Below are positions 1-64,000 of a DNA stretch of 64,000 nucleotides, piece after piece. The position numbers and the translations under genes are program-made. The first letter of the stretch is position 1; each line of letters starts with the position of its first letter. The notes beneath the pieces are model-generated. The model did no database searches. It was not told the DNA's origin and saw nothing but the letters and a program-made list of their open reading frames with translations. Source of the stretch: Clostridiaceae bacterium (GTDB taxonomy: Bacteria; Bacillota; Clostridia; DSM-8532); assembly GCA_012719545.1 (NCBI GenBank), contig JAAYAD010000034.1:1-64000 (forward strand), in the 5' to 3' direction.

Positions 1-96
1 CATGCCCAAAACAACAAGGCAGTTTCAAAATATCTAGTTTTTCATGTGTATTTTCAGAAACTCGTATGGATTTTCTCTAAACTTGGACGTAAAAAA

Positions 97-138
97 GGGA
101 ACTGTCCCAAAATTTTTACTTATTTTGAGACAGCCCCT
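97..138 (-). terminator. Long-stem terminator after topA
   Basis: Read on the minus strand, a long imperfect inverted repeat (arms containing GGCTGTCTCAAAAT and ATTTTGGGACAG) is followed directly by a run of six T. It lies about 120 bases past the topA stop. The arm sequence also resembles the terminal repeats of some insertion sequences, but no transposase fragment is present. Nothing else is recognisable in bases 1-259. Confidence 0.7.
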
Positions 139-259
139 TTTATCTTTTAACTATTACTATTACTTATCTTTTACCATCACAACAATGCATAGTGCTTATC
201 CTTATATTGGTTGATTAGTGAAGCCTGCTGCTTATTTAAGAACAGGGCTCTCATAATGT

Positions 260-2479
260 TCAGAGTTTTTCACTAAGGGCAAGAGTTTCATCAGGAACAA
301 CGTTTTCCTTAACTGAATCCGCTGTAGAGCCTTTCTTTGTTTTTGTGCCCTTTGCACTCTTTGTCTCTTTAACCTGCTCCTCCGTATAGTCGCATTCACT
401 GTTGGCGCATTTATATGTTATGGTTTTACCCTTAGTCTTTTGGGTCATAAAGCTTGAGCATTTGGGGCAAACCTTGTCGGAAGCCATATCCCATGTCATA
501 AAGTCGCATTTGGGGAAGTTTTCACAGCCAAGATACTTTCTTCCCTTCTTGGTTTTTCTAATTATAACTTTACCTGCACACTTGGGACACTTAACCCCGG
601 CTTCATCCACCAAAGGCTTTGTATTCTTGCATTCCGGAAAACCCGGGCAGGCCAGGAACTTACCGAAGCGTCCGCTTTTAATTATCATGGTTCTTCCGCA
701 CTTATCGCAGACGACATCTGAAACATCCACAGGTATTTCAACTTTACTGGTGCTTTCGGCTTTCTTAACAGTCTCCTTGAAAGGATCGTAGAAGTTTTTT
801 AAAAGCTCCTTCCACTGAACACTTCCATCCTCCACCTTGTCAAGCTGGCTTTCCATTTCAGCTGTAAAGTTGATGTTGACAATATCAGGGAAGTTGCCCA
901 TCATGAACTGGTTTACAATCTTGCCCAATTCAGTAGGCACCAGCTGCTTTTTATTTCTCTCAACATAGCCCCTGGCTATAATGGTGCTTATTGTAGGAGC
1001 GTAAGTACTGGGGCGTCCAATGCCTTTTTCTTCAAGAGCCTTAACCAGGGTTGCTTCTGTATACCTCGGCGGCGGTTCTGTAAAGTGCTGGGCAGGCTCG
1101 GTGTTGACAAGATAAAGAAGCTCGTCCGCTTCAATGGGAGGCAAAAGCTGAGTGTCCTCCTCTTCCTCGTCATCCTTTCCTTCAACATAGAGGGCCATAA
1201 ATCCTTTAAACACAAGTTTTGAACCACTTGCCCTCAGGTTCAGCACCTGGTTCTGATTGACACGTTCTCCGTCTGCCTTGGGAGTGCCTTCTATTTCAAC
1301 GGAAAGAGTGTCAAATACGGCATTTTCCATCTGACATGCCAAAAATCTTTCCCAAATAAGCTTGTAGAGCTTGTACTGGTCAGGAGAAAGCATGTCCTTT
1401 AGGCTTTCAGGATCACGGTTTATATATGTGGGACGGATGGCTTCATGGGCATCCTGAGCAGCATTTTTGGTCTTGAAATACCTTGGCTTATCGGGAAGGA
1501 ACTCCTTGCCGAAATGCTCGCCTATATAATTTCTTGCATCAGCCAGAGCTTCATCGGAAATGCGGACAGAGTCGGTTCTCATATATGTAATTAAACCAAC
1601 AGAGCCTTCACTTCCCAGGTCCACACCCTCATACAGCTGCTGCGCAATCATCATGGTCTTTTGGGTGCTAAACCCCAGCTTTCTTGAGGCTTCCTGCTGC
1701 AAGGTACTTGTTATAAATGGCGGTGCAGGAGATCTTTTCTTGGTGCTTTTTTTGACATCAACCACAACAAAGTTGGAGTTGTTCAAAAGCTCAAGGATCT
1801 GGTCCGCTTGCTCTTTATTCTTTATTTCTTCCTTCTTGCCGTTTCTTCCGCGGTAACGTGCATCAAAAACAAGACCGTCTTCTTTGCGGAAGCGGACATC
1901 AATTGACCAGTACTCTTCGGGTACAAAATCCTCTATTTCCTTTTCCCTGTCGCAAATAATACGAGTTGCAACTGACTGGACTCTACCGGCACTCAAGCCT
2001 TTTTTAACCTTTTTCCAAAGTACAGGGCTTATCTCATAGCCCACAATACGGTCCAGAATACGACGCGCCTGCTGGGCATCCACCAGATTCATGTTAATTT
2101 TCCTGGGATTCTTAACAGCATTCACAACTGCATTTTTGGTAATTTCGTTAAAGGTTATACGGCACTCGGTGTTGGGGTCAATTTTTAATATATGTGCAAG
2201 ATGCCACGATATAGCTTCACCTTCACGGTCAGGGTCGGTTGCAAGAAAAACTTTCTCGGCGTTTTTGGCATCCTCTTTTAAACTTTTTAAAAGTGCTGTT
2301 TTCCCTGTAAGGGTTATATACATTGGTGCAAAATCGTTTTTTATGTCAACACCCAGGTGACTTTGGGGTAGGTCTCTTATGTGCCCCATTGATGCTGCAA
2401 TTTTGTAATCGTTACCCAGATATTTTCGTATAGTTTTCGCTTTTGCAGGTGACTCAACTATTACAAGATATTTAGACAT
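260..2479 (-). CDS. topA: DNA topoisomerase I
   Basis: Type IA topoisomerase that relaxes negative supercoils by transient single-strand cleavage. The protein of 739 residues starts with a TOPRIM domain (KYLVIVESPAKAKTI, acidic motif DPDREGE). It continues with the cleavage domain carrying the active-site tyrosine in GLITYMRTDS (about Tyr299). The C-terminus has three four-cysteine zinc modules between about residues 585 and 700, each starting with a CxxC pair, then a Lys/Thr-rich tail. I chose ATG 2479 because GGAGG lies 5 bases upstream and family homology begins there. The open frame extends 15 codons further, but that part is not family-like. Length and domain order are normal. In many Firmicutes topA follows dprA; here dprA is about 32 kb away. 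Confidence 0.97.
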   Translation of the reverse strand: MSKYLVIVESPAKAKTIRKYLGNDYKIAASMGHIRDLPQSHLGVDIKNDFAPMYITLTGKTALLKSLKEDAKNAEKVFLATDPDREGEAISWHLAHILKIDPNTECRITFNEITKNAVVNAVKNPRKINMNLVDAQQARRILDRIVGYEISPVLWKKVKKGLSAGRVQSVATRIICDREKEIEDFVPEEYWSIDVRFRKEDGLVFDARYRGRNGKKEEIKNKEQADQILELLNNSNFVVVDVKKSTKKRSPAPPFITSTLQQEASRKLGFSTQKTMMIAQQLYEGVDLGSEGSVGLITYMRTDSVRISDEALADARNYIGEHFGKEFLPDKPRYFKTKNAAQDAHEAIRPTYINRDPESLKDMLSPDQYKLYKLIWERFLACQMENAVFDTLSVEIEGTPKADGERVNQNQVLNLRASGSKLVFKGFMALYVEGKDDEEEEDTQLLPPIEADELLYLVNTEPAQHFTEPPPRYTEATLVKALEEKGIGRPSTYAPTISTIIARGYVERNKKQLVPTELGKIVNQFMMGNFPDIVNINFTAEMESQLDKVEDGSVQWKELLKNFYDPFKETVKKAESTSKVEIPVDVSDVVCDKCGRTMIIKSGRFGKFLACPGFPECKNTKPLVDEAGVKCPKCAGKVIIRKTKKGRKYLGCENFPKCDFMTWDMASDKVCPKCSSFMTQKTKGKTITYKCANSECDYTEEQVKETKSAKGTKTKKGSTADSVKENVVPDETLALSEKL

Positions 2480-2533
2480 TTCTGCCTCCATTGTATTTTG
2501 ATCTGCTAAGGAAATCCTTAACAACTCTTCGTT

Positions 2534-2562
2534 ATCGTATCATTGATATTTTATTTTGTAAA
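2534..2562 (-). promoter_or_regulatory. Predicted sigma-A promoter of topA
   Basis: On the minus strand, TTTACA and TACGAT are separated by exactly 17 bases, giving a leader of about 50 bases before the topA start. The match is by inspection only. Confidence 0.5.
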
Positions 2563-2682
2563 CCATGTTTTTATTCCGGACAAGGTTTAAGTACGAATAA
2601 TCATGGAAAAATACGAAGAATCGGATTTAAAATATAATCTTTGATAAAGTTCAAAAACGTGATTAGGGTTAAAAAAGATAAA

Positions 2683-2710
2683 AAAAGTAAGGATTAATTT
2701 CCTTACTTTT
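2683..2710 (-). terminator. Terminator of the major pilin gene
   Basis: A hairpin with a GTAAGG/CCTTAC core, flanked by A and T runs on either side, lies about 75 bases past the pilin stop. The symmetry would let it act in both directions. It separates the pilin transcript from topA. Confidence 0.75.
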
Positions 2711-2782
2711 TAATAGATATGTGGGATTAATTGTACTAAAATTCGTCAATAACAACCTTTAGATTATGTAGCAATCAATTAA

Positions 2783-3169
2783 TCAGGGATTTGAAGGCGT
2801 AGGTGAAGATGCAAGTTTAGACTTGAATCTGCCTTCAGTCTGAACCCATTCTACACCACTATTGAGTGCATTCTCATAATCATCAGCTTTTATATAACCA
2901 CCACCTACGAGTGCGGATTTTATTTCACTATCATTTTTAGTGGTTGGGTCATTTGATTCCGGATCAGCTGTTACCCACATTGTAACTGCTGCATTCAAGC
3001 TTCTTGCATTAGCTTCAGCAGCAGCTTCTTTTGCCTTATTGGTTACATTGTTATAAACAGGAATAGCAATAGCTGCGAGAATACCTATGATAACAACTAC
3101 AACTGCAAGTTCTACCAGGGTAAAACCTTTATTGTTCTTTAAAAATTTTCTCAATTTAACTGACTTCAA
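2783..3169 (-). CDS. pilA: Type IV major pilin (PilA-like prepilin)
   Basis: Structural subunit of a type IV pilus, made as a membrane-anchored prepilin and cleaved by PilD. The 128-residue protein has a basic leader ending in KG, cleavage before FTLVE, and the usual hydrophobic helix with Glu at +5. After the helix comes an Ala-rich amphipathic stretch and a small globular part ending in Ser/Pro/Thr-rich residues. I see no cysteine pair, so no disulfide-bounded D-region. The start is a TTG with GGAGG 10 bases upstream; no ATG precedes the leader. The gene is last in the pilus locus and has its own candidate promoter and terminator, which fits a subunit needed in large amounts. That it is the major pilin is inferred from its size and isolation. 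Confidence 0.9.
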   Translation of the reverse strand: MKSVKLRKFLKNNKGFTLVELAVVVVIIGILAAIAIPVYNNVTNKAKEAAAEANARSLNAAVTMWVTADPESNDPTTKNDSEIKSALVGGGYIKADDYENALNSGVEWVQTEGRFKSKLASSPTPSNP

Positions 3170-3191
3170 ATTAAATTGACCTCCTTTTTGC

Positions 3192-3220
3192 TATATATTT
3201 ATTAGAATTTCAATAGGCAA
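3192..3220 (-). promoter_or_regulatory. Candidate promoter of the pilin gene
   Basis: TTGCCT and TATATA on the minus strand are separated by 17 bases, just upstream of the pilin ribosome-binding site. The region is AT-rich, so chance matches are possible. A separate promoter here would allow pilin output independent of the upstream operon. Confidence 0.4.
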
Positions 3221-3292
3221 TTAAGCCTAATTTGAACCTATATAATTTATACCATAAAAAATAAATTTTAGACAGTCGGAAAATAATTCTTC

Positions 3293-4246
3293 CTACATTT
3301 TTCGCAGATTGGACTTCTTTCTAAGCCTCATAATAACAACCGCAGATGCCGAAATGTATATTACTCCTGCAAGTGCATATGGAGTAAGCAAAATATACGC
3401 CAGAAATACCAGTGGCAGAAGCAAAATGCCCACAATAAGCTTAATAAGTGGTTTATCGGCTATAAATTCTGCTATGGGCGGGGATATCCTGTAATAGAAA
3501 TTAACAAATGCAGTTCCGGGCTTGTTTGTTAAAAGGAACTTATCTCTGAACTGCCTTAAAATTCTTACAGGCTCACCATCATAAGAGCCAAATGATGCAG
3601 TAGCAATAAAGCATGACCCCGTCCTTAACTCTATACTGCTTAAATCAGACGTATTGTTTAAAAATTTTATCACATTTCCCGAATTTTTGGTACCGCTCTG
3701 TATTTCTCCTTGTATCCTGTTTACTCCTGCCGAACGAAGCATGTTGGCAAAGTTTATTGTAGAATTTATTGAAAACTTGCTGTCACCGTCATTTCCAATT
3801 ATGGAAACAAGATATGTCAAGGCCTTCTTGGGAACATCTGGATTTTGGGTATCTATTTTAAACTCCAGCTTTACTGGAACCTCTGTAAGCAATTGAGCAT
3901 TTCTTTCATAGCTGTTTCGGTAATATACCTCATTATCCTCGGTCTGGAAGATATAAAAATACTCGTCCCTTGTATCAAACACGGTGTCTTTGTCATATTC
4001 CCCGCTGTTATTGTATATTAAGAGCTCGTAGGAAGTTTTAAGATTGGTGTCCAGCCAATCCACCAGCCTTTGGGCTTCTTTCTGGGCAATCCAAAGTTCT
4101 TCGCCTTTGTTGAACATCTTATTTGCAATATCAAAAGTCATATAGCTTAAGGCAAGGAGAATAAGAAGGATTGTAAGCGCTACTATCAGTTCTATGACTG
4201 TAAGCCCACTTTCATTGCCGTGGGAAATTTTAATCCTCATTCTCAC
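3293..4246 (-). CDS. Minor pilin-like protein with C-terminal CFIATA box and membrane tail
   Basis: The 317-residue protein starts like a prepilin: Gly14 followed by LTVIE, with Glu at +5 and a hydrophobic helix to about residue 36. A middle region (40-205) has the spacing of PilW/PilJ-type minor pilins. From Cys212 it carries CFIATASFGS, then a conserved-looking block (LRQFRD, FVNFYYRISPP) and a second hydrophobic segment at about 270-307 ending in basic residues. The CFIATA box is a recurrent C-terminal domain in unrelated bacterial surface proteins; its function is not established to my knowledge. The start is GTG, 8 bases after GGAGG, immediately after the stop of the preceding gene, so the two are probably translationally coupled. 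A pilin with two membrane anchors is odd, because pilins must leave the membrane to assemble. Confidence 0.75.
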   Translation of the reverse strand: MRMRIKISHGNESGLTVIELIVALTILLILLALSYMTFDIANKMFNKGEELWIAQKEAQRLVDWLDTNLKTSYELLIYNNSGEYDKDTVFDTRDEYFYIFQTEDNEVYYRNSYERNAQLLTEVPVKLEFKIDTQNPDVPKKALTYLVSIIGNDGDSKFSINSTINFANMLRSAGVNRIQGEIQSGTKNSGNVIKFLNNTSDLSSIELRTGSCFIATASFGSYDGEPVRILRQFRDKFLLTNKPGTAFVNFYYRISPPIAEFIADKPLIKLIVGILLLPLVFLAYILLTPYALAGVIYISASAVVIMRLRKKSNLRKM

Positions 4247-4248
4247 AG

Positions 4249-5997
4249 CTAATTCCTCCCTGCTACGGTAACAAAGGGCTGGCTGGGACTTCCACCGCTA
4301 TACTGAGCCGAAGTCCAGGATATGCCATCGGTGGAGGCATAAATTATTCCCTTTCCATCCTTCTGTCCAACTGCATAGAATCTGTCGTTTATGTATTCAA
4401 CATCGTTAAAGGATGCACCGGAGGCTATGTTATATGAATTCCAGGTTATTGTTCCCGATGAATTCAATATGCCCGTAAGGATCTTACCGGAATCGCCTAC
4501 GGCAACAAACCTGTCTCCTCCAAATGAAATAGAAGTAATTTTACCCGGTCCTCCGCTTCCAATGTTTTCTTGAGTCCAACTGGTATTTCCTTTGACAATC
4601 TGCCTTGATGAATATATTTTCCCGTTCGCAGTACCAAGAAGGAAAACGGGTACTTCTTCTTCTCCGTTATATGTTGCTCCATACTCTATTGAAGTGGCAG
4701 CTGGCAGTTTAACACTTGAAGGAATGGCATCGTACCATCTTCCATTATCTACTGAAGGTGTTCTGGCTATTACAACGGCATTATTGTCCTCATCGCTTCC
4801 TACAGCAATGGAGTAAGAAGTACCATTGCTTTGGACAGTAATAATGTCATCCACAGACTTAACCTGGCTTGAATGGGTCAGGTTGGGAAATTTTGATGAC
4901 AGATTTGAGCCGCTTGCATTGTAGTCGGTTGCAAATCCGTGCATTTTATCATCTGTCCAATATATTAACACTTTTGTCTGATACATAAAACGTCCGCCAA
5001 TAATGGGTATGCCATTGTAGTTTATACCAACGGACTGTATGTCTGGGGTCTTGTTCCTCTCTCCCAACACTATGATATCATTGTTAAGAATACTTCCGTT
5101 TCCGGTAATGTCCCCGGTGGTCCAGGAATTTCCTCCTGAAAGAGTCCTGTATACGCCGCCGTTTCCAACAGCTAAATATCTTGACGTTGCCCCATCCCAT
5201 ATAATTTCATTAATACTGTTGGCAATTTTGCCCGATGATTTGTAAAACAGCGGCTGCATGGAGCCTGATGAGCCGTCAATTCCTTTTGAGGAATAGTATT
5301 CACCATTGGAAGCGGCAACAATGATATTGGGCGGCTCCACATACAATTTGGCAGTATAGGAATCATTATTGCCAAGCTTTACAGTATAGGGCTGAAGGGA
5401 AGCCGTAACCGATGGTGAAGTACTGCTTAGGGTCATGGCCATTGTCATGTTGTCAATAAAGCTGAAAGATACTGTATTAACCTGATTATTATTTTTATCA
5501 TACAGCTTGAATCTTCCGGCATCTTCAGGGGCAAATGCCAGAAATTCAGAATATATGTAAATAACCTTTCCCAGAAGGTTGTCATCCTCGCTTACTGAAT
5601 TGGGAACCAGCCGTATTCTGGCCTTATTATCTCCTGCCGCAATTGCGGTATAGACGGTGGCAAGCTCAAAACCGGATAATGTGCCCGTATCGCTTACAAA
5701 AGCTCCTGTTACAGGTATAGGGCCTGTTTTAGGTAGTACTTCTCCTGAAGAGGTTGTTGCTTCTTTAAAAACAGTATTGATGGTTACCGAAGGAAGTCCT
5801 GAATTGGTGTTTCTTTCAGACAGCTTTTTCTCCATTTGGGATTTGCTTTCATAAAGTTCCTTCTGCCCCTTACCGCTTTCATAAATCTGCCTTAGGCTGA
5901 AAGCCATCAATGGGGTAAAAGCAAACACAACCATCAATATAATGGTAAGAGCAACCAATATTTCAACCAGTGTAAATCCTTTTTTGCTTTTGAACAT
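4249..5997 (-). CDS. Large minor pilin fused to a beta-propeller-like domain
   Basis: The 582-residue protein opens with a short leader ending in KKG, cleavage before FTLVE and a pilin helix (residues 8-32). Residues 40-240 look like an adhesin or linker region. From about 255 to the end there are repeated blade-like units of the form 'xxYLAVGNGGVYRT', 'DRFVAVGDSGKI' and 'DRFYAVGQKDGKG', each with a GxxW or ISWT turn, as in BNR or Ycf48-like propellers. I infer a pilin carrying a propeller at the pilus tip, analogous in layout to the propeller of PilY1 but fused to the pilin itself. ATG 5997 is preferred: AGGAG lies 5 bases upstream, and the in-frame ATG at 6018 overlaps the preceding gene without its own site. 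Binding partner unknown. Confidence 0.8.
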   Translation of the reverse strand: MFKSKKGFTLVEILVALTIILMVVFAFTPLMAFSLRQIYESGKGQKELYESKSQMEKKLSERNTNSGLPSVTINTVFKEATTSSGEVLPKTGPIPVTGAFVSDTGTLSGFELATVYTAIAAGDNKARIRLVPNSVSEDDNLLGKVIYIYSEFLAFAPEDAGRFKLYDKNNNQVNTVSFSFIDNMTMAMTLSSTSPSVTASLQPYTVKLGNNDSYTAKLYVEPPNIIVAASNGEYYSSKGIDGSSGSMQPLFYKSSGKIANSINEIIWDGATSRYLAVGNGGVYRTLSGGNSWTTGDITGNGSILNNDIIVLGERNKTPDIQSVGINYNGIPIIGGRFMYQTKVLIYWTDDKMHGFATDYNASGSNLSSKFPNLTHSSQVKSVDDIITVQSNGTSYSIAVGSDEDNNAVVIARTPSVDNGRWYDAIPSSVKLPAATSIEYGATYNGEEEVPVFLLGTANGKIYSSRQIVKGNTSWTQENIGSGGPGKITSISFGGDRFVAVGDSGKILTGILNSSGTITWNSYNIASGASFNDVEYINDRFYAVGQKDGKGIIYASTDGISWTSAQYSGGSPSQPFVTVAGRN

Positions 5998-6008
5998 TTT
6001 ATCTCCTT

Positions 6009-7226
6009 TTACTCCCATATTACTGTTCCCTCTTCATCCCTGGGAGGCGGAATCAAATCTTCCGGCTTATCCTTTGGATTTTTCTCCGGATCAATTTTTC
6101 TCATGTAACTTATGTCGTATTTTGGACCGTTTGACGGATAAATTGCAGACAGTATATTGGCAATAAAACTTCCTGTTCCGTTATTGTCAATATAATACTT
6201 TACAAGGTCAAGGCCGCCGCTTCCTCTGAAATAATATACATCGCCTTTTGAAAAAAGCTTGGTGCGCGTACTTCCGAAAGGCCTTCCTATGGTTATGTAA
6301 ACATCTCCGCCAAAGTACACCTTGCCGCACTTATAGGATTCTGCTGTAACCGGATCATCATACTCATAATCCTCCAATACCGACAAGACAAGAGTGCCTA
6401 TGCCTGCGTTAAATATGCCATAGTATGCATAGAGTTCCACATCCCCGTTGAGAACTATGTCGCCGCCGCTTAATACAAGCACATTCTTGCTGTGGGTTCC
6501 TTTTCTAAGGGAAATTGGCATGTCAAAATAAAGGCCTTTTCCTGCATAGGCAATTTTCTGGTTGGCATTTAGTGAGAATGTCACATTACTTCCGCCGTTA
6601 GGCTGGGGAAAGCTTATATTCCCTGGGAAAACATGACCTTTTATAGTGGTGGATGATACTCCCCACCATAAACTGCTGTGAACAACCTTTGAGTCGATTG
6701 CAATCATACCATTTTCCGAAGGTGTGCCCGAAGCATTGTACCATCCCTGGTCATATGCATTTAAAGACATTACGGTATAGGCTCTTGCCTTTGCAGTAGC
6801 TTTTCCTACCACTGCAGTGGATTCAAAATATACTACTTTCGCGGTTTTACCCGCAATATTCTTTTCAACATTTGGAGTAACTTTGACGGTATAATAGCCA
6901 ACGCTGTTGTTTGGAGCTTTTTCTCCTTCGGAAGGTGTGTAAAAAGTTCCGTCTTTAAGCATGTAAACCGGCATGGTTTCCCTTTCACTTGCAGTATCGT
7001 CTGTTACAGCCTGCCATGCCTTTATTGTTACCTCAACGCCGGTGCGCGCCAGATACTGGGCCTTTTTAAGATCTTTATTGAACAAATATTGCAAAAAGTC
7101 GTTGGATGAATAGAAATACAGAGCGGCAGACAAGATTGCCACAACAAACATAATCAGTATTGCCAGCCCCATGGCAAGGCCCCTCTGACTCTTGAGTTTA
7201 TCCAACCACTTAAATTTCCTTATCAT
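6009..7226 (-). CDS. PilX-like pilus assembly protein
   Basis: The protein of about 405 residues has a basic N-terminus, the sequence SQRG followed by LAMGLAILIMFVVAIL, and a single membrane helix with SNDFLQY after it. This matches the N-terminal domain of PilX/GspK-type minor pilins, which lack the Glu at +5 found in the other pilins here. The large C-terminal part contains beta-rich segments such as GDIVLNGDVELYAYYG and KVYFGGDVYITIG, resembling polymer-forming or right-handed helix repeats, but I do not recognise a catalytic motif. It lies between pilB and the propeller pilin with almost no spacing. The start may be ATG 7226 or the TTG two codons earlier. Likely role: priming or tip complex of the pilus, by family analogy. 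Confidence 0.75.
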   Translation of the reverse strand: MIRKFKWLDKLKSQRGLAMGLAILIMFVVAILSAALYFYSSNDFLQYLFNKDLKKAQYLARTGVEVTIKAWQAVTDDTASERETMPVYMLKDGTFYTPSEGEKAPNNSVGYYTVKVTPNVEKNIAGKTAKVVYFESTAVVGKATAKARAYTVMSLNAYDQGWYNASGTPSENGMIAIDSKVVHSSLWWGVSSTTIKGHVFPGNISFPQPNGGSNVTFSLNANQKIAYAGKGLYFDMPISLRKGTHSKNVLVLSGGDIVLNGDVELYAYYGIFNAGIGTLVLSVLEDYEYDDPVTAESYKCGKVYFGGDVYITIGRPFGSTRTKLFSKGDVYYFRGSGGLDLVKYYIDNNGTGSFIANILSAIYPSNGPKYDISYMRKIDPEKNPKDKPEDLIPPPRDEEGTVIWE

Positions 7227-7235
7227 TTTCAACGT

Positions 7236-8942
7236 TTATATAACCACCCTTAGCAATTCTTCTATGGAGGTTATTCCTTTTTTAACCTTCATAAGTCCAT
7301 CGTTTCTTAACGTAATCATACCTTCTTTAATTGCAAGATCCCTTATTTCATTTGTGGAGGCTTTGTTTAAAATAAGCTTCTGCATTTTTTCTGTCACTCT
7401 TAAAAACTCATAGAGACCTGTTCTTCCCTTATAACCGGTATTATTGCAGGAAAGACAACCAACAGGCTTATATATAGTAATTTTTTCTTCATGGGGCTCA
7501 AGAGGAAAATCAGGAATACTCCTTAAAATCTCCTCACGACTGTATTCATGGGGTTTCTTGCAGGAAGGACAAAGCACACGCACAAGACGCTGTGCTATAA
7601 CCCCTACCAGGCTCGAAGCAGTAAGGAATGGTTCTATTCCCATATCTTCAAGTCTTGTAACTGCTCCGGGAGCATCGTTTGTATGTAAGGTAGATAATAC
7701 AAGATGCCCTGTCAGCGCAGCTTCCACAGCTATCTGAGCCGTTTCCCGGTCACGGATTTCTCCAACCATTATAATGTCGGGATCACTTCTTAAAATTGAC
7801 CTTAATCCCGAAGCAAAGGTCATTCCTGCCTTAACGTTCATTTGTACCTGGTTAAGGCCAGCCATTTTTCTTTCAATCGGGTCCTCAAGAGTGATAATAT
7901 TCTTGTCAGGGGTATTAATCTTTGCAAGAGTAGCATATAGTGTGGTACTCTTACCGCTTCCTGTAGGCCCCGTTATCAGGATAAAACCGTATGGAAGCTT
8001 GAAAACCTCATTATAGCGCTTAAGTTGTGTTTCAGGAAAGCCCAGACTTTCAAGGGAAAGAATTTCACTGCTCCTGTCAAGAAGCCTTAATGATATTTTT
8101 TCACCATATGCAGAAGGCAGCGTAGCCACACGTATATCTATGGTTCGGTCTTCGTAGCGCAACGACACACGGCCATCCTGAGGAATTCTTCTCTCCGCTA
8201 TATCCATGCCAGCCATAACCTTAATTCTTGAAGAAATAAGCGGATGAAGCTTACGTGGCTGCTGCATGATTTCATGGAGAACACCGTCTATTCTTAACCT
8301 TACCTTTATTGATTTTTCCTGAGGATCAATATGAACGTCACTGGCGCCAGCCCTTATGGCATGGTTAATTATCTGGTTCACCAACTGCACTGCAGGCTTT
8401 TCATTTATCTCATTGTTGTCAACTACATCAAGCTCATCCTCGTTCTCTTCGTCTTCCGTTCTTTCCTCAACATTCTTGTTTATATTACAGAACTGCTCAA
8501 TTAAGGCAGAAAGCTCGTTGTCGGGCAAAACAACAGGCTCAATTTCATATCCCGTCAATATATGAAGATCATCAATGGCAATAATGTCGTTGGGATTCTG
8601 CATTGCCACCTGAAGCCTTCCATTATTCATACCGGTGGGAATAACCCTGTATTTCAAGGCTATTTCAGGCGTGATAAGATTGGCAGTATCCATATCAATG
8701 CCGCTTTTGTTTACGGATAAAAACTTTGATCCTGTTTTTCTTGCCATTGCCTTTGCAATATGCTCCTCAGTGCAATAGCCAAGATCTATAAGGACCTGCC
8801 CTAAAAGCATTTTCTTACCCATATTCTTCTTTTTGGCCTGAATTTCGAGGGCGTGCATTATCTGCTGTTCATTTACAACACCCATTTTAATAAGCTCTTC
8901 GCCTAAAAAGCCAGCATTTAGAACTGCTCCCACTTTATCCAT
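7236..8942 (-). CDS. pilB: Type IV pilus extension ATPase PilB
   Basis: Cytoplasmic hexameric ATPase that powers pilus extension. The N-terminal 70 residues contain two repeats of the form LGEELIKMGVVNEQQ and LGQVLIDLGYCTEEH, as in GspE/MshE N-domains that bind cyclic di-GMP. An acidic linker (160-180) follows. The ATPase core has Walker A GPTGSGKST (325-333), Asp boxes, Walker B DPDIIMVGE and a His box. A four-cysteine zinc site (Cys458, 461, 496, 499) is typical of PilB/GspE and absent from PilT. Full length at 568 residues. The ATG at 8942 has no spaced ribosome-binding site; GTG 8933, with AAGG 8 bases upstream, is an equally good start. Confidence 0.96.
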   Translation of the reverse strand: MDKVGAVLNAGFLGEELIKMGVVNEQQIMHALEIQAKKKNMGKKMLLGQVLIDLGYCTEEHIAKAMARKTGSKFLSVNKSGIDMDTANLITPEIALKYRVIPTGMNNGRLQVAMQNPNDIIAIDDLHILTGYEIEPVVLPDNELSALIEQFCNINKNVEERTEDEENEDELDVVDNNEINEKPAVQLVNQIINHAIRAGASDVHIDPQEKSIKVRLRIDGVLHEIMQQPRKLHPLISSRIKVMAGMDIAERRIPQDGRVSLRYEDRTIDIRVATLPSAYGEKISLRLLDRSSEILSLESLGFPETQLKRYNEVFKLPYGFILITGPTGSGKSTTLYATLAKINTPDKNIITLEDPIERKMAGLNQVQMNVKAGMTFASGLRSILRSDPDIIMVGEIRDRETAQIAVEAALTGHLVLSTLHTNDAPGAVTRLEDMGIEPFLTASSLVGVIAQRLVRVLCPSCKKPHEYSREEILRSIPDFPLEPHEEKITIYKPVGCLSCNNTGYKGRTGLYEFLRVTEKMQKLILNKASTNEIRDLAIKEGMITLRNDGLMKVKKGITSIEELLRVVI

Positions 8943-8983
8943 CCTTTTCTATGCCAATTAAGTTTTTATCTATTTATGATTTA

Positions 8984-9514
8984 CTATCTGTGATATGCGC
9001 TTGCTGTTATATCTGCCTGTATAGTGCCGTTCTGACCATCAAGCTTTGCTATTTTTATCTTATCTACTCTGATTAGCCTTTCTCCGCCTGATATATCAGC
9101 CAAAAGCTCAACAATGGAAGAAAACTTCCCTGATACAATCATGTAAAAAGGCATCTCAACCATATCGTTATGATTAATTCTCTCATCAAACTTTATGGTT
9201 TTGAATTCAGCATCGTGCTTTAATGACATATTGCGCATCTGCACCATTAACTGATATTCATTGGGATTGTCAGGAAGCTTGTCCTTTAAAACAGAAACAA
9301 TATTCTCAAGTTTGCTTCTGTCCTTTTCAAGGCTCATCATCTCCATAAGCTTTTGCTCATTTTGCTCCAGGGCGAACCTTTCCTTCTCAAGATTTGTGGT
9401 TGTATTCCTGAATTCAGCAATTTTAAGAGCGCTTAAGAGAATAAGAAATGCCGATAACACTATGGATGCAGCCATCAAAACATGATATGTGGAAATCTTG
9501 TTTCTGTTATTCAC
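8984..9514 (-). CDS. pilO: Type IV pilus inner-membrane protein PilO
   Basis: The 176-residue protein has one N-terminal membrane helix (about residues 10-32), a coiled-coil segment rich in Glu/Lys (35-80), and a small ferredoxin-like C-terminal domain. Together these are the PilO layout. PilO pairs with PilN to form the alignment complex linking the motor to the pilus. I place the start at GTG 9514: GAGGAGG lies 8 bases upstream and the gene then overlaps the pilN stop by 8 bases. The longer open frame reaching 9604 would add 30 residues entirely inside pilN. The assignment rests on architecture and position after pilM-pilN more than on sequence identity. Confidence 0.88.
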   Translation of the reverse strand: MNNRNKISTYHVLMAASIVLSAFLILLSALKIAEFRNTTTNLEKERFALEQNEQKLMEMMSLEKDRSKLENIVSVLKDKLPDNPNEYQLMVQMRNMSLKHDAEFKTIKFDERINHNDMVEMPFYMIVSGKFSSIVELLADISGGERLIRVDKIKIAKLDGQNGTIQADITASAYHR

Positions 9515-10082
9515 TGGCTGCCACCTCCTCAAATACGAACCCCTCTCCGGGAAGCAGGGCAAAGCTAATTTCAAACTCAACCCGGCCCTGGGTTTCCTGG
9601 GCATAGTTGCACATAACTTCTCCGGTTTTGTTCAGTTCTTCAAGAGCTTTTATCCAGTCAGTCACTCCCTGATGGTTCAATGAAACTCCTTGTACAATGC
9701 AATTGCCCTTTCCGTCGCTATAGCTAAGTTGTATACTTGTAAGCCCAATATTTTCGGGCACTGTATTGCTAATTTCTGCTAACAAGCTATCCCATTCAGG
9801 ATTTTTGCCATAGGCTTTTGATGCCATATCAGAAAGGCTTTTTGCCTCATTCTTTAATGCTATAAGTTCGCCGATTCCGGAAATCCTGTTTTCAACAATC
9901 CGATTCGTATTCCTTATACTGTCAAGCTCACGCCCTTTGGCAGCCATAGCAAGGGTAAGCCCAAGATATAGAGCAAAAAGCCCCAGCATAACTATAATAG
10001 ATATCATTAATCCCTTGTCCTTTTTCTTTGATGCCTGGTGAAGCATCCTGTATTCACTGGGCAAGAGGCTTATATTATACAT
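9507..10082 (-). CDS. pilN: Type IV pilus assembly protein PilN
   Basis: The 191-residue protein begins with MYNISLLPSEY, the short cytoplasmic PilN segment that docks into the groove of PilM. A membrane helix (25-48), a coiled coil and a ferredoxin-like fold follow. GGAGG sits 7 bases upstream and overlaps the end of pilM, so coupling is likely. PilM-PilN-PilO order is the conserved one for the alignment complex. Confidence 0.92.
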   Translation of the reverse strand: MYNISLLPSEYRMLHQASKKKDKGLMISIIVMLGLFALYLGLTLAMAAKGRELDSIRNTNRIVENRISGIGELIALKNEAKSLSDMASKAYGKNPEWDSLLAEISNTVPENIGLTSIQLSYSDGKGNCIVQGVSLNHQGVTDWIKALEELNKTGEVMCNYAQETQGRVEFEISFALLPGEGFVFEEVAASE

Positions 10083-10084
10083 CC

Positions 10085-11050
10085 TTAATCCTCCAATCCT
10101 CTCAAAGCCAGGCTTATGGCCGCAACATAACCAAATAAATTGAAAGCCTTGCCCTTTCCCTTAGAAATGCTTTCTTCAAGCTTTTTATATGGTTCAAGCA
10201 CCTCAAAGGAAAGGCCTGTGGCTAAAGAAAGTTTTTCAGCCACCGCATTTTGGTATGTACTTGTTCCAAGTATGCAGAATCTTGCAACATCCTGATAGGT
10301 CTGGGACCTGAAGTAATTTACCGAGGTCCTTACCTCTCCTAAAAGGATGTCAGAAATAGCATCCAGTGTATCCTCTGCATCTTCAAAGTCGGGTTGATTC
10401 AGCAGGGTATTCGAAAAACTCACTGTACGGGCTATTGCCAGAAATCCATTATTGAAAATCATAATATTGCCAATGTCATTATTAAATGTTATAAGGGCAA
10501 AGTTGCCATCATTGCTCTCTAACAGAGCTGCACGCCCCAGAGCCAGCATGGTGGAGTCAATTTCCGTAATAGTCAGATTTGACTTGCTTACAGCTTCTAT
10601 GAAATCATTGAGCATCTTTTTTCTTGCACCCACCAGCAGGACATTCAAACCTGCGCCTGAATCATTTCCTTCCTCTCCCAGAACAACATAATCCAGCTGC
10701 AGTTCTTCCAATGGAATTGGAATATAGTCCTGAGCCTGGAAACGGATCATATTCCTGATTTTATCCTGAGGTACCTTGGGAAAAGTTGCAAAGCGCACTA
10801 TTACATCCTGATTGTTTACACCTATGACAACCTCGCGTGCTTTAAACCCGTTTTGCTCTATAAGTTTCTGCAAATACACATTAAACTTGTCTATATCCAG
10901 AATGCGCCCATCCCTTACTATGCCTTCTGGAATGGATATACTTCCTAAGGCTGCTATAACCGGCTTTTTGCGGGTTCCTTTCAGTTCAACAGCCCTTATT
11001 TCTTTTGAATCGGCTTCAAGGCCTATAACACTGTTATTGTAAAATCTCAT
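10085..11050 (-). CDS. pilM: Type IV pilus actin-like protein PilM
   Basis: Cytoplasmic actin/FtsA-fold ATP-binding protein that recruits PilN and forms a ring under the membrane. The 321-residue sequence starts with SVIGLEADSKEIRAVEL, an actin-like phosphate-1 motif. It contains the PilM-typical stretch VIVRFATFPKVPQDK and the segment IPIPLEELQLDY. It is slightly shorter than the usual 350 residues, mainly near the C-terminus. AGGGGA lies 7 bases before the ATG. It is separated from the upstream sigma factor gene by only 15 bases. Confidence 0.93.
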   Translation of the reverse strand: MRFYNNSVIGLEADSKEIRAVELKGTRKKPVIAALGSISIPEGIVRDGRILDIDKFNVYLQKLIEQNGFKAREVVIGVNNQDVIVRFATFPKVPQDKIRNMIRFQAQDYIPIPLEELQLDYVVLGEEGNDSGAGLNVLLVGARKKMLNDFIEAVSKSNLTITEIDSTMLALGRAALLESNDGNFALITFNNDIGNIMIFNNGFLAIARTVSFSNTLLNQPDFEDAEDTLDAISDILLGEVRTSVNYFRSQTYQDVARFCILGTSTYQNAVAEKLSLATGLSFEVLEPYKKLEESISKGKGKAFNLFGYVAAISLALRGLED

Positions 11051-11065
11051 ATGTATATCCCCTGT

Positions 11066-11761
11066 TTAATCGGTCAAATACTTTCTTAAATCCGTCAGAC
11101 TGCTTTTAAGAAGGCGCGATACCTTTCTCTGGTTTATATCAAGATAATCAGCAGTCTGCTGCTGGGTTTTGTTTTTATAAAACAAATAGAATATAACTGC
11201 CTGCTTAATCTCAGGAAGTTTTCTGACAGCATCAATAACCGCTATTCTGTCCTCAATTGGCAGCTTAAAGCTTTCATGATTTAGGCTTGTAACTTTATCA
11301 ATATCAAGCTGGTCTATGGATACAAGCCCCGTGCTGGTATCTTCAAGGTTATTCTCCATATCGCTGACGGCTGTGCAAGAAGAATTGATGGAATAACCTT
11401 CATTATTGAAATAAGAATCTTCAACTCGGCTCCGGCCTCTTTTTCCAAAGTCTTTACCTAAAGAAGGCCTGTAATATTTCATTTCTCTTCGCAGGTAATG
11501 CCTTATTTCGCCTGCGATGCAATAGGTTGCATATGTAGAGAACAACGCGTTAAAGCCTGGCTTATACCGCTTCAACGCCTTCATAACCCCCTCATATCCG
11601 GCCTGCATGGCATCACTTAAATGCAGTCCTTTTCCAAAGCTTATGGCAATGTGCCTGACAAGAGGAGCTGAAGCTTCCAGAAGTTTTGAAAGGTTGTCCC
11701 CTGTCGGGCTTTTCCTGTAACAATCATAAAGGCTGTTAATTTTATCGTTTATGAGCCCCAT
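11066..11761 (-). CDS. Sigma-70 family RNA polymerase sigma factor inside the pilus operon
   Basis: The 231-residue protein has sigma region 2 at about residues 28-105, including LVRHIA, the core-binding and -10 segments FSTYATYCIAGEIRHYLRRE, and a region 4 helix-turn-helix at the end (KTQQQTADYLDINQRKVSRLLKSS, split over about 200-225). Between them lies a Ser/Asn/Asp-rich linker (115-175) instead of a recognisable region 3. Region 2 is closest in feel to the SigB/SigF/SigG group. It starts 2 bases after the pilC stop with GGAGG 12 bases upstream, so it is co-transcribed with pilus genes. No anti-sigma factor gene is adjacent. A pilus-specific role is inference from position alone. Confidence 0.88.
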   Translation of the reverse strand: MGLINDKINSLYDCYRKSPTGDNLSKLLEASAPLVRHIAISFGKGLHLSDAMQAGYEGVMKALKRYKPGFNALFSTYATYCIAGEIRHYLRREMKYYRPSLGKDFGKRGRSRVEDSYFNNEGYSINSSCTAVSDMENNLEDTSTGLVSIDQLDIDKVTSLNHESFKLPIEDRIAVIDAVRKLPEIKQAVIFYLFYKNKTQQQTADYLDINQRKVSRLLKSSLTDLRKYLTD

Positions 11762-11762
11762 G

Positions 11763-12971
11763 CTAGAATCCCACCTCCGTTACCGCTGTAAAGATTGGCA
11801 GGTAAAGAGATATGAGCATACCGCCTATAAGAACGCCTATGAGAATAAGCGCAATGGGCTGGATGTGGGATTGCAATGTCTTTGTGCTTGTTTCCACTTC
11901 CTGCTCGTAGAATTCAGCTATTTTATCAAGGAGCACAGGTAACGTACCCGATTCTTCGCCCACGGCAATCATATGCGTTACAACCGGCGGGAAAATGCCG
12001 CTTTCCTCCAGCGTAGACGCAATGCTCTTTCCTTCCTCAATTTGTTTTGCCGCAAGTTTAACCGTATTTGCGATGATATCGCTTCCGGAGGTTGGTCCAG
12101 CGCTTTCAAGAGCCTGCACAACCGGGATTCCTCCCTCCAGAAGGGTGGCAAGTGTTCGTGAAAAGCGAGCAATAACAGACTTTAATATTAGGGGTCCGAA
12201 TATTGGAATTTTCAGCTTAAAATGTTCCCATAAATCATGACCTTTTTTGCTTTTTGCAAATGCCACTACGGCTGATGAAACAGCAACCATTGCCCCAAAC
12301 CATATATAATACCGGCTTCTTATTGATTCTGACAAGCCAAATACAAATCTTGTTATGGCCGGCGTGTGAGTTGTCTTAGGAATAAATCCTTCAAAAATTG
12401 GGACAAGGAAAATCAGCATTGCGAAAAATATAACAACGGCAAAAATGGCTATGGTTCTTGGATAGGAAATTGCCGACTTTACTTCTTCCTTAAGAATTTT
12501 TTCTTTCTGAAGCTGTTCTGAAAGCCTTATCAGGGATTTTTCCAGCATACCGCCTGTTTCGCCAGTACGAATCATTGATATGTAAAGATCTGAAAAAATA
12601 TTGGGATATGCGCCAAATGCCTCAGAAAGGTTCATTCCTCCTTCAACATCGCGAACAATGCCTTCAAGGGCATTTCTTAATGTTGGATTTTCAACCTGTC
12701 GGCTTAAAGTATATAAAGCCCTTGTTACAGGAATACCAGCTCCAAGCATGGATGAAAACTGACGGCTGAAAAGAGCAAGATCAGCCAAAGTCACCTTCTT
12801 GTCCATAGAAAGGAAGGAGCTTTTTCTCTTAGGTTTATTCTCGTTAAGGTCAATAACCGAAAGCCCCATACCGCGGAGCTTCTCCACAGCCTCATTTATG
12901 CTTTCGGCATTAATGACGCCCTTTACTATATCTCCCTGTTTGTTTAGGCATTCATATGTAAAAGTTATCAT
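11763..12971 (-). CDS. pilC: Type IV pilus platform protein PilC
   Basis: Polytopic inner-membrane platform of the GspF/PilC family. It is 402 residues long, with two repeated T2SSF domains (about 70-195 and 270-395). Each ends in hydrophobic helices and carries the family motif GIPVTRAL or GIPVVQAL, followed by a GETGGML or GEESGTLP segment. The N-terminal 60 residues hold the small beta domain FTYECLNKQGDIVKG. PilC couples the PilB and PilT motors to pilin insertion. Full length and intact. Confidence 0.96.
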   Translation of the reverse strand: MITFTYECLNKQGDIVKGVINAESINEAVEKLRGMGLSVIDLNENKPKRKSSFLSMDKKVTLADLALFSRQFSSMLGAGIPVTRALYTLSRQVENPTLRNALEGIVRDVEGGMNLSEAFGAYPNIFSDLYISMIRTGETGGMLEKSLIRLSEQLQKEKILKEEVKSAISYPRTIAIFAVVIFFAMLIFLVPIFEGFIPKTTHTPAITRFVFGLSESIRSRYYIWFGAMVAVSSAVVAFAKSKKGHDLWEHFKLKIPIFGPLILKSVIARFSRTLATLLEGGIPVVQALESAGPTSGSDIIANTVKLAAKQIEEGKSIASTLEESGIFPPVVTHMIAVGEESGTLPVLLDKIAEFYEQEVETSTKTLQSHIQPIALILIGVLIGGMLISLYLPIFTAVTEVGF

Positions 12972-13021
12972 AAAAATTGCGTTAACTCCTCTAATTAATA
13001 ATCAAGGCTTAATCGCTTCAA

Positions 13022-14092
13022 TTAAAGAAAGAAGCTGTTTTTCATAAGCCTTTCAACTTCAGCTCTGTCAATGCAGTATTCCAGTACTGCTTCCCGGCTT
13101 ATCTTCTGCTGGTTATACAATCTTACAAGAGCCTGGTCCATAGTCTGCATGCCCTGGGAGTGCCCTGTCTGTATAACTGAATATATCTGGTGCTCTTTTC
13201 CTTCCCTTATCAGATTCCTTATGGCAGGCACATCTATCATGTACTCTACGGCCACAACCCTGCCCATTCCGTCAATGGTGGGCACAAGCTGCTGAGAAAT
13301 TACAGCCCTCAAGGTATTTGCCAGCTGCTGGCGTATCTGCAACCTTTTATCCCCGCTAAAGGAGTCAATAATTCTTGTTATTGTCAATGGTGCAGTCTGA
13401 GTATGCAGTGTGGATAATACCAGATGACCTGTTTCAGCGGCTGTAAGAGCTATGCTGATGCTTTCACTGTCCCTCATCTCACCAATCATTATAATGTCCG
13501 GGTCATGGCGCAACACATGGCGCAGAGCAGCACTAAAGCTGTGGGTGTCTGTTCCCAGTTCTCTTTGCCTTACGGTGGATTTCTTGTGCCTGTGAAGGAA
13601 CTCAATGGGATCTTCAATGGTTACAATATTGCTGGCCCTTGTGGAATTTATAAGGTCTATCATGGCAGCAAGGGTGGTTGACTTGCCGCTGCCGGTAGGG
13701 CCTGTAACCAGTATCAGCCCGCGAGGAAGGTCGCATAATCTTTTTACATCCGAAGGAAGGCCAAGGGTCTCAAATTCCGGAATAACGAATGGAACAGCCC
13801 TGAATACTGCTGATAAGGAACTGCGCTGATACATTATATTTCCTCTGAATCTTGAGCAGCCGCTTATGGAATAAGAGAAATCAAGTTCCCATTCCCTTTC
13901 AAAACGCTCTTTCTGATAATCCTTAAGTATGGGCATTATCATATCCTGAACATCGGTATCCTTTAAAACAGGATAATCCAATGCTATTAATTCGCCATTT
14001 ATCCTGATGCACGGCGGCATACCCGCCACCAGATGAAGGTCAGAGCCACCCTTTTCCACAAGATCTGTTAATAGCTGATTAATTGTATCCAT
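13022..14092 (-). CDS. pilT: Type IV pilus retraction ATPase PilT
   Basis: Hexameric ATPase for pilus retraction and twitching. The 356-residue protein has a PAS-like N-domain with GGSDLHLVAG, Walker A GPTGSGKST (131-139), Asp box TIEDPIEF, Walker B DPDIIMIGEMRD, a His box and the PilT-specific AIRNLIREGK motif. It lacks the zinc cysteines of PilB. ATG 14092 is chosen because the in-frame ATG at 14110 lies inside the GGAGG site itself. PilT next to PilB and PilC means these pili can probably retract. Confidence 0.96.
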   Translation of the reverse strand: MDTINQLLTDLVEKGGSDLHLVAGMPPCIRINGELIALDYPVLKDTDVQDMIMPILKDYQKERFEREWELDFSYSISGCSRFRGNIMYQRSSLSAVFRAVPFVIPEFETLGLPSDVKRLCDLPRGLILVTGPTGSGKSTTLAAMIDLINSTRASNIVTIEDPIEFLHRHKKSTVRQRELGTDTHSFSAALRHVLRHDPDIIMIGEMRDSESISIALTAAETGHLVLSTLHTQTAPLTITRIIDSFSGDKRLQIRQQLANTLRAVISQQLVPTIDGMGRVVAVEYMIDVPAIRNLIREGKEHQIYSVIQTGHSQGMQTMDQALVRLYNQQKISREAVLEYCIDRAEVERLMKNSFFL

Positions 14093-14136
14093 ATATGTTT
14101 TGACCTCCATTGCATTACTGTAATCAGGAATAGCTA

Positions 14137-15552
14137 TTATTCCTCAGAGCCGTTGTCCGACGATTCTTCTTCAAGGGGATTGTCAATAAACTTTATCATA
14201 TCCTTTACATACTGAATATTTTCCGGGGTGTCCTCAAGGTACAGAACATAATGGTACGAATTGTCCCTGGCAACATTGTCCGAAATGGTAAAATTCTCTG
14301 CTGGTATGCCAGTCAGGTTAACAATAAGCTTCATTCTTTCCTTAAGCCTGTAATAGCCTGACGACACATTGGAATAATCTACTGGTACTTTAATGGTATC
14401 AAGTATTACATCCATCTTCATAAGATGATTAAGCACATAAAGCTTGTAATCCGGAGGGCAAAAAATCAAAAGACTTTTTGAAAGGCTCGGATAATTTAAA
14501 GTATATGTTCTTATGCCTTCGATGCCAAGGTATTGAAGCCTTTTTTCTGCTTCTTTTGCCGAAATATTGTTAAGATAATATACAAAGAATAAATTGTCAT
14601 TGACATGTTCCTTAACGTCAAACTTGTTTATTATATGTTCGGCAAGCTCCACATTTCTTTCATCACCATTGAGCCAGATGGTCTTAAGCCTTCTGTTGAG
14701 AGTAATGATGTTTACGTCCAAATCAAGTTCTTCAAAGATATCCATGATTTCGTGGGACGTTAAGTATTCCATATTCTTCTGCTTTAATATAAAGCTGTTT
14801 TGCACATTTTTTGCGATATCAACTGTGTCCTTTACCTTTTTAATTTCCTCAAGGTCCTTATCTTTTCCGTAAAACCAGAGAGTCATAGGGTCAGACTCTA
14901 TAACTATTCCCTGAGGCAGCCCAATTTTGCCAAGTATAACATTGAGTTCATCAGCAGTAATATTACTCATTGCAACTGGCGACATCTTATAGCCAGCATC
15001 CTGATTTCCGGCATTCTCAGCCTTATCTAACATGGAAATAAGTTCTCTTATTTTCCCCAAATCTTTGGGAAGCCCCTGAATCCATATGGCTTTCTTGTTG
15101 CTATCAAGGATTATCTTTTTTACCTGTAAGGAAAGAGCATCAATCTGGGATGCCACAACTTCCGAATCAATATACTGAAGGTTGAATTTTGCCAGTGATG
15201 TTTCATTAAAGAAATCGCTGGTCAGCTTATCCCTGGTTCCAACAATTATGGTTTTTCCGTTTTGTATGTACTCCAGGCCAGCTACCTTTAAAAGATAATC
15301 AATGGCCTGGTCAAAGGTTGCATCTTCCACTCTGAAATCAACGTTTACAGGCTGACCTGTAAAAATTATGCTTTTATCTGCTGTATAAGCCAATGCCGAC
15401 AAAACATCCCTGATATCAGCACCAACAACATTTATTGTAATTTTATCGTCCTCGCTGCCTGATTTAATGGATGCATCTGCAAAACTCTGGAAAAAAAACG
15501 AAAATGCCAGTATAACAATCAAAAAGAGTAAATTTTTAATTTTGACAGACAT
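14137..15552 (-). CDS. Secretin N-domain protein without a secretin barrel (PilQ-like)
   Basis: The 471-residue protein has a signal peptide (about 1-27) and then ITINVVGADIRDVLSALA, the STN/N0 domain start of secretins (roughly 35-105). Several repeats of secretin N1-type folds follow, with units such as FNLQYIDSEVVASQID and VYYLNNISAKEAEKRL. The conserved C-terminal secretin barrel is absent; the chain ends in a domain with an acidic Ser/Glu tail. GGAGG lies 5 bases before the ATG. In diderm bacteria these N-domains sit in the periplasm and contact PilP. Here the protein follows a PilP-like gene, so the periplasmic part of the assembly seems kept without the outer-membrane pore. Extracytoplasmic location is predicted from the signal peptide. 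Confidence 0.8.
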   Translation of the reverse strand: MSVKIKNLLFLIVILAFSFFFQSFADASIKSGSEDDKITINVVGADIRDVLSALAYTADKSIIFTGQPVNVDFRVEDATFDQAIDYLLKVAGLEYIQNGKTIIVGTRDKLTSDFFNETSLAKFNLQYIDSEVVASQIDALSLQVKKIILDSNKKAIWIQGLPKDLGKIRELISMLDKAENAGNQDAGYKMSPVAMSNITADELNVILGKIGLPQGIVIESDPMTLWFYGKDKDLEEIKKVKDTVDIAKNVQNSFILKQKNMEYLTSHEIMDIFEELDLDVNIITLNRRLKTIWLNGDERNVELAEHIINKFDVKEHVNDNLFFVYYLNNISAKEAEKRLQYLGIEGIRTYTLNYPSLSKSLLIFCPPDYKLYVLNHLMKMDVILDTIKVPVDYSNVSSGYYRLKERMKLIVNLTGIPAENFTISDNVARDNSYHYVLYLEDTPENIQYVKDMIKFIDNPLEEESSDNGSEE

Positions 15553-15571
15553 ATTTTCCTCCTGCGCTATC

Positions 15572-16039
15572 TTATTTAGTGGACGATAAACTAAGTGTTA
15601 TGCTTTTCTCATTAGACTTAAGGGTAACAGAATCTTTCTCTATGCTGACAACTTTCCAGGATTTCTCTCCCACGATATCATCGATGCCTGCCACATATGA
15701 GCAGCCATCTGCAACTATTATGGCTACAGGCTTATTGTCTGAAAGCACAATTCCAGTAAGCTTCATGGGCTCACCAAAAGGATCCTTGCCAACATTTACA
15801 GCGCTTTCTGTCCTTTTAAACTGAGGCAGCACATCAACCTGCGGCTCCTTGGGAAGATTATCGCCGGTGTAAAAATCATCCGTTTTACCGGATGCGTCAA
15901 TGTTCTTATTTCCCTGTCCTGACAAAACAATAATAAGTACTACAAGAAGTACCACTAAAACAGGAAGAAGATAGACAAGCGACTTATTAACTTCAAAAAA
16001 CTTCTTTACGGCAGATTTCAAGCCCTCAATATATTTCAT
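15572..16039 (-). CDS. PilP/GspC-like membrane protein
   Basis: The 155-residue protein has one membrane helix near residues 20-42, a linker rich in Asp/Lys, and a C-terminal beta domain beginning at about GKDPFGEPMKLTGIV. The spacing DPF, LTGI, then paired strands ending VTLK and SITLSLS resembles the homology-region domain of PilP and GspC, which binds secretin N0. Its neighbour is a secretin N-domain protein, which supports this. I chose ATG 16039 with AAAGGA 7 bases upstream over the ATG at 16063. The call is from pattern and context; a profile search would be needed to make it firm. Confidence 0.65.
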   Translation of the reverse strand: MKYIEGLKSAVKKFFEVNKSLVYLLPVLVVLLVVLIIVLSGQGNKNIDASGKTDDFYTGDNLPKEPQVDVLPQFKRTESAVNVGKDPFGEPMKLTGIVLSDNKPVAIIVADGCSYVAGIDDIVGEKSWKVVSIEKDSVTLKSNEKSITLSLSSTK

Positions 16040-16133
16040 ACCAATGTCCTTTCTGAGAAACATTTCCGGGAGAAAATAGTCAGAAATTGGCCATTTATGC
16101 CATTTTCATAAAGAAAACACAAATAGTAAGTAT

Positions 16134-16162
16134 ATATTACAACAAAGCTATAAACTATACAA
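16134..16162 (-). promoter_or_regulatory. Candidate promoter of the pilP-to-minor-pilin operon
   Basis: TTGTAT and TAATAT on the minus strand are spaced by 17 bases in the AT-rich gap between pilD and the PilP-like gene (16040-16341). It would give a leader of about 90 bases. I see no hairpin terminator in this gap, so read-through from pilD is also possible. Confidence 0.4.
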
Positions 16163-16341
16163 GACAAAAATAAAGGAAATTTCCATGTTTTATTGAAAAA
16201 AATTAATATTTAATAATTTTTCTAAGAAATAAAGCAGAGTTTTGTCGTAATATACCACAGGAGCTAATAAATAGCAACAAAATCAAAAGTGCCCTAAAAC
16301 TTTTAATCAATAATTTAATCAGAACTTAAATCATTAATAAA

Positions 16342-17121
16342 TCAATAATATCTGAAAAGAAGATCATTAAAAAGGCCAATTATTATAGTGCCCAAAACAA
16401 TGAAAGGTCCAAAGGGAATTGTGCTTTTGCGTTCCACTATGCGGAACAATAGCAGGAAAATACATACAATACCTGCAATAAAAATCGATAATAACAGGGT
16501 AACAAGAGCTAGTTTCCAGCCCAAAAACAGGCCAATGGGAAGAAATATTTTCACATCCCCCATACCCATTGCTCCATCATTGCCGTAAATGAGAAGACCT
16601 ATAAGAGCCACTATAAACAGGATACCTGATGCGGATACCATCCCAAGAAGCGGAGCGTACCAGTTGTTCGACCTGTAAAACACAACAGGCCTTACTGTCA
16701 AATGATAAAAATATAGGGGTATTCCTCCCAGCAAGCCTGCCAAAACCAGGCCATTCGGAATAATAAAATGGGCTAAATCAATAAATGCCACAGGGATTAA
16801 TACCGAGAAAAGATACAACAAGGCTAAGGTTTCAATAGTCAGGCCATAACGCATATAAACAAAAAGCCAAAGAATACCTGTCAGCAGTTCAACCAATGGG
16901 TACTGCAGGGATATCCTGGCATTGCAATTTCTGCATTTTCCTTTAAGCAATATAAAGCTCAGAACTGGAATTAAATCTATGGCTTTCAGCTTTTCTCCGC
17001 AGCCGGGACAGCTGGAAGGTGGAGAAACAACAGATTTCTCCTGAGGTATTCTGTATATACAGACATTTAAAAATGAGCCTATGCACATACCGACTAAAAA
17101 TACCAATATACCAATAAACAT
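16342..17121 (-). CDS. pilD: Prepilin peptidase / N-methyltransferase PilD
   Basis: Polytopic aspartic protease (A24 family) that cleaves prepilin leaders and methylates the new N-terminus. The 259-residue protein has the N-terminal GSFLNVCIYRIP motif and a cytoplasmic zinc loop with Cys38, Cys41, Cys63 and Cys66. The two catalytic aspartates lie in FIDLAHF (Asp115) and GMGDVKIF (Asp189). Both methylase and peptidase halves are present. The ATG overlaps the stop of the upstream AIR-synthase-like gene by one base (TGATG), so the two are translated from one message. Confidence 0.96.
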   Translation of the reverse strand: MFIGILVFLVGMCIGSFLNVCIYRIPQEKSVVSPPSSCPGCGEKLKAIDLIPVLSFILLKGKCRNCNARISLQYPLVELLTGILWLFVYMRYGLTIETLALLYLFSVLIPVAFIDLAHFIIPNGLVLAGLLGGIPLYFYHLTVRPVVFYRSNNWYAPLLGMVSASGILFIVALIGLLIYGNDGAMGMGDVKIFLPIGLFLGWKLALVTLLLSIFIAGIVCIFLLLFRIVERKSTIPFGPFIVLGTIIIGLFNDLLFRYY

Positions 17122-18125
17122 CAGATTAAACCCTTCATCCTTCTTGCTTTGTATAATTCATCAGACTCGGGTGCCGAAATCTTAACAGAAGTATCTCCGT
17201 CATTTAATATGAATTCTTTTCCAAAGGTTACTCTGCCAATAATTGAAGCCTTTATATCATTCTGAAGCAAAATTCTCTGAAGCTCTTCTCCATTTGGTGT
17301 GGTTATAAGCATACAGCCGCTTGATATAAGCTTTAAGGGATCAATGGATAAAAAATGGCATATTCTTCGTGTATGCTCAAGTATGGGAATTTTCCTGCTA
17401 TCTACTTCAATACCATATCCGCAGGCTGAGCCTAACTCCCATAGTGCGCCAAGGACTCCGCCCTCAGTTACGTCATGCATGGATGTAACGCCGTAATTGG
17501 CAGCCAAAAGTCCTTCCTTTACCACACTGATTCCTGAAAGAAGCTTTTTGGCTTCTTCCACAAATACTTCTCCAAATTCGCGGCAGAATTCCTTTTCAAA
17601 AAGATAAGCCAATATAACGGTACCTTCTGTAGCCGCGTAATTTGTAAGTATTATATCATCCCCGGGCTTTGCTCCACGGGTTGTTACCACATTTTCTCTT
17701 TTTCCACGCCCCAGAGCAGTTACACTTAATACTATCCTGTTAACCGCATCGGTTATTTCAGTGTGTCCGCCTATAATATCCGCGTTTAAAGCAGTCGCCG
17801 CATCCTTAATCTGCATCATAAGACGTTCAAAGGTAGAAAATTCAGTGCCCGGAGGGGCAAGGACTGTCACCAAAAGCCCTACGGGCTCTGCCCCGGCCGA
17901 AGCCAGGTCATTGCAGGCTATATTTACTCCCAGTATTCCAATCTCATCGTCAGAACCTGTAATAGGATCGGTTGTAACAACACATATATCGTTTTTAAAA
18001 TCAATAAGTGCGCAATCTTCGCCAACCATGGGCCGGCTCATAACTTCTTTTCTCTGAGGCTCGGAACAGAAAGCCAGAAGTTTTTCCAACAGGTCATTAG
18101 GAATTTTTCCAATTTCAAGCTTCAA
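17121..18125 (-). CDS. AIR synthase-related protein
   Basis: The 334-residue protein has the AIR synthase (PurM/HypE/ThiL) fold. An N-terminal ATP-binding domain carries GEDCALIDF, TTDPITG and the Asn/Asp segment NIACNDLASAGAEP. The C-terminal domain includes MHDVTEGGVLGALWELG and the late motif ISSGCMLITTPNG. It resembles HypE in size but lacks the HypE C-terminal cysteine tail. No hydrogenase maturation, thiamine or purine genes are adjacent, so its substrate is unknown. It overlaps pilD by one base; whether it has a pilus-related role cannot be judged from sequence. Confidence 0.8.
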   Translation of the reverse strand: MKLEIGKIPNDLLEKLLAFCSEPQRKEVMSRPMVGEDCALIDFKNDICVVTTDPITGSDDEIGILGVNIACNDLASAGAEPVGLLVTVLAPPGTEFSTFERLMMQIKDAATALNADIIGGHTEITDAVNRIVLSVTALGRGKRENVVTTRGAKPGDDIILTNYAATEGTVILAYLFEKEFCREFGEVFVEEAKKLLSGISVVKEGLLAANYGVTSMHDVTEGGVLGALWELGSACGYGIEVDSRKIPILEHTRRICHFLSIDPLKLISSGCMLITTPNGEELQRILLQNDIKASIIGRVTFGKEFILNDGDTSVKISAPESDELYKARRMKGLI

Positions 18126-18141
18126 TCTAATGTAGCCTCCT

Positions 18142-18840
18142 CTATGCCATAGCTCTGTCTTGCTTTATTTCCTGAATCAAATCCCGGGCAGTATCAATTA
18201 GTCTTGGCGGAATTTTATCCTTTTTAGCCGGGTCAGAGTAGCTCTGTATGAGCCTGCTGAACCATTGCATACTGTCCTCATAATGCTCCAGCCTTCTATA
18301 TAATTCTCCAATTATGAAAATTAAGGTATAAGTATCTATGCCATTACGGGAAAAGTCCTCATTTTTAAAGGAGTCAACATAATATTTCAGGGCATAATTC
18401 AGGAATGCTTTTTCAGACTCTCTGTCTTCCTTATAACGGTAAAGCCATGCAATACGCATGCTTATTTTTGCAATTTCTGACGAAGGAGCTTCTCTTTCTT
18501 TAAGATTCAATAAAACAATTTTAAACGCCTCAAGGGCTTTATCAATATCTCTTTTTCCTGAAAAGCTCCTCTTGTGCCATCTCGATGATATCTTTTCCCT
18601 TACTTTAGCTTTTTCATTCCTGCTAATTTTATCAATGTTGGTAATATGGGAGCCGTAGCCGCATTCAGGACATATGACCGCCTCATATAATACCGGGTTT
18701 TCTCCCTCATACCAGGGGCAAAAGTCGCTGTCCTGCTGTTTCAGCTTTATTGCCTTGGACCTGACTTTTGTATACTCAAACTCTGATTCACAAACCGGAC
18801 ATTTGGCATGTGAACTGTAAATAGGGCTAACTGTTTCCAT
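18142..18840 (-). CDS. DUF2225 family protein
   Basis: The 232-residue protein has an N-terminal zinc-type region with CPVCESEF (about 13-20) and a later CPECGYGSH. Then come helical repeats resembling TPR units (about 85-225), including a tetratricopeptide-like LGEL/LYRRLEHYEDSMQWF segment. This is the DUF2225 layout, seen widely in Clostridia and Bacilli; its function is not known to me. ATG 18840 is preferred, as AAGGA lies 8-9 bases upstream, whereas the ATG three codons earlier abuts the site. It is 16 bases from the AIR-synthase-like gene. Confidence 0.8.
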   Translation of the reverse strand: METVSPIYSSHAKCPVCESEFEYTKVRSKAIKLKQQDSDFCPWYEGENPVLYEAVICPECGYGSHITNIDKISRNEKAKVREKISSRWHKRSFSGKRDIDKALEAFKIVLLNLKEREAPSSEIAKISMRIAWLYRYKEDRESEKAFLNYALKYYVDSFKNEDFSRNGIDTYTLIFIIGELYRRLEHYEDSMQWFSRLIQSYSDPAKKDKIPPRLIDTARDLIQEIKQDRAMA

Positions 18841-18924
18841 CTTGCACATTCCTTGTTTGTATACTGTATATTTGTTCCAGTATAATATACCATATTTATC
18901 CGGTATTCAAACAAGCTTTTTCAA

Positions 18925-20097
18925 TTAAGATACCTTTATAGTCTCAGTATTGTTCAGAGCCTCTTCAATAAGTATTTCCTCGTCCAAAGCCTTTTCATAT
19001 TCCCTGGTCCTTTCAAGAGACGGCCTTGTAACAGGATGCTTTGCAACAAATACTGTGCAGCAGTCCTCGTATGGAAGAATTGAAGTGTCATAGGTATCTA
19101 TCTTTTTGGCAATTTCGATAACTTCGTTCTTGTCCATGCCCACCAAAGGCCGATATACAGGTAAAGTGGCAGCATCATTGGTAACCAGCATGCTTTCCAT
19201 GGTCTGGCTTGCCACCTGTCCAATGGCTTCTCCGGTAACAAGTCCCAATGAACCGCTCTTTCTTGCTATTCTCTCGGCTATTTTCATCATGTAGCGGCGC
19301 ATGATAATAGTAATGTATTCATGGGGGCATTTTTCATTAATTTTAAGCTGAATGTCAGTAAAAGGAACGACGTGAAGCTTTATGCCGGGGCACCATTCAG
19401 AAAGCTTTTCCGCAAGGGTTACAACCTTATCCCTGGCTCTGTCGCTTGTATAGGGATAGCTATGGAAATATACGGCTTCAAGTTCTACACCGCGCTTTGC
19501 AACCATCCATCCGGCAACGGGACTGTCAATACCGCCTGACAAAAGCAATGTTGCCTTGCCGCCGGTACCTGTGGGAAGTCCCTTTGCGCCGGGTATAATT
19601 TCGCAGTAAAGATAAGCGTCTTCTCTTACATCCACATAAAATACAAAATCAGGGTTGTGAACATCCACTTTAAGCTTTTGAAAATTCCTTAAAATATGTG
19701 CTCCAAGCTCGGCACAGATTTGCGGAGAATTAAGGGGGAATTTCTTGTCCCCTCGCTTTGCCTCAACCTTGAAGGTTTTATATGCTTTTCTTTTTAAAAG
19801 ATCATCAATAAAGGTTAAAGTTTTTTCCTTAATCACGTCAAAGTCAGCAGGAACTTTGACTACCGGACTTACAGATGCAATTCCGAATATTTTTCCAAGT
19901 CTTAAAATTGCCTCTTCCATATCCACGTCGGGTTCCTGGAACTCAACGTAAATCCTGCTCTGGGAGCGGGTAACCCGTACGGGCGCCAAAGGATTCAGCC
20001 TCTCTTTTATATTCATTATAAGCTTGTTTTCAAAAGTGCTTTTGTTAAGTCCTTTCAAGAATATTTCTTCGTACCTCACCAAAATTATCTTTTCCAT
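18925..20097 (-). CDS. thiI: tRNA 4-thiouridine synthase ThiI
   Basis: Adenylates uridine 8 of tRNA and inserts sulfur; in some bacteria it also feeds thiamine synthesis. The 390-residue protein has an N-terminal ferredoxin-like and THUMP region (1-165) and the PP-loop SGGIDSP at about 187-193. The C-terminal rhodanese domain of the enterobacterial form is absent, as is usual in Firmicutes, where a dedicated cysteine desulfurase supplies sulfur directly. That partner lies immediately upstream with a 13-base gap. Confidence 0.96.
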   Translation of the reverse strand: MEKIILVRYEEIFLKGLNKSTFENKLIMNIKERLNPLAPVRVTRSQSRIYVEFQEPDVDMEEAILRLGKIFGIASVSPVVKVPADFDVIKEKTLTFIDDLLKRKAYKTFKVEAKRGDKKFPLNSPQICAELGAHILRNFQKLKVDVHNPDFVFYVDVREDAYLYCEIIPGAKGLPTGTGGKATLLLSGGIDSPVAGWMVAKRGVELEAVYFHSYPYTSDRARDKVVTLAEKLSEWCPGIKLHVVPFTDIQLKINEKCPHEYITIIMRRYMMKIAERIARKSGSLGLVTGEAIGQVASQTMESMLVTNDAATLPVYRPLVGMDKNEVIEIAKKIDTYDTSILPYEDCCTVFVAKHPVTRPSLERTREYEKALDEEILIEEALNNTETIKVS

Positions 20098-20110
20098 GAC
20101 AACCTCACTA

Positions 20111-21262
20111 TTATTTTTTTCCTAATGTACGCATTGTTTCAGCCAGTTTTTCGGCGCACACTACTGCTTCATCCTCTGTATTTTCGCCTGAAAAACTGAA
20201 CCGTATTGCGCCCTGTGCCCATTCGTTGGGTACCTTTGCCGCTTTTAGCACATGGCTTACAGCATCTTTTCTTGAATGGCACGCAGAGCCGCTTGAGACG
20301 TAAATATCGTGCATCTCGAGGAAATGCAGGATGTTTTCGGCTTTTACCCCCTTAAAGGAAACATTCAATATATTATCCGCCCCATCCTCGGGTGAATTTA
20401 CCCTTATTGCCATTCCAAGTTCGTTCATGCGCCTGTTAAGCTCATCCAGTAATTTTTCGCGCACTTTCCGGCAATTTTGCTGATCCTCTTTCATCCTTCC
20501 GATTTTAGTAGAGGCAGCAAGTGCAAATCCGGCGATACCGGGTACATTAACTGTACCTGAACGCATCTTGTGCTCATGTCCTCCACCGGTTATAAGTGGA
20601 TTTAAGCGTGTACCCTTTTTAATGTACAGCATGCCCACACCTTTTGGTCCATGAATTTTATGAGCACTGAAAGACATTAGGTCCGCACCGATGCTTCTCA
20701 CATTTATGGGTATTTTGCCATAGGCCTGCACCGCATCAACATGAAACAGTGTAAGGTCACTGTTTTCCCTTATAATTGCTGCAGCTTCGGTGATGGGTTC
20801 AATGGTTCCCAGTTCATTATTGACAGCCATTATATTGACAAATATAGTGTCACTTCTGAGCTTTTCCCTTAAATCGTCCAGAAGTATTTTGCCATAGCCG
20901 TCAACCTTCAGGTATTCCACCTGAAATCCCATATTTTCCAAAGCTTTTAAAGTTTCCAGTGAAGCAGAATGCTCTACCGGAGAAGTCAGAATATGCTTTC
21001 CATAGCGTTTTAAAACGTCAGCAGAGCCTCTTATGGCCATGTTTACCGATTCGGTTCCTCCGGAGGTAAAAATAATTTCTTCCGGTGAAGCCTTTATGGT
21101 ATCTGCAAGTGTTTTCCTTGCGTTTTCAAGTATCCTTTCCGCCCTTATTCCCAGATTATGCAGCGAAGAGGAATTCCCAAATTCCTCATACATAAGGCGG
21201 GAAACAAGTTCGACCACTTCCTTGTATGGCCTGGTTGTAGCACTGTTGTCAAAGTAAATCAT
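20111..21262 (-). CDS. Cysteine desulfurase (NifS/IscS family)
   Basis: PLP enzyme releasing sulfur from cysteine as an enzyme-bound persulfide. The 383-residue protein has the PLP lysine in SFSAHKIHG (Lys202), His98 in SPVEHSA, and the persulfide cysteine in SSGSACHS (Cys328). The short loop around Cys328 is the class I type. Pairing with thiI mirrors the nifZ-thiI operon of Bacillus, so delivery of sulfur to ThiI for tRNA thiolation is the likely main role. It is followed closely by thiI and preceded by the YfcE-like gene with a 3-base gap. Confidence 0.93.
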   Translation of the reverse strand: MIYFDNSATTRPYKEVVELVSRLMYEEFGNSSSLHNLGIRAERILENARKTLADTIKASPEEIIFTSGGTESVNMAIRGSADVLKRYGKHILTSPVEHSASLETLKALENMGFQVEYLKVDGYGKILLDDLREKLRSDTIFVNIMAVNNELGTIEPITEAAAIIRENSDLTLFHVDAVQAYGKIPINVRSIGADLMSFSAHKIHGPKGVGMLYIKKGTRLNPLITGGGHEHKMRSGTVNVPGIAGFALAASTKIGRMKEDQQNCRKVREKLLDELNRRMNELGMAIRVNSPEDGADNILNVSFKGVKAENILHFLEMHDIYVSSGSACHSRKDAVSHVLKAAKVPNEWAQGAIRFSFSGENTEDEAVVCAEKLAETMRTLGKK

Positions 21263-21265
21263 ACC

Positions 21266-21751
21266 TCATCCTATCTCCAATATTTTAGCATCTATTCCTT
21301 CATTGGAAATTTCCAAAATTGCGTATGTACTACCTGAAAATCCCCTGGGATATGCAATGCTCCCAGGATTTAAAATAAGCCTTGACGAAATATATTTCAA
21401 GTACGGAACATGGGTATGTCCAAATAAAACCGCATCAAAACCGTTATTGACCAGTTTGTATTCCAGTTTTTCAGTTCCATTCTTCACATAATAATTATGG
21501 CCGTGGGTCAGTAAAATCTTCATTCCCTCTATTTCAATTACCTGTTCATTTGCGGCATGGCCGGTAAAAAAATCACAGTTCCCTGAAACCATAAATACTT
21601 CTAGATGTGGAAACTCCTTCTGAATAATTATTGCATCCTTGCAATAGTCGCCAAGATGTATCACTCTTTTTATTTCGGGATGTTTTTTTATAGCTTCTCT
21701 TATTTCCATCAAGCTCCCGTGGCTGTCGCTAAAAATTAAACTCCTGTCCAT
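21266..21751 (-). CDS. YfcE/MJ0936-type metallophosphoesterase
   Basis: The 161-residue protein has the calcineurin-like metal motifs in order: FSDSHG (D-x-H), HLGDYCKD (GD), SGNCD (GNxD, the GNCD form), THGHNY (GH) and FGHTHVP (GHTH). The size and motif set match single-domain phosphodiesterases such as YfcE and B. subtilis YsnB. The physiological substrate is not known. The gene begins inside the last 23 bases of rdgB. The same three-gene order rph-rdgB-phosphodiesterase (ysnA-ysnB) occurs in Bacillus. Confidence 0.92.
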   Translation of the reverse strand: MDRSLIFSDSHGSLMEIREAIKKHPEIKRVIHLGDYCKDAIIIQKEFPHLEVFMVSGNCDFFTGHAANEQVIEIEGMKILLTHGHNYYVKNGTEKLEYKLVNNGFDAVLFGHTHVPYLKYISSRLILNPGSIAYPRGFSGSTYAILEISNEGIDAKILEIG

Positions 21752-22337
21752 ATATTCCCCAACTTTTTAATTTTTCAGCAAGCAATTTAAAAGCCTTTCC
21801 CCTATGGCTAATTTTGTTTTTTATGTCACTATCCAACTGAGCAATTGTCTTGCCGTACTCAGGCACGAAAAAAATAGGATCATAGCCAAAACCATTGTCA
21901 CCTAAAGCCTCAAAGGCAATACTTCCCTCAATGGTACCGTGAAAGGTCAATTCAAGCTTATCTGTAACAAAGGAGGCAACGCATCTAAACCGTGCAGATC
22001 GGTATTCCTGAGGAATACCTTCCATCAAAGCCAAAATTCCTTTATTTCTGAGGACATAGTCATAACCAAGAAAACGGGCAGAGTAAATGCCTGGAGCACC
22101 ATTTAAAAAATCGATTTCCAGGCCGCTGTCATCTGCTATTACCATATCCCCCGTCAGTTTATGAATAGTTCTGGCCTTAATTAAAGAATTTTCTTCAAAG
22201 CTCTTTCCGTTTTCCTCTATATCTATGTCTATTCCAGCATCTTTGAGTGAAAGGATTTTATAACCGCACCCATCAAGCAGGGTGTTGATTTCTTTCATCT
22301 TATCACTGTTATTGGTTGCTACAATCAGTCTCTTCAT
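21729..22337 (-). CDS. rdgB: XTP/dITP pyrophosphatase (RdgB/HAM1)
   Basis: House-cleaning nucleotide pyrophosphatase that removes ITP, dITP and XTP before incorporation. The 202-residue protein has the N-terminal VATNNSDKMKEI, the metal-binding EENGKSFEEN and ADDSGLEID segments, and the C-terminal FGYDPIFFVPEYGKTIAQL and SHRGKAF motifs that form the specificity pocket. It sits between rph and the phosphodiesterase gene with overlap on one side and a 1-base gap on the other. Confidence 0.97.
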   Translation of the reverse strand: MKRLIVATNNSDKMKEINTLLDGCGYKILSLKDAGIDIDIEENGKSFEENSLIKARTIHKLTGDMVIADDSGLEIDFLNGAPGIYSARFLGYDYVLRNKGILALMEGIPQEYRSARFRCVASFVTDKLELTFHGTIEGSIAFEALGDNGFGYDPIFFVPEYGKTIAQLDSDIKNKISHRGKAFKLLAEKLKSWGIYGQEFNF

Positions 22338-22338
22338 T

Positions 22339-23064
22339 TTACTCCTTTGTTAAAAGTACATTCTTCTGTATTTCTATAAGTTTTTCTATGCCCTTCTGAG
22401 CAAGATCAAGCATATTATCCAGTACTTTTCTGTCAAAGGGGCTTTCCTCACCGGTAGCCTGAACCTCAATCAGCTGCCCCGATGCTGTCATAACAACATT
22501 CATGTCAACAATTGCTTTTGAGTCTTCGGCATAGCAGAGATCCAAAAGTTCAACCCCGTCAACATAGCCCACACTTACTGCTGCAACAAAATCCTTAATA
22601 GGTATCTCTTGTATCTGTCCGTTATTGACAAGATATCTGCATGCATCCATGAGAGCTACAAACCCGCCGGTAATAGCAGCTGTTCTGGTACCGCCGTCTG
22701 CCTGGATAACATCACAGTCTATTGTAATTGACCTTTCTCCCAGTGCTTTGAAATCCATTACGGATCTTAAGGACCTTCCAATTAAACGCTGGATTTCATT
22801 GGCTCTGCCATTTATTTTCAAGTTGTTTCTGTCCCTGTTGTTGCGTGATACTGTTGCCCTGGGAAGCATATCGTACTCGGCGGTAACCCATCCCTCGCCG
22901 GTACCTTTTTTAAATGGTGGCACTCTGTCCTCAACACTGGCTGTACAAATGAGCTTGGTATCGCCAAATTCCACCAATACCGAGCCCTCCGCATACTTGG
23001 TAAAATCTCTTGTTATCTTAATCTTTCTTAATTCGTCCGGTTTTCTGCCATCTACTCGTTCCAT
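22339..23064 (-). CDS. rph: Ribonuclease PH
   Basis: Phosphate-dependent 3' exoribonuclease that trims tRNA precursors. The 241-residue protein begins [15 protein letters not shown] and has the RNase PH landmarks: [23 protein letters not shown], the Arg-rich GRSLRSVMD segment and the catalytic area [18 protein letters not shown] (GGTRTA binds phosphate). Full length. First gene of the rph-rdgB-phosphodiesterase unit. Confidence 0.97.
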
Positions 23065-23145
23065 CTTAAAACCTCTTTGAAATTTTTCTTATAATATGTT
23101 ATCACATGTGTTGCATGTTATCCAGAAAAGAAAAATATACTTTAG

Positions 23146-23320
23146 TAAGACCGGGATTTCTTGAAGCGAGGCAGCGTACCTCGGAGCAGAGCCGCATAGT
23201 AAAAGAACATTTTAAAAACCAAACAGCCCATAGTATAAGCCTTTGCCAATAAAGCCAAACTCATTGCCTTACTACTATGAGCTTTGCTGCGAGAAGTAAG
23301 AATCCTTAAAAATGGTCTTA
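23146..23320. repeat. 175-bp element with imperfect terminal inverted repeats
   Basis: TAAGACC at 23146-23152 is matched by its inverse GGTCTTA at 23314-23320. Inward of these, GGATTTCTT and GCAGAGCCGCATAGTA on the left correspond imperfectly to inverted GGATTCTTACTT and GCAGCAAAGCTCATAGTA on the right. The ends could fold a long imperfect stem. It has no open reading frame. It could be a MITE-like insertion, a degraded repeat or a structured transcript tail. The rest of the 23065-23604 gap holds a terminator and otherwise nothing I recognise. Confidence 0.4.
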
Positions 23321-23352
23321 AAAAGAAACGGGAAAAAATCCCCGTTTCTTTT
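23321..23352 (-). terminator. Terminator after the cell-wall amidase gene
   Basis: Perfect 12-base arms with GAAACGGG and CCCGTTTC cores and an 8-base loop, followed by T-rich sequence on either strand. It is about 250 bases past the amidase stop in the direction of minus-strand transcription and is the first strong hairpin there. Confidence 0.8.
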
Positions 23353-23604
23353 TATTTAAAATAAATTATTTTTTGTTGAAGTAAAATCACAGTCTTATAG
23401 CGTAAACTTGAAGGACTTTATGCTAAATTTAATGCTCATTATGTCTTAAAATTCCCCGGATTATACAGCAAATATAATCTGCAAGTACAACAGGTGGATC
23501 AAATACATAATCGATTTGGATTCACACTAAGGTACTTTAAAGCGCTTTCGCAAAATTCTCGGTTCACATAATTGGTACGCATCAAACACAATAATCAATT
23601 GATG

Positions 23605-25533
23605 TCACATAGAATTTAGAATTTGTATGATGCTGTTTGCCAGAGACTCTGCGGCTTTTTGACGGAATGACTCAGTATTTAGCAGAGCAAGATCCTCTGA
23701 ATCGGACATACAAGCTATTTCTGCCAATACTGCAGGCATCTTGGTCTTCCTTACAACTACCAGATTTTCATTGCCTTTAAGTCCCAGATCACGGGTACCC
23801 AGATCTTTTACCAGGTTATCCTTTATTAACTGGGCATATGTTTTTCCATAGAAGCTGGTAGGATAGTACAGAGCCATTGTTCCTTTATATCCAGAAGGCA
23901 TAATATTATTGTGTATGCTTACAAAAAGCGCCGCATTTCTATCATTGGCAAATTGAGCTCTGCCGTCAAGAGAGACAAATACATCGGTTCTTCTTGTCAT
24001 TTCAACATTAACGCCCTTGGACTTTAATATGGCTTCGCATCTTAATGCAATGTCCAGGTTATAGAATTTTTCGTAATAGTTTCCTACTGTTCCTCCAGGA
24101 TCGCTTCCGCCATGCCCCGGGTCCAGAACAACAAGTTTCTTATTGTTGCTTCCTCCACCGCTTCCTGCACTGTCCAAAACTATCAGAAGCTCGTTTACAT
24201 TGCTTCCTTCTATAATCTTAAATTTATTGGCAGTGCTCGCCTTATTAATCATAAGATACGAATTGTACAGGGTAGAGTACGAAACTGCCGATTTTATATA
24301 GCTGTTATTAATAACAGTAGTTCCTGTTCCAAGGTTGACAATAGAAACAGGTATTACAAAGGTAACGGCTTCGTCATTAGTTTTATCATCAATTACTATA
24401 TCGCTTGAATACTGGCGGTACCTTGCAACTATATTGGGGCTTACAAGACGCAAAACCACTCCGTTTTCGCCATTCCCAACAACAAGATTGCTTATTCCGC
24501 CCGAAGGTGTTGGACTGGGAGAAGGCGTAGCAGTCGGACTTGCAGAAGGTGACGGTGTTGCAGAGGGTTTAGGCGTTGGAGTAGGAGTTGCTGACGGTGC
24601 TGTACCGCTGCCCTTCTTTATGGTTATTACCGAGTTTCCGCCTGACACGGCGTGGGTATATGTAATTGTATTTTTGTATGAAATCCTGATAATTGTACTG
24701 TTGGTCTTAGGGCTGTAATTTATAAGGATTCCGTTGATAATATCATTTCCAGAAAGGAAGCCATCAGTAAACCGGGTATCCTTTCCCGGGATAGTTATCT
24801 GGATAATCTTCTCTTTTTCACGCAGCTGCAGCCTGGGAACACTTTCGTTATCAGTCTGGGAAAGGGTTGTTCCCTGAAGATTAATTACACAGCTGTCACC
24901 TGACATGGACCATGACAGCGGGCCATTCTTTGTTATACTTCCGTTGCCCGTTGAAACCGGTGTGGTTGATGGAACTGGTGTGGTCGACGGACTAGGTGTG
25001 GTTGACGCTTTTGGTGTTGAACTGGGAGAAGGTGTCGGTGTATTAGAGGGCTTTGGGGTTGGAGTAGGAGTGCTGCTTGGTGCAGGTGTAGCTGAAGAAG
25101 CCCCCTTAATTGTCAGCACAAGGGATTTTCCGTCTTTAGCCGGCTCCAATGTATAATCAGGCTTTTTTGATATTTCAACCACAACATTGGTACGAGTTGG
25201 GTTACTCATGTTTGCAAGCCTGACCTGCCCTACCGAGCCTTTATTTACATCAAACTTAATGGTTTGAGGAACAGACTCATTGGCAATTTCGAAGCATAAA
25301 CGGTAATGGGTTATAGAACCTTCAGGAGCAATTATGTATTTATTCACAACCTGAGTGTTTGGGGTGAATATGGTGATTATTTCAGAGGTACCTTCCTGGG
25401 AATAAGCTACCTTTGATATGCTTCCTCCAATATTTAACTGAACATCATTTAATGCATTGGACGTAACAGGAATGCTCAGGATAAGGGAAAAAATAAGACA
25501 AAAAGCAATCCCCATGGACATGATTCTCTTCAT
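23605..25533 (-). CDS. N-acetylmuramoyl-L-alanine amidase with AMIN domains
   Basis: Secreted zinc amidase that cleaves the bond between muramic acid and the peptide stem of peptidoglycan. The 642-residue protein has a signal peptide (1-27) and three AMIN-like targeting domains (about 28-150, 205-312 and 345-460). Two Pro/Thr/Ser linkers of the TPTPTPKPS type (150-203 and 312-345) separate them. The C-terminal Amidase_3 domain (466-642) carries DPGHGG, the Glu in NYYEKFYN, SIHNN and the catalytic Glu in VLAEIACMSD. All zinc ligands are present. Three AMIN modules on one amidase is more than the usual one or two. Cell division or pilus passage roles are possible but not shown. Confidence 0.92.
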   Translation of the reverse strand: MKRIMSMGIAFCLIFSLILSIPVTSNALNDVQLNIGGSISKVAYSQEGTSEIITIFTPNTQVVNKYIIAPEGSITHYRLCFEIANESVPQTIKFDVNKGSVGQVRLANMSNPTRTNVVVEISKKPDYTLEPAKDGKSLVLTIKGASSATPAPSSTPTPTPKPSNTPTPSPSSTPKASTTPSPSTTPVPSTTPVSTGNGSITKNGPLSWSMSGDSCVINLQGTTLSQTDNESVPRLQLREKEKIIQITIPGKDTRFTDGFLSGNDIINGILINYSPKTNSTIIRISYKNTITYTHAVSGGNSVITIKKGSGTAPSATPTPTPKPSATPSPSASPTATPSPSPTPSGGISNLVVGNGENGVVLRLVSPNIVARYRQYSSDIVIDDKTNDEAVTFVIPVSIVNLGTGTTVINNSYIKSAVSYSTLYNSYLMINKASTANKFKIIEGSNVNELLIVLDSAGSGGGSNNKKLVVLDPGHGGSDPGGTVGNYYEKFYNLDIALRCEAILKSKGVNVEMTRRTDVFVSLDGRAQFANDRNAALFVSIHNNIMPSGYKGTMALYYPTSFYGKTYAQLIKDNLVKDLGTRDLGLKGNENLVVVRKTKMPAVLAEIACMSDSEDLALLNTESFRQKAAESLANSIIQILNSM

Positions 25534-25633
25534 TTCTTCACACCTCTTGAAGCCTTTTTCTTTGGTACATGTCTATTCTACCACTTTCTTGACAGGTAAA
25601 ATTAAACAATCTTATTACAAATTCTTTTCACAG

Positions 25634-26197
25634 TTATTTTACTGTCTCAAAATAATATATCGGCTTCTTGGGGTGATCAGATTCGTCATATGAATACATA
25701 CATCCACAGAATTTTTGCATGTAATAGCCTTTTCCCCGTGCCATATTCTGTGATTTTCTGAAAAGCTCCCTGAAATCCTGGTAATAGAACTGAATCCCAT
25801 ATTTCTGAGCCATTTGCTCTCCCAAGGATTTTATGAGCTCATGATCCTGATACGGGCTTATAAGAAGACTTGATGTAAAGGCATCAAAGCCTTTTTCCCT
25901 TGCAAGCTTCGCTGTTTCGTCCATTCTTTTTGCATAACACACCCTGCATCTTGACGCTTTATCGCCTTTTAAGCTATTTTTCCAGTACTCCAGAGCAAAT
26001 TCGTCATAGTAGTCCATTGGAATGCCATAGTCCTCTGCCATGGCAGCAACAGACTGCTTTCTTTTCTGAAATTCCTCGTAAGGGTGTATGTTGGGATTAT
26101 AGAAAAAGCCGCTAAGCTCTATATCCTGATTCTGTTTTAAATTATCAACAACTGCTACTGCGCAGGGGGCGCAGCAAATGTGCAGCAAGAGCTTCAT
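25634..26197 (-). CDS. queH: Epoxyqueuosine reductase QueH
   Basis: Performs the last step of queuosine synthesis in tRNA, reducing epoxyqueuosine; non-homologous to cobalamin-dependent QueG. The 187-residue protein has HICCAPCA near the N-terminus, CRVCYAKRM in the middle and FCGCMYS near the end, the cysteine pairs that hold the [4Fe-4S] cluster and metal in this family. ATG 26197 is chosen: AAAGGA lies 8 bases upstream and the family sequence begins exactly there. The frame stays open 60 codons further without homology. Its functional partner queT, a precursor transporter, lies at 51092. Confidence 0.95.
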   Translation of the reverse strand: MKLLLHICCAPCAVAVVDNLKQNQDIELSGFFYNPNIHPYEEFQKRKQSVAAMAEDYGIPMDYYDEFALEYWKNSLKGDKASRCRVCYAKRMDETAKLAREKGFDAFTSSLLISPYQDHELIKSLGEQMAQKYGIQFYYQDFRELFRKSQNMARGKGYYMQKFCGCMYSYDESDHPKKPIYYFETVK

Positions 26198-26241
26198 AAG
26201 TCCAGTCCTTTCCATTTTTAAGATTATTATAAAACCATATA

Positions 26242-26268
26242 TGCATGCCTGATTCTTATCAGCATGCA
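26242..26268 (-). promoter_or_regulatory. Hairpin in the queH leader
   Basis: An 11-base-pair stem with a single bulged base and a 4-base loop (arms TGCATGC/GCATGCA plus an inner TGAT/ATCA) lies 45 bases upstream of the queH ATG. A -10-like TATAAT occurs upstream at 26336-26341, so the hairpin would be in the 5' leader. It does not match the short preQ1-I pattern I know. No T-run follows, so it is not an intrinsic terminator. Confidence 0.45.
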
Positions 26269-26429
26269 AGCATTTTAATAAATGTAACGCTAAAAATTTG
26301 AAAACACAAAAATGACCCCTGTAGGGTATATATTTATTATACCTTCCAAAGGTCCATTTGTCCTGTTTAATATGCAAATACCAAATTATGTCTTTTAAAT
26401 CTTAAGTAATACTGGTGCACAATTTACTT

Positions 26430-27743
26430 TTACTTTTTTGCCTCATCCCATATCCTTTTGGCAAGCTCTTTATGCTCACTGGAGCCCAGAACTTCATCAG
26501 GATTAAGGTTAGTTGGTTCTTTGCCAATTATATGCTTCATTTTAACTTCTAAGATTCTTCTTACTGACTGGTCAATTCTCTCTTCTGTAATTTTTCCCCT
26601 CTTAACGGCTGACAGGACGGCATCAAAAGACTTTGGAAAATCAACGGGAAGAAGCAGCATGTCAACTCCCGCCTCAATTGCCATTACAACAGCCTCTTCT
26701 TCGGGATAAACTTTGGATATGGCATTCATTTCAAGGCCGTCTGTAATTATAATTCCGTCAAAGCCCAACTCATTTCTTAAGATATCAGTGATTATAGTTT
26801 TTGAAAGTGTTGCCGGAAGGCCGTCATCTGTAATTTTGGGTGTCAAAACATGGGCTGTCATAATAAAATCAACCCCAGCATTAATTCCAGCCTTAAAGGG
26901 TAAAAATTCAACCTGACGAAGCCGCTCTATATCATTTTCAACTACGGCAATTCCGGTATGGCTGTCCTGAATGGTGTCCCCATGACCGGGGAAATGCTTG
27001 ATACAGGGTATTACTCCCGTATCATAAGTTCCCTTAATTGCCTCAGCAACCATTTGTGACACAACCTTGGGGTCATTTGAGTATGCTCTTCTTCCAATAA
27101 CCTTGTTTTTGGGATTGCTGAACACATCAGCAACAGGGGCAAAGTTCAGATTGAAGCCAAGGCTTTTTACTTCTTCCGCTATTGCCTTTGAGGCTTCATA
27201 GGCATACTTTTCATTGCCTGTAATTCCAATAACATAGGGTTCAGGCATAATGGTTGAATGAAGAGCCTTTGCGTCATCCAGCCTTGATACTATTCCGCCT
27301 TCCTCGTCAATTGCAATAAACATTGGAATTTCAGCGGTTTTTTGAATGTCCTCTATAAAAGATACTGTCTGTGATATGTTATCAAGATTTTCCTCGAAAA
27401 AAATAAATCCGCCGGGTTTGTAGGTTGTAAGCAAGTCCTCAAGGGCATCATCCATTGCCTGTTGTTTTTTGCCATCGGTATTATAACGGGATGTTATAAA
27501 AAACATCTGCCCAATTTTTTCTTCCAGTGTTAAGCGTGACAAAAGCTTATCAACTTCATATTCCAGATTGCCATTATCTGTGCCCGATGGTTCTGAAGGT
27601 TCATTTTGATGGGATGATGAAGGTTCAGTTGGTGTTGCACCTGGGCTATCTACAGGACTTGTGGAAATTGGCCCTTTAGTGCCTGAGCACGCACAAAGCA
27701 GAAGTGACAATAGCAAAATAAAACTGAGTGCTCTCTTTTTCAT
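26430..27743 (-). CDS. nagZ: Lipoprotein beta-N-acetylhexosaminidase (GH3, NagZ-like)
   Basis: Removes N-acetylglucosamine from muropeptides during cell-wall recycling. The 437-residue protein has a lipoprotein signal ending LLLCAC, so it is probably anchored outside the membrane, then a low-complexity Pro/Ser/Thr linker (about 20-60). The GH3 domain follows with AIDEEGG, KHFPGHGDTIQDSHTG (the loop carrying the catalytic Asp/His dyad) and the nucleophile region GIIITDGLEM. The form with a lipoprotein anchor is common in Firmicutes. It follows fmt closely and ends the priA-def-fmt run, where many relatives have rsmB. Confidence 0.92.
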   Translation of the reverse strand: MKKRALSFILLLSLLLCACSGTKGPISTSPVDSPGATPTEPSSSHQNEPSEPSGTDNGNLEYEVDKLLSRLTLEEKIGQMFFITSRYNTDGKKQQAMDDALEDLLTTYKPGGFIFFEENLDNISQTVSFIEDIQKTAEIPMFIAIDEEGGIVSRLDDAKALHSTIMPEPYVIGITGNEKYAYEASKAIAEEVKSLGFNLNFAPVADVFSNPKNKVIGRRAYSNDPKVVSQMVAEAIKGTYDTGVIPCIKHFPGHGDTIQDSHTGIAVVENDIERLRQVEFLPFKAGINAGVDFIMTAHVLTPKITDDGLPATLSKTIITDILRNELGFDGIIITDGLEMNAISKVYPEEEAVVMAIEAGVDMLLLPVDFPKSFDAVLSAVKRGKITEERIDQSVRRILEVKMKHIIGKEPTNLNPDEVLGSSEHKELAKRIWDEAKK

Positions 27744-27780
27744 ATAAAAATCACCTGCTTAATTTTAAGGCAGGGCAGAT

Positions 27781-28728
27781 TCAACCTAAAATCATGCCCG
27801 CCTTAAAATCATGTCCTAACGAATACTGCAGCGGAGTCATTCTTTTTCCAGAATCAACCTGAATTTCATGAATAAGAAGAGCATCGTCACCAGTTTGAAC
27901 CCACATTCCCTTATCTGAGATGTTCAAAATTGTTCCAGGCTTGCTACGGCTTAATTGATCCGCGGTGTAAGGGCTGTCTTTAAATTCCGAACGCCAGATA
28001 CGTACTTTCTGACCGTCAAGCTGTGTCCATGCTCCTGGCCAGGGAGTTGTTCCCCTGATGGTGTCATGAATCCTCTTAGATGTATTTGACCAGTCAATAT
28101 GGCCTGTTTCCTTGTCTATCTTGGGAGCATAAGTTGCCTGGCTGTCATCCTGCTTTATGGGTTTGAGAGTGCCTTTTTCAAGTTCTTCAAGGGTTCTTAT
28201 AAGAGTTTTTGCACCCAGTTCTGACATTATGTCGTGAAGTTGTCCTGCTGTCATGTCGATAGGAATATCTATCTCTTCCTTTAACAGCATATCTCCTGTA
28301 TCAAGGCCAATATCGGTAAGCATGGTTGTTATGCCTGTCTTTTCATCGCCATTTATTATTGCCCACTGTATTGGAGCAGCTCCCCTGTATTTGGGAAGCA
28401 ATGAGCCATGGACATTAATGGTACCAAATTTAGGTATGTCAAGGACGCTTTGGGGCAGAATCTGACCAAAGGCGCAAGTAATAATAACATCCGGTTCAAG
28501 AGCTTTCAATTTTTCTATTATTTCAGGTTCTTTTGACAGTTTTACAGGCTGCAGCACTGGTATATTATGAGCCAGCGCAAACTCCTTTACAGGTGAAGGG
28601 GTAAGTACATGCCCCCTCCCTTTTGGGCGGTCTATTTGTGTAACAACAGCCAGAACCTCATAATTTTCAACAAGAGCCTTTAATGAGGGCACAGCAAAAT
28701 CAGGGGTACCCATAAATATAGCTTTCAT
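27781..28728 (-). CDS. fmt: Methionyl-tRNA formyltransferase
   Basis: Transfers formyl from 10-formyl-THF to initiator Met-tRNA. The 315-residue protein begins FMGTPDFAVPSL, has the formyl-transferase active site with HGSLLPKYRGAAPIQWAIINGD and the Asp in GLDTGDML, and a C-terminal OB-like domain (about 205-310). Three bases separate it from def upstream, the usual arrangement: the enzymes that add and remove the formyl group are made together. Confidence 0.97.
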   Translation of the reverse strand: MKAIFMGTPDFAVPSLKALVENYEVLAVVTQIDRPKGRGHVLTPSPVKEFALAHNIPVLQPVKLSKEPEIIEKLKALEPDVIITCAFGQILPQSVLDIPKFGTINVHGSLLPKYRGAAPIQWAIINGDEKTGITTMLTDIGLDTGDMLLKEEIDIPIDMTAGQLHDIMSELGAKTLIRTLEELEKGTLKPIKQDDSQATYAPKIDKETGHIDWSNTSKRIHDTIRGTTPWPGAWTQLDGQKVRIWRSEFKDSPYTADQLSRSKPGTILNISDKGMWVQTGDDALLIHEIQVDSGKRMTPLQYSLGHDFKAGMILG

Positions 28729-28731
28729 TAA

Positions 28732-29193
28732 CTACTCCTTCTCCACATCAACAAATTCAATTACTTTTTCGTCAAAGAGAATGCCATCAAGATGGTCCAG
28801 CTCATGGCAGAAGCAGACGGCAAGAAGCCCTGTTCCTTCTTTTCTCTCTATTTCTCCCTTTCTGTTCTGGTATTCCACAACAACTCTGGCGGGGCGCTTA
28901 ACGCGGCCATAAACACCGGGAATGCTTAAACAGCCTTCTACATCAAACTGTTCGCCTTCCTGCTCTATTATTCTGGGATTAATAAGCTCTATAAGGCCAT
29001 CGCCCACATCGATTACAACTATTCTCTTCAAAACGCCTACCTGGGGCGCAGCAAGGCCTACACCGCCTGATTCATACAAAGTATCCCTCATATCATCCAA
29101 AAGGTCCAAGACCCTTTCATTAATTTCATTAACTTCTTTTGAGCGTTTCTTTAAAATGTCGTCTCCTTTTTTAACAATGTTTCTTATAGCCAT
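28732..29193 (-). CDS. def: Peptide deformylase
   Basis: Iron-type metalloenzyme that removes the formyl group from nascent proteins. The 153-residue protein has all three motifs: GVGLAAPQVG, EGCLSIPG (metal ligand Cys88) and HELDHLDG (His130, catalytic Glu131, His134). ATG 29193 is chosen, with AAGGAG 8 bases upstream; the TTG two codons earlier lacks spacing. The residue before HELDH is Cys where most have Gln, a change I would not over-interpret. Confidence 0.97.
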   Translation of the reverse strand: MAIRNIVKKGDDILKKRSKEVNEINERVLDLLDDMRDTLYESGGVGLAAPQVGVLKRIVVIDVGDGLIELINPRIIEQEGEQFDVEGCLSIPGVYGRVKRPARVVVEYQNRKGEIERKEGTGLLAVCFCHELDHLDGILFDEKVIEFVDVEKE

Positions 29194-29297
29194 AATCAAA
29201 TCTCCTTAAATTAAATTGTGCCAATTAAATTTTTACAAATTCTATTCTATTATAAATTATTTTCCCGAAGTCGAAAGTAATAAAAAAGTAATAAATA

Positions 29298-31766
29298 TTA
29301 TAGCATGTTGGGCGGATCAATATCCACAGTAAGGTCTGTGCTCTTTATTTTCAGCTTTTCAAATACGCTTGAAGCATAGTTCACAAGCTTAACCAATTCA
29401 TTTATTGATGCCATTTTTATTATAAAGCGCCAACGGGCTCTGTTTCTGATTACAAATACAGGCGAAGGCATAATATCCGAACACAAAAAACCCGGTTCAT
29501 TATTGTAAATAGACATGATTTGACCCTTAAGCCTTTCAATGGAGATTCTGGCATGCTCGGGATTTTCACCCGACACCATTACAAGCCCAATATGGCAGAA
29601 AGGCGGATAAATCATCTTTTGGCGCAATGCTATTTCCTTTTGGTAAAATTCCTCATAGTTTTGGGCAACTGCAGTCTGAATGGCATAATCATCCACATTA
29701 TAGGCCTGAAGTATAACCCGTCCGGGCTTATCCCCCCTTCCGGCTCTGCCCGATGCCTGGGTAATAAGCTGGAAGGTTCTTTCACTTGACCTGTAGTCGC
29801 CTAAAAAAAGGGATGCATCGGCGGCCAATATTCCTACAAGGGTGACATTGGAGAAATCGTGACCCTTTGCCACCATCTGAGTACCTATAAGAATATCAGC
29901 CTCCTTGTTCTTAAAGGCGTCAAGCAGTTTTTGATGCCCCTGCTTGCCCGATGTGGTGTCCAGATCCATGCGAAGCACAGAAAATCCGGCCGGATGCTTT
30001 AAAAGTTCTTCTTCCACCTTCTGGGTTCCTACACCGAAGGGCTTTATATTTCCCGAGGCGCATTGAGGACATTTTACAGGAATGGGCTGGGCATAGCCGC
30101 AATAATGGCAGATAGCCTGCCTGTCATGAGCATGAACCGTAAGGGACACGCTGCAGTTAGGGCACCTTTGCACAAAACCGCAATCCATGCAAAAAATAAA
30201 TGATGCATATCCACGGCGATTTATAAAAACAATGCTCTGTTCGCCGTTCATTTTATTTTTAACCAGCTCTTCCTCAAGCCTTCTGCTTATAATGCCATGG
30301 TTTCCGGCTTTATGCTCATCCCTTAAGTCAACTATTTCAACTTTGGGCAACGGCAGCGCATTTGGGCGCTTCTTTAGTGTATAAAGCCCAATTTTGCCCT
30401 TCTGGGAACGATAATAGGTTTCCACAGACGGGGTGGCTGAGCTTAAAACCAGCAGAGCGCCGTTTATATTACATCTTGCCCTTGCCACATGACGGGCATC
30501 ATACCTTGGCATGTTTTCCGATTTATACGACAACTCATGCTCTTCGTCAACAATTATAATGCCTATATTGGACAGCGGTGCAAAAACAGCGCTGCGGGCG
30601 CCAATTACCACATCCACTTCACCTGCTTTAATTTTGCGCCATTGATCATACCGTTCTCCTTGTGAAAGCCTGCTGTGCTGTATGGCCACCCGGCTTCCGA
30701 ACCTTCCTGTAAAACGGCTTATAATCTGCGGAGTAAGGGATATTTCCGGAACAAGGACTATTGAGCTTTTCCCTCTCTTTATGGCTGCATCTATGAGTCT
30801 TAAATATACTTCAGTTTTTCCGCTTCCGGTTATGCCGTGAATTAATACCTCATTAAGCTTATTTTCGTCTAAACATGGAAGAACGCTGTCTATAATATGC
30901 TGCTGCTCGGATGTCAAAACCGGCGGATCGCTTTTGTCGGGCTCAAGGGTCTCAAAGGGATTTCGCTCCACTTCAAGCTCAAAATATGATACCCATCCCT
31001 TTTTCTCCATGCTCTTTATTGTCGAGTGTGAAACCCCTGGAATCAGGAGAAGGTCCTGCAGAGTGCAGAATTCTTCGGTATAAAGAACATCCATTACTCT
31101 TACGGGGTATATACTTCTTAACTTGCCCTCGTCAACTATAGCATTGAATTCTTCCTTGGAAATTGCGGGTTTTACCGCCTTTACTGTTTTTTCATTTACC
31201 TTCTGGTCAAAAAGCTCCTCCTTTTCAACCAGGCCAAGATTCACAAGCTTTTTAATGGATTCCTCCGATTCGGGTCCGGAATTCAGATCTTTTTCATATA
31301 TACCTTTTGGTTTTTCAAAAATCTTTCTTAGGATTTGATCCTGTTCTTCTGTTAAGGCTAAATCGCTGTTTTTTAAAAATTGGTCGATAGAGGCCCAATC
31401 CTTCAAAGCCTTTGCCGGGTACAGCTTAACAAGCCGTTTAAGATTAACTCCTGATGGAACCATAATTCTTATGGCATCTCCCCAGGTACAAAAATAGCGG
31501 TTTTTAATCCATTGCGCAAGTTTAAGCATTTCATCCGACAAAAGCGGTGTCTCATCAACTATTTGATGTATTTTTTTCAGCTTCTTGCCCTCGCCGTCCC
31601 AAAGCTTTATTATCCAGCCTGTCTGAATTTTATTATTGCGTCCAAAGGGCACAAGAACTCTCATTCCTGCCTGAGCATTTTTTATAAGCCCTTCGGGTAC
31701 TATATAATCATAAAGCTTATCATAACTTAATACTGCATCCTGTATTGCAACAGAAGCAAGAAGCAT
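29298..31766 (-). CDS. priA: Primosomal replication-restart helicase PriA
   Basis: Superfamily 2 DNA helicase that rebuilds replication forks. The 822-residue protein has an N-terminal 3'-DNA-binding domain (YDYIVPEG onward), a winged-helix region, then the helicase with Walker A GITGSGKTE, Walker B DEEH, and the inserted zinc-binding region with paired CxxC motifs (CMDCG, CPNC, CHYCG, CPQC). Family homology begins at ATG 31766, which has GGGGGA 5 bases upstream; the open frame extends 31 codons further without similarity. First gene of the priA-def-fmt-nagZ run. Confidence 0.97.
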   Translation of the reverse strand: MLLASVAIQDAVLSYDKLYDYIVPEGLIKNAQAGMRVLVPFGRNNKIQTGWIIKLWDGEGKKLKKIHQIVDETPLLSDEMLKLAQWIKNRYFCTWGDAIRIMVPSGVNLKRLVKLYPAKALKDWASIDQFLKNSDLALTEEQDQILRKIFEKPKGIYEKDLNSGPESEESIKKLVNLGLVEKEELFDQKVNEKTVKAVKPAISKEEFNAIVDEGKLRSIYPVRVMDVLYTEEFCTLQDLLLIPGVSHSTIKSMEKKGWVSYFELEVERNPFETLEPDKSDPPVLTSEQQHIIDSVLPCLDENKLNEVLIHGITGSGKTEVYLRLIDAAIKRGKSSIVLVPEISLTPQIISRFTGRFGSRVAIQHSRLSQGERYDQWRKIKAGEVDVVIGARSAVFAPLSNIGIIIVDEEHELSYKSENMPRYDARHVARARCNINGALLVLSSATPSVETYYRSQKGKIGLYTLKKRPNALPLPKVEIVDLRDEHKAGNHGIISRRLEEELVKNKMNGEQSIVFINRRGYASFIFCMDCGFVQRCPNCSVSLTVHAHDRQAICHYCGYAQPIPVKCPQCASGNIKPFGVGTQKVEEELLKHPAGFSVLRMDLDTTSGKQGHQKLLDAFKNKEADILIGTQMVAKGHDFSNVTLVGILAADASLFLGDYRSSERTFQLITQASGRAGRGDKPGRVILQAYNVDDYAIQTAVAQNYEEFYQKEIALRQKMIYPPFCHIGLVMVSGENPEHARISIERLKGQIMSIYNNEPGFLCSDIMPSPVFVIRNRARWRFIIKMASINELVKLVNYASSVFEKLKIKSTDLTVDIDPPNML

Positions 31767-31862
31767 AAAATTCCCCCAAAAATAAAAATTAAGCCAAATT
31801 ATTGTAATACATTTTCTTATTCCTCTTAATATGGTACATTTTCCTGGGCCATAAGTCAAAAA

Positions 31863-31886
31863 GGGATTTGCAAAGATGCAAATCCC
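31863..31886 (-). terminator. Terminator after the SSB-like / P-loop pair
   Basis: Perfect 10-base arms (GGGATTTGCA and TGCAAATCCC) around a 4-base loop, with T5 following on the minus strand. It sits between the P-loop gene and priA, so priA is transcribed independently. Confidence 0.85.
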
Positions 31887-31956
31887 CTGAAATATTATCC
31901 TTATAATTATTATTGATTCCTGATTGATTTCCGATTAATAATTAAGAAAACAAATA

Positions 31957-32370
31957 TCAGCAGGAATACTCCTTGGTAACATATTCAGGGATTCCGCTGA
32001 TATCACCGCTTACTGAGAAAACAAACCGCGTATCAAATTTTTCAGATATATTCTTGACCTTATCAAAGAATTCTTGATATTGCTCCTGTTTTACATCATC
32101 ATATTTGGACAAGCCATCAACAAAAATAGCTTTTATATCATAATTTTGGGCAATGAGACCACACATAAAGGCAAACAGCTGATTTATACTCTTAATAGGG
32201 AAATCTGAAATATCTACATACCGTATTTCATGCTTCAGGTTGGTGACAAGTGAGTTGTCGTGATTAATGAAAACTATGTCTCCTGAGCATTCATCAAGTA
32301 AAGTGTTGGCGCTGGTTACAAGGTATTTTGTCTTACCAATGCCCTTGTTGCCATAGACCACTTTTATCAT
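31957..32370 (-). CDS. Small P-loop ATP-binding protein of unknown function
   Basis: The 137-residue protein starts with a strand and Walker A loop, VVYGNKGIGKT (about 4-14). A strand ending FINHD and a hydrophobic strand ending AIFVDGLSKY (a candidate Walker B with one Asp) follow. The rest is a short helical tail. It looks like the core of a RecA-like or DUF-type NTPase; I do not recognise the family. ATG 32370 has GGGG 10 bases upstream, and the start lies 5 bases past the SSB-like stop. Co-transcription with a DNA-binding protein suggests a DNA-related role, by inference only. Confidence 0.7.
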   Translation of the reverse strand: MIKVVYGNKGIGKTKYLVTSANTLLDECSGDIVFINHDNSLVTNLKHEIRYVDISDFPIKSINQLFAFMCGLIAQNYDIKAIFVDGLSKYDDVKQEQYQEFFDKVKNISEKFDTRFVFSVSGDISGIPEYVTKEYSC

Positions 32371-32375
32371 GGGTA

Positions 32376-33041
32376 TCAATCCCCTTTCTCATCCTTCTTA
32401 TTATTGTTTTCTTTTACTACTTCCAATTTTGAGACAGAGACTTCATAGGCTACCCTATCCACAACTTGCCCATCCGGAAGCTTTTTTTGGTATGCTCGGC
32501 TTTGGATGCGTCCCCAAATACGAATATTGTCCCCAATTTCAAAGGTTCCGGCAAACCTGGCGTTTCTTCCCCATGCAATGCAAGGTATATAGTCAGACTT
32601 GTTGTAGGCTCTGTTGACTGCAAGGAGGATATCCGCTATTTCTCTGCCAAACGGAGTTGTCCTGTACATGGGTTTTCTGCATATGAAACCATTGAGGCTT
32701 ATCTGATTCGGATTTTTTACATTCACCTCCTCCTGATTAACCTCTATTTCTCTTGCAAAAACAGTGAGCATTAATTTGTGCCCGCTGTTATTGTTAAAAT
32801 TGTTATAGGACCGGAACTGACCTTCAACAATAATGTAGACGCCTTCATAAATGTTCTCAGGACTGACTAAACGCTCTGAAAACATAACCGGTATGTTGTC
32901 ATAAGTATCACTTAATCTCGGCACCTGAACGTAAGTTATGTAAAAACCTTCTCCATACACCTCATGGCTGAATTCAGGATTTGCAACTACTTTGCCTGCA
33001 ATACTTACAACATTATTTTCTAAAGCAGTGTTTCCTGACAT
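32376..33041 (-). CDS. Tandem OB-fold protein resembling single-stranded DNA-binding protein
   Basis: The 221-residue protein has two successive SSB-type OB-folds, about 10-105 and 113-212. The second is the better match: NQISLNGFICRKPMYRTT, then DILLAVNRAYNKSDYIPCIAWGRNARFA and IWGRIQSRAYQKK, the classic SSB strand order. The first fold is divergent (VSIAGKVVANPEF, VIVEGQFRSYNNF). There is no acidic DDDIPF-type tail; it ends in Asn/Lys/Asp-rich residues, so partner recruitment as in canonical Ssb seems unlikely. ATG 33041 is preferred because the TTG four codons upstream abuts the ribosome site. Possibly a specialised single-strand binder. Confidence 0.75.
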   Translation of the reverse strand: MSGNTALENNVVSIAGKVVANPEFSHEVYGEGFYITYVQVPRLSDTYDNIPVMFSERLVSPENIYEGVYIIVEGQFRSYNNFNNNSGHKLMLTVFAREIEVNQEEVNVKNPNQISLNGFICRKPMYRTTPFGREIADILLAVNRAYNKSDYIPCIAWGRNARFAGTFEIGDNIRIWGRIQSRAYQKKLPDGQVVDRVAYEVSVSKLEVVKENNNKKDEKGD

Positions 33042-33228
33042 GTGATAATCCAACTCCCCTCAAAGTCTTTGGTACTTACCGAACATACCACTGAATAATA
33101 AATATTCATGATCCTGTTCGTTTAGAAGCAATCCCTATCATATCATTCGGTTTAAAGAAGGCTTTTGTTTAATGTAATTTAATCCTATTATATATTTCAC
33201 CAGATTGATAGGGGCTTAAACATTAATT

Positions 33229-34008
33229 TCAATAATCTTTCATCTGCCTGCCGTCGTAACGTATTTTATATTTGCCTTTAATAAGAAGGTCGGGGACTGA
33301 AACACAGTTATATCCATTGTTTGTAAGATTCTCAAGTATGGCCGGGAGAACTTTTTGAGTATACTTTGTATCGTTGTGGAACAAAACTATTGAGCCATAC
33401 TGTACCCTTTGGGTAACACGCTTGTAAATATCCTCGTAAGACAAGTTGTCCTTCCAGTCAAGGGAATCCACATCCCACTGAATCGTTTGATAGCCCAGTC
33501 TGTTTGCAACCTTAATGGTTGTGGAATTATACTCCCCGTAAGGGGGTCTGAAAAGATTTGTACTTTCTCCGGTAATCTTTTGGATTACCTCAGTGCATCT
33601 TAAAATCTCTTCCTCTATTTTTGATTCGGGAAGCTGGGCCATATGAGCATGGGAGTAACCATGATTTGCAACGGTATGCCCCCTGTCGTATATCAGCTTC
33701 ACCATATCAGGGTATTTTTCAGCCCATAGCCCCACAACAAAAAAGGTACCTTTTGCGTCGTATTTGTCCAGCGCATCCAGTATGTCGGGTATATCATCCG
33801 CTCCCCATGCGCAGTCAAATGTTATGGCGCATTTCTTCTCCTGGCTGTCTACAGAATAGATGGGGATATCATCCCTGTACTGATTTGACACACCAAGAAC
33901 GTAACGATTAGCAAGGAATCCGTTAAGTGAAATCAGAATAATTAGAACTAAAATTAAGGTAATAAAAATTGGTATAAGGTACTTCTTTTTAATATAGATA
34001 ACTTTCAT
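33229..34008 (-). CDS. pdaB: Polysaccharide deacetylase, PdaB-like
   Basis: NodB-type metal-dependent deacetylase. The 259-residue protein has an N-terminal membrane anchor (about 10-33) and the NodB motifs: TFDCAWGADD (motif 1, in the PdaB form with intervening residues), HGYSHAH, RPPYGEYN, DSLDW and LFHND. PdaB in Bacillus acts on the spore cortex or during germination, which supports sporulation ability here. No other sporulation gene is adjacent, so the symbol is by family resemblance. Confidence 0.85.
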   Translation of the reverse strand: MKVIYIKKKYLIPIFITLILVLIILISLNGFLANRYVLGVSNQYRDDIPIYSVDSQEKKCAITFDCAWGADDIPDILDALDKYDAKGTFFVVGLWAEKYPDMVKLIYDRGHTVANHGYSHAHMAQLPESKIEEEILRCTEVIQKITGESTNLFRPPYGEYNSTTIKVANRLGYQTIQWDVDSLDWKDNLSYEDIYKRVTQRVQYGSIVLFHNDTKYTQKVLPAILENLTNNGYNCVSVPDLLIKGKYKIRYDGRQMKDY

Positions 34009-34242
34009 AATAATACCGCCATATTTAAGGTTCTGTAAGATTTTATGGCTGATATTACACGCTTATGCTCTGCTTATATCCCTTATATCACCCCTTCGTA
34101 TAAAATCCTTTTTATAAAAGAAAGCAATCTGTTATGAAGATAACTGTTGACCCAAGATAATCCTTAAAGGAACTTTGGCTTTAAACTGTAACGATTGCAC
34201 ATTCCCACAATGTAATGCACTACGATATTATGCCAAACAGCT

Positions 34243-35337
34243 TTACCCCAACAGAATGTATTTTCCTGTAATGCTTTTTCTTATCATTCCCTTTAATTCC
34301 AGGTCCAAAAGAATCTCAAACAATTCATTTAAAGGTATTGCTGTTTTCATTGACAGCTCCTCGTCATAAAGATCCTCAATTTTCAACGCATTAATTATCT
34401 TCCTGCCTTCATCGTTAAGATCGTTATCGGAAGCTTTTCCCTTCTTTACTTTGACTTTTTCAACAGGAGCAAGTCCAAAGTTTAGTTCTTCAAGTATATC
34501 GTCCACACCGAGAACAATTTTTGCTCCATCCTTTATCAGTCTGTTGGTTCCCATGCTGTTAAGATGATTAATGTTTCCTGGAACTGCAAAAACATCCCTT
34601 CCCTGTTCCAGGGCATATTTGGCAGTAATGAGGGAACCGCTCTTAAGCCCTGCCTCCACAACCAGCGTTCCCAGAGACATGCCGCTTATAATCCTGTTGC
34701 GGCTTGGAAAATTATATGGAGCCGGAGGAGTACCCGGAGGATATTCCGAGATAACAGCGCCCCATTGAATAATGCGCTCCATCAGGGATTTGTTCTCAGG
34801 AGGATAAGGAATATCCACTCCACAGCCAAGCACTGCAACAGTTGTGAAGGATTCATTGAGAGCACCGCAGTGGGCGGCTGTATCTATACCTCTTGCCAGA
34901 CCGCTGACTACCAGAACTCCCACCTGAGCAAGCCCGGAAGACAGCTTAAAGGCAGTTTCAATACCATAGCCCGATGCCCTTCTTGAGCCAACAACAGCTA
35001 CGGCGTTTGACTGAGGAATATCGCCCTTTACATAAAGGACAATGGGCGGATCATAGATGTATTTCAACATCTCGGGATATTCGCTGTCCATCATAGTAAC
35101 TATTTTTATATTTTTCTTCTGGCAAAGGTCAAGAATCCTTTTGGCCTCTTCTTTTACAATGTCGCTGTTAAGCTGTTCATAGTTTTCAGCTGTCAAACCT
35201 GCCCTTAAAAGAGCGTCTTTCTCCGCTTCAAATACTTTTTGAGCATCACCGAAAATTGTGAGCAATTCAAGCTTCTTATGTATGCCAATTCCCTGAACAA
35301 CGCTAAGTATAATCCAGTATTCCAATTCTTTAATCAT
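34243..35337 (-). CDS. dprA: DNA-processing protein DprA
   Basis: Loads RecA onto incoming single-stranded DNA during transformation. The 364-residue protein has an N-terminal SAM-like region, the Rossmann-type DprA core with VGSRRASGYG and SGLARGIDTAAH, GSLITAKYALEQGRDVFAVPG, and a C-terminal winged-helix domain. ATG 35337 with AGGG 9 bases upstream is preferred over the GTG five codons before it. The gene follows comM closely, as in many Firmicutes. Many bacteria that are not naturally competent keep dprA, so competence cannot be concluded. Confidence 0.95.
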   Translation of the reverse strand: MIKELEYWIILSVVQGIGIHKKLELLTIFGDAQKVFEAEKDALLRAGLTAENYEQLNSDIVKEEAKRILDLCQKKNIKIVTMMDSEYPEMLKYIYDPPIVLYVKGDIPQSNAVAVVGSRRASGYGIETAFKLSSGLAQVGVLVVSGLARGIDTAAHCGALNESFTTVAVLGCGVDIPYPPENKSLMERIIQWGAVISEYPPGTPPAPYNFPSRNRIISGMSLGTLVVEAGLKSGSLITAKYALEQGRDVFAVPGNINHLNSMGTNRLIKDGAKIVLGVDDILEELNFGLAPVEKVKVKKGKASDNDLNDEGRKIINALKIEDLYDEELSMKTAIPLNELFEILLDLELKGMIRKSITGKYILLG

Positions 35338-35366
35338 AACAGTATCCCTCACAAGCTTTCATCCCC

Positions 35367-36899
35367 TCAGTAAAAACTGATTTTCCTGTCAAGAGCCCTG
35401 TACTGGATGGCCTCGGCTATATGCCTTGCTTGAATGAGCCTTTCTCCTTCCATATCAGCAATGGTGCGCGAGACCTTTAAAATACGGTCATAAGCCCGGG
35501 CACTCATATTAAGCTTGTCAAAAGCTGCTCTTAATACCCTTTTTGCCTCTTCATCCATTTTGCAGAACTCACGAATCAATGCTCCTTTTAGATGAGCGTT
35601 GCAATAAATTCCGTATCTTTTATAACGTTCCAGCTGGATTTTCCTTGCCGCATTGACACGCTTTTTGATTTCTCTGGAACTTTCTTCAGGCTCCGCATTT
35701 TCAATTTCGCTATATTTAAGAGTTGGAACCTGTATATGTATATCTATCCGATCCATAAGAGGGCCTGAAAGACGGGAAAGATAGTTTTCCGCATCTCTGA
35801 AAGAGCATGTGCAGCTTCTGGAAGGATCGCCATAATACCCGCACTTGCATGGATTGGCGGCAGCCACAAGCATGAATTTACACGGATATGTGACTGTGCC
35901 GTTAATCCTTGATATATGCACCTGACCATCCTCAATTGGCTGTCTTAAAACATCAAGGGTTTTGCTTGAGAATTCAGGGATTTCGTCCAGAAACAGCACT
36001 CCGTGATGGGCAAGGCTTGCCTCACCGGGCTTTGGGTGCCTTCCACCGCCCACAAGGCTGACACTGCTCACCGTATGGTGGGGTGAGCGGAAAGGCCTTT
36101 CCTTTATTAGAGATGAATTTGGCGGCAGCAGGCCTGATACACTGTATATCTTGGTAATCTCCAAAGATTCCTCAAAGGTAAGGTCCGGAAGAATGGAAGG
36201 AAGCCGCCTTGCAAGCATGGTTTTACCCGACCCGGGGCTTCCTATCATAATCAGATTATGTCCTCCGCTTGCCGCAACCTCCAGCGCCCTTTTTGCATTC
36301 TTTTGCCCCTTAACATCTGAGAAATCCTCTTTTCCCGTATACTCAACCGATTCTATCAGAGTTTCATTGAGGCAGCATTCCAAAGCCTTTATGCCTTTAA
36401 AATGCTCCACCGCCTCTTTCAAAGTATTTACAGGATATATCTCAAGTTCTTCGATAATGGAAACCTCATTTAAATTCTGGTATGGCACAAGAATTTTCTT
36501 AAAGCCCAATTCTCTTGCCGCAAGAGCCTTGCAGAGCATTCCTGCCACCGGCCTTACACCGCCGTCCAGGGCCAGTTCCCCAATAAGCATGTATCCTTCC
36601 ATGGCAGATTCGGAAATAATTCCGGCGGATGCAAGGATACTCATGGCCAAAGGCAGGTCAAAACCTGAGCCCTCTTTTTTTGTATCTGCAGGCGCTAAGT
36701 TAACAGTTATACGTTTAGCGGGAAATTCAAATCCGGAGTTTTTTATTGCTGCTCTTACACGTTCTCTTGCTTCTTTGACGGATGTGTCAGCAAGACCTAC
36801 AATGTCAAATGCCGGGATTCCATTAGATATGTCTGTCTCTACCAGGATGTGATAGCCGTCTAAACCTGACAGGCCGCATGTGGAGACTTTGCTGAACAT
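35367..36899 (-). CDS. comM: Mg-chelatase-like AAA+ ATPase ComM/YifB
   Basis: Hexameric AAA+ helicase that promotes branch migration during integration of foreign DNA. The 510-residue protein has an N-terminal Lon-protease-like domain (1-170), the AAA core with Walker A GSPGSGKT and Walker B LFLDEIPEF, and the zinc-type cysteine region CGYYGDPSRSCTC. ATG 36899 is chosen: GGAGG lies 7 bases upstream and homology starts there. Together with dprA 29 bases downstream this is a common recombination pair. Confidence 0.95.
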   Translation of the reverse strand: MFSKVSTCGLSGLDGYHILVETDISNGIPAFDIVGLADTSVKEARERVRAAIKNSGFEFPAKRITVNLAPADTKKEGSGFDLPLAMSILASAGIISESAMEGYMLIGELALDGGVRPVAGMLCKALAARELGFKKILVPYQNLNEVSIIEELEIYPVNTLKEAVEHFKGIKALECCLNETLIESVEYTGKEDFSDVKGQKNAKRALEVAASGGHNLIMIGSPGSGKTMLARRLPSILPDLTFEESLEITKIYSVSGLLPPNSSLIKERPFRSPHHTVSSVSLVGGGRHPKPGEASLAHHGVLFLDEIPEFSSKTLDVLRQPIEDGQVHISRINGTVTYPCKFMLVAAANPCKCGYYGDPSRSCTCSFRDAENYLSRLSGPLMDRIDIHIQVPTLKYSEIENAEPEESSREIKKRVNAARKIQLERYKRYGIYCNAHLKGALIREFCKMDEEAKRVLRAAFDKLNMSARAYDRILKVSRTIADMEGERLIQARHIAEAIQYRALDRKISFY

Positions 36900-36966
36900 G
36901 CCATGACCTCCAAACAAGAACATTTGTTTGGAGTACATTCTAGCACAAATTCCTTAATTTTACAAC

Positions 36967-37788
36967 TTAAAATTTAGCATTTTTTATGTTATTAAGACAA
37001 TATTTTGAAGAAAACAACATGCCATATTCGCATATTTCGGCAAATCCAAGCTTTTTATAGATCTCTCCGGCTTTATTATTGCTGAAAAAAAGGTTGGGAA
37101 ATTTTTTGTCTTTCAATATGTCATGGGCTATTGATGAAACAACCTGTGATGCAAAGCCCTGATTTCTGTATTCGTCCCTAGTTACAACACCGCCTATGCT
37201 GGCATATAAATATGACTCCATGGTGGTATAAGCCTGGGAAACAATTATGCCGTCACGTTTTATAACAAAGCATCTTATTTCCCCCATTTCCATTCGTCTT
37301 CTTATTCCCCGTTCTATCTCCTCGCAGGAATGATAGAATCTGGCAAATTCAGGAACACTGTAAATGAGGGATGCCATTTCCCTGCAGTCTTCCAGTTTTG
37401 CTTTTTCTGCGCCATAGGGCGGAAGAAGTTTTTCGGGATTTTCCAAAACCATATGACAGGACGGCTCCAGGGCAAAACCATCAACATAAGGTAAAATATT
37501 TTCAAGAAGGCCTTTTTTGCCCAATACCACATCAGCTCCGGTAAAGGATACAAAGCCTCCCAGTTCCTCAAAGTCACAATTGCAGTCCCAGCTGTAAAGA
37601 TAAGCATAGTTAAAATGCCTCATAATCAAGGCATTAATCTTATCTTCCTCAACCTGAAACCATATTTCCTGAAAATCTTTATTAAACCCGTATTTCTCAA
37701 TTAAGGCCAAAAGGGTTGTATTAATGCTTCCCTCGCGGGTAAGATATCTTACAACCCTTTCAGCATCATCTGTAATTCGTTTAATCAT
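36967..37788 (-). CDS. GNAT-family acetyltransferase
   Basis: The 273-residue protein has an unassigned N-terminal half (1-135) and a C-terminal GNAT domain with the acetyl-CoA pyrophosphate loop RNQGFASQV (Q-x-x-G-x-A) preceded by ASIGGVVTRDEY, then FSNNKAGEIYKKLGF, the typical end of the fold. Its substrate is unknown. The start codon lies 2 bases from the stop of the upstream acyl-CoA ligase, so they are co-translated. That pairing could suggest acylation using an activated acyl group, but this is inference. Confidence 0.85.
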   Translation of the reverse strand: MIKRITDDAERVVRYLTREGSINTTLLALIEKYGFNKDFQEIWFQVEEDKINALIMRHFNYAYLYSWDCNCDFEELGGFVSFTGADVVLGKKGLLENILPYVDGFALEPSCHMVLENPEKLLPPYGAEKAKLEDCREMASLIYSVPEFARFYHSCEEIERGIRRRMEMGEIRCFVIKRDGIIVSQAYTTMESYLYASIGGVVTRDEYRNQGFASQVVSSIAHDILKDKKFPNLFFSNNKAGEIYKKLGFAEICEYGMLFSSKYCLNNIKNAKF

Positions 37789-37790
37789 TA

Positions 37791-39611
37791 CTACCAGTTA
37801 ATAATAAATTTTTTGTGGAGCTTTCTCATATCAACTCCCGCATTCTCAATATACCGTTTCATCTTCTCTGTTTCAACAGGTCTTTTTATTTTAAGGGTGG
37901 TTGTTTTTACAAGTTCCTCGTATGTCATTACAAAATATCTGATAATTTTATACTTAGGAATATCAGCATTTAATTGCCTTATTTTTGCCTCCAGCTCATC
38001 ACCAATTTGTTCCACTGTATATCCTTTTTCGGTAAAATAATCTTTATCTACAACCAGCTTTGCGCATACCTGCATATCCCCGTCGGGAGCGCGGTTGCCC
38101 CATACAAAGGAATCTTTAACTCCCGGTATTGCATTGAGCAAAATTTCAAACTCTTCAGGGAATGCCTTCTTGCCGTTTGTGAAGACAATCATGGATTTTG
38201 CCCGTCCGGTTATCTTTAGGTTGCCATTTTCATCAAGGATTCCAAGGTCGCCGGTTCTGAACCATCCATCAGGCTCCATTACTTCATTAGTTTCCTCAGG
38301 GTTTTCATAGTAACCCAGCATAACACTTTTTCCGCGGACCATTATTTCTCCCATGCCGTTTTCATCCGGGTTATCTATGGTTACTTCAACATCCTTTATA
38401 GGAACACCTACAGTTCCGGTGGTATTGAAATCCATTGATGTGCAGCTTACAACAGGAGATGTTTCTGTAAGTCCATATCCCTGAAGGAAAGTAATGCCGA
38501 AGCGTTCGATTCCGTGCAGGATATCGGTACCAATCGGCGCAGCCCCTGAAACAAAGATTCTAAGGTTAGGTCCAAGCTTTTCAAGGACCGATTTGAAAAC
38601 TTTTCTTCTTATATCTATGCCCAGCTTAAGAAGAAATTGGGTGACTCTGGTCATAGTATTTACAAGTTTTGTTTTGCCTGCTTTTTCTATTCCCTCCATA
38701 ACCTTTGAATACAATGCCTCAAAGATTGCAGGCACGCCTATCAATATTGTTACCTTGAATTCTTTAATGTTCTGGGCAAGCTGCCTTATGCCCTCCGCAT
38801 AGGAAATGGTAACTCCCATGTGAAGCATGAACATTAAGCCAACTGTATTTTCAAAGGTATGATGAAGGGGCAAAAGGGATAAGTGGACATCGGTAGGATA
38901 TACCTTAAGAAGCCCAGTTATGGATGTAACATTGCTTGTGATATTTTCGTGGGAAAGCATAACCCCTTTTGATATTTTGGTGGTTCCTGATGTAAATAAC
39001 AGAATGGACATGTCTTTGCGGTTAATTTCAGCATCCAAAAAGCTTCTTTCGCCTTTTGCCAATAACTCCCTTCCTTTTTCGATAAGGGATTTTATTGACA
39101 TGAATCTTTCATCACCTGACGGAACCGCAGATTCATCAAAACATATGAAGTATTTAATTGTAGTGTCCTTTTTGGACAGTTCAGCCATCATGTCCTTGTA
39201 TGTTTCACTGTAGAAAATAGCCGAGCCCTTTGATCTCTGAACCAGATTTTCAACCTCACCGGCAGGCAGATACTTGTCAAGGGGAACGCCTATTCCGGTA
39301 CCGTTAATTATTGATAGGTAAGCCACAGCCCATTCGTACCTGTTTTCGCTGATTATTGATATCTTGCTGCCCTTTAAGCCAAGAGAGTGAAGAGCAGTTC
39401 CCAGAGCATCCATATCCTGTTCAAGCTCAAGGTAATTCTTTTCTATAATCATGCCATTTCTTTTAAACCTGAATGCAGGCTTTGTTCCGTACTTTTTAGC
39501 ACTATTTTTAACTATTTCACGGCAGTCGCCGACAGGAACCGTCGTGTAATAGCCAAGTCCCTTCACTATCCTTCTTCCGTTTTGAACATAAGATTCATAT
39601 CCTTTATTCAT
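37791..39611 (-). CDS. AMP-binding long-chain acyl-CoA synthetase
   Basis: ATP-dependent adenylate-forming ligase for fatty acids. The 606-residue protein has the phosphate-binding P-loop LLFTSGTTKISKGVMLSH (usual TSGTTGxPKG, here with Lys and Ser replacing Gly and Pro), GYGLTETSP, the ATP-binding FRTGDLG, and a C-terminal ITGRAKSMIVFTNGKKAFPEE hinge (shown in part as GRAKSMIV and NGKKAFPE). Pattern and length match long-chain acyl-CoA ligases. The substrate is not determinable by eye. Twin palindromes in its promoter region suggest regulation, perhaps by fatty acyl-CoA. Confidence 0.9.
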   Translation of the reverse strand: MNKGYESYVQNGRRIVKGLGYYTTVPVGDCREIVKNSAKKYGTKPAFRFKRNGMIIEKNYLELEQDMDALGTALHSLGLKGSKISIISENRYEWAVAYLSIINGTGIGVPLDKYLPAGEVENLVQRSKGSAIFYSETYKDMMAELSKKDTTIKYFICFDESAVPSGDERFMSIKSLIEKGRELLAKGERSFLDAEINRKDMSILLFTSGTTKISKGVMLSHENITSNVTSITGLLKVYPTDVHLSLLPLHHTFENTVGLMFMLHMGVTISYAEGIRQLAQNIKEFKVTILIGVPAIFEALYSKVMEGIEKAGKTKLVNTMTRVTQFLLKLGIDIRRKVFKSVLEKLGPNLRIFVSGAAPIGTDILHGIERFGITFLQGYGLTETSPVVSCTSMDFNTTGTVGVPIKDVEVTIDNPDENGMGEIMVRGKSVMLGYYENPEETNEVMEPDGWFRTGDLGILDENGNLKITGRAKSMIVFTNGKKAFPEEFEILLNAIPGVKDSFVWGNRAPDGDMQVCAKLVVDKDYFTEKGYTVEQIGDELEAKIRQLNADIPKYKIIRYFVMTYEELVKTTTLKIKRPVETEKMKRYIENAGVDMRKLHKKFIINW

Positions 39612-39641
39612 AGAATCTTCACCCCGACCTTTTCCTGGTAA

Positions 39642-39684
39642 TATTATATGGTGATATAATATGATATTATTACTTGGTAATAAT
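39642..39684 (-). promoter_or_regulatory. Two adjacent perfect palindromes upstream of the acyl-CoA ligase
   Basis: TATTATAT-GGTG-ATATAATA at 39642-39661 and ATTATTAC-TTG-GTAATAAT at 39666-39684 lie 31-73 bases upstream of the start. The first contains a TATAAT-like -10 on the minus strand and the second covers the place of the -35. They look like operator sites for a dimeric repressor. The AT-rich composition makes the first palindrome less persuasive than the second. Confidence 0.5.
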
Positions 39685-39756
39685 TATAGAGTAAAAAATA
39701 GTATATTTCAAGGCTTTATTTTTCCTTAAATGATAAATTAAATTCTGACTAAGGAT

Positions 39757-40434
39757 TTACATAAAGGCATCAAGAATAAAAGCATTGTCTTTAAGCCACT
39801 TTTTGTGGTTCTTATAATCCGGCATATGCTTTTCTACTTCCTGCCAGAAGGCTTTTGAATGGTTTTTATGCAAGACATGGCATAATTCATGAATAATCAC
39901 ATAATCAATAGCTCTCTTATTTGCCAATATCAGGCGCCAGGATAAATTGATCCGGTTTTTGTAGCTGCATGAGCCCCAACGGCTTTTTGCACCGGTAATA
40001 CTGCAACCGGAATATTTGATTCCCGTAAGGTGGGACAATTCTTCCAAACGCTTCTTGAGAATTATTTTCCCCTGCTTTCGGCACCATTCTGCCAAAGCTG
40101 TTTCTATATTTTCCATAAGTTCTGAAGGAATAACCAGAAGACCGTTTTTTATTTTAATTGATTTTTCATTGTAATCGGTTGAAATAGTATAGGATTCCCC
40201 CAGAAAAAGAAATTGTCCTCCTACTGACAAGTTAATGGACTCTTTTTTTCTGATTCTCTCCAAAACTCTGCTTTTATTTCGTATAATCCAACTTTTCTTT
40301 TCTTCAATAATTCTGTCTATTTCCTTCGCAGGGAACTTTAGGGGCACTTTTACTATAACTTTGGCATCCCTGGTTATTGAAATGGAAACAGTCTTTCTTT
40401 TTGAACGTATAAGCTCATCAATGATAATATCCAT
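39757..40434 (-). CDS. YgjP-like metallopeptidase (M48-type fold)
   Basis: The protein of about 225 residues belongs to the YgjP/DUF45 group. It has the zinc motif VIIHELCHVLHKNHS (HExxH with a third ligand region shortly after) and the conserved CSITGAKSRWGSCS and INLSWRL segments just before it. Possible function in other bacteria: a cytosolic metallopeptidase; a UTP pyrophosphatase activity has been assigned to one relative. No ribosome-binding site is clear. ATG 40434 is a choice over the TTG five codons upstream, where AAAAGG is too close. Confidence 0.82.
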   Translation of the reverse strand: MDIIIDELIRSKRKTVSISITRDAKVIVKVPLKFPAKEIDRIIEEKKSWIIRNKSRVLERIRKKESINLSVGGQFLFLGESYTISTDYNEKSIKIKNGLLVIPSELMENIETALAEWCRKQGKIILKKRLEELSHLTGIKYSGCSITGAKSRWGSCSYKNRINLSWRLILANKRAIDYVIIHELCHVLHKNHSKAFWQEVEKHMPDYKNHKKWLKDNAFILDAFM

Positions 40435-40493
40435 ATAAGTACAAATCAACGCCTTTTATAATGCTATACCAAAATATATTACAACAAAAGAAC

Positions 40494-40521
40494 AGCCCCT
40501 TCAATTTAAATCGAAGGGGCT
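40494..40521 (-). terminator. Terminator after the chemoreceptor gene
   Basis: Hairpin with AGCCCCTTCGAT and its near-perfect complement (arms about 12 bases), followed on the minus strand by TGTTCTTTTG. It lies about 40 bases past the chemoreceptor stop and just ahead of the YgjP-like gene. Confidence 0.8.
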
Positions 40522-40561
40522 TTGATTATTCTCAATAATTCAGGCTAACGCAAAAACCAAA

Positions 40562-42646
40562 TCAGCACTTGAATTTTGATACTTCGAGTTGAAGCTGTTC
40601 AGCCAATTTTGCAAGGGACTCGCTGGATTTTGCGATTTCTTCGATGGCAACAGTCTGCTGTTCAACGGTTGCAGCAGCTTCCTGGGTGCCTGCTGCAAAT
40701 TCCTCAGAAACTGAGGACAGCTCGCTTATAATATTCACCATCTCGTCTTTCTTCTTTTCCATTTCCTTGCTTGAAGCATTCAGATTTTCAATAACATCTC
40801 TCATGTTTTCAATTGCGTTGTTTATGCCTTCAAACTTTTCGTTGGTGAAGTTTGCACTCTCGGTCTGAGCCTTCACAATCTCTCCTACCTCGTTCATGAT
40901 CTTCACCATGATATCAGAGTTATGAGAAAGTTCCTGAATAGCTATGTTAATTTCATCTGCAAAGCGATTTGATTGGTCGGCAAGATTTCTTATTTCATCA
41001 GCAACAACAGCAAATCCTCTTCCGGCGTCGCCTGCTCTGGCTGCTTCAATTGCCGCATTTAACGCAAGCAGGTTGGTCTGATCTGCAATTGTTTTAATCA
41101 TTTCGCTGCCCTTTTCAATCTTGTCAGCGCTTACCTTGGTTTCGGTAATGGACTTGAAAATGTCTGAAACTGCCTGGCTGTTATCCTTGGTCTTGCGTAT
41201 CAGGTCGTTCAATGCCTTAAGGCCGTCATTTTTAAGCCTGTCAACCAACTGAGCTGAGGCATTAAGTTCTTTAATGTTTTCCTGCTCCTTGCCAATAAGG
41301 TCACTTAAGATATGTATGTTCTGAGCTCCGATTTCTGCGCTCTGAGCTTGTTCGGAAGCACCCCTTGAGAATTCTTCAATGGTTTTAGCCATCTCATTTG
41401 CAGAATTTGCAGATTGCTGTGTTATGGATGTCAGTTCTTCGGAAGAGGCCGCTACCAGCTCTGTATTTTCAACTACCAGACGAACAAGGGAGGCGATATT
41501 GTCTCTCATTATGTAGATTGCATCTGCAATCTTTCCAATTTCGTCCGCCCTTTTCCTCATATGATTTTCTTCCTTGGAATCTGACTGAGTAAAATCATAT
41601 TCGGACATCTTTTTCACAGTTGCAAGAAGCTTTGTTATTGGGCTGGCAATGTATCTGCCCAAAAATCCTCCGGCAATTATTCCAAGGACAAGAGCAATTC
41701 CACCCATAACCATGCAAATAATTCTGAGATTCACCATATCCTTAAGGATATCTTTCTCAACAGCGCCTATACCAACATTCCAGGAGGTGTTGGGAATTGG
41801 GGTTACGGCGGTAATGCGTCTGGTGCCCTCAAACTCATAACGAATAATGCCGGTATTTCCAATACCAAGCCTTTGCAGCTCAAGGCCTAAATTTTTAAAC
41901 ACACCGTCTTCTTCTATATGCTTAAAAACATTTGCCCGAGATCTGACATACTCTCTGTTGGGATGCGCATATATTGTTCCGTCTTCTCCAAAAATAAACG
42001 CGTATCCGGATTCCCCTATACCCAGCTGATCAGTAATTTCATTAAATGCGGTGCCATCTCTTCTGGCTATTAATGCGCCTACCACGCTTCCTTTGTCTTT
42101 AATAGGCGCTGCATACATAATAGTAGGTATGCCCGATTTGTTTATCAGTATTTCGGATACGCTTTTTTTCCCTTTAAGAGCTTCCTTTACATAATTAGAA
42201 TCACTAAGCTGCGCTGCTTCTCCATTTAAAATGTACTTACCATTTCCGCTGGTGTCTACAACTGCCATATCAACGTAATCAAACTTTTCCAGCTGTTTGA
42301 TAAGATACTGGCGCTGCCTCTCAAAATCCATTGTAAGCATATTTTCGTTGTTGGCTACTTCATACAACACATCAAGTCGTGCTGTAATAATGGCATCGAT
42401 TCGCTGTGCGCTTTCTTTAGCCAGAGCTATTGCACTGTCTTCCTGCTGCTTAATTAGAACATTTGAACTAAAGAAAATCGTACTGAAACTAAGAAGTACA
42501 GAGATGGCAAGCACAATAGCCGCCGCAAAAAGAGAAATTCTTTTTGCAATGGTGAGATTCGTCATAAAATTTGATTTTGGAGCAGATTTTGGTTTTGTAA
42601 GTGCAAACTTTTTGACAGAATGTCTTTTTGGAAATGTTAGCTTCAT
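40562..42646 (-). CDS. Methyl-accepting chemotaxis protein
   Basis: The 694-residue transmembrane receptor has membrane helices at about 31-56 and 295-318. An extracellular dCache-type ligand domain lies between them ([25 protein letters not shown]), then HAMP (about 319-372) and a long signalling coiled coil. The hairpin tip is intact: [21 protein letters not shown] (in part NLLALNAA and [11 protein letters not shown]). Ligand unknown, as for most dCache receptors. GGGGG lies 7 bases upstream. No che or fla genes are in the window; the pilus ATPases give one possible output, but this is speculation. Confidence 0.95.
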
Positions 42647-42822
42647 ATTTGACCCCCTAATACAAATAAATTTATATATTGTTTTTTAATATATAGCCTA
42701 ATATAGCTTTTTTATATTTAATTATTTATCTAACTATTCTATTCAGCTATAAAGCGATTATAAAGCGATGAAGCAAAGAGGAAAAATATGAGTTTTACGT
42801 CTTAAAAGCGTCCGCAATGACC

Positions 42823-43452
42823 CTATGACATGTTATTGCCTTTTAAAAGGCTTTTTATTTTTTCAATAATCATGGAACTTGCCACTTCATTAAGACCGCC
42901 ATTGGGAACAATAATATCTGCAAATTTCTTGCTGGGTTCCACAAATGCTTCGTGCATGGGTTTTACGGTATTCAGGTATTGGTTGATGACTGAATCAATG
43001 CTTCGCCCTCTTTCATGAATATCCCTGGTAAGTCTTCTGGCAAAGCGAATATCTGAGTCAGTATCAACAAACACCTTGATATCCATAAGTTCCAGCAGAC
43101 GTGGACACTGAAAGATTAATATACCTTCAAGAACAATGACGCTTTTGGGTTCCTCACGAATTGTTTCTTTTAATCTTTTATATTCAATAAAGGAATATAC
43201 AGGCCTCTGAATTGGTCTGCCTTCCTTAAGTTCCTTGATCTGTTCAATCAAATATTCATTATCGAAGCTGTCTGGATGGTCGAAATTTAACTGCTTACGC
43301 TGTTCGTAGCTTAATGTATCAAAGGATTTGTAATAATAATCCTGACAAATGAGGACTATTTCATCTGAAAAGTACTCCTGAAGCTTTTTTGCCAGCGTGG
43401 TTTTCCCAGAACCAGTACCTCCTGCAATGCCTATAACCACAGCCTTGCTCAT
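42823..43452 (-). CDS. udk: Uridine kinase
   Basis: Phosphorylates uridine and cytidine in pyrimidine salvage. The 209-residue protein has Walker A GGTGSGKTT at about 10-18, the uridine-binding FDHPDSFD segment, the RPVYSF motif, the VLEGILIF strand and FVDTDSDIRFARRLTRD with the catalytic Arg region. Full length. No partner gene is adjacent in the salvage pathway. Confidence 0.96.
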   Translation of the reverse strand: MSKAVVIGIAGGTGSGKTTLAKKLQEYFSDEIVLICQDYYYKSFDTLSYEQRKQLNFDHPDSFDNEYLIEQIKELKEGRPIQRPVYSFIEYKRLKETIREEPKSVIVLEGILIFQCPRLLELMDIKVFVDTDSDIRFARRLTRDIHERGRSIDSVINQYLNTVKPMHEAFVEPSKKFADIIVPNGGLNEVASSMIIEKIKSLLKGNNMS

Positions 43453-43484
43453 TTTATTTCCTCCGTAGTAAGTCGTATTTCTGT

Positions 43485-43853
43485 TTATCTTTTCTCTGGT
43501 ATAATTTCAAGCCAATATCCATCGGGATCTTCTATAAAATACAATCCCATGGCATTGTTCTCATAGCAGATGCATCCCATCTCCTTATGAAGCTTATATG
43601 CCGCATCATAGTCATCGACGGTAAAGGCTATATGAAATTCATTGTCTCCAAGGTCGTAGGGACCTTCCTTATCTCTGAGCCAGGTCAGTTCTATTTTGTA
43701 TGACCCACCGTCTCCCATAAACACCAGAATGAAGCTTCCATCAGGTGCTTCTGTTCGTGATATTTCTTTAAGACCCAACGCTTTTTTATAAAATTCTACC
43801 GACTTTTCAAGATTAGTTACATTGATGTTTGTATGGTTAATTTTAAAATTCAT
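43485..43853 (-). CDS. gloA: Glyoxalase I / lactoylglutathione lyase-type protein
   Basis: The 122-residue protein is a single VOC-fold unit with HTNINVTNLEKSVEFYKKALGL at the start (metal ligand His8 region), an FHIAFTVDD second ligand area and LYFIEDPDGYWLEIIP at the end with the Glu ligand. It converts methylglyoxal adducts to lactoyl thioester. Many Firmicutes relatives act on bacillithiol or an unknown thiol rather than glutathione, so the substrate is uncertain. Confidence 0.88.
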   Translation of the reverse strand: MNFKINHTNINVTNLEKSVEFYKKALGLKEISRTEAPDGSFILVFMGDGGSYKIELTWLRDKEGPYDLGDNEFHIAFTVDDYDAAYKLHKEMGCICYENNAMGLYFIEDPDGYWLEIIPEKR

Positions 43854-43983
43854 TCCGATTCCTCCAAAACTCGAAGTAAATGCTTTATTGCAGTATAAGT
43901 TGGTAATGGATTGAATTTATTATACCATAAATCTAACGGAAAAAATATCCAATCTAAAAATTTTTCTTTTTTTTATAAAAAAA

Positions 43984-44010
43984 GGGCCTGTCCTTCCAGT
44001 TGGCAAGGCC
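43984..44010 (-). terminator. Terminator after the TraR/DksA-type gene
   Basis: On the minus strand GGCCT pairs with AGGCC across a loop containing a possible inner stem, followed by a run of seven T. It lies 24-50 bases past the stop. Confidence 0.7.
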
Positions 44011-44033
44011 AATTTCAATATAGCTTTAATGGC

Positions 44034-44573
44034 TTACGTTGGTATTTCTCCGCCCCTGTCCTGATGGGAATCGGCAGAGCCATATTCCATAACATCAAGG
44101 AATTGCTCTCCTCTTAAGGTATCATTTATATTGCTTGAATGTATAACCTGCTCCTCAGAAGGACGCCTTTTGGTTTTGCTGGCTTTCATATCCTGAATAA
44201 ATTTTTCTTCTTCTTTTGCACATTTTACACATAGCTTCGCATGGGGCAAAAGCTCAAGCCTTGCAGCCTCAATTGGCTGTTTGCAGCTTTCGCATATACC
44301 ATAGGTTCCCTTTTTAATCTTTTCTTTTGCCCTTTCTATTTCCTTAATCTCATGTTCCTGAAGCTTTTTAAGCCCCATCTGCATTTCTACATCAAAAAGC
44401 TCAGAAGCAATTTCAGAAGGATGATTATCATAATTGGAAAGTTCACTTAAGTTATTGTTGTCATTTTCCCCCAAAGTGAGGTTTTCCATATCATCAACTA
44501 TATCCTCATGGTACTCTTTATGCTGATCCAAAAGATGCTTATAATGCTGTGTATTTTTCTTTTCCATAAACAT
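44034..44573 (-). CDS. TraR/DksA-type zinc finger protein (YteA-like)
   Basis: The 179-residue protein has a long helical N-terminal half (Glu/His/Asn-rich, about 1-95), then the C4 zinc finger CESCKQPIEAARLELLPHAKLC (in part CESC and CVKC at about 97 and 118) as in DksA/TraR. An acidic or basic tail follows. YteA-type members occur in spore formers. DksA proteins modulate RNA polymerase, but this form lacks a strong coiled-coil tip acidic motif, so direct transcription action is uncertain. ATG 44573 is 5 bases after AAAGG; the internal ATG two codons later is also possible. Confidence 0.82.
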   Translation of the reverse strand: MFMEKKNTQHYKHLLDQHKEYHEDIVDDMENLTLGENDNNNLSELSNYDNHPSEIASELFDVEMQMGLKKLQEHEIKEIERAKEKIKKGTYGICESCKQPIEAARLELLPHAKLCVKCAKEEEKFIQDMKASKTKRRPSEEQVIHSSNINDTLRGEQFLDVMEYGSADSHQDRGGEIPT

Positions 44574-44696
44574 CCATGCCTTTCCAAAGTAATTTCACAA
44601 TTAATATTTCACCGTGAATCAGCAAAAATGCTTTCATTTTTTGGATTAGCGGACTTTTCAAATACTTTATGGAATATATTTTTATGGCAAGAAAAA

Positions 44697-44712
44697 AGAG
44701 CCCCAAGGCTCT
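44697..44712 (-). terminator. Terminator overlapping the end of the ferritin-like gene
   Basis: AGAGCC and GGCTCT form a short 6-base-pair stem with a 4-base loop, followed by T6. It begins at the stop codon, which is tight but compatible with Rho-independent termination. Confidence 0.75.
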
Positions 44713-45149
44713 TATTGCAATTGCAATTTCTTTAATTTATCAATGGCATGCCTGTCCTGATGGAGAATCTCGCCTGCTATATCTCGTGATTTTTCGTCAA
44801 GGTTTCCTCTTAATACCTTTTCAGCCATGTTAACACCCTGAGTTTCACCTTCAATAGCCTTTTCTATTATTTCATTCCTGTCCGCATCAGGACCAAGTTC
44901 CATATTAATTTTAAATTCTCCCATTAATCCTTTCATTCCAAGATTCTCTTCGGGTTTTCCTCCCAATTCCTGAATATAACCCGCAAGCTTTTCTATATTA
45001 TCTCTGTGATGCTTCTGTACATCTTTAAAAACCTTTTTTGCCTCCTCGTCATTTAACTTTGCAATAAAGTTATTGAAGCTCTCCACTGCCATATATTCGC
45101 CCTGCAAAAGCCTGTTAAGGGACTCTATGGTTTCTTGTCTTTGTGTCAC
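44712..45149 (-). CDS. DUF2383 / PA2169-type four-helix bundle protein
   Basis: The 145-residue protein is predicted all-helical, with four segments and conserved-looking Glu/His pairs (EYMAVESFNNF, VQKHHRDNI, EGETQGVNM, LHQDRHAID) that suggest a ferritin-like di-metal fold. It belongs to a family with no settled role; stress and sporulation have been proposed for some members. Bacilli and clostridia often carry one or more copies. GGAGG-like AGGAGG lies upstream of the ATG. Confidence 0.8.
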   Translation of the reverse strand: MTQRQETIESLNRLLQGEYMAVESFNNFIAKLNDEEAKKVFKDVQKHHRDNIEKLAGYIQELGGKPEENLGMKGLMGEFKINMELGPDADRNEIIEKAIEGETQGVNMAEKVLRGNLDEKSRDIAGEILHQDRHAIDKLKKLQLQ

Positions 45150-45350
45150 ATTAATTTCCTCCTTTGGGCTTACTAATCTTTTCGTGTTTAATTCTTAGTT
45201 TCCCACCCGCAGCAAGAAAAAATACTGACCTACCATGTTATGTTGAAATTTTAAGTTAAGTTGAGGATTCATTTGTATGAACAAGTAGACAGATTAGAAG
45301 CTGTTTTTACAATAAGCAAATTTGATATCAATACGTACGCAAAAAGCAAA

Positions 45351-45381
45351 AAACCTTGAAAGCGATATACTTTCAAGGTTT
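45351..45381 (-). terminator. Terminator of the tRNA operon
   Basis: Perfect 12-base arms (AAACCTTGAAAG and CTTTCAAGGTTT) around a 7-base loop, extended by T-rich sequence on the minus strand. It begins 5 bases after the tRNA-Thr gene. Confidence 0.9.
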
Positions 45382-45385
45382 TTCT

Positions 45386-45461
45386 TGGAGCTGGAGGACG
45401 GATTCGAACCCCCGACCTGCTGATTACAAGTCAGCTGCTCTACCTGCTGAGCTACTCCAGC
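45386..45461 (-). tRNA. tRNA-Thr (anticodon TGT)
   Basis: The 76-base gene has a 7-base-pair acceptor stem (GCTGGAG/CTCCAGC), an encoded CCA end, a D-arm GCTC/GAGC, and an anticodon loop CTTGTAA with anticodon TGT. The T-loop is TTCGAAT. The T-stem has one non-canonical G-G pair in my alignment (GGGGG against CCGTC), which might be a real mismatch or an error. It follows tRNA-Glu after 14 bases on the same strand. Confidence 0.93.
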
Positions 45462-45475
45462 ATATTTTGTTTTGA

Positions 45476-45550
45476 TGGTGACCCCTAGGGGACTCGAACC
45501 CCTGTTACCGCCGTGAGAGGGCGGTGTCTTAACCGCTTGACCAAGGGGCC
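45476..45550 (-). tRNA. tRNA-Glu (anticodon CTC)
   Basis: The 75-base gene has acceptor arms GGCCCCT and AGGGGTC with one G-T pair, an encoded CCA, anticodon stem CCGCC/GGCGG with loop CTCTCAC (anticodon CTC), and a normal T-arm (AGGGG TTCGAGT CCCCT). The CTC isoacceptor complements the more usual TTC form, which is not in this window. Confidence 0.95.
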
Positions 45551-45577
45551 ATGCCGTTCCGAAACCGAACAAAAACT

Positions 45578-45606
45578 ATTTTAACGGCTCATTACCATCT
45601 TGTCAA
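45578..45606 (-). promoter_or_regulatory. Promoter of the tRNA-Glu/tRNA-Thr operon
   Basis: A perfect TTGACA and a TAAAAT hexamer with a 17-base spacer on the minus strand put the predicted start about 21 bases ahead of tRNA-Glu. This is the best-scoring promoter by eye in the window. Confidence 0.85.
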
Positions 45607-45743
45607 GCATTTTTATATAAACATTTGTGTCAAATTTTCGTACTTTTTGCTTTAAATGAACACACGAACTACTCCTGATACTAGAGACTCAGGCATCACA
45701 CGGCTTTTGGGTCAAACACTTATATAATGCTTTTCTTAACCTT

Positions 45744-46118
45744 TCATTGGTTAACAGGTCCAGTCCAATACCATTGGCCATTATAATATTCGAACCATTT
45801 TCCATAAGTCTGCCCTTCATTTGGGTTTTTAATTTCTTCTTGGGCTTTCCTCCCATAATATTTACGAATCTCCTTCCATTCAGACCAAAAGTGTCCTTCA
45901 CCATAATCATCAACCAGATAGGTTTCACCTAAATGCCCTAATGACATGGTTCCGAGTGTTCCATGCTCTACAAGACTTCCGTCAGGATATGCCATGCCAC
46001 CGTAAATGTCGCAGTTCTGATTTTCTCCCAATACTCCTGCAGGGCCAATCTTTAATACTACTTGTGTTCCATCGGGCTTTATAAAGGTATCTCCTTCATA
46101 GGCAAGGGTCTGTACGGG
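45744..46118 (-). pseudogene. C-terminal segment of the SLH protein, shifted out of frame
   Basis: Directly after the SLH-domain gene, the next reading frame is open from 46118 to 45744 and encodes about 124 residues with normal protein composition (VQTLAYEGDTFIKPDG, GMAYPDGSLVEHGTL, FEYYNGQWYWTGPVNQ). It has no start codon or ribosome-binding site of its own at its upstream end. The shift occurs at a GGG run (46116-46118), where adding one base would fuse it to the SLH protein. The segment repeats aromatic and Gly/Asp patterns, but I do not recognise the domain. It is either a real frameshift or a sequencing or assembly error. Confidence 0.6.
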
Positions 46119-46909
46119 TCATCCCATCTTAATACGGTTGGCTCACGGGTCTGTTTAGGCTCTTCTTTTTTAACGCCCTCTACCTTTGCCCTTTCACTGG
46201 GGTCAAGATAACGGATTATAAATGCTGCTGCCTGGGCTCTTGTGGCATAATCATTGGCTCCAAAGCGCCCGTCCGAATATCCTGAGATTATCCCTGAGCC
46301 ATAGGCTACAAGTACATATGGCTGGAAATCTTTTGGTATTTGAGCATAGTCTTTTATTTTACTTATAAGTTGCTGGCAATCTTCAAGAGTTACACGGTTC
46401 TTCTCAGACTTATTGTAGGCTCTAACTATAATCTTTGCCATTTCTCCTCTGGTAATGGGTTCTGCAATGTTTTTAAGGGTGTATTCTCTTGCTGCAAGAA
46501 ATCCTAATTCCTCAGCCTTCTTTACATCCCTCGCTGCCCAGTGGTCGAAATCCGGGACAACATCTATTAAAATTTCCGGGTTATACATAGCGCGGATAAA
46601 CATTTTTATAAACATGGCTCTTGTTACAGTTCCCATGGGGTCAAGTGTACCCTTATCGGTACCATCTATGGAGCTTAAGCCTACAAGCTTTGTCATAACG
46701 CTCATGTACCAGTCTCCCTTTTTGGCATCAGAAAACTTTCTGACTATTACATCTTCAAGCCTTGCATATTTTTCATTATCAATGTCTTTAATGGAGCGTA
46801 TGCTTTTTCTTAGAACAGCCAATTCATCATCCAAACCTGCAAAAGAGATGAAAACTGAACCTTGTACGGCAAGCACGACTGCCAATAAAACTATCAAAAG
46901 CTTTTTCAT
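46079..46909 (-). CDS. SLH-domain surface protein, probably truncated by frameshift
   Basis: The protein of 276 residues starts with a signal peptide (MKKLLIVLLAVVLAVQG, about 1-24) and has three S-layer homology domains (roughly 55-115, 120-180 and 185-250). These carry the GTVTRAMFIKMF, PITRGEMAKIIVRA and ATRAQAAAFIIRYL signatures that bind secondary cell-wall polymer. The chain ends WDDPYRPLPMKEIPL, at a different frame from the long downstream segment, so the natural C-terminus is likely lost here. ATG 46909 is chosen over the upstream ATG 46966 for its spacing of 9 bases from AAGGAG and because the signal peptide begins there. Anchoring to the cell wall is expected. Confidence 0.8.
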   Translation of the reverse strand: MKKLLIVLLAVVLAVQGSVFISFAGLDDELAVLRKSIRSIKDIDNEKYARLEDVIVRKFSDAKKGDWYMSVMTKLVGLSSIDGTDKGTLDPMGTVTRAMFIKMFIRAMYNPEILIDVVPDFDHWAARDVKKAEELGFLAAREYTLKNIAEPITRGEMAKIIVRAYNKSEKNRVTLEDCQQLISKIKDYAQIPKDFQPYVLVAYGSGIISGYSDGRFGANDYATRAQAAAFIIRYLDPSERAKVEGVKKEEPKQTREPTVLRWDDPYRPLPMKEIPL

Positions 46910-47113
46910 GAGCATCTTCTCCTTAAAAAATGGGTTCTGCCAATCGACATGGCATCTACTCTTCACATTGAAAAAAGGCTAACACTGCAGCATTAATCTA
47001 TAATTGAGACTCTCTTTATAAGAAATTACTACGAAGCAAATTGCGGACACCTTTATGTGGTTGCGCTGGTGTATTTAATGCTAATTGCTACTATTTACTA
47101 ATTATATGATATA

Positions 47114-47142
47114 AAGATAATCAAAAAGTCACAATTTGTCAA
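47114..47142 (-). promoter_or_regulatory. Promoter of the SLH-protein gene
   Basis: Perfect TTGACA and TATCTT with a 17-base spacer on the minus strand, giving a leader of about 200 bases before the start. The leader includes a possible ACACC/GGTGT stem but nothing I recognise as a riboswitch. The gap 46910-47337 otherwise holds only the terminator at 47251-47273. Confidence 0.6.
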
Positions 47143-47250
47143 TAATTAACAGTTACTATGAATGCCACTATCAATAATCTTAATTGATGATAGTTTCTAA
47201 ACTAAACCTGTGTTTCTGAGATAGGTGATATGTTACATTAGATAAAAAAA

Positions 47251-47273
47251 TTTGGCCGCTGATTGCGGCCAAA
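47251..47273 (-). terminator. Terminator after the nitroreductase gene
   Basis: Nine-base arms TTTGGCCGC/GCGGCCAAA and a 5-base loop, followed on the minus strand by T7. It is about 65 bases past the stop of the nitroreductase. Confidence 0.9.
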
Positions 47274-47337
47274 AACCTTAATTTATTCAACTTTGGTTTA
47301 TTTTAAATTCTTATTATTCAAGCTTTTTAAATTTTAA

Positions 47338-47832
47338 TTAAAAGCCATTAAAGCTTACCATTTCGCTTAATTCCTTTTTCTTTCTTACAGGAGTTTCATC
47401 AGGATAGCCCAGAGAAATCAATGATATAAGCTCATGGGATTGGGGACAGTTCAACAACTTCTTAACTTCTTCCGAGTGCTCCTTTTTATATGAGCTTATC
47501 CAGCATGTTCCCAGGCCATAGCTCCAGGCTGAGATAATAATATTTTCTGTAGCGGCACAACCGTCCTCAAACATGCAAGGGGCATCCTTCCTGCAGAAGA
47601 CGGCTATTGCGGCATAAGCATCTTTTAAGAATCTGCCATACTTTGCTATTTGGGATAGCCTCTCCTTAATACCTTTATCGGTGACCACCACAAAGTGCCA
47701 GGGCTGATCATTGTGGCCGGAAGGAGCAAGCCTGGCACAATCCAAAGTATCCATAATTATTTCTTTGGGCACTTCCTGATTTTTGTATCTTCTTATGCTT
47801 CTTCTAGTTTTAATTACATCAATTGTGTTCAT
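47338..47832 (-). CDS. Nitroreductase-family protein
   Basis: The 164-residue flavoprotein of the NfsB-like class has the N-terminal [17 protein letters not shown]-binding segment, [15 protein letters not shown], and the C-terminal LGYPDE strand. It is smaller than the 200-220 residues of well-studied members and may belong to the shorter, poorly characterised group. A cysteine pair [14 protein letters not shown] lies in the middle. Substrate unknown. ATG 47832 has GGGG 8 bases upstream; the frame extends 16 codons further. Confidence 0.85.
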
Positions 47833-47889
47833 CAAAACATCCCCTTTACTTGATAATTTTATATTACAAATCAGAATCACCCGACAAAC

Positions 47890-50166
47890 CTATTTTTTAC
47901 GATCATTTCTATGGCCTTTCTTAGATCCTTTTGCGCCTATATGCCTGAGAATTCTTTCTTTATCTTCATCTATTTTTCTGTTCTTTTTAGATTTTGAAAG
48001 ATAGAGGCACTCTTCCTCTTCATCGTCAGATTCTTCATCATCAGCCAGAATAAAATCAATCTGACGGGTTTCAGGGGTAACCTTGGTTACCAATACATTT
48101 ACTTTATCACCAATGCGGTATATTTTTCCCGTTCTCTCACCAATAAGGCACAAAGCCTTTTCATTGTATGTGTAATAGTCATCATCCATGCTGCTTAACC
48201 TAATGAGTCCTTCAACGGTATTATCAAGCTCAACAAACATACCAAAAGCGGTTATGCTTGAAACTGTGCCCTCAAACTGCTCTCCCACCTTATCAACCAT
48301 ATACTCTGCCTTTTTAAGATCAATGCAATCACGCTCGGCATCTTCGGCAGCCCTTTCTCTCTCTGAGCACCTTTGGGTAACTCCGGGAAGAATACTCCTG
48401 TAATGCTCAATTCTGCTTTCATTAAGCTTGCCACTTAACTGCTCTTTCATAATTCTGTGAATGATAAGGTCAGGATAACGGCGGATTGGTGAGGTGAAAT
48501 GAGAATAATACTCGGCAGCAAGTCCAAAATGCCAGGTGTGTACATCACTGTATCTGGCCTTCTGCATGGATCTGAGTACAATGGTATTTATAGCTTTTTC
48601 TTCAGGCTTTCCTTTAATTTGGTTGATAATATCCTGCAAGGCCTTGGGATGAACGTCGCGATAACCCTTAAGTCTGTAGCCAAATGTACCAAGGATATTG
48701 TTGAGGTTTTCCATTTTTTCAGGATCAGGGTCTTCGTGAATTCTATAAACAAATGGAATGCCCATCCAGAAGAAGTGTTCGGAGACCACTTCATTGCACA
48801 AAAGCATAAATTCTTCTATGATGCTGTTGGCAATGGTCATCTTATAGCGCTTAATCTCAATGGGCTTTCCCTTTTCGTCAACTATTACCTTTGCCTCGTC
48901 AAAGTCAAAATCAATGGCGCCTCTGCGTCTTCTTTTCTCCTTAAGAATCAACGCAAGCTTTTTCATGTTGTAAAAATCCTTGAGATGATCCTTATACCGT
49001 TCCTTGAGTTCCTGATCGTCTTCTTCAAGGATTTTATAGACATTTGTATAAGTCATTCTTTCGTCTACATGTATAACGCTCTCAAAAATATCATGATCAA
49101 CCACATTGCCCCGCTGGTCAATATCAATCATGACACTGAAGGCAAGACGGTCCACCTTGGCATTTAAGCTGCAGATATTGTTTGAAAGCTCTTTGGGCAG
49201 CATTGGTATAACCCTGTCCGGAAAGTAAACGCTGGTTCCCCTGAGAAGTGCTTCGTTATCCAGAGCAGAGCCTTCCTTGACGTAATGGGTAACATCGGCA
49301 ATATGAACGCCCAGGCGGAAATTTCCGTTTTCCAAAACCTCAATTGAAACGGCATCGTCAAGGTCCCTTGCATCCTCGCCATCTATGGTTACCATTCTTA
49401 AGGACCTTAAATCTCTTCTTCCCTTCATATCTTCTTCAGTAACCGTTGTAGGTACCGCTTGGGCTTCCTTTATTACATCCTCCGGAAATTCATAGGGTAT
49501 GTTATATGCACGTATTATCGACATTACGTCAACACCGGCTTCATCTTCATCTCCCAGAATCTCGATAATACGTCCCTCTGCATTGCGGTTCTTCTGTGGC
49601 CATTTGTCAATCTGAACCACAACCTTCTGACCTTGTTTTGCGCCATTTAAATATTCTTTTGGTATGAAAATGTCACCTGACAGGCGGTTGTGATCGGGTT
49701 TAACAAATCCAAAATGCTCGCTTAGGTCCAGTTTACCCACAATTGATTTATTGGCTCTTGAAATTATCTGGATTATTTCGCCCTCTCTGTGCCTTTCACC
49801 CGGCAGGGTACGGTTGAGCCTTGCTATTACTCTGTCTCCATGCATTGCTCCGTTGATGGCATTGGAGGGTATAAATACGTCATCATCCCCTATATCGGGA
49901 AGGACAAAGCCAAAACCTCTTGCGTGCCCCTGGAATTTGCCCACAATGAGCCCCATGCGTTCAGGCACGCCATAGCGTTCTTTTCTGGTTTTAATGATTA
50001 AACCTTCTTCTGCCATGGAATCAAGAAGTTCCTTTAATGCTGGCCTGTCTTCCTGAGGAACGTCCAGCACCACTTCCAGTTCTGACAATTTCAATGGTTT
50101 GTAGGATTCTTCCCTCATGAATGCCAGAATCTTTTGTTTTCTTTCTTCCATAAGTGTATCTGTCAT
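47890..50166 (-). CDS. rnr: Ribonuclease R
   Basis: Processive 3' to 5' exoribonuclease that degrades structured RNA. The 758-residue protein has an N-terminal winged-helix region (1-65), two cold-shock-type OB domains (about 66-215), the RNB catalytic domain with IDGEDARDLDDAVS (the Asp cluster binding Mg) and ERAAEDAERDC, then an S1 domain (about 620-710) and a Lys/Arg tail. Full length and intact. SsrA or smpB are not adjacent here although they often are. Confidence 0.96.
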   Translation of the reverse strand: MTDTLMEERKQKILAFMREESYKPLKLSELEVVLDVPQEDRPALKELLDSMAEEGLIIKTRKERYGVPERMGLIVGKFQGHARGFGFVLPDIGDDDVFIPSNAINGAMHGDRVIARLNRTLPGERHREGEIIQIISRANKSIVGKLDLSEHFGFVKPDHNRLSGDIFIPKEYLNGAKQGQKVVVQIDKWPQKNRNAEGRIIEILGDEDEAGVDVMSIIRAYNIPYEFPEDVIKEAQAVPTTVTEEDMKGRRDLRSLRMVTIDGEDARDLDDAVSIEVLENGNFRLGVHIADVTHYVKEGSALDNEALLRGTSVYFPDRVIPMLPKELSNNICSLNAKVDRLAFSVMIDIDQRGNVVDHDIFESVIHVDERMTYTNVYKILEEDDQELKERYKDHLKDFYNMKKLALILKEKRRRRGAIDFDFDEAKVIVDEKGKPIEIKRYKMTIANSIIEEFMLLCNEVVSEHFFWMGIPFVYRIHEDPDPEKMENLNNILGTFGYRLKGYRDVHPKALQDIINQIKGKPEEKAINTIVLRSMQKARYSDVHTWHFGLAAEYYSHFTSPIRRYPDLIIHRIMKEQLSGKLNESRIEHYRSILPGVTQRCSERERAAEDAERDCIDLKKAEYMVDKVGEQFEGTVSSITAFGMFVELDNTVEGLIRLSSMDDDYYTYNEKALCLIGERTGKIYRIGDKVNVLVTKVTPETRQIDFILADDEESDDEEEECLYLSKSKKNRKIDEDKERILRHIGAKGSKKGHRNDRKK

Positions 50167-50227
50167 TATAACAACCTCTTTTTGCTCATATTTTTGGAAT
50201 TTGTCCTGATTTAGATGCTAAAAATTA

Positions 50228-50244
50228 GACGGCTATCAGCCGCC
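50228..50244 (-). terminator. Weak terminator after the HD-domain gene
   Basis: GACGGCT and AGCCGCC form a stem of 7 pairs with one G-T pair around a 3-base loop; TAATTTTTAG follows on the minus strand. The T-run is interrupted, so efficiency may be limited. Confidence 0.5.
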
Positions 50245-50287
50245 ATGGTAATATTTATTATTTATTCATATGTAAACAAGTATACTT

Positions 50288-50836
50288 TTAATTTAACTTA
50301 TCGCTTATTTCTTTCATTGCTTCAAGGGAAATTTTAATGAATTCTTCAAGACTTAAATTGAGCTCAGAGCAGGCTGCTATTTTTTTACGGTCTGCCTCAG
50401 GTGCAAAGCTGTTATCATGGAACATGCTTAAGACAAGCGCTTCATCAACATTTTCAATCTTTTTATCAGGCTGAATGTTCATGCAGGCACTAATTAATAC
50501 TGACATGGGAGGGGCACAGTAAATAGCCTTATCAATCTTTCTTCTTCTTTGATGTCTGCTTTTGGGATTCCGGGACCTGACTGCGTAAATAATTGTAGGG
50601 TCAAAATCCAGGGCCTCCAGAATATCACCGCCCATGATTCCACTCTGACTTATATCATACTGGATTCTTTCAAGATCTATATCATGAACAAGTCCTGCAA
50701 TTCCCCAAAGTTCGACATCTTCCCGAAAATATTCGGCAAGTTTCCGCATTATGGCCTCAGCAGCCAGGCTATGCTTAAGATTTTCATCATTTTCAAGTCT
50801 GAGCTTTAACTCTTCCAAAGCCCTTGCTCGATCCAA
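50288..50836 (-). CDS. HD-superfamily hydrolase
   Basis: The 182-residue protein has an HD domain with KHSLAAEAIMR and LVHDIDLER (the HD metal pair) and the later segment with DKAIYCAPPM. It belongs to the HDIG-like group; substrate unknown. The start is TTG 50836, supported by GGAGG 7 bases upstream. Its gene diverges from queT across about 250 bases. No membrane or sensor domain is attached. Confidence 0.8.
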   Translation of the reverse strand: MDRARALEELKLRLENDENLKHSLAAEAIMRKLAEYFREDVELWGIAGLVHDIDLERIQYDISQSGIMGGDILEALDFDPTIIYAVRSRNPKSRHQRRRKIDKAIYCAPPMSVLISACMNIQPDKKIENVDEALVLSMFHDNSFAPEADRKKIAACSELNLSLEEFIKISLEAMKEISDKLN

Positions 50837-50927
50837 ACTTATTCCTCCTTTGCCTCCCCCATTTCCCTCTATTTGCCATTAGTTATATTATAACAGAACA
50901 GCGTTCGGATCAAAAGGCTAAATTATA

Positions 50928-50956
50928 TTGTCAGGGGGAACAATATACGCTAAAAT
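50928..50956 (+). promoter_or_regulatory. Predicted promoter of queT
   Basis: TTGTCA and TAAAAT separated by exactly 17 bases. The expected start of transcription falls at about 50961-50964, at or inside the first arm of the leader stem described next. If that start is right, the stem would be shortened. Confidence 0.6.
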
Positions 50957-50959
50957 ACT

Positions 50960-51090
50960 CTCCGTGGGTTTTACCCATGCCAGTTCGCAAAATCCTGGCA
51001 AGGCAAAATGCCTTGAACAAAACTACGGAGCGCCGGCGGCTCAGGTTTAAAAGGCCGGTGTTTGCTTTAACAGCAAGCAAAAGGAGATTT
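50960..51090 (+). ncRNA. Structured multi-helix 5' leader of queT (candidate riboswitch)
   Basis: The leader can fold a closing stem CTCCGT (50960-50965) with ACGGAG (51025-51030). This encloses three hairpins: GGG/CCC at 50966-50976, GCCAG/CTGGC at 50979-50999, and AAGGCA/TGCCTT at 51000-51014. A further GCCGG/CCGGT helix follows, and a TTTGCTT/AAGCAAA hairpin sits just before the AGGAGA ribosome site. The 5' TCTCC could instead pair with GGAGA of that site, which would hide it. It does not match the short preQ1-I pattern I know. The gene encodes a queuosine-precursor transporter, so a preQ1-type sensor is the obvious hypothesis. Confidence 0.5.
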
Positions 51091-51091
51091 T

Positions 51092-51598
51092 ATGTCGAAA
51101 GCAAAGCGCATAGCGCAGGCAGCACTGATTGCTGCTATTTACGCAACTCTGACTCTTGTGTTGGAGCCCATTGGATACGGACCAGTCCAATTCAGGCTGG
51201 CAGAAGCTCTCACAGTACTACCAGCCTTTTTCCCTGCTTCTATACCAGGTTTGTTTGTTGGATGCATTTTAGCCAACTGGCTTGGCGGATTTGGAATGGT
51301 AGATATAGTTTTTGGAAGTCTGGCAACGCTTCTTGCAGGAATTTCAACATATTTTCTCAGAAAGCAGCGTTTTTTGTTCCCCCTGCCACCCGTTATCTTT
51401 AACGGACTTATAGTAGGAACATATGTATATTATCTTTACGACCAGACTTATTCCCATGTACTTACAATGGCATTTATAGCCCTGTCAGAATTGGTGCTTT
51501 CCTATGGGCTGGGATTGCCTTTGGTTGCATTTATAAAGAAGAATGCAGAATTGAGAAGAATTCTTGGTATAAACGAAGAAGAGCAGGCAGAGGCCTGA
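51092..51598 (+). CDS. queT: Queuosine-precursor transporter QueT
   Basis: S-component of an ECF transporter for preQ1/preQ0 or queuine. The 168-residue protein has five to six membrane helices and the family signature GPVQFRLAEALTVLPAF near the N-terminus. The ECF energising subunits (EcfA, EcfA', EcfT) are not in the window and are presumably shared. It is the only gene on the plus strand. AGGAG lies 7 bases upstream. With queH this shows use of queuosine. Confidence 0.93.
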   Translation: MSKAKRIAQAALIAAIYATLTLVLEPIGYGPVQFRLAEALTVLPAFFPASIPGLFVGCILANWLGGFGMVDIVFGSLATLLAGISTYFLRKQRFLFPLPPVIFNGLIVGTYVYYLYDQTYSHVLTMAFIALSELVLSYGLGLPLVAFIKKNAELRRILGINEEEQAEA

Positions 51599-51650
51599 TA
51601 AAAGAATTTATCCGTATCCAAAAATATGTGAGAACTTTTCTGTGGATTAA

Positions 51651-51678
51651 AAAAGGCTGCCCTTTACAGCAGCCTTTT
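51651..51678. terminator. Bidirectional terminator between queT and the oxidoreductase operon
   Basis: Perfect 10-base arms AAAAGGCTGC/GCAGCCTTTT with an 8-base loop. T-runs on both strands let it end the queT transcript and the convergent oxidoreductase operon. Confidence 0.85.
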
Positions 51679-51771
51679 TTATTTATTAACATACGTTATT
51701 TCATGGTCAAAAACATTTGATACAATATGTATCTCAATGCTTTTCCATATATGATTCCAAAAAAATATGTA

Positions 51772-52302
51772 TTAATAGTCCATACCCGCCTTGAGAACTG
51801 CCATTTCTTCAGGAATCATGTAGTGCTTTTTCTCAGGAAGTATATTGTAAAGGGCCTTTTCAAAGCTCTCAACCTTAACGCACCCTGTTTCTTTTATAAG
51901 TTTTCCTAGAAGAAAAATATTTGAATATGCCTTGTTGTCAGCATCCAGTGCATATTGTGTGGCAGGAAGCTCAAATGTCTTTATATCAGTTCTCTTTATC
52001 TTATTCCGGACAAGTGAGCTGTCGGTTATAAGGATTCCCCCGGGCTTAAGCCAGCTTTCAAACTTTTCAAGGGAGGGATTATTCATGACAATCAAAGCAG
52101 AACATGAATTAAGAACCGGTGACGCAATGGCACTGTCGGATATAACCACCATGCAATTTGCGGTACCGCCCCTCATTTCAGGACCATATGAAGGAAGAAA
52201 TGAAACTTCCTTATCATCCAGCATTCCGGCATAAGCAAGAAGCCTTCCTGCTGAAAGAATTCCCTGGCCGCCAAAGCCTGCAATAATAATTTCGTGAAGC
52301 AT
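51772..52302 (-). CDS. vorC: 2-oxoacid:ferredoxin oxidoreductase gamma subunit
   Basis: The 176-residue gamma subunit has IIIAGFGGQGILSAGRLLA, YGPEMRGGTANC and the C-terminal portion typical of the catalytic gamma domain of pyruvate/2-oxoacid oxidoreductases. It combines with alpha, beta and the ferredoxin delta subunit to convert 2-oxoacids to acyl-CoA, reducing ferredoxin. The specificity (branched-chain, 2-ketoglutarate or other) cannot be settled by sequence alone; the symbol follows the four-subunit Vor/Kor layout. Confidence 0.88.
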   Translation of the reverse strand: MLHEIIIAGFGGQGILSAGRLLAYAGMLDDKEVSFLPSYGPEMRGGTANCMVVISDSAIASPVLNSCSALIVMNNPSLEKFESWLKPGGILITDSSLVRNKIKRTDIKTFELPATQYALDADNKAYSNIFLLGKLIKETGCVKVESFEKALYNILPEKKHYMIPEEMAVLKAGMDY

Positions 52303-52305
52303 ACG

Positions 52306-53052
52306 CTAAACCTCCAAATCGGAACCTGCAAAAACGCCAAGAGGATAATGTGGAATCAGTTCTTTTTCAATTCTCTTCAAGGATTCAACCGGATCAAGAC
52401 CCCAGTTGGTAGGACAAGTGGACAATATTTCAACGAGTGAAAAACCCTTGCCTGCAATCTGTACCTTAAAGGCCTTTTTAACTGCCTCCTTGGCCTTTTT
52501 GATGTGCTTTATGTCATGGAGTGAAACCCTTTCAATATATGCCGGGCCCTCCAGAGTTGCCAGCATTTCGCACACTCTTATAGGATAGCCGTGAGCCTTT
52601 GGATCCCTTCCGTATGGAGATGTGGTTGTTATCTGCCCCAATAATGTCGTAGGAGCCATCTGGCCGGAAGTCATGCCGTATATTGTGTTGTTTATAAAAA
52701 TAACTGTTATGTTTTCGCCCCTTGCAGCCGCATGGATAATTTCAGCGGTTCCTATTGCAGCAAGGTCGCCATCTCCCTGGTATGTAAACACTATATTTTC
52801 AGGAAGACATCTTTTTATGCCAGTTGCCACTGCCGGAGCACGGCCATGGGAAGCCTGAACCATATCACAATTAAAATACAGATAGTTATTGTATGAACAA
52901 CCAACAGGTGATACACCTACGGTTTTGCCTTCAATTTCAAGCTCGTCAATGGCCTCAGCCACAAGTCTGTGGGCTATTCCGTGAGTACAGCCGGGACAAT
53001 AATGCATGGGTACATCACATAATGCATGGGGGGCTTTAAAAACAACTGCCAT
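52306..53052 (-). CDS. vorB: 2-oxoacid:ferredoxin oxidoreductase beta subunit (TPP-binding)
   Basis: The 248-residue beta subunit carries the TPP-binding domain: CPGCTHGIAHR near the start, TYQGDGDLAAIG (GDGD with the Asp for Mg-TPP), and NNTIYGMTSGQMAPTT. It completes the active site with the alpha subunit. It lies 3 bases upstream of vorC and about 60 bases downstream of vorA. Specificity Vor versus Kor is left open. Confidence 0.9.
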   Translation of the reverse strand: MAVVFKAPHALCDVPMHYCPGCTHGIAHRLVAEAIDELEIEGKTVGVSPVGCSYNNYLYFNCDMVQASHGRAPAVATGIKRCLPENIVFTYQGDGDLAAIGTAEIIHAAARGENITVIFINNTIYGMTSGQMAPTTLLGQITTTSPYGRDPKAHGYPIRVCEMLATLEGPAYIERVSLHDIKHIKKAKEAVKKAFKVQIAGKGFSLVEILSTCPTNWGLDPVESLKRIEKELIPHYPLGVFAGSDLEV

Positions 53053-53114
53053 GTTAAGCTCTCCTCTCTTTCCCGCTTTCTAAGCCTATTTCAACCTAAG
53101 TCTAAGATAATTTG

Positions 53115-54182
53115 CTAAATCTTAAGCTCATTCTTAATCTCGTATATCTTTGACATAATATCATTTACTGTGGGAATCATTCCGCCCATTCTTCCGGTAA
53201 AGTAAACGGGCTTCTTTCCGTTGACCGTAAGCCTTACGTCCTCAACCATCTGCCCTGCACTCATTTCAACAGTTAAAAAGGCTGAAGGAATATCAATGAC
53301 TTTTTCGAAGGCATCAACCGGGAAAGGCCACAGTGTAATTGGTCTTACAAGGCCGATATTAATTCCCTGCTCTTTTGCTTCTTTTATAACGCCCTTGCAT
53401 ATGCGGGCAACCGATCCATATGCCACAAGAATAATATCAGCATTCTCGCAGTTATAAAGCTCATAGCGCTGTTCTTTTTCATAAATCAGCCTGTATTTTT
53501 TCTGTAAGTCATTATTCCATTGCTCAAGGATGACAGGGTCAATATGAATGGATGTGATTATATTGTGCTCTCTCTCGTTATTATGTCCGCATGTTGCCCA
53601 GGACTTGTCATAGGTTTCTATTTTCTCTTCGTCCCGGAAATTTACAACCTCCATCATCTGACCCAGCACGCCGTCACCTAATATCATGGTAAGTATCCTG
53701 TAACGATCTGCTATGTTAAATGCCTCAACGGTAAGCTCATACAGCTCCTGGACACTAGAAGGGGCAAGAACTACCATGTGATAATCGCCATGGCCTCCGC
53801 CCTTAGTTGCCTGGAAATAATCGCTCTGGGAAGGCTGAATGCCTCCAAGACCTGGGCCGCCTCGCATAATATTAACTATCACGGCAGGAAGCTGTGCTCC
53901 CGCAGCATAGGATATGCCCTCCATCTTAAGGCTTATTCCGGGACTTGATGATGATGTCATAACGCGTTTTCCGGTGCTGGCTGCGCCGTAAACCATATTA
54001 ATTGCAGAAACTTCACTTTCTGCCTGGAGGAATACGCCTCCAACCTTAGGCATTGCTTTAGCCATATAATGTGCAATTTCTGTCTGAGGAGTAATAGGAT
54101 ATCCGAAATAGTGGCGGCATCCCGCACGTATTGCTGCCTCTGCGATAACCTCATTGCCTTTCATCAAAAGCTTTTGTCCCAT
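53115..54182 (-). CDS. vorA: 2-oxoacid:ferredoxin oxidoreductase alpha subunit
   Basis: The 355-residue alpha subunit has the pyrimidine-binding domain and transketolase-like C-domain with GNEVIAEAAIRAGCRHYFGYPITPQTEI (YPITPQTE), SSSSPGISLKMEG, and a VEMSAGQMVEDVRL segment. It is full length and intact. The ferredoxin-type delta gene precedes it by 15 bases, giving operon order delta-alpha-beta-gamma. Confidence 0.92.
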   Translation of the reverse strand: MGQKLLMKGNEVIAEAAIRAGCRHYFGYPITPQTEIAHYMAKAMPKVGGVFLQAESEVSAINMVYGAASTGKRVMTSSSSPGISLKMEGISYAAGAQLPAVIVNIMRGGPGLGGIQPSQSDYFQATKGGGHGDYHMVVLAPSSVQELYELTVEAFNIADRYRILTMILGDGVLGQMMEVVNFRDEEKIETYDKSWATCGHNNEREHNIITSIHIDPVILEQWNNDLQKKYRLIYEKEQRYELYNCENADIILVAYGSVARICKGVIKEAKEQGINIGLVRPITLWPFPVDAFEKVIDIPSAFLTVEMSAGQMVEDVRLTVNGKKPVYFTGRMGGMIPTVNDIMSKIYEIKNELKI

Positions 54183-54197
54183 GGTGGATCCTCCTTT

Positions 54198-54401
54198 TTA
54201 CTTTGCTACTTCTATCACACAATCGGGGCAAACAGTAGCACAAAAAGCGCAGCCAATGCATTTGTCCATATCAGAAACCTCAACAGCGCAATAACCTTTT
54301 GCATTGAGTCTGCCCGATTCACGAATAATCATTTTGGGACAAACGTGTATGCACAAACCGCAGCCCTTGCAGCGCTCCTCCCTGAAAGTCACCTTTGCCA
54401 T
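54198..54401 (-). CDS. vorD: 2-oxoacid:ferredoxin oxidoreductase delta subunit (2[4Fe-4S])
   Basis: The 67-residue protein has two ferredoxin motifs, CKGCGLCIHVCPK and CIGCAFCATVCPD. It carries electrons from the TPP site to free ferredoxin. First gene of the operon. The gap upstream (54402-54697) holds a GCCGGT/ACCGGC inverted repeat near 54663-54686 without a T-run, and no open frame I can support. Confidence 0.93.
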   Translation of the reverse strand: MAKVTFREERCKGCGLCIHVCPKMIIRESGRLNAKGYCAVEVSDMDKCIGCAFCATVCPDCVIEVAK

Positions 54402-54697
54402 TTAAAGCTACTCCTTTTTTTAAAATCTCATTTCCATATATATACTTTTTTCTGTCAACAACGCCAAGCAGTTTTCATTTATTCCATAAAAAAAGCCTTA
54501 AACTTAAAGCCATAGTAAAAAGTTTATAATTTATTATATTACTTGTCAATAATACCATGTAATAAGATAAAGCGTTAAAGCATTTAAAACAGGCAAAATT
54601 AAATAATGTCAATTTAAAATATCGTTTTTTGATTTATAAAAATCAAGGAAGGTATTTCCTTATGCCGGTTATAGCCGTTACCGGCAGCTTATGAAGG

Positions 54698-55375
54698 CTA
54701 AAATGGCATTAAAATGTTCTTTTTAAGCACAAATACAGGGCTTTCCCCAATACTCTCCGGTTGCGGTTCCATGGTGTCCATTACACATGTGGCAGCAAGA
54801 GGAATACCTGTTTTTAAGGATATTTCCCTGGCTAATTCCAGCCCGTAAAGCAGGTCTTCTTGGGTTGTGTCGTCCATAAAATGGGTGTTGTTTATAAGCT
54901 TTGTTATTTTGAGCCTTGATGCCGCCTCAATCTCCATAATGTACTGGACTGTATCTTCAAGGTTTTGAGTCATGGGTCTTGACCTGTTAAAGACAAAGAA
55001 CATATCGTAATCGTCTTTTGGAATGTCAAAGTGATATCGGCCTAAAACACGTGCCCCGTCCTCGTCGCCGCCAACATCGAGAACGGTGTATACTGATTTG
55101 TTTTTTAAAGCGGCAGATATTTCAGGTATAAGGGCAGGAACATCCACATTAGTATTTGCGAAAAGAGGCGCCACAACCTTAATGCCCAAATCCTCAAGCT
55201 TGTTTTTGGCATCCACGCTTCTGAAAAAAGGATTAACTATGTCCATGTCTGCCAGAAGTACATGATTATGCTCTTCTTTTATTTTAAGAGCCGCATTAAC
55301 AGATATTTCTGATTTTCCGCTGCCATAGTGGCCGCAGAATATATTTATTCTTTTCTTAAAAAGCAAAGGAACCAT
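54698..55375 (-). CDS. P-loop NTPase of unknown function near the oxidoreductase operon
   Basis: The 225-residue protein has a Walker A CGHYGSGKSE (about 14-23), a LADMDIVNPFFRS strand, a VLDVGGDEDGARVLGRY strand with Asp and Gly in the place of Walker B, and an NRSRP segment. The layout recalls SIMIBI-class proteins (NifH/MinD/MRP-type). ATG 55375 overlaps the stop of the fumarase-like gene by one base (TGATG). I do not recognise the family. Proximity to the Fe-S enzyme suggests cluster-related or maturation roles, but that is speculation. Confidence 0.75.
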   Translation of the reverse strand: MVPLLFKKRINIFCGHYGSGKSEISVNAALKIKEEHNHVLLADMDIVNPFFRSVDAKNKLEDLGIKVVAPLFANTNVDVPALIPEISAALKNKSVYTVLDVGGDEDGARVLGRYHFDIPKDDYDMFFVFNRSRPMTQNLEDTVQYIMEIEAASRLKITKLINNTHFMDDTTQEDLLYGLELAREISLKTGIPLAATCVMDTMEPQPESIGESPVFVLKKNILMPF

Positions 55376-55932
55376 CAAATTTCATCCTTTATCTGGTACT
55401 TAAGTCTGCCTTCCCTGTACAAATCCCTGCCTTCAACATCAATAATTACAATGCAGGGCATATTTTCTACCTCAATTCTCCGGATTGCCTCGGTGCCTAA
55501 ATCCTCAAAGGCTATTATCTCCTCTTTTTTGATGCATGATGATATGAGCGCTCCGGCTCCTCCGATTGCGCCAAAATATACCGAGCCGTATTTCTTTATT
55601 GCCTCTGTCACTTGCTTACTTCGAAGTCCCTTTCCAATCATGCCTTTTAAGCCAAGTTCTATAAGCTTTGGGGCATATGCATCCATTCTTCCGCTGGTGG
55701 TTGGCCCTGCGGAGCCAATAACTTTACCCTCTCTTGCAGGGCATGGGCCAACATAATAAATGACCTGGCCCTTTACATCGAAGGGAAGAGGCTCGCCTTT
55801 TTCAATAAGTTCTATCATTCGCTTATGAGCCGCATCCCGGGCAGTATACAGAACGCCGGAAATGTACACCTCATCCCCTGCCTTGAGTTCACGAATTATA
55901 TCATCATCCAAAGGTGTTACAAGCCTTTTCAT
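55375..55932 (-). CDS. Fumarase class I beta-type subunit (Fe-S hydro-lyase)
   Basis: The 185-residue protein has the C-terminal domain of class I fumarase and tartrate dehydratase: LKAGDEVYISGVLYTARDAAHK, VGSAGPTTSGRMDAY-like GSAGPTTSGRM, and GAIGGAGALISSCI. The alpha subunit carrying the Fe-S cysteines is not adjacent, so the catalytic pair must be completed from elsewhere. In clostridia this subunit often follows the alpha gene directly. It shares one base with the P-loop gene. Confidence 0.88.
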   Translation of the reverse strand: MKRLVTPLDDDIIRELKAGDEVYISGVLYTARDAAHKRMIELIEKGEPLPFDVKGQVIYYVGPCPAREGKVIGSAGPTTSGRMDAYAPKLIELGLKGMIGKGLRSKQVTEAIKKYGSVYFGAIGGAGALISSCIKKEEIIAFEDLGTEAIRRIEVENMPCIVIIDVEGRDLYREGRLKYQIKDEI

Positions 55933-55996
55933 AAGAACTTATCCTCTCGTCCATGAGTATCCGGGAAACCAGTATGAAAGGCTGTTATCAGCTTGC

Positions 55997-56740
55997 TTAC
56001 ATATTTAAGCCGTAAATCCTGCACAGTTCTTCGGTATAGTTCCCCCATTGGTCGTATATGACTAAATTTGGCATTATTTTAAGACCTGCGTTTCCGTTTT
56101 TCAAGCCTTTAATCAAAAAAAGCCCGGGGGCCTGCCCCTCTTTGGCAACAACCATACGCAAAATTTTAGGCTCAATTTTTACCCATCTCATACCAGTAAT
56201 CACATCTGTAAGTCTTTCGGGTCTGTGAACCATATAAAATTCCCCGTTGGGCTTTAGCATTGAACGCGCACAGTCCAGCACGTCATCCAATGTACAGTAT
56301 ATTTCATGCCTTGATATGGCCTTGCTTTCAGTAGGATTTACAAAACCCGTTCCTACCTTTGAATAAGGCGGATTGGTAACCACAACGTCATATGTGGCAG
56401 CACCAAGTAAATCTTTTGCTGCTTTTAAGTCCCCTTCAATTATCTCTATTCTGTCGTTCAGGCCATTTCCTTCAACGCTTCTTTTGGCCATGTCTGCGAT
56501 ATCGGGCTGTATCTCAATTCCTGTAATCCACTTAGCGTTGGTTTTAGCCGCCAGAAGGATTGGAATTATTCCTGTGCCGGTACCCAGGTCCAGCACTCTT
56601 TTGGGCTTAAGTATTGAAACAAAATTAGCCAACAGGACTGCATCCATTCCAAAACGGAATTTGTCCTTTTTCTGCAGTATATAAAGCCCTTTTATCTGCA
56701 GATCCTCCAATGTCTCATCAGGAAGTGCATTAAATCCCAT
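55997..56740 (-). CDS. trmN6: tRNA1(Val) A37 N6-methyltransferase, TrmN6-like
   Basis: SAM-dependent methyltransferase with DLGTGTGIIPILLA (motif I), EIQPDIADMA and the NPPY amino-methylase motif in VVTNPPYSKVG. The 247-residue protein matches YfiC/TrmN6 and B. subtilis YabB, whose neighbours are the same as here (ricT, holB, yaaR, tmk). Substrate assignment follows the family. Confidence 0.88.
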   Translation of the reverse strand: MGFNALPDETLEDLQIKGLYILQKKDKFRFGMDAVLLANFVSILKPKRVLDLGTGTGIIPILLAAKTNAKWITGIEIQPDIADMAKRSVEGNGLNDRIEIIEGDLKAAKDLLGAATYDVVVTNPPYSKVGTGFVNPTESKAISRHEIYCTLDDVLDCARSMLKPNGEFYMVHRPERLTDVITGMRWVKIEPKILRMVVAKEGQAPGLFLIKGLKNGNAGLKIMPNLVIYDQWGNYTEELCRIYGLNM

Positions 56741-56762
56741 ATAACCTCATCCTAAAGAAAAA

Positions 56763-56782
56763 GGCCAAGAACAAGCCTGGCC
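56763..56782 (-). terminator. Terminator after the small ferredoxin gene
   Basis: GGCCA and TGGCC pair around a 10-base loop, followed on the minus strand by T5CTTT. It lies about 20 bases past the stop and before the methyltransferase start. Confidence 0.65.
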
Positions 56783-56802
56783 AATTAATTCACTATTAAT
56801 TC

Positions 56803-56973
56803 TTACTTAGGCTGCGGTGCCTCAACGGGACAAACACTAGCGCATGAACCGCAATCTATACAAGTGCTTTCATCTATTGTGTATGTCTCTTCACCTGCAG
56901 ATATGCAGCTTACAGGGCATTCGGGCTCGCAAGCTCCACAGCTAATGCATTCACTGGAAATAAAGTATGCCAT
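56803..56973 (-). CDS. Small 2[4Fe-4S] ferredoxin
   Basis: The 56-residue protein has two cluster motifs, CISCGACEPECP and CIDCGSCASVCP, the clostridial ferredoxin form, and starts MAYFISSEC. The ATG has GGAGG 10 bases upstream. It is too short for many automated gene lists. In Bacillus the matching place, between yaaT and trmN6, holds yabA (a replication-initiation regulator). A general electron-carrier role is expected; any link to RicT, itself an Fe-S protein, is a guess. Confidence 0.93.
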   Translation of the reverse strand: MAYFISSECISCGACEPECPVSCISAGEETYTIDESTCIDCGSCASVCPVEAPQPK

Positions 56974-57075
56974 TTAAGTGCCACCTCCCAATACATTTTG
57001 GATGTATACATTATCCAGAAGATATCGTATACCATATCTCCCTTAATGTCAATGATAAATAAGGCTATACACTTT

Positions 57076-57948
57076 TCAGTCTTCAAGCTCCTTGAGTTCC
57101 TCAAGCTCCTTTTCATCAATCTCGGGAGCCTTTTCAACGTCCTTGACGACTTTTACATCATTGAAGCTGAAATCCATAATATCGGTCCCCTGTTCATTGT
57201 CAAGCTTTACCTTGACCAGTTCTCTCAACAGGTTAACCTGTACAACTGTACCCTGACCGTTGGGGGTCTGAACAACCGCATCGACCTTTGGAGCCTTATT
57301 AAGCAGGTACTCATAGGTTTCCTGCTCATATTTAAGACAGCACATAAGCCTTCCGCAGGTTCCGGAAATCTTCGCGGGGTTTAAGGACAGGGACTGCTCC
57401 TTAGCCATCTTTATGGATACAGGAGTGAATTCTGAAAGGTGGGTGCTGCAGCACAAAGGACGGCCGCAGGGACCCAAAGCCCCCATCATTTTAGCTTCAT
57501 CCCTTACCCCTATCTGTCTTAACTCAATTCTTGTCCTGAAGACAGAAGCAAGGTCTTTTACCAGTTCTCTGAAATCGATACGCCCATCGGCAGTAAAGTA
57601 GAAAAGCACTTTGTTATTGTCAAAGGTATATTCAACATCTATGAGCTTCATTTCAAGGCCGTGTTTCTTTATCTTTTCAAGGCATATATTAAATGCCTCT
57701 TTTTCCTTCTCATGGTTTTCCTCGACATGCTTAAGGTCGTTTTCATCAGCCTTGCGGATTACATTTTTCAGGGGCGCAACTACTTCTTCATCCGGAACCT
57801 CATGGTTTGGAATCACTACTGTGCCGCATTCAACTCCTCTGGCCGTTTCAACTATTACCTTATCACCTTTGTCAAAGTTCAAACCACATGGGTCAAAATA
57901 ATATATCTTACCTGCAGTCCTGAAACGGACTCCAACAACATTTACCAT
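57076..57948 (-). CDS. ricT: RicT/YaaT PSP1-domain protein
   Basis: The 290-residue protein has a PSP1 domain with GVRFRTAGKIYYFDP at the start and four cysteines in GPCGRPLCCS and GTCGRLMCCL that bind [4Fe-4S]. RicT (YaaT) works with RicA and RicF to promote mRNA processing by RNase Y and supports sporulation and biofilm changes in B. subtilis. The C-terminal Glu/Lys/Asp tail is charged. RicA and RicF are not in the window. Confidence 0.92.
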   Translation of the reverse strand: MVNVVGVRFRTAGKIYYFDPCGLNFDKGDKVIVETARGVECGTVVIPNHEVPDEEVVAPLKNVIRKADENDLKHVEENHEKEKEAFNICLEKIKKHGLEMKLIDVEYTFDNNKVLFYFTADGRIDFRELVKDLASVFRTRIELRQIGVRDEAKMMGALGPCGRPLCCSTHLSEFTPVSIKMAKEQSLSLNPAKISGTCGRLMCCLKYEQETYEYLLNKAPKVDAVVQTPNGQGTVVQVNLLRELVKVKLDNEQGTDIMDFSFNDVKVVKDVEKAPEIDEKELEELKELED

Positions 57949-57971
57949 GCAATATCCTCCTGCGGGCCAAC

Positions 57972-58919
57972 TTACTTAAGTTCAAGCGTAACCATATCCA
58001 CTGCAAGCTGATAATTCATGTTACGCTTAAGATTGGCCCTGATGTCTGATATTTTAGATATTTTATCAAGAATATCTGAAGAATTAAAGCTTTTTGCATA
58101 CTCTAATATCTTATCCTTTTTATCGCAATTAATCAACTCTTCTCCTAAACCGTAAAGAACAAACAATATGTCTCTATAAACGGTTTCCAGTATGTCCATG
58201 CATTGTGTGAAGACTTCCTTTTTACCTGATAAGTACTGGTTAAAATCAAGCATGGAAAGTTCATCTTCAAAAACAAACTTCATGACCATTTCCCGGTTCT
58301 TCTCAAAATTTGAGTCACTGATTAGATCAATTGCTCTTCCCGGCACACCCATGCTCCACTTTAGAAGATGCTCCTTACCCCTTGCATCAATCCCTGTCAT
58401 TTCAAGTATTTCCTTAAGTTCCTCAGTTGAGTAGGGCTGAAGCTTAAGTTGAACAACACGGGATCTGACTGTAACAATAAGGGATTCAAAATATGCTGTG
58501 GTAAGAAAAATTACTGCATATTCCGGCGGCTCCTCCAAAGTCTTTAAAAGGCAGTTCTGGGCGTCAACAGTCATCCTGTCGGCATCCTCAATCACATATA
58601 CCTTTCTGCTATGGGAAGGACGTACCCCTATATCGTCAATGAGTTCTCTGATTTGCTTTATCAATATTTTCTGGGTACTGCTCCTTACAGCCATAAACTG
58701 AGGATTGGAACCTGCCTCAAAGCTTTTGCAGGATCTGCACTTACCGCAGGGAGCTGAATCTGCGGAGCCGGTGCACAATATCATTTTTGCAAGATAGTGA
58801 GCAAGAGATTTTTTGCCTATACCAACAGGTCCTGTCAATGTATAGGCATGGCTCATAGTATTATTGACTATTTTATCTTTAAAGCCTTCTATAATAGTCC
58901 TCTGACCAATGAACTTCAT
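57972..58919 (-). CDS. holB: DNA polymerase III delta' subunit
   Basis: Clamp-loader subunit. The 315-residue protein has an AAA+ domain with a P-loop-like GPVGIGKKSLAHYL. The expected Thr/Ser after GK is Lys, so ATP binding is probably weak or absent, as in many delta' proteins. A zinc module follows with CTGSADSAPCGKCRSC, then the VIEDADRMT Walker B region and the SRVVQLK sensor. The gene is in the usual cluster with tmk and yaaR. Confidence 0.93.
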   Translation of the reverse strand: MKFIGQRTIIEGFKDKIVNNTMSHAYTLTGPVGIGKKSLAHYLAKMILCTGSADSAPCGKCRSCKSFEAGSNPQFMAVRSSTQKILIKQIRELIDDIGVRPSHSRKVYVIEDADRMTVDAQNCLLKTLEEPPEYAVIFLTTAYFESLIVTVRSRVVQLKLQPYSTEELKEILEMTGIDARGKEHLLKWSMGVPGRAIDLISDSNFEKNREMVMKFVFEDELSMLDFNQYLSGKKEVFTQCMDILETVYRDILFVLYGLGEELINCDKKDKILEYAKSFNSSDILDKISKISDIRANLKRNMNYQLAVDMVTLELK

Positions 58920-58935
58920 AATAACTTCCTTTATG

Positions 58936-59397
58936 TCACAGTATCAGGTCAAGCACAAGACCGCGGATGTCCTCAATACGGCCTAAAATCTTAAGATTAT
59001 CCTTTTCCGAGCTTAATACGTCAGCAGTAAGCTGCTCAAGCTTCTCATTTATGGTCTTAACCAATGCAAATACCCTGTGCCGTCCCCTTCTGTCAACAAA
59101 GCTTTCTTTGGAAAAACGGCCTGAGCTTCTGACAGCTTCGCTTAAAAACTCCATTACAAGCTTTTTATATTTTTTCAACTCGTAAATGTCAATATGTTCA
59201 GACAGAATTTTACCCTGTTTTTCAATTTCCTGAGCCATTTTTTTAAGCTCCTCGTCCTGAGCCTGGGAAAAATGCCTGTCCATATGGTTGCCAAACTGGG
59301 TTCCAGTCTTCTGGCTAATCCTGCCTGCATCCCTTTCGGCCGGAACTCTGATACCGTGGGGCTTTCTTCCTGAACCACCGTCAATTTTCAATGCCAT
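58936..59397 (-). CDS. yaaR: YaaR family (DUF327) protein
   Basis: The 153-residue protein is mostly helical with two long amphipathic segments (residues 40-110), including ILSEHIDIYELKKYKKLVMEF and the RRGRHRVFALVKTINEKLEQL region (in part RVFALVKTINEKL). The family occurs in the tmk-holB region of Bacilli and Clostridia; function not known. A further neighbour in Bacillus, yaaQ/darA, is missing between tmk and yaaR here. Confidence 0.85.
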   Translation of the reverse strand: MALKIDGGSGRKPHGIRVPAERDAGRISQKTGTQFGNHMDRHFSQAQDEELKKMAQEIEKQGKILSEHIDIYELKKYKKLVMEFLSEAVRSSGRFSKESFVDRRGRHRVFALVKTINEKLEQLTADVLSSEKDNLKILGRIEDIRGLVLDLIL

Positions 59398-59401
59398 AAT
59401 A

Positions 59402-60040
59402 TCACCCCTCTAACTTATTAAGGAGTTGGTCTACATAAGCCTTTATGCTTTCAAATACCTGTTCCGGGCTTTTCTGAACATCTATGGGCTTTATTCTCTC
59501 CGGATATAGACTTATAAGGTTCTTATAGCCTTCATAGACACTGCGGTGAAACTCCATCTTCTCGCTTTCCATTCTGTCCGCTTCCTCACCGCTTGCATTT
59601 CTGCGTTGCATGGCAGTGTCTGCGTCAATATCCATAAAGAAGGTTATGTCGGGCATGCAATCCCCAATGGCATAGCTGTTTACAGTTCTCACGGCTTTAA
59701 GGCCAAGGCCTCTTCCCATAGCCTGATATGCATAGGAAGAATCAACAAACCTGTCGCAGATAACGGCTTTTCCTTCCTCTATGGCCGGCCTTATAAGGGT
59801 GTTAACAAGCTGTGCGCGTGATGCCGCATAAAGAATCATCTCAGTTACCGGATGCATATCCTTATTAGCCTTATCCAGCAGTATGCTTCGTATCTGCTCG
59901 CCTATTGGAGTGCCTCCAGGCTCTCTCGTTAATACAACTTCAATGCCTTTTTCCTTTAAATATTCTGATAAAAGCCTAATCTGTGTGGTTTTGCCCGAAC
60001 CGTCGTTACCTTCAAAAGTTATAAAAAAACCCTTCCTCAA
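59402..60040 (-). CDS. tmk: Thymidylate kinase
   Basis: Phosphorylates dTMP to dTDP. The 212-residue protein has Walker A EGNDGSGKTTQ, the DR-type motif as LTREPGG, the DRFVDSSYAYQ segment and a C-terminal helical LID region. Full length, 5 bases upstream of yaaR. Confidence 0.96.
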   Translation of the reverse strand: MRKGFFITFEGNDGSGKTTQIRLLSEYLKEKGIEVVLTREPGGTPIGEQIRSILLDKANKDMHPVTEMILYAASRAQLVNTLIRPAIEEGKAVICDRFVDSSYAYQAMGRGLGLKAVRTVNSYAIGDCMPDITFFMDIDADTAMQRRNASGEEADRMESEKMEFHRSVYEGYKNLISLYPERIKPIDVQKSPEQVFESIKAYVDQLLNKLEG

Positions 60041-60080
60041 TTAAATTCAACTCCAGTAAAGCTTAATTAATAAAGCCTGA

Positions 60081-61499
60081 TTAATATCTGCCGTTAAGTA
60101 TGGGTATTCTGCCATTGTTAACATTATTGACCCTATAGCCCATATCCAGTATGGAAACAAGGTATTGGGCAATTTCCCCTGTTACCTTTTCGCCGGCATT
60201 AAGTATTGGAATACCCGGCGGATATGGGACTATTGACGCTCCGCAAACAGATCCTACTGCTTCCTTTATCGGCACTTCCTCAACTTTATAATATAGTGCC
60301 TCATGGATGGAAAGCACCTTTTCAGGAAGCAAATTTGGCCAGTACAAAGTTGTTTCTGGGCTGTTTTTGTCTTTCGGATAATCCTTTGAGATTTCTTCAA
60401 GGGCAATTAACAGTCCTTCAAAGTCCTCTTTTTTATGATAAGGGGTAGCGATAAGCACTACGTTATATAAATCTGCCATTTCAGCGACAATGCCATACTT
60501 TTCAAAAAGAATCTCCCCTGCTTTAAGCCCTGTTAATGCAGTGTTTTTAAAGCTTAGTACAATCCGGGAAAAATCGTATTTTATATCTTCTTTAGGAGTA
60601 ACCCTTGTTATGGCTGTATTCTGAAGCTTACATTCAAAATCCTTTATATTAAGCCATAACTCATGGTACAAATCTTTTCCCAAAGCCTCCATGATATCTC
60701 TGGCAATATCCATTGATGCCATAAGTACATAGGACGGGCTTGTGGTCTGAACCATGGACGCGATTTTTTCTACCCGCTTACGGTCAACAAGGCCTTTTTT
60801 CTTTCCATGGAGCAGGGCAGTCTGGGTTAACGCAGGCAAAGTCTTGTGAAGGCTCTGGACACAAAGGTCCGCCCCGGAACTGATAGCAGGTTCAGGGAAC
60901 TTTTCGTAAAACCTGAAATGTGCGCCATGGGCTTCGTCAACCAAAAGCGGCACACGATAACCCTCTGCAAGCTCAGCTATCTTTCTAAGATTCAATGAAA
61001 TTCCGTAATAATTAGGGCTTGTAACTAGGATACCCTGCACATCGGGATTGGCTCTTAGCGCATTTTCAAAAGCTTCATAAGAAACACCCAGAGAAATTCC
61101 GTGAATTTTATCAACTTCAGGAAGAACGAACACCGGCTCAGCCTTAAACATGGCCAAAGCATTCAATACCGACACATGGCAGTCCCGGCCGACAATAAGC
61201 TTTCCACCGGGCTTTACAACTGCTCCAATCATGGCATGGATTCCCGATGTTGAGCCGTTAACCATAAAAAGCGTGTAATCTGCGCCAAAGCATTCTGCTG
61301 CCAGAGCCTGGGCTTCCTTTATTACTCCATCAGGTGAATGAAGACAGTCGGCTCCCGGAATTTCTGTGATATCAAGTTCTCCCGCCATTTTAAGTTGGCC
61401 ATTAAGGCCTCTTCCCAGTATGTGTCCGGGCATGTGGAAAGGCAAGGGATGCTTTTCACTGTAATTTTTAAGCATCTCGTATATAGGAACTTTCTTCAT
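60081..61499 (-). CDS. Orn/Lys/Arg decarboxylase-family PLP enzyme (YaaO-like)
   Basis: The 472-residue fold-type I PLP enzyme has FHMPGHILGRG near the N-terminus, VNGSTSGIHAMIGA, the cofactor His/Asp in VDEAHGAHF and the PLP lysine in SLHKTLPAL (Lys219). It lacks the N-terminal receiver-like wing of large biosynthetic decarboxylases and matches the shorter Firmicute form, such as B. subtilis SpeA/YaaO. Its amino acid substrate cannot be read here. Gene order YaaO-tmk is as in Bacillus. Confidence 0.9.
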   Translation of the reverse strand: MKKVPIYEMLKNYSEKHPLPFHMPGHILGRGLNGQLKMAGELDITEIPGADCLHSPDGVIKEAQALAAECFGADYTLFMVNGSTSGIHAMIGAVVKPGGKLIVGRDCHVSVLNALAMFKAEPVFVLPEVDKIHGISLGVSYEAFENALRANPDVQGILVTSPNYYGISLNLRKIAELAEGYRVPLLVDEAHGAHFRFYEKFPEPAISSGADLCVQSLHKTLPALTQTALLHGKKKGLVDRKRVEKIASMVQTTSPSYVLMASMDIARDIMEALGKDLYHELWLNIKDFECKLQNTAITRVTPKEDIKYDFSRIVLSFKNTALTGLKAGEILFEKYGIVAEMADLYNVVLIATPYHKKEDFEGLLIALEEISKDYPKDKNSPETTLYWPNLLPEKVLSIHEALYYKVEEVPIKEAVGSVCGASIVPYPPGIPILNAGEKVTGEIAQYLVSILDMGYRVNNVNNGRIPILNGRY

Positions 61500-61531
61500 A
61501 TACTATCCGTAATTAATCCGTGATCTTAAAA

Positions 61532-62149
61532 TTATTTAACAGCGCCTGCTTTATTGAAAGGATAAATTCTGAAAACGGCTTTTCCTTCCACCCATGAACG
61601 ATCAATAAGGCCAAATTCCCTGCTGTCACTGCTCTGTCCTCTGTTGTCACCTAAAACAAAGAGCTTTCCGGGCGGTACTGTCAATTTCTCCATATCTCCG
61701 TTTAATACAATATTTGCATATGGATCAATCCTGGCATAGCTTTCATCCTGAGCCACACCGTTTACAAAAAGCACATTGTCCCGGATTTCGATCTCATCAC
61801 CGGGTACACCAATGACTCTCTTAATAAGTCTGTTGCTTCTGTGAGCGCCATTGAACTTCTTTTGAATATCGGTTACATATATGGATATTCTTCCTAACAC
61901 TCCGTTAACAGGCTCATTCCTTAAAAATATAATTATGTCGCCACGCTTCGGTTCTTTAAATACATAGGAGAGTTTGTTCATAATAAGCTTGTCGCCGGGT
62001 GCCAGGGTATCCCTCATAGAACTCATATTCACTTCTGTTAACGCGAACAGTTCACTCTGAACAATTGAGGCAGCCAAAAAGGCAATGACAAATAATAAAA
62101 CCCAGTCAATAATCTCACGTAAAATGCTTTTTTCTGTCTTATTCTCCAA
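61532..62149 (-). CDS. lepB: Signal peptidase I
   Basis: Membrane-bound Ser/Lys protease that releases exported proteins. The 205-residue protein has one N-terminal membrane helix (about 10-30), the Ser motif SSMRDTL (Ser44; usual SMxPTL with Pro changed to Asp), the Lys motif RLIKRVIGVPGD (Lys110) and the closing GDNRGQSSDSREFG. The Pro to Asp change beside the nucleophile is unusual but not clearly disabling. It is separate from PilD, which processes prepilins. Confidence 0.93.
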   Translation of the reverse strand: MENKTEKSILREIIDWVLLFVIAFLAASIVQSELFALTEVNMSSMRDTLAPGDKLIMNKLSYVFKEPKRGDIIIFLRNEPVNGVLGRISIYVTDIQKKFNGAHRSNRLIKRVIGVPGDEIEIRDNVLFVNGVAQDESYARIDPYANIVLNGDMEKLTVPPGKLFVLGDNRGQSSDSREFGLIDRSWVEGKAVFRIYPFNKAGAVK

Positions 62150-62167
62150 TTTTTGCAGCTCCTTCCG

Positions 62168-62860
62168 TTACATCGAAACTTTGGTAACGCCATCTATGTC
62201 TTTTATGGTGGCAGCTAAAACAGCATAATCAATGTTTGCATCCTTAATTTCTATGTTGCATGTAATTTTTTGCCTGCCGTTTGTCGGGTTTTCTGAAATC
62301 TCTATATTCTTGATCCTCAGGCCTTCCTCTTTCAGCAGATTTTGAAGCTGTTCCAATGCATCTTTCTCCGACTCTATCTCTATGTATTTGCTTCTGATTC
62401 TCTGGGAGAGCTTGTTGCTGAAGGACTTAAGATATATCAGAACAGCCCATATGAACAGTGTAGCAAGGATGGCTCCGGAATAAAAACCAACTCCGCAGGC
62501 AAGACCTACACATGCAATTGCCCAGACACTTGCCGCTGTTGTAAGGCCTCTTACCGAAACCCCGTGGCGCAAAATGGCACCGGCTCCTAAAAAGCCTATT
62601 CCGCTTACAACCTGGGCGCCGATTCGTGTAGGATCAATATCCACGCTGCCTCCATAAGCAGTGTGGGCAAACTGAGGTATAAGCATTGCAAGACAGGATC
62701 CCAGGCTCACCAGTATGTGAGTTCTGAAGCCTGCCGGTGTATGCCTGGTATACTCTCTTTCAAAGCCTACAATACCTCCCAGCACACAGGCGGCCAGAAG
62801 TCTGCACAGTATCATGCCTATATAATTGAAATCAAATTGGAACACATTCCAGTCCATCAA
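62168..62860 (-). CDS. MgtC/SapB family membrane protein
   Basis: The 230-residue protein has five membrane helices in the first 145 residues with the MgtC signature GGIVGFEREYTRHTPAGFRTH and GIGFLGAGAI, then a cytoplasmic ACT-like domain (about 155-230). MgtC proteins affect magnesium homeostasis or ATP synthase in some pathogens. Function here is not known. Confidence 0.9.
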   Translation of the reverse strand: MMDWNVFQFDFNYIGMILCRLLAACVLGGIVGFEREYTRHTPAGFRTHILVSLGSCLAMLIPQFAHTAYGGSVDIDPTRIGAQVVSGIGFLGAGAILRHGVSVRGLTTAASVWAIACVGLACGVGFYSGAILATLFIWAVLIYLKSFSNKLSQRIRSKYIEIESEKDALEQLQNLLKEEGLRIKNIEISENPTNGRQKITCNIEIKDANIDYAVLAATIKDIDGVTKVSM

Positions 62861-62885
62861 AACACCACCCTATTTTCGCATATAG

Positions 62886-63455
62886 TCACAGCTTTAAAAG
62901 CCTGAGACTATAATTGCGAGTCTCAACGGTTTTTCCATGAAGCAGAAATCCTTTGTTTAAAACATATCTTATAGTGCTTTCGGCACACAATACTACACAC
63001 CTGTCAAGGTCTTCAAAGGCAGCCTGGCGCATCATTTCTATGCCTTCAAAGTTTCTTAAGGGTTCTATATAATCGGCAACATATATAATTTTTTCAAGGA
63101 CACTCATGCCGGCCCTGCCTGTTGTATGCCACCTTATTGCATCCAGCACCTCTCTGTCCTCTACGCCATATTCGGTTCTGGCAAAATGTGCGCCTATTAT
63201 ACCGTGCAAAAGTCCTGTCTGAATAAGTTCTATTTCATCTGGACAATACCCGATGCTTTTTACAAAATTAACTGCTTCTTCTCCTTTCATGCCTTTAGCG
63301 CAATCATGGAGAATTCCGGCAAGCCTTGCCTTATTTTCATCCGCATTGTAGCGCCTTGCAAGCTCTGCCGAAACATTCATTACATTTACAGAATGAAGGT
63401 ATCTCTCTTCCTTAAGCTGACCTTTTAGTCTACTCATGATGTTTTCTATATTCAC
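62886..63455 (-). CDS. yqeK: Bis(5'-nucleosyl)-tetraphosphatase YqeK (HD family)
   Basis: HD-domain hydrolase that splits Ap4A symmetrically. The 189-residue protein has RYLHSVNVM, LHDCAKGM (HD pair) and a late DYIEPLRNF segment with metal-binding residues. It follows nadD as in Bacillus (nadD-yqeK). GTG 63455 is chosen since GAGGAG lies 7 bases upstream; the TTG at 63470 overlaps that site. Confidence 0.92.
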   Translation of the reverse strand: MNIENIMSRLKGQLKEERYLHSVNVMNVSAELARRYNADENKARLAGILHDCAKGMKGEEAVNFVKSIGYCPDEIELIQTGLLHGIIGAHFARTEYGVEDREVLDAIRWHTTGRAGMSVLEKIIYVADYIEPLRNFEGIEMMRQAAFEDLDRCVVLCAESTIRYVLNKGFLLHGKTVETRNYSLRLLKL

Positions 63456-63473
63456 GGCAAAACTCCTCAATTC

Positions 63474-64000
63474 CTAACGATACAATCCATTTTCATATAT
63501 ATAGGCCTCAACCTTGGGCGGTGTCATATACCTGATAGAAAGGCCCTTTTTAACCCTGTTTCTTATTTCTGTGGACGAAAAATTCATTGGCGCATGGGCA
63601 GACATTAAAATATCCGCATCCATCTCCACCCTGAACTTGGCAATTGTATCGTTAAGCAAGCTAAAATCTGTATCCGGCCTTGCTGCAACAATAATTGTGG
63701 CAAGCCTGAATATTTCCTGGTACTTATACCATGACGAAAGCTGAACCAGAGAATCGGCTCCTATAATCAGAAATAATTTTTTTCCCTTTGGCAGGGATGA
63801 TCTCAGCTCCTTTAAAGTATCAACAGTATAGGAAGCGCCCTGACGTCTCATTTCCATGTCACTTGCCTCAAAGTACGGATTGTCCTCTATTGCCAGCCGG
63901 ACCATATTAAGCCTGTGCTCTGCATCAACTATGCTAATATTAGTTTTATGGGGTGGTATTCTGGCCGGCATAAAAATTATTTTTTCAAGATTGAATTCTT
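63474..64000 (-). CDS. nadD: Nicotinate-nucleotide adenylyltransferase (5' end outside the window)
   Basis: The visible 175 C-terminal residues begin upstream of IIFMPARIPPHK and contain ASYTVDTL, FLIIGADSL and the C-terminal STEIRNRVKKGLSIRYMTPPKVEAYI (as SSTEIRNRV and PPKVEAYI). These are the ATP-site and product-binding parts of NadD, which forms deamido-NAD. The N-terminal GGTFDPIH-type motif lies outside the window at the right edge. The frame is open to the edge. Confidence 0.93.
   Translation of the reverse strand, partial: EFNLEKIIFMPARIPPHKTNISIVDAEHRLNMVRLAIEDNPYFEASDMEMRRQGASYTVDTLKELRSSLPKGKKLFLIIGADSLVQLSSWYKYQEIFRLATIIVAARPDTDFSLLNDTIAKFRVEMDADILMSAHAPMNFSSTEIRNRVKKGLSIRYMTPPKVEAYIYENGLYR

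Follow-up and report, generated by a model that had tools for sequence, protein, structure and literature searches.

A secretin that keeps its N-domains and lacks its outer-membrane barrel is encoded, together with a PilP-like partner, inside a type IVa pilus operon of a single-membrane clostridial bacterium, and the same two genes are found together in pil operons elsewhere in the Clostridia and in Desulfotomaculia. On balance, we think it probable that the N-domain protein forms a collar round the pilus that is anchored by the PilP-like protein and, in many species, tied to the wall, exit through the wall replacing exit through an outer membrane. Docking of the HR domain on N0, ring formation, wall binding and passage of the pilus are the steps that we infer. 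In any case, the protein is an example of a secretin persisting without its barrel.

The pilus locus

The window is the whole stretch of DNA that was analyzed, i.e., positions 1 to 64,000 of contig JAAYAD010000034.1 (assembly GCA_012719545.1). The minus-strand order of the genes is pilD, pilP-like, the N-domain gene, pilT, pilC, a sigma-70 gene, pilM, pilN, pilO, pilB and prepilins (Table 1); one locus holds the type IVa pilus set of PilB, PilC, PilD, PilM, PilN, PilO and PilT plus prepilins. The original prediction placed the pair between pilD and pilT, where both genes indeed lie on the minus strand. It also put the start of the pilP-like gene at 16039, which looks right because AAAGGAC stands before this ATG. 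A ribosome-binding site, CAGGAGG, precedes the ATG of the N-domain gene at 15552.

Table 1. Features of the pilus locus and domains of the N-domain protein (window positions)
Feature	Position	Strand	Basis or remark
pilD, prepilin peptidase	17121-16342	-	A24_N_bact 125 bits, Peptidase_A24 52.9 bits
PilP-like protein (single N-terminal membrane helix, HR domain)	15572-16039	-	ORF open from 16063
Barrel-less secretin N-domain protein, 471 aa, predicted secreted	14137-15552	-	Pfam and profile matches
Predicted signal peptide	15472-15552	-	Hydrophobic stretch 3-21 then A-D-A, read from sequence; cleavage likely after ADA, residue 27
N0 (STN) domain	15235-15441	-	AlphaFold model residues 37-105
Four N1/N3-like modules, D1-D4	14410-15198	-	Model residues 118-175, 188-243, 254-311, 321-380
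C-terminal domain D5, in the barrel's place	14182-14394	-	Model residues 386-456, pLDDT mostly >80
pilT, retraction ATPase	14110-13022	-	Conserved PilT-type sequence in translation; orthologue adjoins the pair in most loci
pilC, platform protein	11763-12971	-	Translation, synteny
pilM, pilN, pilO	8984-11050	-	PilM_2, PilN and PilO all above Pfam cut-offs
pilB, extension ATPase	7236-8942	-	Used in PilB tree

The N-domain protein

Both STN (29.3 bits, Pfam cut-off 28.4) and Secretin_N (55.7 bits, cut-off 28.2) pass their cut-offs in the N-domain protein, which agrees with the secreted STN/N0-N1 protein originally predicted, and the secretin barrel model PF00263 gives no match to it in the Pfam scan. 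Its top NCBIfam relatives are GspD, PilQ and HofQ, all far below threshold, as would be expected if the protein corresponds to a part of such a secretin. A profile built from 32 relatives matches PilQ N0 (4ar0, 3.9e-9) and the N1-N3 domains of GspD (5zdh, 1.5e-9); the GspD alignment stops before D5, about where we take the barrel domain of GspD to start.

Structure prediction had been suggested as a check, and the AlphaFold model, made with the relatives' alignment (mean pLDDT 83), consists of N0 and five small alpha/beta domains, with no barrel. Nearly all of its Foldseek matches under E 1e-3 are secretins or secretin N-domains. The pTM is low (0.55), and so the model does not give the spatial arrangement or stacking of the domains. 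By VIA-align, N0 resembles the N0 of PilQ (4ar0; Z 9.6, 2.8 A, 83 residues) and D4 resembles the N3 of GspD/XcpQ (Z 8.8-9.0, 1.8-1.9 A, 59-64 residues). D5 is conserved in most relatives; no fold relative of it stood out, VIA-align having barely been applied to this domain. The most conserved stretch is a DIRDV motif in N0, as expected if N0 is a docking site.

One reading of these modules is that they serve as a receptor in DNA uptake, to which PilQ and HofQ are tied; the KH-like modules would then bind the DNA that pilus retraction pulls in. HofQ is indeed among the weak NCBIfam matches and N1-type modules share the KH fold. However, every secretin N-domain has that fold too, and we consider this function improbable.

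The PilP-like protein

Taken as a single sequence, the PilP-like protein does not reach the Pfam cut-off for either PilP (15.8 vs. 25.6) or T2SSC (18 vs. 27). A profile of 27 orthologues matches Neisseria meningitidis PilP (2ivw, E=1.4e-5; 4av2_M, 1.9e-5) and GspC (2lnv, 8.1e-5), and the HR domain in the model of a fused orthologue superimposes on GspC 3oss_C with a TM-score (normalized to the target) of 0.84, at 1.5 A and 28% identity. The DPF motif and the HR core are conserved among the orthologues. Therefore, the protein has an HR domain, like PilP (PF04351) and GspC (PF11356), by both profile and fold, which backs the PilP-like assignment of the original prediction; of the profile searches proposed along with it, those for STN and Secretin_N pass their cut-offs, and the PilP domain is recovered with the orthologue profile. 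The domain assignments of the pair are right across many genomes and are not a chance result. Unlike the lipoprotein PilP, this protein has a transmembrane helix (residues 29-47, KD peak 3.47) and no lipobox cysteine at the end of that N-terminal helix, so that it is anchored like GspC.

Absence of a barrel and of Omp85

Neither PF00263 nor Omp85 (PF01103) has a match over its cut-off in this genome, which is 99.99% complete. The sole sub-threshold PF00263 match (G000:C38) is a sugar ABC permease and hence no barrel. An overlooked barrel encoded in frame had been named as the finding that would overturn the original prediction of a locus with no outer-membrane barrel; there is none in frame, only 26 nt separating the N-domain gene from pilT, and PF00263 is absent from the protein, its model and the genome alike. 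Judged by the two markers searched, Secretin and Omp85, the organism is a monoderm. The Peptococcaceae have likewise been described as monoderms without outer-membrane markers (Antunes 2016, PMC5007114).

Diderm lineages are known in the Firmicutes (PMC5007114), and a cryptic diderm might take its barrel from an unlinked, diverged protein. Against this, Secretin and Omp85 are missing over cut-off not only here, but also in 12 further genomes or records with the pair, and the control diderms were positive, which makes such an arrangement extremely improbable.

Distribution and synteny

The N-domain protein is present in 19 of the 391 sampled genomes of the window's class, where it is spread over five families, and in 30 of the 113 genomes from the class to which Sporotomaculum belongs. 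Named carriers are Thermoclostridium caenicola, Anaerobacterium chartisolvens, Pygmaiobacter massiliensis, Sporotomaculum syntrophicum and Desulfoscipio, and Gracilibacteraceae MAGs carry it as well. No match to a plasmid-borne relative was obtained. Synteny of the pilP-like, N-domain and pil genes extends over 20-odd loci, and the recurrence of the pair beside pil genes, including pilMNO, in other Clostridia is what the original prediction had proposed to look for. In most loci the pilP-like gene is immediately 5' of the N-domain gene and pilT or pilMNO is adjacent; three loci (L041, L045 and L047) have another arrangement or no BLAST-detectable PilP in that position. PilO is detectable in 13 of the 19 carriers vs. 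1.9 expected among the 391 genomes, a figure inflated by relatedness. In two genomes in which the gene appeared to be absent (G003, of the same genus, and G236), the contig is interrupted at the pil locus or within it, so that these two do not count as absences.

Two of the records display unusual patterns. P. massiliensis has a PilM-PilN fusion (L037, 14241-15773) in which PilM_2 is over its cut-off (43.5 bits) and PilN is below (17 bits). A MAG record titled Candidatus Sumerlaeota (L048) contains a whole clostridial-type pil operon with a LysM-N0 protein; it has no Omp85 match, and the PilB of this operon is its only PilB. Either the contig is mislabelled or mis-binned, or the operon was transferred.

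Fusions, LysM and the number of modules

The PilP-like and N-domain proteins are a single chain in three genomes (T. caenicola, L031; L029; L042), which sets the family apart from PilP and GspC. The order in the fused chain is helix, HR domain, N0 and modules, and the model of one fused protein has a confident HR domain ahead of N0. These fusions support the view that PilP and N0 work together.

In many relatives a LysM domain is located between the signal peptide and N0, and in each relative that was scanned for it (L032, L034, L036, L038, L048 and L078) it exceeds the Pfam cut-off. PilQ has peptidoglycan-binding AMIN domains ahead of N0, and so LysM, although a different domain, holds the equivalent place. 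A Pfam scan found no LysM in the window's own protein, which we count against the collar.

The number of N-type modules after N0 also varies: one (L078), two (Gracilibacteraceae), three (Desulfotomaculia, one of the three being inferred from a gap between matches), four (the window) and five (L035, L036), mostly followed by D5. The minimal form, L078, is LysM-N0-N1 only and is therefore too short to span the wall alone.

Selection and origin

The NG86 dN/dS ratios are 0.12-0.23 for pairs of N-domain genes with non-saturated dS (0.30-1.13) and 0.15 for one fused pair; a PilP-like pair gives 0.5, with few changes. The pilT genes of L039/L040 were left out because of a frame error. These ratios indicate purifying selection on the N-domain genes. 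The N-domain gene of one genome (L005/L022) is split by an in-frame TAA (L022, 9941-11368), with both halves conserved; this is an assembly error, a pseudogene or a case of read-through.

In a PilB tree of 46 rows, the pair-carrying operons form one clade (100/100) and the clostridial operons without the pair form a separate one (98/96). The PilB of L041 falls outside, probably because its gene is part of another operon, on the opposite strand. Two f50 genomes are inside the pair's clade, with the pair missing from what was readable, which suggests that they lost it. Both clades are weakly placed among diderm PilBs (56/89), and we therefore claim neither vertical inheritance nor transfer. In Imam 2011 (PMC3244431), the operons with PilQ in D. 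reducens, P. thermopropionicum and H. orenii were reported to group with Gram-negative operons.

The original prediction left a choice between a functional collar and a relic of a diderm ancestor. As a relic, the secretin and its linker would be remnants from such an ancestor, the barrel having disappeared along with the outer membrane, and would have little function now; an ancestral outer membrane has been proposed for the Firmicutes (PMC5007114), and the in-frame stop described above would fit. However, the low dN/dS ratios, the wide retention of the pair with its operon in kept synteny and the remodelling by LysM gain or PilP fusion disfavor a bare relic, which we regard as very improbable. 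Fusion, LysM gain and varying module number argue for a working part, and together with the selection and the single PilB clade they favor a working part of the wall, so that the collar is the half of that choice that we retain.

A proposed collar

We predict that the pair is the envelope module of a type IVa pilus fitted to a cell with one membrane. The PilP-like protein would sit with one helix in the membrane and its HR domain outside, where this domain would dock N0 of the N-domain protein, as in GspC-GspD and PilP-PilQ. The stacked N1/N3-like domains may then drive multimerization, forming a collar that surrounds the pilus as it grows and that the added LysM of many relatives would tie to peptidoglycan. 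No barrel for opening an outer membrane is left, the small D5 being in its place, and the collar would keep the passage through the wall aligned with PilM-N-O-C-B. Going further, we would tentatively suggest a distinct class of monoderm pilus portal, in which a barrel-less secretin forms a wall-anchored sleeve through the peptidoglycan and the variable number of stacked N-type rings sets its length, so that machinery for leaving through an outer membrane becomes machinery for leaving through the wall; this we hold to be less than an even prospect.

Chief among the alternatives is that the N-domain protein does not span the wall, but makes a short vestibule or gate on the outer side of the membrane, where it caps and steadies PilMNOP or controls retraction. 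The minimal LysM-N0-N1 form would suit this role, PilP stabilizes PilN-PilO in diderms (PMC6916266), and pilT is present in all pair-carrying operons where they are readable. However, in most carriers the protein still has three to five N-type modules plus D5, which is beyond the needs of PilP docking, and we find a vestibule possible but rather unlikely.

For the collar, the pair offers a candidate part whose partner is clear and which exists naturally in LysM (putative wall-binding) versions; among the named isolates, T. caenicola, A. chartisolvens and Sporotomaculum syntrophicum carry it.

Relation to known systems

Like PilQ (TIGR02515) and GspD (TIGR02517), the N-domain protein is secreted, has N0 followed by N1/N3-type domains and is encoded beside a PilP-like gene in a pil operon; unlike them, it has extra N-type modules and D5 and no C-terminal barrel. 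SpoIIIAG-type sporulation rings are another ring-building fold without an outer-membrane barrel in Firmicutes, and they differ in operon and function and in having no N0.

The original prediction that known Gram-positive pili typically lack PilP and PilQ agrees with reviews in which PilP and PilQ/secretin are absent from monoderms (PMC6916266, PMC6668835, PMC10191384), and needs one correction from Imam 2011 (PMC3244431), which lists PilQ homologues for Desulfotomaculum reducens and Pelotomaculum thermopropionicum, within their pil operons. Relatives of the N-domain protein were found here in Desulfotomaculia too, and those homologues and our protein are probably the same family. That paper is the precedent for PilQ homologues in pil operons of Gram-positives; as far as the excerpts consulted go, the missing barrel, the PilP-like partner, LysM, the fusions and the module variation are not reported there. 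The open-access literature yielded no account of a missing barrel, of LysM/PilP fusions or of a variable module number, nor anything on LysM with secretin, type IV pili and Clostridia or on SpoIIIAG with secretin.

Streptococcus sanguinis is also a monoderm with type IVa pili and PilM/N/O, and it makes pili without PilP or PilQ (PMC10191384). As these pili need neither protein and the two f50 genomes seem to be without the pair, the pair is not universally required. In S. sanguinis an enlarged PilO has been suggested to aid wall crossing (PMC6916266), whereas the PilO frames here are 176-220 aa. PilO frames of at least 250 aa occur in 10 of the 23 PilO-positive genomes without the pair vs. none of the 13 with it (Fisher p 0.006), a comparison made on related genomes and stop-to-stop frames with G003, G236 and G384 (an efflux-adaptor-like protein) excluded by hand. 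It is suggestive only of a large PilO standing in for the collar where the pair is missing.

Other genes of the locus

The sigma-70 family factor encoded between pilC and pilM within the pil operon (11066-11761, minus strand) has regions 2 and 4, and its nearest models are SigB/F/G, below their cut-offs. The gene is at the same operon place in seven other loci (L024, L025, L027 and L045-L048), and it is possibly a pilus-specific sigma factor.

Two prepilin-type proteins on the minus strand also have unusual features. The one at 3293-4246 ends in a CFI-box-CTERM domain (90.8 bits, cut-off 40), which is an unusual end for a pilin. The other, of 589 aa (4249-6018), has a prepilin N-terminus and repeats that look by eye like beta-propeller blades, and it may be a modular tip adhesin.

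Finally, the gene for an N-acetylmuramoyl-L-alanine amidase that matches AMIN weakly lies upstream of the pil operon (23605-25533, minus strand) and stays nearby in many relatives; the enzyme is a possible wall hydrolase for pilus exit.
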